Positions 1-24,715 of a stretch of DNA of 24,715 nucleotides are shown in pieces. The position numbers were made by a program, and so were the translations under genes. Source of the DNA: a virus. Within the stretch, counting starts at the first letter, position 1. The number at the start of each line of letters is the position of its first letter. The notes under the pieces were generated by a model, which saw only the letters and a program-made list of their open reading frames with translations, was not told the DNA's origin and ran no database searches. The stretch is taken from positions 1-24,715 of the IMG/VR virus record IMGVR_UViG_3300017764_000099; one strand, 5' to 3'.

Positions 1-1
1 T

Positions 2-1000
2 ACAGGTAATTGGTTTCATAAAACATACACTGCAGCTGAAAATAAAGACAATGATTTCATCCCAATTAGATTACCATGGTTTGTTCATCCAGAGCGAGAT
101 CAAGCATGGAGAGATAGACAAGATGAATTACTAGGTGATCCTAGAATTGCAGCTCAAGAGTGTGATTGTGATTTCAGTACATCTGGAGATGTTGTATTCT
201 ACAGTGAATGGGTTGAATGGATAAAAGAAACTACTATTCAAGAACCAATGGAGAGAAGAGGCGTTGATCAAAACCTATGGATTTGGGAAGCAGCAGATTA
301 CTCTAGAGATTATATGGTAGTAGCGGATGTAGCTAGAGGAGATGGAAAAGATTTCTCTGGATGTCATGTTATTGATGTTGAAACAAACACACAAGTAGCT
401 GAATATAGAGGACAATTAGCACCAAAGGAATTTGGGTATTTCTTAACAGGTCTAGCTACTGAATATAATAATGCAATGTTAGTTGTTGAAAATGCTTCTA
501 TAGGATGGGCTACCCTAGATGCAGTGATTGAAAGAGGATATAGAAATTTATATCATTCTCCAAAATCCGATCAATTAACAGCAGAATCATACTTAAAAGT
601 ATTTGAAGGTAATTCTGATATGACCCCTGGTTTTACTATGTCAATGAGAACAAGACCTCTATGTATAAATAAATTACGTGAATTTGTAGGAGATCAATCA
701 TTAATAATTCGTTCAAAACGTTTATTAAGTGAGATGAGAACATTCATATGGCGTAACGGAAGACCAGAAGCTCAAAGTGGCTATAATGATGATTTGGTTA
801 TGCCAATGGCTGTTGGTATGTTCCTACGTGACACGGCTTTAAAATTTCAACAGCAGAGTCAAGATTTAACAAGAGCATCCTTAAATGGTGTAAGAAGTAG
901 CAATACTCCATACCAAGGAGGATACACAGGAAACAGTGTTCAAAATCCATATAATGTAGATATGGGAGGACATAATGAAGATATTAAATGGCTTTTATAG
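2..1000 (+). CDS. 17: Terminase large subunit, C-terminal part (gp17-like), 5' partial
   Basis: This is the DNA-packaging motor subunit, which pumps phage DNA into the prohead through the portal and cuts the concatemer. The frame is open from base 2, so the gene starts upstream of the window. About 332 residues are visible, against roughly 610 in T4 gp17, so the ATPase domain is mostly or wholly outside. An RNase H-like nuclease domain is recognisable. Its three expected acidic positions are the Asp of VVADVARGDG (codon 326-328), the Glu of LVVENAS (488-490) and the Asp pair of YNDDLVMP (788-793), matching the order of the T4 D401/E458/D542 triad. The tail after about base 840 is Gln/Asn/Gly-rich and probably flexible. 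The portal gene follows after 17 bases. The ATG at 248 is internal: the upstream frame encodes conserved-looking terminase sequence such as RLPWFVHPERDQAWRDRQDE. Confidence 0.93.
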   Translation, partial: TGNWFHKTYTAAENKDNDFIPIRLPWFVHPERDQAWRDRQDELLGDPRIAAQECDCDFSTSGDVVFYSEWVEWIKETTIQEPMERRGVDQNLWIWEAADYSRDYMVVADVARGDGKDFSGCHVIDVETNTQVAEYRGQLAPKEFGYFLTGLATEYNNAMLVVENASIGWATLDAVIERGYRNLYHSPKSDQLTAESYLKVFEGNSDMTPGFTMSMRTRPLCINKLREFVGDQSLIIRSKRLLSEMRTFIWRNGRPEAQSGYNDDLVMPMAVGMFLRDTALKFQQQSQDLTRASLNGVRSSNTPYQGGYTGNSVQNPYNVDMGGHNEDIKWLL

Positions 1001-1017
1001 CAAAATAAATTAGTAAA

Positions 1018-2895
1018 ATGGCAGATAAAGGATTATTTCCAAGGTTAAGAAGGTTATTCTCAACAGATGTAGTTTTGAGAAATATTGGTGGAGATCAATT
1101 AAAAGTATTTGATGTAAATTCAATACAACAAACTGGAACACTTCAGACAAACTCATTAGTAGACAGATTCAACCGTATATTTACTAATTCCCCTAGCTCA
1201 TTATATGGGTCTCAAATTAATTTCAACTATCAAACATTAAGACCTACTCTATATTCAGAGTATGATGCAATGGATACAGATGCAATTATTGCTTCTGCTT
1301 TAGATATTGTAGCTGATGAAGCAACACTTAAAAATGATATGGGTGAAATACTTCAAATCAGATCATCTGATGAAAACGTACAAAAAATCTTATATAACTT
1401 ATTTTACGATGTTTTAAATGTAGAATTCAACTTATGGGCTTGGATTAGACAAATGTGTAAGTATGGAGATATGTTCCTAAAACTAGAAGTAGCTGAAAAA
1501 TTTGGTGTATATAATGTAATACCATATACAGCATATCATATTTCTAGGGATGAAGGAGCAGATCCAGAAAATCCAGCTGAGGTAAAATACAGATTTGATC
1601 CTGATGGTGTTGCTTCTTCGGATTACGGTTATTACAATGCTCCAAACCAACCAAATGGTAAAAGTATTTATTTCGATAACTATGAAGTTGCTCATTTCAG
1701 ATTATTAACAGATATGAATTTTATTCCTTATGGCAGATCATACATCGAGCCTGCTAGGAAATTATTTAAACAATATACTCTAATGGAAGATGCTATGTTA
1801 ATTCATAGAATAGTTAGAGCACCAGAAAAAAGAATCTACTATATGAATGTGGGAAGCATTCCACCAAATGAAGTAGATGCATTTATGGAAAAAACAGTAT
1901 CGAAGTTAAAACGTACACCTTATATAGATCAACAAACAGGTGAGTATAACTTAAGATACAACATGCAAAACACACTTGAAGATTTCTACATTCCAGTTAG
2001 AGGAAACGATTCATCAACTAAAATCGATACTTTAAATGGTTTACAGTGGGATGGAATTCAGGATGTTGAGTATTTAAGAGATAAGTTATTTGCAGCTCTT
2101 AAAGTACCTAAAGCATTTATGGGGTACGATGAAAATACTGATGGTAAAGCTACATTAGCAGCTCAAGACATTAGATTTGCTCGTACAGTTGAAAGAATCC
2201 AACGAATAATGGTTTCAGAATTAAACAAAATTGCATTAGTACATTTATATACTCAAGGTTATAGAGATGAGCAATTAGCTAATTTTGAAATTTCATTAAC
2301 TACTCCATCGATTATATATGATCAGGAGAAAGTTGCTTTAATGAAAGAAAAAATGGATTTGGCTTCTCAAATGATGGATGCTAAATTATTCCCATCTGAT
2401 TGGATTTATGATAACATATTCCACTTGAGCGAAGATCAATATGATGAATATAGAGATTTAGTTAGAGAAGATACTAAACGTAACTTTAGATTATCTCAGA
2501 TAGAAGCTGAAGGAAATGATCCACAAGAATCAGGTAAATCATATGGTACACCCCATGACTTAGCTTCATTATATGGTAAAGGTAGAATGGAATCTGATCC
2601 AAGTAATGTGCCTGATGGGTATGGTGAAGATGAAAAAGAAGTATTAGGTAGACCAAAAGAAAAAGTATCAAAAAGAAATACACAAGATGATAACTTTGGT
2701 AAAGATAGATTAGGATCAAAAGGAATGAAAAATGATGCTAATTCATCAAGTGGTTTAAGACAAAACTTTAAAGGAGGTTCTCCACTTGCTTTAGAAACAC
2801 TAATAAAATCTATACCTTTTGGTAAAAAGAAAATGGTGTTTGAAGGAGATATTAAAGGAGAATCGCTATTAGATGAATCAAACATTAAAGAATAA
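1018..2895 (+). CDS. 20: Portal vertex protein (gp20-like)
   Basis: The portal forms the dodecameric ring at one capsid vertex through which DNA enters and to which the neck attaches. Diagnostic stretches include RAPEKRIYYMNVGSIPPNE, then a tyrosine/tGEYNLRYNMQNTLEDFYIPVRG-like block and YLRDKLFAALKVPKAFMGY. These match the T4 gp20 pattern of a 'vGnlp' segment, a LEDyw/iPRR segment and a kLyxaLnVP segment. At 625 residues it is about 100 longer than T4 gp20. The extra length is a hydrophilic C-terminal tail from about residue 500, rich in Gly, Ser, Lys and Asp, which looks disordered. The ATG at 1018 is the first start after the terminase stop and has only an A-rich leader. The terminase and portal genes are adjacent, whereas T4 has tail sheath and tube genes (18, 19) between them. 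Confidence 0.93.
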   Translation: MADKGLFPRLRRLFSTDVVLRNIGGDQLKVFDVNSIQQTGTLQTNSLVDRFNRIFTNSPSSLYGSQINFNYQTLRPTLYSEYDAMDTDAIIASALDIVADEATLKNDMGEILQIRSSDENVQKILYNLFYDVLNVEFNLWAWIRQMCKYGDMFLKLEVAEKFGVYNVIPYTAYHISRDEGADPENPAEVKYRFDPDGVASSDYGYYNAPNQPNGKSIYFDNYEVAHFRLLTDMNFIPYGRSYIEPARKLFKQYTLMEDAMLIHRIVRAPEKRIYYMNVGSIPPNEVDAFMEKTVSKLKRTPYIDQQTGEYNLRYNMQNTLEDFYIPVRGNDSSTKIDTLNGLQWDGIQDVEYLRDKLFAALKVPKAFMGYDENTDGKATLAAQDIRFARTVERIQRIMVSELNKIALVHLYTQGYRDEQLANFEISLTTPSIIYDQEKVALMKEKMDLASQMMDAKLFPSDWIYDNIFHLSEDQYDEYRDLVREDTKRNFRLSQIEAEGNDPQESGKSYGTPHDLASLYGKGRMESDPSNVPDGYGEDEKEVLGRPKEKVSKRNTQDDNFGKDRLGSKGMKNDANSSSGLRQNFKGGSPLALETLIKSIPFGKKKMVFEGDIKGESLLDESNIKE

Positions 2896-2907
2896 CACTT
2901 TTTCACA

Positions 2908-2916
2908 TATTTATAA
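2908..2916 (+). promoter_or_regulatory. TATTTATA(A) box, candidate late promoter
   Basis: TATTTATAA lies 13 bases upstream of the ATG at 2929. The same octamer occurs at matching places upstream of other plus-strand units (9942, 11050, 16218, 19102, 23349). A promoter role is inferred from this recurrence. Confidence 0.45.
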
Positions 2917-2928
2917 AAAAATATATTG

Positions 2929-3786
2929 ATGTATATAAAGCATTCAAAATTCAAAAACACGGGGATCTTATTTGAGATTATTGTAAAGAAAATAACCTCT
3001 GATACATTATCAGGAAAAGATTCTCCTGCAACCCAAATATTGAAAAAATATTTCATCAATACTGAATTGGGGAAGGAGTATAGATTATATGAAACTGTTT
3101 CTAGAACTAAAGGATCATCAGAAAATAAAGCTAACTCTGTACTAACTACTGTTTTAGAAATGTCTCAAAAGTTAAACAGAACAACTTTAAGAAAAGAAAA
3201 GTACAACTTAATCAAAGACTTAAAGGAGCATTATAATTTAGATAGTTTATTTAAAACTAAAATCCACGATTATAAAACACATGCAGCTGTTTATACTCTT
3301 CTAGAAGTATACAATTCAGATAAATTATCAAATCCAAACCAAATCATAGACAACAAAGTAACATTATTAGAATCAATGGTTACTAGAGGTGTTGATGCTG
3401 GAAAGGTAAAAGAAGATATTATTGAAGAATTTAAATCATATGACAAAGATGTTAGAACATTAACATACTATGTTTTATTGGAAAAATTCAACAGTAAATA
3501 TGATGACTTAAACGGAAAACAAAAAGAGATATTAAAAGAATTTATCAATTCAGTTGATGATACATCTCACTTAAAATCTTTTTACAATAAAGAAATAGTT
3601 GAGATTAAATCTTTGCTATCTAAAGAAATAAAAGTAGTTGAAAATAAAGCACTTCAAATTAAACTAGAAGGAGTTTTAAATCTAATCACTGAATTAGATA
3701 AGAGAACTAATATCAAAAGTGATCACTTAGTTGATTTATTACAATACCACAATCTTTTAGAAGAGCTTAAAGTAACTCATGGGTAA
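2929..3786 (+). CDS. Conserved T4-like prohead-region protein of unknown function
   Basis: This is a 285-residue hydrophilic, mostly helical protein that I cannot assign to a named function. It begins MYIKHSKFKNTGILFEIIVK, a start that recalls unnamed proteins found next to portal genes in marine T4-like phages (from memory, not searched). The rest is Lys/Glu/Leu-rich with several predicted long helices, and there is no signal peptide or membrane segment. Two starts are possible: TTG at 2926 and ATG at 2929. I prefer the ATG because it is canonical and the TTG adds only one Met. A TATTTATA box lies 13 bases upstream. Its end overlaps the next gene by 8 bases, so the two are probably translationally coupled. 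Its position between portal and protease corresponds to T4 genes 67 and 68, so a prohead-core role is plausible but unproven. Confidence 0.8.
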   Translation: MYIKHSKFKNTGILFEIIVKKITSDTLSGKDSPATQILKKYFINTELGKEYRLYETVSRTKGSSENKANSVLTTVLEMSQKLNRTTLRKEKYNLIKDLKEHYNLDSLFKTKIHDYKTHAAVYTLLEVYNSDKLSNPNQIIDNKVTLLESMVTRGVDAGKVKEDIIEEFKSYDKDVRTLTYYVLLEKFNSKYDDLNGKQKEILKEFINSVDDTSHLKSFYNKEIVEIKSLLSKEIKVVENKALQIKLEGVLNLITELDKRTNIKSDHLVDLLQYHNLLEELKVTHG

Positions 3787-4603
3787 ATATAGGTATAAAA
3801 TAAAGGAACAAACAGGCACAATACCTCCAGAAGATTTAGATCCTCAATTTATTAAAAGAATTGAGGATTCTTATGGTCCTATGGATATGGAGAATGATTT
3901 CTTTGCTAATGACTTAGAAACTTACTACAAAACCACATCCATATCACCTGAAGGTGGAATTGAGCATAAAATTATCCAATTGGGTAGTTTTAAGAATTCC
4001 TTACAAGCCTTACAAAATGCCCTTGAATCCTTAATTGATTTATCTAAATCAAAACAAGGAGAAAACGATAGCACATTAGGAGATTTAGTTTCTAAATTAA
4101 AAGATGTTTTTAATAAGTACAGGACACACTTGAGAAAGTCATATCCTGACCAGTATTCGGTCATTAAAAACTTAATCGATGAAATCTCTACAACTGGTGG
4201 TGGATCAGGTGCTGCTTCTTTCAGTCCTGGTACTGGGGCCCAATACGCTACTCCATTTGCATTTAATAGAAACAAAAAATCAGATGGAAGTGCTGCTCAA
4301 TATTATTATAAATTGGGCTATAAAAAAGTACCTAAAAAAATAAAAGGATCGGGGTTGGAAGTTAAAAAACTATATGAAGAAGAAATAGAAGGATCTTCTA
4401 ATGATACATTCCAAACTCAAAGAATTCAAGCATTTGACTTAATTGAAAAAGAAATTAACGATATTTATAAGATATTGAGCAATGCTAAAAATGAAACTAT
4501 AAATTATTACAATGAAAATCCAGGATCATATAATGTAATTAAACCTACAGATTTAGTCCTTGATTATATAAAAGATATCAAATCACTATTAATAGACGAA
4601 TGA
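3779..4603 (+). CDS. Putative prohead/core structural protein with SFSPGTGAQ motif
   Basis: This 274-residue protein has two helical parts separated by a Gly-rich hinge. Around residues 130-162 it reads NLIDE, then a Ser/Thr/Gly tract, then SFSPGTGAQYATPFAF. The major capsid protein has a nearly parallel arrangement at residues 57-82. The LIDE just before the Gly tract fits the [IL]-x-E consensus of T4 gp21 cleavage. After the motif comes YYYKLGYKKVPKKIKG and then SGLEVKKLYEEE, a combination that I recall from structural proteins of marine T4-like phages. The start overlaps the previous gene by 8 bases and the stop overlaps the next start (ATGA, 4600-4603). The likely role is a minor head or core protein processed by the phage protease; this is inferred from position and motif. 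Confidence 0.8.
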   Translation: MGKYRYKIKEQTGTIPPEDLDPQFIKRIEDSYGPMDMENDFFANDLETYYKTTSISPEGGIEHKIIQLGSFKNSLQALQNALESLIDLSKSKQGENDSTLGDLVSKLKDVFNKYRTHLRKSYPDQYSVIKNLIDEISTTGGGSGAASFSPGTGAQYATPFAFNRNKKSDGSAAQYYYKLGYKKVPKKIKGSGLEVKKLYEEEIEGSSNDTFQTQRIQAFDLIEKEINDIYKILSNAKNETINYYNENPGSYNVIKPTDLVLDYIKDIKSLLIDE

Positions 4604-6375
4604 TGAAACAAAAAACGTTACAAACCCAATATAACCTTATTAAAGAAGGTAAAGGAAATAAAGAAGTTTTCTTGAAGGAAGCTAAAAGAATTTTCCCAAA
4701 TTATATTCCTAATGCTGCTACATTCAATCAAGCAGAAGTAATCCTATCTCAAAAGAGTATTATCTCTGAAACTGTGTGGGGTGTAACTACTGGTAGAGAT
4801 GAAAAACCAGATTGGTTTGCTATATTCAATGAGAATATGAATGAAAGTAAGGGTGATGATGAAATAACAGCTTTAGAAAAAGAAGCATCTAAATATAATA
4901 AAAATGATGTTCGTTATAAAGAACTTCAAAAGAAAATTGGAGATTTAAAATCCGATAAAGAATATGCACTACCTGGATCTAAAGCTGCAGAGAAATTTAG
5001 TGAGTCAATTAATGAAGAAGCTAAAGCGGAAGAAAAGAAAACATCTAAAGAAGTAACGGATTTAGAGGAAAAAAACTTTGACTATAAAGATAAAAAGAAC
5101 ATTGATAACGTCTATGGTGAAGCTTTCTTGAAAGGGTATTACTGTGAAATGAAAAATCCAAAAAACGAGAAAAAAACAGTAGAAGAATTAAAATCAATCG
5201 TAGCAAAAAACCTAGCAAAAGATCAATTACATTATGTTAAAGCTGGGCAGTTTGGAGAAGAGGGTGTAGGTTACACGGATGAATTACCAGGATTAAAAGC
5301 ATCCAAATCAGACCAAATGGAAAAAGTTAAATTAAAAGAAGGTTTTAGAGTTGAATACAAAACAGAGGATGGTGAGAAAGCTAAATCTAGAGTATTTGAT
5401 AAAAAAGAAGATGCTGAAAAAAAAGAAAAACAATTAGTTGATAAAGGAATTAAACAAGCTAAAGTTGTTAAGTTAGATGAAACTAAAGAATCTTTAAAAG
5501 AATATACAGACACTGACTTCTCAGGTCAAGATACATTAATGAAACTTGATGAGCCTTCTTATGAGGCTGAAGGTGCATTTGAGAAATTTTTTCCAATAGG
5601 ATATGCTAGTCAAGATGACGCTGCAGATGCTTTAATGGCTCATGATAAAAGTCCTATAAAAGCAAGAATGGGACGATATGCTCCAATGTTTGTCCATGTT
5701 CAATATCACGAATTTACAGATGAAGCAGGTGAAGAATATAGAGTACACCAAACACAGTACTATAATGGTAATTTTAAGGATCATCCTGATTTTAACCCTA
5801 GAGTAACAGTTTTAACTTTAACTAAACTAGCTGATCCAGATGTAAGATTAGGTGAAATAGTTGTTAAAACTGATGAGTATATTAAAGACTTAAAGAATTT
5901 AAATGTTGGAGATAGAGTTTCAGAATCAGAAATAGTTGCTGAAGCTAAAAAACCTAAAAAAGAAACAATCGAATCTAAATTAGCTGAAATTGATAAGGCA
6001 TCTAACATTGTTGCTTTAGAAGCAAAAATTAATGCTATTGCTGAAATGATTGAATCTAAATCTCAAAGACTAGAAATGGTTAATGAAGATTCTGACTTAG
6101 CTGAAATGATGGATAAAGCAAAAATCAAAGCAATTCAGAAAGAAATCAAAGAGTTAGAAAAGAGAAAATCCAAAATGGAAAAACTTTACGAAAAATCTTG
6201 TGGTAAAAAATACCAACAACAAGAAATCGTAGATGAAACTCAAATCGAAGAAGATAGAAAAGCAAAAGAATATGTTATGTCTATCGAAGATGAAGATGAA
6301 AGAGAAGGAGAAATAAAAAGAATGTTTGGATCTGATGACGAAATTTCAGAAGAAAAAATAAACAACTATGAATAA
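4600..6375 (+). CDS. Large charged prohead-region protein, unknown function
   Basis: This 591-residue protein is very rich in Lys and Glu and has no recognised family. Visible parts are: a helical N-terminal region; a segment near residues 165-225 with YGEAFLKGYYCEMKNP; a short compact unit near 245-295 that reads as beta strand then charged helix; a denser, probably folded domain near 325-440 with FFPIGYASQDDAADALMAHD and MFVHVQYHEF; and a long heptad-like coiled coil from about 460 to 535, ending in an acidic tail. It lies between the portal and the protease, overlapping both neighbours (ATGA at the start, 8 bases at the end). A scaffold or core role is therefore likely, but I cannot assign a specific T4 counterpart. 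Two ATG codons occur at 4600 and 4603; the first forms the overlap. Confidence 0.8.
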   Translation: MMKQKTLQTQYNLIKEGKGNKEVFLKEAKRIFPNYIPNAATFNQAEVILSQKSIISETVWGVTTGRDEKPDWFAIFNENMNESKGDDEITALEKEASKYNKNDVRYKELQKKIGDLKSDKEYALPGSKAAEKFSESINEEAKAEEKKTSKEVTDLEEKNFDYKDKKNIDNVYGEAFLKGYYCEMKNPKNEKKTVEELKSIVAKNLAKDQLHYVKAGQFGEEGVGYTDELPGLKASKSDQMEKVKLKEGFRVEYKTEDGEKAKSRVFDKKEDAEKKEKQLVDKGIKQAKVVKLDETKESLKEYTDTDFSGQDTLMKLDEPSYEAEGAFEKFFPIGYASQDDAADALMAHDKSPIKARMGRYAPMFVHVQYHEFTDEAGEEYRVHQTQYYNGNFKDHPDFNPRVTVLTLTKLADPDVRLGEIVVKTDEYIKDLKNLNVGDRVSESEIVAEAKKPKKETIESKLAEIDKASNIVALEAKINAIAEMIESKSQRLEMVNEDSDLAEMMDKAKIKAIQKEIKELEKRKSKMEKLYEKSCGKKYQQQEIVDETQIEEDRKAKEYVMSIEDEDEREGEIKRMFGSDDEISEEKINNYE

Positions 6376-6973
6376 ACAAGTACTAATAGAAACCCAATTA
6401 TTCAAACCTGTAGGTACTCTCTTAACAGAAGGTAAATTATCCGAAAGAGGTAATCCTATAGTTGAAGGTATCTTAGCTACTGCCGAAGTTAAAAACGGAA
6501 ATGGTAGATATTATTCCAAGGAATTATGGGAAAGAGAAATTGGCAAGTATATGGAACTTGTAGAAGAAAATAGAGCAATGGGTGAGTTAGATCACCCTGA
6601 ATCTCAAGTTGTAAACTTAAAAAACGTATCACATAACATATCTGATGTATGGTGGGATGGAGATAACGTAATGGGTAAAATAGAAATCTTACCTACTCCA
6701 TCAGGAAACATTTTAAAAGCATTAATTGAAAGTGGTATTACTTGTGGTGTTTCATCTCGTGGAATGGGTTCATTAGAACAAAGAGGTGAATTAATGGAAG
6801 TACAAGATGACTTCGAATTATTATGTTGGGATTTCGTTTCAACACCTTCTAATCCAGGTTCATATATGAATGTAATAAAAGAAGGATTAGAATTAAATAA
6901 TTTAGATCAATATAGTAAAGTAAATTCAATCATAACAGAAATATTATGTGCGAATGGAAGTTGTTCTTTATAA
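6368..6973 (+). CDS. 21: Prohead core protease (gp21-like)
   Basis: This serine protease of the herpesvirus assemblin-like/T4 gp21 group matures the prohead by cleaving scaffold, core and capsid proteins. At 201 residues it is close to T4 gp21 (212). The catalytic signatures are visible: His76 in MGELDHPES and the Ser pair 129-130 in CGVSSRGMGSL, followed by the conserved CWDFVSTPSNPG block (155-164). The N-terminal NGNGRYYSKELWEREI segment is also typical of phage head-maturation proteases. The start overlaps the preceding gene by 8 bases. A terminator follows 27 bases after the stop, so this gene ends a transcription unit that begins at 2929 or further upstream. Confidence 0.93.
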   Translation: MNKQVLIETQLFKPVGTLLTEGKLSERGNPIVEGILATAEVKNGNGRYYSKELWEREIGKYMELVEENRAMGELDHPESQVVNLKNVSHNISDVWWDGDNVMGKIEILPTPSGNILKALIESGITCGVSSRGMGSLEQRGELMEVQDDFELLCWDFVSTPSNPGSYMNVIKEGLELNNLDQYSKVNSIITEILCANGSCSL

Positions 6974-7000
6974 ACACTATTAGACATATATTTTAAAATT

Positions 7001-7032
7001 AAGCGCTTTCTCAAAAGAATGCGCTTTTTTTT
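7001..7032 (+). terminator. Rho-independent terminator after the protease gene
   Basis: A hairpin with outer stem AAGCGC/GCGCTT, one T-T mismatch, inner stem TTCT/AGAA and loop CAAA is followed by eight T residues. It ends the core-protease unit and separates it from the scaffold-capsid unit. Confidence 0.85.
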
Positions 7033-7072
7033 GCGTTTTTGAAAGAATATTATGTACGTATACCCATATAAT

Positions 7073-7138
7073 ATGTCATCTCTTATATGACATCTATTTG
7101 TTATTTTTAATTCTACATTACGTTTCCAAATAAACGTA
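7073..7138 (+). promoter_or_regulatory. Two hairpins in the leader of the scaffold gene
   Basis: Two perfect 7-bp inverted repeats lie between the terminator and gene 22. The first is ATGTCAT/ATGACAT (7073-7079 and 7087-7093) and the second TACGTTT/AAACGTA (7119-7125 and 7132-7138), the latter ending 23 bases before the ATG. Neither is followed by a T-run, so they do not look like terminators. A TATAAT at 7067-7072 could be a -10 element, but I see no convincing -35 element. They may be mRNA-stabilising or regulator-binding structures for the heavily expressed scaffold and capsid genes; that role is inferred. Confidence 0.4.
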
Positions 7139-7161
7139 GTTTCCAAAAAAAATTTAGGAAA

Positions 7162-8220
7162 ATGAACAGAGACTTTTTTAAAGAGGCCATCGCTGATGCA
7201 AAAGCCGTTAAGGAATCAGCCATTGCCAATGCTAAAGCTGCTCTAGAAGAAGCATTAACTCCAGAAATCAAATCTATGCTAGCTGCGAAATTAGAAGAGA
7301 TGGAAAATGCTTACGAAGGGGAAGATGAAGCAAAAATGAAAGAAGAAGTTGAAATTTCGGAAGAAGAAGTTACCGAAGCTAAAGAAGAAGAAATCGAAGA
7401 AACAGTTACTGAAGAAGTTACTGAAGAAATCGAAGAATCTGATGTTGCAGAAGAGATGGACTTAGACGAAATTTTAGCAGAAATCGAAAAAGAGCTTGAT
7501 GAAGAAACTACTGTTGTAAACGAGGAAGAAATCGAAGAAACAGAAACTGTTACTGAGGAAGATGAAGACGAAGCTGAAGAAGCTGAGGATGAAGAAGCCG
7601 ATGTTGAAGTTGAAGATGAAGATATCGATCTTGAAGACATGACAGAAGAAGATTTAAAAGCATTTATTGAAAGTGTTATCGAAGACATGGTTGAAGCTGG
7701 TGAATTAGAAGCTGGTGAAGAAATGGAAGGTGAAGAAATGGAAGGTGAAGAAGAAATTGAAATTGAAGACGATATGTTGGATATGGGTATGGCTGAATCA
7801 ACTGAAATTGCTGAAGAAGAAATTGAAGAAGACAATACAGTATCTGAATTAAGATCTGAATTGGAAGAAGCAATTGATACTATCAAAGCACAATCCACTG
7901 AACTCAACGAAGTTAATTTGTTAAACGCTAAATTGTTGTATACAAATAAGATTTTTAAAGCAAAATCACTTACTGAATCTCAGAAAGTAAAAGTTTTAAC
8001 TGCATTTGAAAAAGCTGCTAATGTGAGCGAAGTAAAACTCGTGTTTGAAACATTAACAGAAAGTATAAATGTAAAAATGAAAAGAAAAACTGTAAATGAA
8101 GGAATTGTTGGATCTGCTTCTAAAGTAGTATCTACACCTAAAGTTGAAAAACAACCAATTGTTGAATCAAACGAAATGGTGAATAGATTCCAGAAACTTG
8201 CAGGTATTATTAAAGACTAA
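7162..8220 (+). CDS. 22: Prohead core scaffold protein (gp22-like)
   Basis: This is the internal scaffold around which the capsid assembles and which the protease later degrades. It has 352 residues, against about 269 in T4 gp22. The N-terminal 45 residues form a helical Ala/Glu/Lys segment. Residues about 50-230 are extremely acidic, with long runs of Glu and Asp and repeats such as EEMEGEEMEGEEE. The C-terminal part (about 235-352) is a coiled coil followed by SLTESQKVKVLTAFEKA, MVNRFQKLAGIIKD and similar conserved-looking segments. Position directly before the major capsid gene, high charge and coiled-coil content all fit gp22. The extra length is the acidic insert. The leader holds AGGAAA just before the ATG, one of the few purine-rich start sites here. 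The stop is 14 bases from the capsid start. Confidence 0.85.
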   Translation: MNRDFFKEAIADAKAVKESAIANAKAALEEALTPEIKSMLAAKLEEMENAYEGEDEAKMKEEVEISEEEVTEAKEEEIEETVTEEVTEEIEESDVAEEMDLDEILAEIEKELDEETTVVNEEEIEETETVTEEDEDEAEEAEDEEADVEVEDEDIDLEDMTEEDLKAFIESVIEDMVEAGELEAGEEMEGEEMEGEEEIEIEDDMLDMGMAESTEIAEEEIEEDNTVSELRSELEEAIDTIKAQSTELNEVNLLNAKLLYTNKIFKAKSLTESQKVKVLTAFEKAANVSEVKLVFETLTESINVKMKRKTVNEGIVGSASKVVSTPKVEKQPIVESNEMVNRFQKLAGIIKD

Positions 8221-8234
8221 ATTTTAGAAAAAAA

Positions 8235-9851
8235 ATGTCACAATTAAACGAATTATTAGAAACTGCTAACCCGTATAAATCACTTCAAAGTGATGCGGCT
8301 AGATTAGCAGGAAAATGGGCCAAAACAGGATTATTAGAAGGTCTTGGGTCTGAAACAGACAAGAACAATATGTCTATGATTCTTGAAAACCAAGCTAAGC
8401 AATTAGTAATGGAAGAATCAAACACCGGTGGTGGTGGAGGAAGCTTCACACCAGGAACAGGTGCTCAATGGGCAGGTGTTGCTTTACCATTAGTTAGAAA
8501 GGTATTTGGACAAATCTCTACTAAAGAGTTTGTTTCAGTTCAACCAATGAACTTACCTTCAGGACTAGTGTTTTATTTAGATTTCCAATATGGATCAACA
8601 AAAGCTCCTTTTACAGCTGCTGATTCTATGTATGGTGACCAAGGTGGAAATGCTCCATTTGGGAACGATAGTACAGGTGGTGCTTATGGTGCTGGAAGAT
8701 TTGGATACTCTATCAACAATACTTCAGCTACTACAGCTGTAGCTGCTACTGCATCTGCAGATTGGTTTGCTGATTTAAATGCTGATGGTGCTTATTCTGC
8801 TTCTGTTGCTGCTGGAGATTTAGCAGTATATTCAGTTCCAGTTTCGGCTTTAGGTGCTAATTATGATGCTGAAGCAATTAGAGGTTTCTATTTAACTTCT
8901 TCTGCTGTTTCACCTTCAGATATTTTACCTGCATTTACTAGAGTTGATGGTGCTAACATCAAATTCTTAGCTGCTAAAGATTTAGCTGTTGCTACTGATG
9001 CTGTTGATGTTGTATTCTCTTTACAACCAACTGACTCTGATAGAGGTGATTTCGAAGATGGGAACACTGCATTAAATGCTGGAAATAACCCAATCGCTAT
9101 CCCAGAGATTAACGTTCAAATGAGAAGTGAAGCAATCGTTGCTAAAACTAGAAAATTGAAAGCTGTTTGGACTCCTGAGTTCGCTCAAGATTTAAACGCT
9201 TACCATTCTTTAGATGCTGAAGCTGAGTTAACTTCAATCATGAGTGAATATATCTCATTAGAGATTGATTTAGAAGTATTAGATATGTTAATAGATTCTG
9301 CTGCTGCAGGTACTGAGTACTGGACTGCTGAGAATAATAAAGCATTAGATGGTGCTGGATTTACTAACACTAACTTAGGTTTCTACAACTCTCAAGGACA
9401 GTGGTTCCAAACTTTAGGAACTAAAATGCAGAAATTATCTAACATCATTCACCAGAAAACATTAAGAGGTGGAGCTAATTTCCTAGTATGTTCTCCAACA
9501 GTTGCTACTGTTTTAGAATCAATCCCAGGATATGCTGCAAACTCTGATGGTGATGTTACTAAACAATCTTATGCATTTGGTGTTCAGAAAGCAGGTGCTA
9601 TTAATAGCAGATATACTGTTTATAAGAACCCATACATGAAAGAAAACACTATCTTAATGGGTTATAGAGGTGGACAATTCTTGGAAGCAGGTGCTGTATT
9701 TGCTCCATATGTACCATTAATCATGACTCCATTAGTTTATGATCCAGATACTTTCACACCAAGAAAGGGATTATTAACTAGATACGCTAAGAAAGTAGTT
9801 AGACCAGAATTTTATGGTAAGATCTATGTAAGTGGATTGAATACTTTATAA
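8235..9851 (+). CDS. 23: Major capsid protein (gp23-like)
   Basis: This is the main shell protein of the head, with the HK97-type fold typical of T4 gp23. Length is 538 residues (T4: 521). Diagnostic sequences include LPLVRKVFGQISTKEFVSVQ near residue 85, RKLKAVWTPEFAQDLNAYH in the middle, and IIHQKTLRGGANFLVCSPTV near 405, a hallmark of gp23. The expected prohead-protease processing site lies near residues 57-61 (LVMEE), immediately before NTGGGGGSFTPGTGAQ; maturation would remove about 60 N-terminal residues. This position agrees with the known gp23 cleavage after residue 65 in T4. The central region near residues 140-290 is Ala-rich and less familiar, probably a surface insertion. A strong terminator follows. 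Confidence 0.95.
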   Translation: MSQLNELLETANPYKSLQSDAARLAGKWAKTGLLEGLGSETDKNNMSMILENQAKQLVMEESNTGGGGGSFTPGTGAQWAGVALPLVRKVFGQISTKEFVSVQPMNLPSGLVFYLDFQYGSTKAPFTAADSMYGDQGGNAPFGNDSTGGAYGAGRFGYSINNTSATTAVAATASADWFADLNADGAYSASVAAGDLAVYSVPVSALGANYDAEAIRGFYLTSSAVSPSDILPAFTRVDGANIKFLAAKDLAVATDAVDVVFSLQPTDSDRGDFEDGNTALNAGNNPIAIPEINVQMRSEAIVAKTRKLKAVWTPEFAQDLNAYHSLDAEAELTSIMSEYISLEIDLEVLDMLIDSAAAGTEYWTAENNKALDGAGFTNTNLGFYNSQGQWFQTLGTKMQKLSNIIHQKTLRGGANFLVCSPTVATVLESIPGYAANSDGDVTKQSYAFGVQKAGAINSRYTVYKNPYMKENTILMGYRGGQFLEAGAVFAPYVPLIMTPLVYDPDTFTPRKGLLTRYAKKVVRPEFYGKIYVSGLNTL

Positions 9852-9874
9852 TAGAGTATAATATATAATTTGAA

Positions 9875-9904
9875 GAGGGGCGCTATTTGCGCCCCTTTTT
9901 TTTT
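9875..9904 (+). terminator. Strong rho-independent terminator after the capsid gene
   Basis: The stem GGGGCGC/GCGCCCC (9877-9883, 9889-9895) with loop TATTT is followed by nine T residues. The GC-rich stem stands out from the AT-rich surroundings. Confidence 0.93.
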
Positions 9905-9941
9905 ATGTAAAATTGGTTGGAACTCTTCCTATAATTTTTCA

Positions 9942-9987
9942 TATTTATAATTAAACCCCTACATAAATGTTATGTGATCTTATCACA
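9942..9987 (+). promoter_or_regulatory. TATTTATA box and leader hairpin before the DUF5659-like gene
   Basis: TATTTATAA lies at 9942-9950, just after the capsid terminator and 58 bases before the next ATG. A perfect 6-bp hairpin, TGTGAT/ATCACA with loop CTT, lies at 9973-9987 inside the leader. The terminator-then-box order supports a new transcription unit starting here. Confidence 0.45.
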
Positions 9988-10007
9988 AACAAAATTATTT
10001 AGAAACA

Positions 10008-10238
10008 ATGGATGAAAAGAATTACAAAACCACAGATCTTTATTTAGCCGCTTTCCTTAGGTTAAATAATCAAAAATTAAAAGTAGAAAAGGAAAAAGGG
10101 AAAGCAAGTTTTGTATTTAAAGAAAGTGAGGAACTTTCAAAATTAGTTAGTAGTTATTTAGTTGAAGAAGCTACGTGTAATCCACTAGCATATACTAATG
10201 CTATTAAAAATTTAAAAAACCTAATTTATAATATGTAA
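10008..10238 (+). CDS. Small DUF5659-like protein
   Basis: This 76-residue protein begins with KTTDLYLAAFLRLNNQKL and continues with a FVFKESEELSKLVSSYL segment and a C-terminal helix NAIKNLKNLIYNM. The opening 'TTDLYLAAFL' followed by an F-x-F strand and helices is the pattern I know from DUF5659, a small domain found in phages and bacteria whose function is unknown. There is no membrane segment or signal peptide. The ATG at 10008 follows AGAAACA, with no clear Shine-Dalgarno. The metallopeptidase-like gene follows after 13 bases, so the two are probably co-transcribed from the box at 9942. Confidence 0.75.
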   Translation: MDEKNYKTTDLYLAAFLRLNNQKLKVEKEKGKASFVFKESEELSKLVSSYLVEEATCNPLAYTNAIKNLKNLIYNM

Positions 10239-10251
10239 AAATTAAGATACT

Positions 10252-10992
10252 ATGCAAGGAATTTCAATCACAACTCAAATGTTAGCCCAATTAATGGTAG
10301 TAGAGATAAAACTACATTACCAACATACTGGAGGATTTGATACAATGGAAATTCCTGTAGGTCAAAAATATCAAAATTTACATAAACACTTTGGAATAGA
10401 TAAACTCCAATTAGAACTATCAGATGAAAACTGTTATAATCATGTTAAATCTGGATATAATTCAACTACCGGTAAATATATGGTGTATATTACACTAAAT
10501 AAAAGCAACTTAACTATAGACGGTTTATTACATGAACTTAAACATGCCTATGTTGATTGGTGCATTTACAACAGTGGGGGTAGGTCAATTAAAGATACAA
10601 GAGAAGCAAAACAACTCTACACAGATGACTTTGAGAAATTAATGTCTAAAGATAGAAAAAAGCTTCCAAAATTGGCAGAAGTAGTAGAATTATATTATTT
10701 TGCTTCAAAATTAGAAATACCAGCCTTTTTAGAAAATCATTATTTCGACCCTAATGTGGTTAGATATGATGAGGTAGCTAAAGAGATGGTAAATTTTGAG
10801 GTAGAAAAATATCTTGATTGTGAAGATGAATTTTTACTTCTTAAAGAGTATGACATTCCAAAAATTAAACATCATAAATCTTTAGAGTCATTTTTAAATT
10901 ACTCGCAATATCATTTACTTAATCGCGGGAAGTACATTTTAAAGAAAATTGATAAAGTTAACAAACTAAAAGAAGGACTTAAAAAGCCTTAA
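10252..10992 (+). CDS. Putative zinc metallopeptidase (HExxH)
   Basis: This 246-residue protein has a predicted helix LLHELKHAYVDW at residues 92-103. It contains a classical HExxH zinc site (His94, Glu95, His98). About 55 residues further on, the segment YYFASKLEIPAFLENHYFD (148-166) places Glu155 and Glu161 in a helix of the type that supplies the third ligand in gluzincins. The N-terminal part (about 15-90) has beta-like strands ending MVYITLNKSNLTIDG, consistent with the strand that precedes the active-site helix in small metalloproteases. There is no signal peptide or transmembrane segment, so it should be cytoplasmic or virion-packaged. The substrate is unknown. Its place between capsid and fibre genes suggests late expression. 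HExxH motifs also occur by chance, but helix context and the downstream Glu raise confidence. Confidence 0.6.
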   Translation: MQGISITTQMLAQLMVVEIKLHYQHTGGFDTMEIPVGQKYQNLHKHFGIDKLQLELSDENCYNHVKSGYNSTTGKYMVYITLNKSNLTIDGLLHELKHAYVDWCIYNSGGRSIKDTREAKQLYTDDFEKLMSKDRKKLPKLAEVVELYYFASKLEIPAFLENHYFDPNVVRYDEVAKEMVNFEVEKYLDCEDEFLLLKEYDIPKIKHHKSLESFLNYSQYHLLNRGKYILKKIDKVNKLKEGLKKP

Positions 10993-11047
10993 GACAAGTA
11001 ATTTTATATACCTTTATGGTATGTATAACCGTACAATGAGAATTGTT

Positions 11048-11136
11048 CATATTTATATTTAAATTTATTACCAGTACTATATTACATGACGGTTAATTCT
11101 TAACCCTCAACTTACCACATTTATATTTCAATTTAT
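11048..11136 (+). repeat. Duplicated AT-rich element carrying TATTTATA-type boxes
   Basis: Two 21-base copies at 11048-11068 and 11116-11136 differ at only two positions. Both have the pattern CA(T/C)ATTTATATTT(A/C)AATTTAT. The first holds a perfect TATTTATA (11050-11057) and the second a one-mismatch version. Between them is a GGTTAA/TTAACC mini-hairpin. A third, weaker match (TATTTATT, 11186-11193) lies 16 bases before the fibre start. The 217-base interval has no gene; after the copies there is a weak AAAACTA/TAGTTTT hairpin near 11146-11166. Confidence 0.5.
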
Positions 11137-11209
11137 ATTCCAAACAAAAACTATGAATTAGTTTTTTGGTGAGAACAATCACTTTTATTTATTTTAAATT
11201 TTTTATATA

Positions 11210-13999
11210 ATGGAAAAATTATTTTTACTTATGCCTGATGGTTTATCGGGTACAAGAATTGATTTGGATAGCCAATCTAGCAAAAAACTAACAAATGCTG
11301 AGATTATTAGTCCAACAGGAATTACAAAAGAAGATCTACCAGAATTAGTTGAGAACTTAGCTGAGTTATCTAAGGCTGACAAAGACTTAGGTAAAAGGAT
11401 TGATGAGGTACTTCACAACATTGACCCTGAAGCTTTAGATTCATTAACTGAGATTGTAGCTGCTTTCACATCTGCGGATGATGACTTAAATGCAACAATA
11501 TTAGACTTAGTGAAAACTGTTAGAGGTGAATTTGCTGCTGCTGATGATGCTATTAAAGCTGAAGTTGGATACGAAAGTAGAGGTTCAATTTCTAATGATC
11601 TTTATGGAGATTATTCAGATGCTGCTGAACCAGTTTTAGCAATTGAAGAGGAATTAGTAGAAGCTCAAGAAGAAAGAGCTACTTACGAAGCAGAATTAGC
11701 AAAACTTGAAAACGATGGGGCTGACCAAGCTGTAATTGAGAAGAAAGAGGCTGATATTGAGGGAGCAAATAAAAGACTTGCTGAATTAAAGTCTAATTTA
11801 AAGGATTTTGATTTCCCATTCTTACCTAAAAATGAAGTTAACTTTATTGCATGGGCTGATGCTCAACACAATGAAGATCATTCATCTGCAAGAGAAGCAC
11901 TTGCTAATATTGTTGGTGATAATAAAGATGCTTCTGAGAATGCTGATGCTGCAATTATTACTGCTGTTGGGTATGATGCCAGAGGTACATCTTCTGGTAA
12001 TAAGTATGCAGAGTATATTAATGAAGCAACAAATGCTGAACAAATTCAATCAGAAATTGATTCAATTAATGAGACTTTAGCTCAAATGCAAAAAGAATTA
12101 GCGGATGCAGAAGATAATGATGCACCTGCTGAACATATTGCTAGTATTGAAGCTAACATTGCAGCTGAAAATAAAGTAAAAGCTGAAAGAGAAGATTCTT
12201 TAGAATCTATTTCAGGTTTCTTACCTGCAAATGAAGTTAACTTTATTGCATGGGCTGATAGTAAAACAGCTGATGATATTAAGGATAACTTAGGTCAAAT
12301 TGGTCAAGATATTTTCGCTACTAATGAAGCTTTAGCAGCTGGTGATGCCGTTGTTGTTGCTGCTGTTGGATATGATGACAGAGGTAATTTCTCTGAAGCA
12401 GAATATACATCTTACAAGAGTGAAATGGCAGTAGGTGAACAACTTCAAATGCAAATTGATGAAATTGATGCTAATTTAGCTCAATTACAAAAAGAATTAG
12501 CAGATGCTGATCCTGAGGATGCTGAACATATTGATAATATTGAAGCTAACATTGCAGCTGAAAATAAATCAAAATCTGAATTTCAAGCTGAATTAGAATC
12601 TTATTCATCATTCTTACCTAAAAATGAAGTTAACTTCATTGCATGGTTAGAAGATAAATCAAGAAAATTAGTTTCTTCTGTTGATGAATCACTTAACTCT
12701 AAGATAAAAGAAGAAAAAGCTGCTTCTGATAAAGCTGATGCTGCAATTATTACTGCTGTTGGATATCAAGATAGAGGTGAGAAATCTAAAGCTAGACATG
12801 CTGAGTATGAAGCTGCTGCAAATACTTATGATCCTCAAGATCTAGAAGATGCTGGAGAATATGTAGATGAGGCTGAAGCAGAAAGAGACAATGTTCAAGC
12901 TGCATTAGATAAAGCTATTAAGGATGGTGCTGATCAAACTCAGATAGATAAAATTCAAGCTGATCTTGATGCTGCTAATGAGGAACTTGATTCTGCTAAT
13001 GCTGAAATGGAGAATGCTATAGCTTCTGCTAATGCAATTGTACCTTTCATACCAGTAAATGAAGTTAACTTCATTGCATGGGCTGATGCTCAAGATAAGG
13101 CTGGATTAGAGGGTACTATTAAATCTACAGATAGAAAATTATCTGATAGAATTGATTTCATAGTTAAAAATTCTGAACCTGAAGCTTTAGATTCATTAAC
13201 TGAAATCGTAGCTGCTTTCCAATCTTCTGATAGCGACTTAAGTAATGCTTTCAATGAGATAGCTAAGAATATTAGAAGTGAATTTGCTGCTGCTGATACA
13301 AAGGTTAGAGATGAGTTTGCTACTGCTGACACTGCTTTAAGTTCTTCTTTCGCAGGTGCTTTAACTACTGAAGCTTCTGATATTAGAGGAGAGTTTGCTA
13401 CTGCTGACACTGCTTTAAGTTCTTCTTTCGCTGCTGATTTAGCTACTGAGGTTACTAGAGCTGAAGATGAAGAAGGAAAAATTAGAACTGAGTTTGCTAC
13501 TGCTGACACTGCTTTAAGTTCTTCTTTCGCTACTGATTTATCTACTGAAATACAAGCTAGAATAGATGGGGATAATGCTTTAGATGATAAGATATCTGCT
13601 ATTATTACTAATGATTATGGAGATGCTTTAGATTCATTCTCTGAAGTTGAAGAAGGTGTTAATACTGGATTTATAGCATTGAAACAAATGATCATGGACG
13701 TAGCTGCTGGATCTGTTGAAAAAGTACTTTCTTCTCCAGTATCTGATGGTGTTGAAGTTAACTATACTGTTTCAACTGAGAAACCAAAAGTATTCGTTAA
13801 TGGTATGCTTCAAGTAGAAGCTGTTGATTATACAGTTGCTGCTGGTTCTCCAGATGCAGATGGACATGCAACAATGGTAGTTACTTTCGGTACTGCTCCA
13901 GTTAGTGGTGCTCAGTTAGTTATTGCTGGTGTTGAATCTAAGCATACTTCAGGGTATGATGCTCCTGTAGTATTTGGAGATAGTGGTCCTCAATCATAA
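11210..13999 (+). CDS. Repetitive fibre-like structural protein with four NEVNFIAW modules
   Basis: This 929-residue acidic, Ala-rich protein is dominated by coiled coil. After a short N-terminal domain (1-70) comes PEALDSLTEIVAAF...FAAAD (about 80-115). Four modules follow. Each starts with a VGYxxRG motif (about residues 119, 252, 385, 516), passes through a long helical hairpin, and ends in F(L/I)PxNEVNFIAW (about 204, 340, 471, 617). The EALDSLTEIVAAF...FAAAD segment then recurs near 655-700, so the four modules sit between two copies of one sequence. Next are three copies of EFATADTALSSSFA (about 702-775) and a C-terminal beta domain with KVFVNGMLQVEAVDYTV. That domain resembles the C-terminus of the gp15-like protein. 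It is most likely a head or tail fibre or whisker-like trimeric protein; which one is unclear. It has its own leader and terminator. Confidence 0.75.
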   Translation: MEKLFLLMPDGLSGTRIDLDSQSSKKLTNAEIISPTGITKEDLPELVENLAELSKADKDLGKRIDEVLHNIDPEALDSLTEIVAAFTSADDDLNATILDLVKTVRGEFAAADDAIKAEVGYESRGSISNDLYGDYSDAAEPVLAIEEELVEAQEERATYEAELAKLENDGADQAVIEKKEADIEGANKRLAELKSNLKDFDFPFLPKNEVNFIAWADAQHNEDHSSAREALANIVGDNKDASENADAAIITAVGYDARGTSSGNKYAEYINEATNAEQIQSEIDSINETLAQMQKELADAEDNDAPAEHIASIEANIAAENKVKAEREDSLESISGFLPANEVNFIAWADSKTADDIKDNLGQIGQDIFATNEALAAGDAVVVAAVGYDDRGNFSEAEYTSYKSEMAVGEQLQMQIDEIDANLAQLQKELADADPEDAEHIDNIEANIAAENKSKSEFQAELESYSSFLPKNEVNFIAWLEDKSRKLVSSVDESLNSKIKEEKAASDKADAAIITAVGYQDRGEKSKARHAEYEAAANTYDPQDLEDAGEYVDEAEAERDNVQAALDKAIKDGADQTQIDKIQADLDAANEELDSANAEMENAIASANAIVPFIPVNEVNFIAWADAQDKAGLEGTIKSTDRKLSDRIDFIVKNSEPEALDSLTEIVAAFQSSDSDLSNAFNEIAKNIRSEFAAADTKVRDEFATADTALSSSFAGALTTEASDIRGEFATADTALSSSFAADLATEVTRAEDEEGKIRTEFATADTALSSSFATDLSTEIQARIDGDNALDDKISAIITNDYGDALDSFSEVEEGVNTGFIALKQMIMDVAAGSVEKVLSSPVSDGVEVNYTVSTEKPKVFVNGMLQVEAVDYTVAAGSPDADGHATMVVTFGTAPVSGAQLVIAGVESKHTSGYDAPVVFGDSGPQS
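13313..13530 (+). repeat. Three identical 41-bp direct repeats in the fibre gene
   Basis: Copies at 13313-13353, 13391-13431 and 13490-13530 encode EFATADTALSSSFA. They appear identical at DNA level, with spacings of 78 and 99 bases (both multiples of three). Unequal recombination could change the length of the coiled coil without a frameshift. Confidence 0.85.
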
Positions 14000-14046
14000 T
14001 CACAACCTTAACCTAAGATAATATTTTATATTATTTTGTATAGGAA

Positions 14047-14078
14047 GAAAAGGGGGAGTCGTAAGACTCCCCTTTTTT
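14047..14078. terminator. Bidirectional terminator between convergent genes
   Basis: The stem GGGGAGTC/GACTCCCC (14053-14060, 14065-14072) with loop GTAA is flanked by AAAA on the left and six T residues on the right. It can therefore stop the plus-strand fibre transcript and the leftward transcript of the protease gene ending at 14098. Confidence 0.9.
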
Positions 14079-14097
14079 ATTATTATGTAAATTGAAA

Positions 14098-14820
14098 TTA
14101 TTTTTTCCAACGTATATTAAGGCTATCGGCTGCAAACTTACAACCAACTAAACCACCAAATAACATTAATATCATTATGCTATATGCAGCATTTTCACTT
14201 GCCATTAAACTATAATTCCATAACCCGTGATATAAAATACCACAACTAACTCCCATAACCGAGTAAATAAAAGTTTTAAATCGAGGATATCTATTAGTAA
14301 ACATATTGAAGATAGAACGACTGAATTTAGCAGATCTAATTTGACCTAACGCAAACCAATATCCAGCTAACAAACCAAATATCATATGAGATAAAGTAGA
14401 AGTTACTTGTCTTATGATTAATGTTTCATGTCCATATTTCTGCAGATAACTTATATTTTCAATCATAGCAAAACCCAGACCAACCATACCACAATAGAAC
14501 ATATTTCCTATAGGATGATTGTCTTCATCTTTTTTACTAATAAACCAAATACCTAAAAATGCTAAAAATTTAGCAATTTCTTCTCTAGGCGCAACTTCTA
14601 AAAACCAATAATCAATCCCTGGTTTTATAAATAAAAATTGAGGTTCATAAGGAAACCCAACTGTAATTATTCTATGAAAGCTAATTGAAATAACACCCCC
14701 AATTAGATATCGAACAGCTGTTTTGAGATTAATTGATTTAAATGGTGATGTCCAGTATATGATTAAAACATACAGTACTGGAGGTAACACCACTAATAAT
14801 AATAATTCTAAAGGATCCAT
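14098..14820 (-). CDS. PrsW-like intramembrane protease
   Basis: This 240-residue multi-pass membrane protein has about seven or eight hydrophobic segments. Its four motifs match the PrsW family of glutamic intramembrane proteases (related to CPBP/Abi proteins): EE-x-x-K at Glu80-Glu81-Lys84 (PREEIAKFLAF), F-x-x-x-E at Phe118-Glu122 region (GLGFAMIENISY, Glu121), His145 in LSHMIFG, and H-x-x-x-N at His198-Asn202 (LYHGLWN). In bacteria PrsW cleaves the membrane anti-sigma factor RsiW, and relatives process other membrane proteins. The gene is the second of a minus-strand pair, six bases after the methyltransferase stop, and ends at the shared terminator. In a phage it could cleave a host membrane protein or defend the infected cell from superinfection, but no target is visible. 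There is no cleavable signal peptide; the first helix begins at residue 5. Confidence 0.82.
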   Translation of the reverse strand: MDPLELLLLVVLPPVLYVLIIYWTSPFKSINLKTAVRYLIGGVISISFHRIITVGFPYEPQFLFIKPGIDYWFLEVAPREEIAKFLAFLGIWFISKKDEDNHPIGNMFYCGMVGLGFAMIENISYLQKYGHETLIIRQVTSTLSHMIFGLLAGYWFALGQIRSAKFSRSIFNMFTNRYPRFKTFIYSVMGVSCGILYHGLWNYSLMASENAAYSIMILMLFGGLVGCKFAADSLNIRWKK

Positions 14821-14826
14821 AATTTT

Positions 14827-16020
14827 TTATTTTATTAAGTAAAATATATTTATTTTGTTGTAACTAGTTTTAAATTTTTTATCTTTCAATTCATTCACTC
14901 TATCATCTCTCCTTAAAGGTTTCCGTCTACATATAAATAAACAACCCTCGGGTAATATATCAATAATCATTTTTGATAATTCTGCGTCATACATTGTATT
15001 ATCACAATAAACTACTGTAGCATCGCTAACATCACAATTAAGAAAAGACTCGTGAATATAACTAATGTTATCCATATCTTTACAATATGTTTCTTTAATA
15101 TAGTTAGCACCTTTCATTCTTTCTTTCGATAATTCAATACCACAAGATTTTTTAGGACTATATTGTAAACCTATATGAGCTACCATTTTTCCTAACCCAC
15201 ACCCTAAATCATAAAATACTGTATTTTCATCAAAATAGTCTTTAAATTCATCTACTATTCCATTTGTAGATATTTGAGTTACTTCCCCATAAATTGAATA
15301 TTCTTCTCTATCAAATTTTGTTTTATTTCCATATTGTCCAAAAGAATTTATTTTATAGATTTTTTCTAAGATTTTATTTAAGTTTTCCATTGTTTTTCCT
15401 GTTTTTTTATTTAAATCAGGAAATTTTTTATTTACGTAAGTATTCATTATTTTTTCTTGCATCTCTTCATTTCCCTCTGCTTTATACCACAACCATAACC
15501 ATGAAGTCTCTTTTCCTTTAACTTCATCCTGTTTTTCCTTAATTAGTTGTTTTATAAATTCTATTTCATCCTCCCCCAAATCAACATCTATATTAATTTG
15601 TTGGGCAACAAATGCGAGCTGAACTATGTTATTTTCTTCATATGCTTCTTTAGCCAAAACATAGAAATGAACTAAATCCTCAGAATTAACTTTATCAGGA
15701 TGTGTTTTTTTCATTATCTCACGAAACATTGTTTTTAACCGTTTTTTAGTCTCATCAGATAATAAATCATCCTCTATCTTTTTTTTGATAGGTTTTTTCT
15801 CTTTCGGTTTAGATTCTTTTCTATCCTTATCTTTAATATCCTCTTTAGATTTTTTTTCCTCCTCTTTTTCACTAACTTTACTAGTTTTTTCTAGAAAAGA
15901 TTCCATGAATTGAGGTTGATATTCATCTATAATTTCATCTTTCAATTCTTCATCTGTTAAAAGATAACTATATTCTAACAATAACTTCTTTATTTCTAAT
16001 TGTTTAAGTTTATCTCCCAT
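14827..16020 (-). CDS. J-domain protein fused to DOT1-like methyltransferase
   Basis: This 397-residue protein has three parts. Residues 1-45 are helical and 46-85 form a highly charged Lys/Glu linker. Residues about 90-165 look like a J-domain: KRLKTMFREIMKKTHPDKVN holds the HPD tripeptide (107-109) that in DnaJ proteins stimulates Hsp70/DnaK, and a following helix resembles the J-domain third helix (VLAKEAYEENN). Residues about 240-397 form a class I SAM-dependent methyltransferase: YGE (244-246), motif I VFYDLGCGLGK (268-278), the acidic residue after strand 2 in CGIELSKERMKGA (Glu296), and VVYCDNTMYDAEL (336-348). The YGE, DLG-G-GK, GIE and 'NN-F'-like series recalls DOT1-type lysine methyltransferases. 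The substrate is unknown. It is the first gene of the minus-strand cassette. Confidence 0.7.
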   Translation of the reverse strand: MGDKLKQLEIKKLLLEYSYLLTDEELKDEIIDEYQPQFMESFLEKTSKVSEKEEEKKSKEDIKDKDRKESKPKEKKPIKKKIEDDLLSDETKKRLKTMFREIMKKTHPDKVNSEDLVHFYVLAKEAYEENNIVQLAFVAQQINIDVDLGEDEIEFIKQLIKEKQDEVKGKETSWLWLWYKAEGNEEMQEKIMNTYVNKKFPDLNKKTGKTMENLNKILEKIYKINSFGQYGNKTKFDREEYSIYGEVTQISTNGIVDEFKDYFDENTVFYDLGCGLGKMVAHIGLQYSPKKSCGIELSKERMKGANYIKETYCKDMDNISYIHESFLNCDVSDATVVYCDNTMYDAELSKMIIDILPEGCLFICRRKPLRRDDRVNELKDKKFKTSYNKINIFYLIK

Positions 16021-16023
16021 AGT

Positions 16024-16031
16024 TATAAATA
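16024..16031 (-). promoter_or_regulatory. Minus-strand TATTTATA box before the J-domain gene
   Basis: Read leftward, the octamer is TATTTATA and lies only three bases before the ATG at 16020. That is too close for a normal -10 box unless transcription starts inside the gene. Read rightward it is TATAAATA, the T4 late-promoter sequence, but no gene follows closely in that direction. The function is therefore uncertain. Confidence 0.25.
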
Positions 16032-16103
16032 TTAAATGAATCTACATTCAACTTTTCTTTGTTTTCTACATTAAAAATGTGGCTTTTTAGGATAGAGTTT
16101 GTA

Positions 16104-16214
16104 TATTTATGTGTTGAGAAAAGTAATTAATATTTAAAATTAATATCATACTTAAACAACGTCCATAAGTGTTTTAAGTTTTTAGGAAGTTCCATAAATT
16201 GGAGCTTTCTTTTT
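16104..16214 (+). ncRNA. Possible short transcript between a near-consensus box and a terminator
   Basis: A one-mismatch box TATTTATG at 16104-16111 points right, and a terminator-like hairpin lies at 16185-16214. A transcript of roughly 95 bases without a convincing reading frame would result. This is only a hypothesis: the hairpin could instead block read-through into gp13. Confidence 0.2.
16185..16214 (+). terminator. Terminator-like hairpin upstream of the neck genes
   Basis: GGAAGTTCC (16185-16193) pairs with GGAGCTTTC (16201-16209) through nine pairs including two G-T wobbles, with loop ATAAATT and five T residues. It is followed within four bases by the TATTTATA box of the next unit. 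Confidence 0.55.
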
Positions 16215-16217
16215 CCA

Positions 16218-16226
16218 TATTTATAA
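16218..16226 (+). promoter_or_regulatory. TATTTATA(A) box before the neck-protein operon
   Basis: CATATTTATAA ends 10-11 bases before the ATG at 16237. The same CATATTTATAA sequence occurs before 2929 and at 9941. It is the candidate start of the gp13-gp14-gp15 unit. Confidence 0.5.
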
Positions 16227-16236
16227 CCAAAATACT

Positions 16237-17385
16237 ATGGCAAACATCCCAATATGGCCCGGATCATCTTCATTTGCAACAGGAAGTACTCCTTTTGGAT
16301 TTTATGATGCAGATACTGACTTTCAAACTGATGCCGACAAAGTAGCAAATTTTTGCGCTTTGCGATTGGGATACCCTTTGACTGAAGTAGAATTACAAGA
16401 TAAAAGTTTCTATACCGCTTTTGAAGAGGCAATTACAACGTATGGAAATGAGGTATATGCTTATTTAGTGAGACAGAACTACCTATCTTTAGAAGGCGCT
16501 ACTACTGGTTCGAATCTGAATAATGCAATAGTCTCCCCTAACCTGGGAACTGTTATAAAAATCAGTGAGCAGTATGGTACTGAAGCAGGTACTGGGGGGA
16601 CAACAGATTGGCATACGGGATCTTTAGCATTAGATAAACATGTTCAAGATTATGATTTAGAAGTATGGGCTAGCCAAAGTGGAATAACTTCAGGTGATTT
16701 AGAAATTAAAAGAGTATTTTATGAATCACCACCTGCAATTGTAAAATTCTTTGATCCTTATGCAGGTACAGGAACAGGTATGATGAATATGATGGATAGT
16801 TTTGGGTGGGGTGGTTACTCTCCAGCTGTAAACTTCCTAATGATGCCTATGAATTTTGATATACAAACAATTCAAGCAATTGAATTGAATGATCAAATTA
16901 GAAAATCAAATTACTCTTTTGAAATACAAAATAATAAATTAAGAATATTTCCTATACCAACAACTACTGGAAGTTTATACTTCCAATATCTACTTAAATC
17001 AGAAAGAGTATCAAATAGTATAGATTTAGATGCAAGTGCATCTATATCGAATGTTTCAAACGTTCCTTATACAAATCCAATATATGCTGAAATTAATTCT
17101 ATAGGTAGAAGTTGGATATTTGAATACACATTAACTTTAGCTAAAGAAATGTTAGGATATGTTAGAGGTAAATACTCTTCTGTTCCTATTCCAGATGCTG
17201 AAGTAACATTAAACCAACAAGACTTATTGTCTTCTGCAACTGCAGATAAAACAGCATTAATTGAAAAATTAAGAGCATACTTAGATGAAACATCTAGGGA
17301 AAAGTTATTAGAAAGACGATCATTAGAATCTGATTATCTTAATAAAGAATTAAATAACGTACCATTCCCAATTTATATAGGTTAA
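16237..17385 (+). CDS. 13: Neck/head-completion protein (gp13-like)
   Basis: This protein, 382 residues against 309 in T4 gp13, seals the filled head and joins it to the tail. The N-terminal helices contain RLGYPLTEVELQDKSFYTAF and EEAITTYGNEVYAYL, matching the gp13 pattern of 'LG.P..vEL.d....A.eeAi..Y'. The C-terminal half contains the gp13-type block: an aromatic WIFEYTLTLAKEMLGYVRGKY, then IPDAEVTLNQQDLLSSAT and a helix with LIEKLRAYLDE. Between them is a Gly/Met-rich insertion near residues 175-205 (GTGTGMMNMMDSFGWGGYS), which probably forms a mobile loop. It is the first gene of a tight cluster, one base before gp14. No Shine-Dalgarno is visible; the leader after the TATTTATA box is CCAAAATACT. 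Confidence 0.75.
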   Translation: MANIPIWPGSSSFATGSTPFGFYDADTDFQTDADKVANFCALRLGYPLTEVELQDKSFYTAFEEAITTYGNEVYAYLVRQNYLSLEGATTGSNLNNAIVSPNLGTVIKISEQYGTEAGTGGTTDWHTGSLALDKHVQDYDLEVWASQSGITSGDLEIKRVFYESPPAIVKFFDPYAGTGTGMMNMMDSFGWGGYSPAVNFLMMPMNFDIQTIQAIELNDQIRKSNYSFEIQNNKLRIFPIPTTTGSLYFQYLLKSERVSNSIDLDASASISNVSNVPYTNPIYAEINSIGRSWIFEYTLTLAKEMLGYVRGKYSSVPIPDAEVTLNQQDLLSSATADKTALIEKLRAYLDETSREKLLERRSLESDYLNKELNNVPFPIYIG

Positions 17386-17386
17386 G

Positions 17387-17899
17387 ATGGCAAGATACGG
17401 AAGCGAAAGAGACATAAGCCTATTCAGACACCTGAATAGAGAATTGATGGGAGATATAATAACTCAGCAATGCTCAATCTATAAATTTAAATTAGACGAA
17501 ACTAAGGTTAATATTTATGGTGAAGCTGCAGGTGAAAAATATTATATGGGTCCTGTATTATTTAATTGTTTGGTAGAAAGAAGAGATCAAGAATACCCAG
17601 AAACTGACTTAGGTACAGACTTCAATTGGGGTGCTAATTTCAAATTCTTAAGAGATGATTTAGTAGACAGCGATGTAGTACCTGAAGTTGGAGATATAAT
17701 TTTATATGAAGAAGGTTATTATGAAGTTGATTCAATAATAACTAACCAATATTATATGGGTAAAAATCCAGATTATCCAAATAGTCCAAACCCACTTAAC
17801 CCAGATTTAGATAAATTTGGTTATAATGTTTCGATTATTTGTCAAACACATTATGTTCCTGCTGATAAAGTAGGTATAACTAGAGAAAGATTAATCTAA
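17387..17899 (+). CDS. 14: Neck protein (gp14-like)
   Basis: This 170-residue protein is shorter than T4 gp14 (256). It contains NIYGEAAGEKYYMGPVLFNC near residues 43-62 and VPEVGDIILYEEGYYEVDSI near 104-123, followed by NQYYMGKNP. The 'iyGEa..k.y......' and 'GD...y...yYEv......y..G' elements are typical of gp14 neck proteins, which complete the connector with gp13. The protein is mostly beta. It starts one base after gp13 stops and its stop codon shares one base with the next start, which implies translational coupling. Synteny with gp13 and gp15 on both sides supports the call. Confidence 0.75.
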   Translation: MARYGSERDISLFRHLNRELMGDIITQQCSIYKFKLDETKVNIYGEAAGEKYYMGPVLFNCLVERRDQEYPETDLGTDFNWGANFKFLRDDLVDSDVVPEVGDIILYEEGYYEVDSIITNQYYMGKNPDYPNSPNPLNPDLDKFGYNVSIICQTHYVPADKVGITRERLI

Positions 17900-19098
17900 T
17901 GGCTGAAAGAGGAAAAACACCACAACCAAAGACTCAAAGAGAAATAAGCATATCTCAACATACTGCTTATGATGTCTCTAGAGGTAATCCTAATGATATC
18001 ACCCCAGATATTGAAAATAGAGGTAATCAAACTTCAATGAGGGGAGATAATGTGGAAACGTTTACTCTTGGTTTAAAAGATATAGATGAAGCTATCATGT
18101 ATTACTTAGATGAAATCATCAAACCTACAGTAATGCAAAATGGTGTAGCTCAAAAAGTACCTATTATTTATGGTTCTCCTGAAAGATGGAAGCAAATCCA
18201 AAAAGATGGGTATTATAGGGATAAGAAAGGTAAAATAATGATGCCTATTATCTCATTTAAGAGAAATAATATAGTTAAAGATAGAACAGTAGCAAATAAA
18301 TTGGATGCAAATAATCCAAATAATGTTAGTGTTTATCAAAAACCCTATAGCCGAGAAAATGCATATGATAAATTCAATGTATTAAATAATAGAAAACCAC
18401 AAAAAGATTTATACGTTGTTATAGTTCCAGATTATGTTACTGTATCGTATGATTTTGTTATATCTACTTATTATGTAGAGCAAATGAATAAATTAATTGA
18501 AGCTATAAACTATGCTTCAGATTCATATTGGGGAGATAAAGAAAGATTTAAGTTTAGAGCTCGAATCGATTCATATGATACACCAATTGAATTAAATCAA
18601 GGTGGAGAAAGAGTAGTTAAAACTACATTTTCACTTAAATTATATGGTTATTTGGTACCCGATACAGTACAAAAACAATTGAATACTGTAACAAAATTCC
18701 ACAATAAAACAAAACTTAAATTTAATTTTGAGGTAGTTGATAGATTAAACCTAGGAGCTGGAGAGGATGGAGATGGTTCTTCATTAACTTCAACAGAAGA
18801 TGGGTTTGGTTTAGCAAAAGATGGATCTTCCCTAAGATCTGGATCTACATCTAGTTCTAATTTTCCATATATTCATGTAGATAAAGAAGTATTAGCAGGA
18901 ACTATGGATGGGGTAAATAAAGTATTCACTTTAACAAACACTCCTATAGATTGCTCAGAATTAATATTTTTAAATGGTCTATTTATAGACAATAAAGTAG
19001 CAGGCGATTACACAATCACAGGAAATGAGATAACATTATTAAATCCTCCATCTCCAGGAAGTACTCTTATTGCCCACTATAGATATGAAAACACTTAA
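17899..19098 (+). CDS. 15: Tail sheath stabiliser/completion protein (gp15-like) with extra C-terminal domain
   Basis: T4 gp15 (272 residues) caps the tail and connects it to the neck. This homologue has 399 residues. Residues about 50-260 carry the gp15-type core: VPIIYGSPERWKQIQKDG, then PIISFKRNNIVKD, and later YVTVSYDFVISTYYVEQMNK with a helix and a long beta segment. After a Gly/Ser/Asp-rich linker (about 285-320) comes a domain of about 70 residues with GTMDGVNKVFTLTNTP, ELIFLNGLFID, GDYTI and a final ST-LIAHYRYE strand. This beta domain resembles the end of the 929-residue fibre-like protein at 11210 and accounts for the extra length. It could be a binding or decoration domain exposed at the neck. 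The gene overlaps gp14 by one base. Confidence 0.72.
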   Translation: MAERGKTPQPKTQREISISQHTAYDVSRGNPNDITPDIENRGNQTSMRGDNVETFTLGLKDIDEAIMYYLDEIIKPTVMQNGVAQKVPIIYGSPERWKQIQKDGYYRDKKGKIMMPIISFKRNNIVKDRTVANKLDANNPNNVSVYQKPYSRENAYDKFNVLNNRKPQKDLYVVIVPDYVTVSYDFVISTYYVEQMNKLIEAINYASDSYWGDKERFKFRARIDSYDTPIELNQGGERVVKTTFSLKLYGYLVPDTVQKQLNTVTKFHNKTKLKFNFEVVDRLNLGAGEDGDGSSLTSTEDGFGLAKDGSSLRSGSTSSSNFPYIHVDKEVLAGTMDGVNKVFTLTNTPIDCSELIFLNGLFIDNKVAGDYTITGNEITLLNPPSPGSTLIAHYRYENT

Positions 19099-19101
19099 CA
19101 C

Positions 19102-19110
19102 TATTTATAA
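19102..19110 (+). promoter_or_regulatory. TATTTATA(A) box before the long tail fibre gene
   Basis: CTATTTATAA starts only four bases after the gp15-like stop codon and ends 13-14 bases before the ATG at 19124. No terminator separates the two genes, so read-through from the neck operon is also likely. Confidence 0.45.
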
Positions 19111-19123
19111 TAAATTATAAAAA

Positions 19124-22100
19124 ATGGCTAAACAATTAAGTAAAGCAGGTATATTAGAAGGATTATTGATTGAGGCACAGCATGTAACTCAATCAATTGA
19201 TGCATTTTCAGGAGAAGAAGCATATGATATAACATTATCAGGTTCTTATACCCTAACAGGATCGATGTATACTACAGATACAGTATATTCAAATAACTTT
19301 CAAGCTAGTACAGCATTAACAATAGTAGGTAATTCAGTTCCTGACTCTCCTTTAATATTGAATAAAGACAATAATAATTATATCTCATTCAAACCCTCAT
19401 TAGGAGGTGGTAATAGAGGATATGTTGGGTTTTTATCAAGTGAACTTCGTCTAACTAATAATGGGGCTGGAGGTATAAATTTAAGATCAAATGGTGGGGA
19501 TGGATTATTAATTGACTCATCCCAAAATGTATTAATTCCAAGTGGATCTTTAACTGTAAATGATCAAACTAATATTAATGATAAATTAATTGTTAAAAAT
19601 GGTGCTACTTCTCAAATAGAATTACATAGAGATGGAGAAAGTTTATTATACTGGTATAGTACTAATGGATCTTCTTCTAGAAGTTATATCGGAAGTGGAG
19701 CAGCTAATGATCATGTTTTTAGATTATATAATAGTGATGATATATCAAATGTAGAAATATATTCTTCAGGATCAAAAGCTATTACTATTAATAAAGACCA
19801 AAAAGTAACTCTCCCTAATGGTAGTTTAGCTATTAGTGGTAGTGCACATGCTAAAATTAATCTTTATGATCAATCACATAATAATTATATAAATTGGTTT
19901 TATGGAAATGGAAATATAAGAGGTTATTTAGGATTTACAGCCGCTAGTACTTTTCAATTTAGTTCTAGTGCTACATTTAAAATAAATACACCTTCAATCA
20001 TTTCTCCAAATGCTAATTTAACATTAACCAATGGTGATATAACACTAACTAATGGTTCATTTAATGGTGAAGGATCAGGAAGCTTTTCTGGAAGCTTTTT
20101 TGGAGATGGTAGTGGATTAACAGGTACTACTACTGAGTGGGATGGTACAAGAGATGGAGATGCAGAAATTACAGGTAGTTTAACCCTAACAGATGAATTA
20201 AACTTTCCCTACGACAATGGTTCAACGATAACTTACCCTCATATAATTACCCAAGGAGAAGATGTTTTCCCTCTTGTATTTAAAAATGGTATGACAGGTC
20301 AAGCTGCTAAGCATATCTATCAATTCCGAGGAAGTGGTAATAAAACTAAACTTAGTATATATGAAGGAGGAAAAGTTGAAATTGGAGTAAGTGGCTCTAA
20401 CCCTTCAGGTTCCTTAGAGATTAATGACTCATATGCCCTAGGTACTGTTCCTGCATTAAGTAGTGATTACTCACAATTTTCAGTTATTAAAACCACTACA
20501 TCAGGAGAACCTACACATGGATTAATAGCAGCACCTATTAATACTGGAGGGTTTATGTTACAGAATCAATACTTAGGAACCTATCCAAATGAAGCTTTAG
20601 CTCTCTTACTTAACCCTAAAGGAGGAAATGTTGGTGTTGGGACATCTAATCCTACTTCAAGACTTACAGTAACTGATGAAGGTTATTCTTCACAAATAGC
20701 TATAAAAAATGATAGATCAGGTAGTATTTTAGAATGGGTTTCGGGATCAGGTGATCGAAGAGCTTATATAGGACCTTCTGTTAGTAATACTGGAGGTGGA
20801 TCTTTTCAACAGTTTACTATATTAGCTGATTATGGACTTGGTGGGGAACGAATTCCTATTTCAATGTATACAGGTGGATCAGAAAGTTTTCGAATAGATA
20901 CAGATGGGAAAGCTATTATATCGGGAAATAATCCATCTTCAATCCCATCCCTAGGAGATTCAGGATCTCAATTTATAGTTGCAAATAGATCTAAAAACTA
21001 TGGTTTACAAATAGGAGTATTAGGTAGTGGTATATCTTACATGCAATCTGCTGTCATAGATGGTAGTCCAACTACTGCATATCAGTTACTACTTAACCCT
21101 AGAGGAGGAAATGTTGGTGTAGGAACAGTAGCATCAAATTTAGCTTCTTCATTTGTAGTTGATGGAGATGTAAGAGCAGATTCTTTTGGAACATATATTG
21201 ATGATGTATATCATAATAGAACAAGTGTAATGTTTCCTGAAGGAGGTACCTATTCACGTACTGGTACAGAAACAGGACGAATAGCAGTAAAACTTCCTGA
21301 TTTTACTAATGTCGGTTCAAATATGCAATCTCAAGTTAGAGGTGTAATTAAAGTCCAAACAGACTCTAAATATAGAACTTTTGATGTTAATTTTAGTTTT
21401 TATCTTTATGCTAGTAATAATGGTACTTCTGTATCAAAAAGACAAATTACTTGGGATGCAGTATGGATTACAGGTGAACCTGGTAATTTTGATTTAAACT
21501 TCCCAGTTATGTTGGCTATTGATAATTCAGATGATAGAGCAACTATTTTAATTGGTGAAGATGACACCTCATGGACTCGACATAAAATCCAAGTAACAGA
21601 CATACAAGTATCACCACAATCAAACCATGCAGTCTTAGGAGCTTTAGAAGTATGGAACAAAGGTTGGGATGTTGATATAAGTGCATTACCTGATACTGAC
21701 TATAATAATGGGTATATAGCTAGACGATATCATAATAGCACATCAAATTCAAATTGGTATAGAAGTGGTACTAATTTATTATATAATACAGGTAATGTTG
21801 GGATAGGTATTACAAATCCAAGTGAAAAACTTGAAATTGATGGTACTCTTGGATTTAGAGAAGGAGCTAGTACTTCTCATAGAATTTTTCCATCTACTCT
21901 TAATTTTGTATTTAAAAGTTCTGGAACATCTACTGCTACTAATTCAATATTTGAATTTCAAGGGAGTTCTTCTAAACCAAAACTTAATATATATGAAGGA
22001 GGAAAAGTTGATATTGGTGGTGATCAAGATAAACCTTCAGGATCTTTAGAAATAAGAAATGTATTTGCCCCAAGTTCACCTAGTACTCTAAGTAATAATG

Positions 22101-23293
22101 CCTCCAATTTTTCAATATTTAGAACCAATAACTCAGGAATCTCTTTATATGGGTTAATATCTCAAGTACTTAATAACGGTAATGTTTATTTCCAAGCTCA
22201 AAGAGTAGATAGTACTCTTACAGCATATGATATATTACTTAACCCTAAAGGTGGAAATGTTGGTATAGGAACTCTAGAACCTACATCTAAATTACATATT
22301 GAGGATGCAGATGCAGGAGGAACTTTTAAAGCTTTAGAGTTGCATAACAATACATCAGATACTGCAGGCACAAAAACCCGAATAGAATTACCAGTGTTTA
22401 ATGGTAATGGGGGAGGTGTTATTGAAGAAATAGGTAACTCTCAAGATGGATATCGTTTAAATATATTCCAATCTCAGGATAGTGGTGAAATGTCATTTGG
22501 TACTGGAGGTGATAATGAACGTATACGTATTGATAGTACTGGTCTGGTTGGTATAGGAACTACAGATCCTAGAACAAAACTCCATGTTCAAGGTAAAATT
22601 TCAGGTAGTAATTTAGATATATCAGGAACATCTGAATTTGGTGATGATGTTACTGTAGATGGTATAGTTTCAGGAAGTGATTTCCAATATACCTCAAATC
22701 ATTCAACAATTCCAGGTACTTTATTAAAGATGTCTATCTTAGAAGGAACTGGTTATGGTATAGGAAGTGTTAATAATTCAATTGAGGTAGGTAATAGTAC
22801 TACTCAAATACAAATAGGAACTGGAAGTAATACAAAATATGCGGCTATTGATTTTGCAGTCCCTCCAAGTGGGCAAGTACTGATTGAAGTAGAATTTGAT
22901 ATTATATCTTCTACCTCAACATTAAATTCCAGTAACTATTTAAAATTTAAAGTAGGATTATTTGATGGTTATTGGGCTTCCTCCCCAACACAATATAGTA
23001 CTATATATACTATTATTAACGAGGATAGTTTTAAGGGTGCACTCCAATGTAAAGCTCAATTTTATATATCAGGTTTAACTCCAGGTACGACAAAGCAATA
23101 CTGGCTTAAAGCAATAAATGCAATTTCTAATGAAACTGTTGAAGTGTATGCAGGTAAATCTAATAATTCTTCCAATTGGACTAGTACTTCTCAAAACGAA
23201 ACAAGGGCAAGACCATTAATAATGAAAGCTTTTGATATAGGTGGGAAAGTAGAAATAAATAGTACAACATCTCTTCCATCTTTCCCAACATAA
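19124..23293 (+). CDS. Long tail fibre protein with repeated GNVGIGT modules
   Basis: This 1389-residue fibre is rich in Ser, Gly, Asn and Thr, as in trimeric beta-helical phage fibres. The first 330 residues contain repeated 'GSLTLT'-like strands and FFGDGSGLTG. Five NVGIGT/LVGIGT-type motifs follow; three are preceded by LLNP(K/R)GG, near residues 494, 655 and 1037. The first and third of these end modules about 100 residues long that begin KL(S/N)IYEGGKV and are clearly duplicated. Residues about 700-860 form a non-repetitive domain (ETGRIAVKLPDF..., ...ILIGEDDTSWTRHKIQVTDI...) of a kind seen in other phage fibre proteins. The last 200 residues, after LKMSILEGTG, look like a separate beta-sandwich and may bind the receptor. 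There is no intramolecular chaperone motif that I can recognise. It probably mediates host adsorption. Confidence 0.85.
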   Translation: MAKQLSKAGILEGLLIEAQHVTQSIDAFSGEEAYDITLSGSYTLTGSMYTTDTVYSNNFQASTALTIVGNSVPDSPLILNKDNNNYISFKPSLGGGNRGYVGFLSSELRLTNNGAGGINLRSNGGDGLLIDSSQNVLIPSGSLTVNDQTNINDKLIVKNGATSQIELHRDGESLLYWYSTNGSSSRSYIGSGAANDHVFRLYNSDDISNVEIYSSGSKAITINKDQKVTLPNGSLAISGSAHAKINLYDQSHNNYINWFYGNGNIRGYLGFTAASTFQFSSSATFKINTPSIISPNANLTLTNGDITLTNGSFNGEGSGSFSGSFFGDGSGLTGTTTEWDGTRDGDAEITGSLTLTDELNFPYDNGSTITYPHIITQGEDVFPLVFKNGMTGQAAKHIYQFRGSGNKTKLSIYEGGKVEIGVSGSNPSGSLEINDSYALGTVPALSSDYSQFSVIKTTTSGEPTHGLIAAPINTGGFMLQNQYLGTYPNEALALLLNPKGGNVGVGTSNPTSRLTVTDEGYSSQIAIKNDRSGSILEWVSGSGDRRAYIGPSVSNTGGGSFQQFTILADYGLGGERIPISMYTGGSESFRIDTDGKAIISGNNPSSIPSLGDSGSQFIVANRSKNYGLQIGVLGSGISYMQSAVIDGSPTTAYQLLLNPRGGNVGVGTVASNLASSFVVDGDVRADSFGTYIDDVYHNRTSVMFPEGGTYSRTGTETGRIAVKLPDFTNVGSNMQSQVRGVIKVQTDSKYRTFDVNFSFYLYASNNGTSVSKRQITWDAVWITGEPGNFDLNFPVMLAIDNSDDRATILIGEDDTSWTRHKIQVTDIQVSPQSNHAVLGALEVWNKGWDVDISALPDTDYNNGYIARRYHNSTSNSNWYRSGTNLLYNTGNVGIGITNPSEKLEIDGTLGFREGASTSHRIFPSTLNFVFKSSGTSTATNSIFEFQGSSSKPKLNIYEGGKVDIGGDQDKPSGSLEIRNVFAPSSPSTLSNNASNFSIFRTNNSGISLYGLISQVLNNGNVYFQAQRVDSTLTAYDILLNPKGGNVGIGTLEPTSKLHIEDADAGGTFKALELHNNTSDTAGTKTRIELPVFNGNGGGVIEEIGNSQDGYRLNIFQSQDSGEMSFGTGGDNERIRIDSTGLVGIGTTDPRTKLHVQGKISGSNLDISGTSEFGDDVTVDGIVSGSDFQYTSNHSTIPGTLLKMSILEGTGYGIGSVNNSIEVGNSTTQIQIGTGSNTKYAAIDFAVPPSGQVLIEVEFDIISSTSTLNSSNYLKFKVGLFDGYWASSPTQYSTIYTIINEDSFKGALQCKAQFYISGLTPGTTKQYWLKAINAISNETVEVYAGKSNNSSNWTSTSQNETRARPLIMKAFDIGGKVEINSTTSLPSFPT

Positions 23294-23348
23294 TCTATTC
23301 CCTAATAGTAGGAGAAGAATAAAAAATACATTAAAATAAAATAAATAA

Positions 23349-23357
23349 TATTTATAA
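23349..23357 (+). promoter_or_regulatory. TATTTATA(A) box before the second fibre gene
   Basis: TATTTATAA ends 12-13 bases before the ATG at 23370, the same spacing as at 2908 and 19102. The 76-base gap after the previous gene holds only a short CTATT/AATAG hairpin without a T-run. Confidence 0.45.
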
Positions 23358-23369
23358 CAAAATATAAAG

Positions 23370-24715
23370 ATGGCTATAATTTTAAGAACAGTCAAAGGAT
23401 CGGAGTTGACATTTGCGGAAGTAGATGGCAATTTCGAATCCTTATTCTACTCTAGTTCCTTTGATGGAACTAATCTAGTATTATATACTACAGGTAGTAC
23501 TTCCCAAAGTATAGATTTATCTACTTTAACAGTAGACACGGGATCTCTCATGGTAACAGGGTCTATATTAAACGGTACTTTAACTTTCACCAAAGGCGAC
23601 GGCTCAACATTTGACCTTGTATATAACACAGGAAGCTACAGCGGTAGTTTTGAAGGTGATGGCTCACTTTTAACTGGGTTGGTATCATCATCATATGCTT
23701 TAAGTGCATCTCATGCTCAAAGTGGAGGTGATGTATCTATCTCGTCAACTCCTGCTAATAATCAATTAGCAGTATGGATATCTGCTAATACTATTGAAGG
23801 TGATTCTAATCTTACTTGGACTGGCTCTACTTTAAAAATAAAAAGCAATAATGCATTACAGCCTAATAATTTTTCATCAATTACTGGTAATTATCTTGCC
23901 AGTCAAGTTGAAACTGATGATGCCAATTGTTTATTATACGGATATGGTGCAAGTAATTCTGGAGAATTAGTATTAGCTAGTGCAAGAGGAACTATTGCTT
24001 CACCAACAGCTGTACAATCGGGAGATAGTCTTGGAGAGGTTCAAGGTTTTGGGCATACAGGAACTGGTTTTAGACTAGGTGGAAGAATACTATTCTTAGC
24101 AGGTGAAGACTATCAAGAAGGTACTAACTATGGAACAACATTTTCTTTAAGACTAAACCCAAATGGTTCAACTTCAGCTATACAGAGATATTTAATTAAT
24201 GGGGATGGAAATCATACTCTTACTGGTAATGTCACAATTACAGGTGATGTTACAGGTTCAATTTTTACAGGTTCATTTGTTGGAGATGGTAGTGGATTAA
24301 CTGGATTAATATCATCATCATATGCTCAAACAGCTTCATATGTAGAAACTGCCCAAACAGCATCTTATGTAGAAACAGCTCAAACAGCTTCATATGTAGA
24401 AACAGCTCAAACAGCTTCATTCGTAACTACTGCTCAAACCGCAAGTTATGTAAATGCTTCAAATATAGATGGTACTGTTGCCAATGCAACAAGTGCTTCA
24501 CATGCTTTAACGGCTTCATATGTAGAAACAGCTCAAACAGCTTCATTCGTAACTACTGCTCAAACAGCATCTTATGTAGAAACAGCTCAAACAGCTTCAT
24601 ATGTAGGTGCTGCAAATATAGATGGTACTGTTGCCAATGCAACAAGTGCTTCACATGCTTTAACGGCTTCATATGTAGAAACAGCTCAAACAGCTTCATT
24701 CGTAACTACTGCTCA
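23370..24715 (+). CDS. Second tail fibre protein, 3' partial
   Basis: The frame starts at ATG 23370 and stays open to the end of the window: about 448 residues are visible and no stop is seen. It begins MAIILRTVKGSELTFAEVDG followed by NFESL; the 'LT..EvD.NF..L' motif is common at the N-terminus of phage tail and fibre proteins and likely mediates attachment to the tail. The motifs SGSFEGDGSLLTG (near residue 95) and GSFVGDGSGLTG (near 305) link it to the neighbouring fibre. Each is followed by SSSYA. A less repetitive domain occupies about 115-285. From about residue 318 the protein becomes an array of nine-residue units of the type YVETAQTAS, alternating with FVTTAQTAS and a NIDGTVANATSASHALTAS unit. 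This should form a long repetitive shaft. Confidence 0.85.
   Translation, partial: MAIILRTVKGSELTFAEVDGNFESLFYSSSFDGTNLVLYTTGSTSQSIDLSTLTVDTGSLMVTGSILNGTLTFTKGDGSTFDLVYNTGSYSGSFEGDGSLLTGLVSSSYALSASHAQSGGDVSISSTPANNQLAVWISANTIEGDSNLTWTGSTLKIKSNNALQPNNFSSITGNYLASQVETDDANCLLYGYGASNSGELVLASARGTIASPTAVQSGDSLGEVQGFGHTGTGFRLGGRILFLAGEDYQEGTNYGTTFSLRLNPNGSTSAIQRYLINGDGNHTLTGNVTITGDVTGSIFTGSFVGDGSGLTGLISSSYAQTASYVETAQTASYVETAQTASYVETAQTASFVTTAQTASYVNASNIDGTVANATSASHALTASYVETAQTASFVTTAQTASYVETAQTASYVGAANIDGTVANATSASHALTASYVETAQTASFVTTA
24339..24715 (+). repeat. 27-bp tandem repeats with a 153-bp higher-order repeat
   Basis: Units of 27 bases (nine codons) start at 24339, 24366, 24393 and 24420, and further units continue to the window end. 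Copies at 24366 and 24393 differ at only one or two bases. A larger unit of 153 bases (51 codons) is also present: 24461-24562 and 24614-24715 appear identical over all 102 visible bases. The array continues beyond the window. All periods are multiples of three, so copy-number change would keep the frame. Confidence 0.9.

Follow-up and report, generated by a model that had tools for sequence, protein, structure and literature searches.

The window analysed here is the whole of a 24,715-nt (24.7-kb) IMG/VR virus fragment. A 240-aa ATG open reading frame fills positions 14098-14820 and is read on the minus strand, from 14820 to 14098; the plus strand over this interval is rich in stop codons and closed. 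The only other substantial minus-strand gene in the window is its 397-aa neighbor at 14827-16020, and GC skew flips at this pair (-0.22 and -0.37 over 14-16 kb, positive elsewhere). T4-like head genes (portal, S77 prohead protease, and Gp23 capsid) are encoded on the plus strand, and the ORF at the left edge sits in the terminase position, judged by synteny with phage immuto. An earlier note on this DNA had placed the 240-aa gene inside the structural late region, which holds for its position but passes over its opposite strand; its setting as a two-gene unit with the J-domain/DOT1 gene was absent from that account. A strong stem-loop with a T-run (14052-14079, plus strand) lies just past a 929-aa plus-strand gene, between that gene and the converging 240-aa gene. 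The features of the minus-strand pair are:

14098-14820, minus strand: PrsW-family intramembrane protease gene, 240 aa (PF13367 match and AlphaFold2 model)
14215-14229, minus strand: motif 4, H198-G-L-W-N202, in predicted transmembrane helix (TM) 6
14386-14388, minus strand: H145, in predicted TM5
14455-14472, minus strand: motif 2, F117xxxE121-N122, in predicted TM4
14569-14583, minus strand: motif 1, E80-E81-x-x-K84, in predicted TM3
14827-16020, minus strand: J-domain/DOT1 fusion gene (J-DOT1), 397 aa, upstream of the protease gene across a 6-nt gap
16023-16031, minus strand: TATTTATAA, candidate late-type promoter element, separated by 2 nt from the J-DOT1 start codon

The carrier is a T4-like environmental phage, probably of a Bacteroidota host. 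A host in this phylum is likely because the nearest named phage by Gp23 (59%), immuto, infects Flavobacterium, and because a TonB-dependent receptor with plug and barrel (L002:16820-18871), an unusual gene for a phage, is present in LR756502, one of the huge-phage carriers of the protease gene. In immuto itself, tblastn found neither PrsW nor the J gene, and the equivalent place holds no similar annotation.

Family membership was assessed with the profile searches that the earlier note had proposed. The PF13367 PrsW-protease profile (Pfam-A) matched residues 72-220 at an E-value of 5.4e-22, its 78.7 bits exceeding the gathering cut-off of 23.5. The CPBP/CAAX profile PF02517 gave no match at E 1, and the window motif is EExxK, not EExxxR. 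Against the NCBIfam RsiW-protease equivalog NF033739 the protein scored 50.6 bits, below the cut-off of 225. By these profile scores, the window protein is a member of the PrsW family and not an ortholog or equivalog of Bacillus subtilis PrsW. PHROGs contained no family matching it, the PDB held no sequence relative, and PADLOC returned no match for PrsW, for J-DOT1, or for the Acb1-like protein described below.

All four PrsW-type motifs (E80, E81 and K84; F117, E121 and N122; H145; H198-GLWN) were found at the residue numbers previously assigned to them. The residues of motifs 1 and 2, together with H145 and H198, showed no variation across the 23 phage and 80 cellular sequences; some rows had been fetched with patterns covering parts of E80/E81 and the F117-E121-N122 region, such that invariance is free of search-pattern ascertainment for K84, R137, H145, and H198 only. 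Position 202 is either Asn or Asp, the window protein carrying HxxxN and most relatives HxxxD. Estimates of dN/dS (NG86) between phage copies ranged from ~0.23 to 0.6 (closest pair, 0.22/0.93), with dS near saturation for most pairs and dN well below dS for every pair. Third codon positions changed fastest. The phage gene is therefore under purifying selection.

An AlphaFold2 model built from 42 aligned proteins of the window and the loci (pLDDT 91.6, pTM 0.90) consists of seven long helices, with predicted transmembrane segments at residues 3-24, 32-55, 69-95, 103-129, 131-160, 179-207, and 209-239. Seven helices fit the seven to eight expected of PrsW proteins, most of which have eight (PMC3482391). 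Together with a PF13367 match far beyond chance and 22 further distinct phage homologs, they bear out the description of a PrsW-like multi-pass protein. Topology placing the conserved residues outside the membrane helices or on opposite faces would have spoken against it; in the model, every motif residue falls within predicted TM helices 3-6, at estimated depths that agree. The published PrsW model puts EExxK, His, and HxxxD in helices matching those of the window protein (PMC4602095).

Lys and Arg residues were distributed unevenly across the membrane, with 12 on one side and 2 on the other, and the imbalance had the same sign in 42 of 42 relatives. The positive-inside rule assigns loops rich in Lys and Arg to the cytoplasmic side, and the N-terminus is therefore predicted to lie outside and the C-terminus inside. 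As estimated from the helix ends, E80, E81, E121, H145, and H198 are ~1 to 8 Å outward of the helix midpoints, and the motif acids and histidines fall within ~7 Å of one depth along the helix axes. From the model and the charge distribution, we infer that the active site lies within the outer bilayer half, on the periplasmic side.

Structural comparison gave APH-1 as the top match (5a63_C; Z 14.5, rmsd 5.3, 202 aligned), followed by a multipass-translocon subunit (7tm3_6; Z 13.8) that we take to be the APH-1-like TMEM147, where by the aligner's own warning chance Z for helical models can reach 14. Lower scores went to SpdC (Z 7.3) and to Rce1, a CAAX protease (4cad; Z 5.5), and identity to APH-1, Rce1, and SpdC was ~9-13%. 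Unrelated CcmABCD and LptFG-type rows reached Z 8-9, so helical matches at that level are unspecific. The top rows (APH-1 and the translocon subunit) do belong to the expected superfamily, which unites PrsW, APH-1, and CAAX proteases, the last of these without the TM5 histidine (PMC4602095). Foldseek searches against viral structures (BFVD) and the PDB produced no E-value under 0.1.

The distribution of the gene differed between named and environmental phages. The 50,697 INPHARED records were searched by tblastn with the window protein, the phage protein of carrier G006, and two bacterial homologs as queries; a convincing PrsW emerged in 2 only, LR756502 and LR745206, both of them huge phages (635-642 kb) that lack annotation. 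A further hit, MT837334 (a 10-kb 'phage', 32% over half of the query), was excluded as likely bacterial, being an actinobacterial-looking PrsW on a high-GC contig. Plasmids yielded two weak partial matches only. Scans of IMG/VR with the single window protein or the single J-DOT1 protein returned nothing, whereas alignment queries recovered many more copies, including on contigs of 194 to 363 kb; the G006 copy was recovered by family search. Altogether, 23 distinct phage copies (under 90% identity) were identified, among them those of the window and of the two huge phages. Rarity, as the earlier note had it, is thus true of named phages, while the gene recurs at distinct loci of large environmental phages.

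All 23 copies formed one clade against 80 cellular PrsWs (SH-aLRT 97; support 100/99 for the phage clade with six rows). The simplest reading of this tree is a single acquisition of PrsW by large phages, either in an ancestor or through a gene pool that they share. The clade is a previously unremarked branch of the family in large phages, and the literature searched contained no paper on a phage-encoded intramembrane protease. Aquatic RNA viruses have been described with a PrsW-like domain (PMC7508674), whereas the dsDNA tailed phages here carry PrsW as a stand-alone gene. The near-invariant Asp of DGIVY in cellular PrsWs (alignment A6) is Gly, Ala, or Ser in the phage copies (A9). Compared with B. 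subtilis PrsW, the RsiW site-1 protease, the window protein is alike in family, in the four motifs, in superfamily fold, and in the predicted extracytoplasmic side of the active site; it differs in falling short of the equivalog score, in belonging to a separate phage clade, and in that no anti-sigma partner was found in the phages.

The neighboring J-DOT1 protein comprises an N-terminal J-domain module, with HPD at residues 107-109, and a DOT1-type methyltransferase at ~206-397. The methyltransferase was assigned by PF08123 (E 1e-12; 48.5 bits against a cut-off of 23) and by a fold match to bacterial DOT1L (9ne1; Z 17.1, rmsd 3.4, 183 aligned). As a single sequence, the J module matched the DnaJ Pfam family at E 0.0025, its 18.3 bits lying below the cut-off of 27.8, and there was no confident PHROG match. 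As a profile, it matched Ydj1 (E 0.0018) and other J domains, and the HPD lies between two helices and is invariant in 15 relatives. On these sequence comparisons, the J part is a divergent member of the J-domain co-chaperone family. DNAJ-domain proteins of jumbo phages have been predicted to recruit host HSP70 (PMC7824862). Phage-encoded Hsp70 as a J partner was found, among the records tested, only in the two huge phages.

A J or J/DOT1 gene adjoins PrsW in the window and at loci L005 and L006. The J/PrsW grouping recurs in two phages besides the window, with DOT1 joining in one: G002/G003 have the three-gene order J, PrsW, DOT1, and G001 has PrsW then J. The J family is also common in related phages where PrsW is not adjacent, usually standing alone and in reverse orientation to tail and neck genes; J is joined to DOT1 at L102/L103 and followed by it at L113/L114. 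As J is common with no PrsW beside it, PrsW seems to have been added to an accessory site centred on J.

Several observations accompany this family. Its phage members share a conserved N-terminal helix, KLKxLEIKKLLxEY, and are widespread in large T4-like phages; members, sometimes fused to or followed by DOT1, were found at 14827-16020 of the window (minus strand) and at L005, L006, L102-L121, L123, L130, and L131. A full-length Hsp70/DnaK (E 1e-251 or better) is encoded by each of the two phages of 635-642 kb (L140 and L141, from LR756502 and LR745206). The gene before PrsW in LR745206 (L003:10510-11910) encodes C-terminal CxxCxGxG repeats resembling the DnaJ cysteine-rich domain, with a weak Pfam match.

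The minus-strand pair is preceded by a sequence motif that recurs in this phage group. The most enriched 8-mers upstream of genes across 17 related loci were TATTTATA and words overlapping it. Of the 45-nt regions upstream of 198 genes, 46 carried TATTTATA in the sense orientation, compared with 12 antisense and 4.4 in shuffles preserving single-base composition only. In the window, TATTTATAA is present on the plus strand at 2908, 16218, 19102, and 23349, preceding genes at 2926, 16237, 19124, and 23370; its minus-strand copy occupies 16031-16023. We take TATTTATAA to resemble the T4 late element; because of this resemblance, and because the motif precedes structural genes, we infer that it is a candidate late-type promoter of this group. 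At other loci it sits 0-2 nt before J genes, a spacing that suggests leaderless messages. PrsW is preceded by its own copy of the motif in L005 and L006, and by none in G006.

Outside the window branch, the gene contexts of PrsW differ between subclades. In 8 of the 23 loci (L158, L159, L162, L163, L165, L169, L174, and L179), PrsW is preceded on its own strand, at a distance of one to four genes, by a gene for an Acb1-like phosphodiesterase; in three of them the gaps are 9, 10, and 38 nt. Each of the three Acb1-like proteins scanned (L158, L163, and L179) exceeded the Pfam Acb1 cut-off of 27 bits (28.6, 29.3, and 31.7), one matched solved Acb1 at E 1.4e-4, and the two HxT motifs (HVT and HxT) were invariant in all eight. 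Acb1 defeats CBASS (PMC9117128); it is unrelated to PrsW and could be a counter-defence partner only. All eight loci fall within one subclade of 14 that excludes the window, therefore approximating one old association kept rather than repeated gain. DHFR and a 4HBT thioesterase also recur in this subclade. Acb1 was not found in the records of the window, G001, G002, G005, or G006, several of which are fragments. Two of the contigs carrying both Acb1 and PrsW exceed 350 kb, and in five loci a PHROG 2072-type protein gene precedes the Acb1-like gene.

Individual carriers have neighbors of other kinds. In LR745206 the next gene after PrsW, 30 bp away, is for a PG-binding/GH19 protein, in LR756502 it is for a GH16 protein, and in G006 a secreted 324-aa protein is encoded just before it. 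The 232-kb carrier G002 encodes two adjacent sigma-70 factors of the primary type (287-288 aa; L143:5224-7048).

Taken as a whole, our preferred explanation is an active PrsW-type protease acting on a host membrane protein, with immunity effectors the favored targets, to which we give a probability of about 0.4. Its parts differ in strength. On its motifs and predicted fold, the window gene very probably encodes an active protease, and the substrate of such a protease is probably a host membrane protein. Membrane-anchored immunity effectors as the target class are a distinctly tentative proposal, favored because the sister subclade keeps PrsW beside an Acb1-like anti-CBASS phosphodiesterase.

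Mechanistically, PrsW would insert in the host inner membrane with its N-terminus out and C-terminus in, and would cut membrane-anchored host proteins near the periplasmic face, as B. subtilis PrsW does RsiW. In the window lineage it would be made together with the J-domain/DOT1 protein from the late-type promoter, and the J protein may direct host DnaK to the cytoplasmic remnant, whether released or unfolded. The substrates might be abortive or nucleotide-signalling immunity effectors such as those of CBASS. Extended to the whole lineage, this would describe a phage protease that destroys membrane-anchored host immunity effectors with an Acb1 partner in one branch and J-DOT1/Hsp70 in that of the window, a generalization we regard as unlikely. 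Equally doubtful is the division of labor it implies, in which Acb1 removes the cyclic-nucleotide signal and J-DOT1 recruits host Hsp70 to the targets. Counter-defence is accordingly our first choice of role at low confidence, its support being indirect, through the Acb1 linkage of a sister subclade. A counter-defence gene would less naturally be expressed late, and since J is common in these phages with no PrsW beside it, the adjacency of the two may only reflect a shared accessory site.

A rival role is superinfection exclusion or receptor clearing, whereby a late protease removes an inner-membrane protein needed by incoming DNA or related phages. The position in the late region, the late-type motif, the membrane location, and the sporadic accessory placement beside J are all consistent with such a role. 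We nevertheless consider it improbable, as no linkage to known exclusion genes was found and PrsW is accompanied in the largest subclade by genes for DHFR, a thioesterase, and the Acb1-like protein, not by late genes.

Somewhat less likely still is that PrsW switches on or rewires envelope-stress sigma signalling of the host through a site-1-like cut in a host anti-sigma factor, as PrsW acts on RsiW. The family was founded on this function (PMC4602095, PMC9263693), the active site is predicted on the appropriate extracytoplasmic side, and carriers G006, W01, and W02 encode ECF-type sigma factors. However, these ECF genes do not adjoin PrsW, the zf-HC2 and FecR anti-sigma families were not found in carrier records, the window protein is not a PrsW equivalog, and the promoter motif is of late type. 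The anti-sigma idea of the earlier note consequently retains the ECF factors of several carriers in its favor and gained no specific support.

We assign a similarly small chance to PrsW processing a membrane or secreted protein of the phage itself, for example in lysis or envelope passage. Envelope or lysis roles would suit the GH19/PG-binding and GH16 neighbors of the two huge phages, and might suit the secreted protein gene of G006, but none of these neighbors is shared by as many as three of the 23 loci, and the recurrent neighbors lack a membrane anchor wherever they were seen. APH-1 is part of gamma-secretase but not its catalytic component. A catalytically dead, APH-1-like membrane scaffold or immunity protein is suggested by closest solved folds (APH-1 and the translocon subunit) that are not themselves proteases, yet is very unlikely given motif residues invariant across a deep clade, which a scaffold need not conserve.

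Our results reveal PrsW as a gene family missed by current phage annotation, both in PHROGs and in INPHARED records. Its phage clade, with conserved motifs and in part linked to anti-CBASS genes, provides candidates for a new counter-defence or envelope-control activity, and what phages cut inside host membranes becomes a testable question.

Follow-up and report, generated by a model that had tools for sequence, protein, structure and literature searches.

Does a virus encode one protein in which a J-domain-like region is joined to a DOT1-like methyltransferase, and if so, what could such a protein do? The question is raised by a gene in the 24,715-base virus contig analysed here at its full length (hereafter the window). 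A single minus-strand ORF of 397 codons, with its ATG at 16020 and its stop at 14827, spans the whole finding; the plus strand of the same stretch contains many stops in the one frame translated, and the longest plus-strand ORF listed within it encodes 75 aa (15294-15521). All the motifs cited in the first-pass annotation are present in the 397-aa product: HPD (residues 107-109), YGE (244-246), DLGCGLGK (271-278), GIE (294-296) and YCDNTMY (338-344). The features discussed below are as follows:

14827-16020, minus strand: J-DOT1 fusion gene, an ORF of 397 aa with full-length relatives in L006/L007 (45%/44% identity)
15850-16020, minus strand: long N-terminal helix (residues 1-57), starting with KLKxLEIKKLL, which is also conserved in stand-alone J proteins
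15421-15756, minus strand: core of the J module (residues 89-200), comprising a helix, the HPD loop, a helix, further helices and a W-rich tail
15694-15702, minus strand: HPD tripeptide (residues 107-109), kept in 32/33 distinct J segments
15388-15390, minus strand: internal ATG (Met211) at the position where the stand-alone DOT1 gene of L047 has its start codon, preceded by AGGA 6 nt upstream
14830-15390, minus strand: DOT1-like methyltransferase domain (residues 211-397), assigned from Pfam, fold and profile matches
15283-15291, minus strand: YGE motif (residues 244-246; Y244 in 36/37, G245 in 36/37 and E246 in 37/37 distinct DOT1 segments)
15187-15210, minus strand: motif I, DLGCGLGK (residues 271-278; D271, G273, G275, G277 and K278 in 37/37)
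15133-15141, minus strand: motif II, GIE (residues 294-296; G294 in 37/37, E296 in 36/37)
14989-15009, minus strand: YCDNTMY motif (residues 338-344) at the position of VNNFAF in DOT1L, with N341 in 21/37 only
14098-14820, minus strand: PrsW-family intramembrane protease, 240 aa, directly downstream of the fusion gene; a relative also adjoins DOT1 in L047/L048 and L090
16237-17385, plus strand: head-tail adaptor homologue (neck protein), divergent from the fusion gene and 54% identical to the counterpart adjoining the J-only gene of L042

Misassembly and a frameshift are rejected as explanations: two contigs from two metagenomes (L006 and L007; loci named in pairs are near-copies and are counted once) carry the same fusion, and each half of the window protein matches a whole gene elsewhere. 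The joining of both parts in one protein, as originally annotated, is therefore real, lies in a tailed phage and recurs in a second phage lineage. Its supposed phage origin is likewise borne out by the surrounding genes, which make up a block of T4-type structural genes (terminase end, portal, prohead protease, major capsid protein and neck): the portal and the major capsid protein are 61% and 59% identical to those of Flavobacterium phage immuto, the top match among 2457 and 2496 matching records, respectively. The fusion gene and the PrsW gene are oriented opposite to these structural genes. The cassette is adjoined at 11210-13999 by a gene for a 929-aa protein. It has four direct repeats, spaced about 400 nt from one another and with AVGY..RG and NEVNFIAW in their units, as well as three shorter repeats; this is perhaps a fibre or coiled structural protein. 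A late promoter was considered for the fusion gene, with TATAAATA 205 nt and CATAAATA 91 nt upstream, and was dropped, the AT-rich window containing 21 NATAAATA sites.

The C-terminal half had been proposed to be a DOT1-type methyltransferase (residues 240-397), and both sequence and fold place it in the DOT1/aKMT group. Residues 242-378 match Pfam DOT1 (PF08123) well above the curated cut-off (48.5 bits against 23, E-value 1e-12), and the class I fold and the YGE, DxGxGxG and GxE motifs in DOT1 order are all present. A profile of nine phage rows reported as its top matches the bacterial DOT1L 9ne1 (1.5e-20), aKMT 5fa8 (6.5e-14) and DOT1L (6.7e-14). The AlphaFold2 model (mean pLDDT 82.2) has its nearest folds in the same 9ne1 and 5fa8 (Z 18.0 to both), with yeast Dot1 reaching Z 16.4 and DOT1L Z 16.1; other class I enzymes are close behind the nearest folds, namely 5bxy (titled RNA methyltransferase, Z 16.9) and the aminobutyrate transferase CntL (Z 15.5). 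As there is no large Z gap between DOT1/aKMT and other class I enzymes, the fold alone is not decisive, and it is the sequence profile that points to DOT1 and aKMT as the probable family of this half. The catalytic-loop Asn (N341) is not general in the phage family. The sole NCBIfam match of the window protein is the archaeal protein-lysine methyltransferase NF041081, at 43.5 bits far below the cut-off of 200, and the closest PHROGs family is phrog_4752, named tRNA methyltransferase (29.9 bits).

Scans of viral contigs with the single window protein or with the DOT1 part alone retrieved no relative; alignment queries, unlike these single-sequence scans, recovered them. A tblastn search of 50,697 phage records with the DOT1 part gave no match at E <= 1, and a single genome scan for bacterial relatives gave four distant loci (27-36% identity). 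The window protein matches none of the PADLOC defence-system models, and residues 42-164 of the L047 DOT1 protein match PADLOC mad2. Further phage DOT1-like proteins (L097, L098, L103-L107 and L012) lie in a common neighbourhood of NusG-like, dCMP-deaminase-like, exonuclease-like and thioesterase-like ORFs, named by eye from sequence.

The N-terminal half had been described as J-domain-like (residues 90-165), a description that holds for the arrangement of helix, HPD and helix and for a sequence signature of the J type; no canonical first helix is seen in the models. In the AlphaFold2 model the HPD tripeptide lies in the loop between helices 89-106 and 114-128, and a model of the J module (130 aa, pLDDT 90.4) has the same succession of helix, HPD loop and helix. 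The window protein scores 18.3 bits against Pfam DnaJ (PF00226; E-value 0.0025), below the cut-off of 27.8, in a match that begins at model position 10-11 of 63; nevertheless, 25/26 aligned members of the J family match this model at E <= 0.05, and one relative, the J protein of L082, passes the cut-off (27.9 bits). The family profile identified the Ydj1 J domain as the top PDB match (E-value 3e-5), and its 47 PDB sequences at E <= 1 include one clear non-J protein, the PCI-domain protein 8amz_R. The structural comparison did not favour J domains: a Foldseek search with the J module reported no match at E <= 0.001, and in the fold search the J-domain chains among the matches listed have Z 3.4-4.2, against up to Z 6.0 for designed three-helix bundles. 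A match this weak, in which J domains are not distinguished from designed bundles of helices, signals neither a relation nor its absence. Because HPD is kept and the profile matches are of the J type, yet the score is low and no canonical helix I is seen, we call residues 1-205 a divergent J module. A J-module protein encoded in L060 (5776-6324) has HSD instead of HPD.

Most of the relatives found are stand-alone versions of this module. A tblastn search with residues 94-193 as the matching part led to two phages of huge genome size (635 and 642 kb); the proteins concerned (218 and 223 aa) align over their entire length with window residues 1-205, and a third huge phage (636 kb) was reached via these two. 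With a six-sequence query that included the huge-phage relatives, the viral-contig scan yielded 38 loci, near-copies included: two are fused to DOT1, two are cut by the contig end and 34 are stand-alone (174-251 aa). Window residues 1-205 have full-length stand-alone counterparts in Bacteroidetes-type phages and in huge phages. Each of the six J-module records larger than 250 kb that were put to an HSP70 search (G034 and G037, also of this size, were left out of it) encodes its own HSP70; these amount to about five distinct phages, since L005 and L062 carry the same J protein. The full-length HSP70 genes are in LR745206, LR756502, LR756504, G001, G029 and G033. A second DnaJ-like match occurs in frames of 351-362 aa in LR756502, G001 and G019.

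The last 187 residues of the window protein correspond to the entire product of a separate phage DOT1 gene, and the linker behind the J part is about ten residues long. For its DOT1 segment, the L047 record gives the highest identity (57%). As the DOT1 protein of L047 starts at window Met211, the window protein looks like two whole genes set end to end. The internal ATG and its upstream AGGA (15388-15400, minus strand) might allow a free DOT1 domain to arise from the fused gene. The gene orders observed are:

Window: J-DOT1 fusion followed by PrsW
L006/L007: J-DOT1 fusion followed by a second class I methyltransferase (DOT1-related) and an ATP-grasp-like ORF
L043/L044: J and DOT1 separated by 3 bp and followed by a relative of the second methyltransferase of L006/L007 and another ATP-grasp-like ORF
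L047/L048: J, PrsW, DOT1
L082/L083: DOT1, small ORF, J
L090: PrsW and DOT1, without J

The pair is thus fused in the window and in a second lineage. In three further lineages the two genes are on the same strand and at most 0.9 kb from each other, and in two they are far apart (about 83 kb in G001 and about 18 kb in G040). A crude estimate, computed after seeing the data, of the chance that at least three of five unfused lineages would have the genes so close on one strand is 4e-6. Among the 37 DOT1 loci, eight have a J module within the fetched stretch. At the level of whole records, DOT1 scores over the cut-off in 5/35 J records searched, many of them fragments (30/35 without), and the J module is found in 7/34 DOT1 records, a count that leaves out the near-copies L076, L078 and L080 (27/34 without; an eighth record, G064, has only a short DnaJ-like match). 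Most J records being without DOT1 and most DOT1 records without J, neither part needs the other; the neighbouring genes in some related viruses suggest that the two parts work together. The codon differences between L010 and L011 (one synonymous and one not in the J part, five and six in the DOT1 part) are too few to judge selection.

The history of the fusion was read from trees of both parts. The DOT1 tree groups the window with the unfused L075, from the same record as L047 (support 97/90), and the fused L077/L078 with the unfused L079 at weaker support (83/59), so that supported branches force two changes of fused state; the J tree likewise forces two changes, with the placement of the window itself unsupported. 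Two fusions are the simplest account, although a fusion with later splitting may also explain the trees. The J protein of L047 groups with those of the J-only loci L034 and L050 (99/99), in which the gene directly behind J is the counterpart of the one located after PrsW-DOT1 in L047, and L042 carries a J gene alone at the syntenic position of the window, beside the 54% identical neck protein. From these J-only loci the J gene appears to be the older resident, next to which DOT1, either by itself or together with PrsW, seems to have been acquired on more than one occasion.

The window PrsW gene passes the cut-off of Pfam PF13367 (78.7 bits against 23.5), scores below that of the NCBIfam equivalog NF033739 (50.6 against 225), and is 50% identical to the PrsW of L047. 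The second methyltransferases fall just below the DOT1 cut-off (21.5 and 18.9 bits against 23), and the ATP-grasp-like ORFs fall below every ATP-grasp cut-off, with a weak match of the L043 ORF to R2K_2 (13.3 bits, cut-off 26.2). These ORFs directly follow J/DOT1 in L043 (7200-8579) and L006 (6171-7683), and it is possible that they constitute a protein-modifying cassette. R2K-clade ATP-grasp enzymes in phages are proposed to be modifiers of host proteins in a paper that also discusses the descent of DOT1-like methyltransferases from effector systems (PMC4431377). Just after DOT1, L047 has a 281-aa ORF (7980-8825) that matches the alanyl-tRNA synthetase family PF01411 (74.8 bits), and relatives of this ORF directly follow J in L034 and L050.

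Both modules, their conserved motifs, the recurrent fusion and the close linkage are established at the sequence level. As to function, our leading explanation, to which we give somewhat less than an even chance, is that the product of the fusion gene would be a chaperone-guided protein methyltransferase that acts on Hsp70 or its clients. Residues 1-205 would serve as a class III J-type adaptor, the HPD hairpin of which would dock on Hsp70, either the host DnaK or, where present, the phage DnaK; the DOT1/aKMT-type domain would bind S-adenosylmethionine and methylate, probably on lysines, the protein held there. Either DnaK or one of its clients could be the substrate, with a host regulator or a structural protein of the phage as the likeliest client, and the phage might benefit from a chaperone reprogrammed or blunted during infection. 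We propose J-guided lysine methylation because some J-module phages encode HSP70, because a phage J protein (Rki) is known to engage DnaK, because jumbo-phage surveys point in the same direction and because human chaperone methyltransferases exist. In its favour we count the DOT1 match in sequence and fold, the near-invariant motifs of the SAM site, the conservation of HPD, the J profile, the L082 protein that passes the DnaJ cut-off, the linkage and the two forced changes of fused state; against it we count the low J score, the apparent lack of the first J helix, the ranking of designed bundles above J domains, the many unpaired J and DOT1 records, the distant genes of G001 and G040, the patchy conservation of N341 and the name of phrog_4752. 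A broader version of this explanation seems to us possible and rather doubtful: that phages repeatedly assembled a chaperone-guided methylation machine, in which the J module would bring the enzyme to host DnaK, so that its DOT1-type domain could methylate DnaK or the protein DnaK holds, with PrsW, the second class I methyltransferase and the ATP-grasp-like ligase as further enzymes of the cassette in some phages.

The fusion may instead be incidental, the J part serving virion assembly by bringing DnaK to structural proteins, while DOT1 and PrsW are mobile cargo with a job of their own that the fusion merely co-expresses. L042, with its J gene alone at the position of the window, and L034 and L050, J-only relatives of L047 that lack the PrsW-DOT1 insertion, fit such a history; the DOT1 and J parts of L047 group differently in the trees, the one with the window and the other with J-only phages, which argues that the cargo moves, and the internal ATG could yield a free DOT1. 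We nevertheless regard this explanation as unlikely, as cargo beside J in three unfused lineages, in addition to two fusions, is hard to explain by chance.

Two further explanations, each of which we consider improbable, concern one half of the protein only. The J-like module could be a helical scaffold with a retained HPD turn that, instead of binding Hsp70, directs the methyltransferase to some other protein of the phage or the host; its apparent lack of the first helix, the fold search that did not single out J domains, the HSD of L060, and the conserved W-rich tail and long N-terminal helix, which extend beyond any J domain, are all compatible with such a role. However, HPD is retained in all but one of the distinct J segments, the sequence-profile matches are almost only J domains, and Rki, a functional phage J protein, also scores below the Pfam cut-off. 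For the C-terminal domain, the DOT1 likeness could reflect the class I fold shared with enzymes that methylate RNA or a small molecule, as the tRNA methyltransferase name of phrog_4752 and the closeness of 5bxy and CntL in fold would allow; against this, the best sequence families are DOT1 and the archaeal protein-lysine methyltransferase, and the top folds are DOT1 and aKMT.

The architecture may be new: in agreement with the first-pass annotation, searches of an open-access library yielded no account of a protein that combines a J module with a DOT1-type enzyme, a scope that most subscription papers and preprints fall outside. The fusion appears to be built from known parts, and the evidence for their linkage is good as far as sequence comparison goes. 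Little is understood of either the J proteins or the DOT1-like enzymes of phages, and the joined protein, together with the neighbouring pairs in some phages, hints at what the DOT1-like enzymes methylate and what the J proteins fetch. If DnaK or its clients were methylated during infection, this would be a new viral way to take over the chaperone, by modification of Hsp70 or of its client pool with a J module as substrate guide. Such a takeover would act near the point of chaperone-dependent phage sensing by bNACHT25, which is reported to need DnaJ (PMC12169576).

Among known systems, Rki (RB43 ORF057w) is reported as a phage J protein that engages DnaK and alters its function (PMC3486835). 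Like the window protein, it is a phage-encoded J protein with HPD, described from T4-type phages, and its relatives in RB16 and KP15 are described as fused to the next gene, as the window J module is fused (PMC3486835). Scored as a control for a functional phage J protein, Rki falls below the Pfam DnaJ cut-off like the window protein (25.4 bits; KP15 fusion, 20.9), although its J domain is N-terminal and matches profile positions 4-55, and thus retains more of helix I. Neither the RB43 058w protein nor the KP15 fusion has a Pfam methyltransferase match. The best BLASTP piece between Rki and the window protein covers 28 residues around HPD (E-value 0.008) and the profile comparison 27 columns (probability 5), so that homology beyond the HPD region is not supported.

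DOT1/DOT1L and the bacterial DOT1L 9ne1 share with the window protein the class I fold and the YGE, DxGxGxG and GxE motifs in the same order, at an identity of 25% to 9ne1 and 15-21% to other DOT1 rows; the window protein differs in being of phage origin, and the catalytic-loop Asn of DOT1L is not general in phages. In eukaryotes DOT1 and DOT1L methylate histone H3K79, a residue that, to our knowledge, bacteria lack. DOT1 homologues have been described in bacteria, archaea and viruses, with repeated transfer (PMC10117894). The archaeal aKMT (5fa8, 5jwj; NF041081) resembles the window protein in its fold and as its only NCBIfam match, but its chains of about 160 residues leave no room for a J module, and the window protein is far below the family cut-off.

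For the proposed combination of activities, jumbo-phage surveys mention DnaJ proteins and suggest that they recruit host HSP70 (PMC7824862, PMC12619734), and human methyltransferases that prefer chaperones are reported to methylate Hsp70 and VCP (PMC3547847). The likeness to the METTL21 group, to which the Hsp70 enzyme METTL21A belongs, lies in the proposed function, and the group is eukaryotic, unlike the phage protein; in what it is described to do, it is the closest functional precedent for a chaperone-directed methyltransferase such as we propose for the phage.
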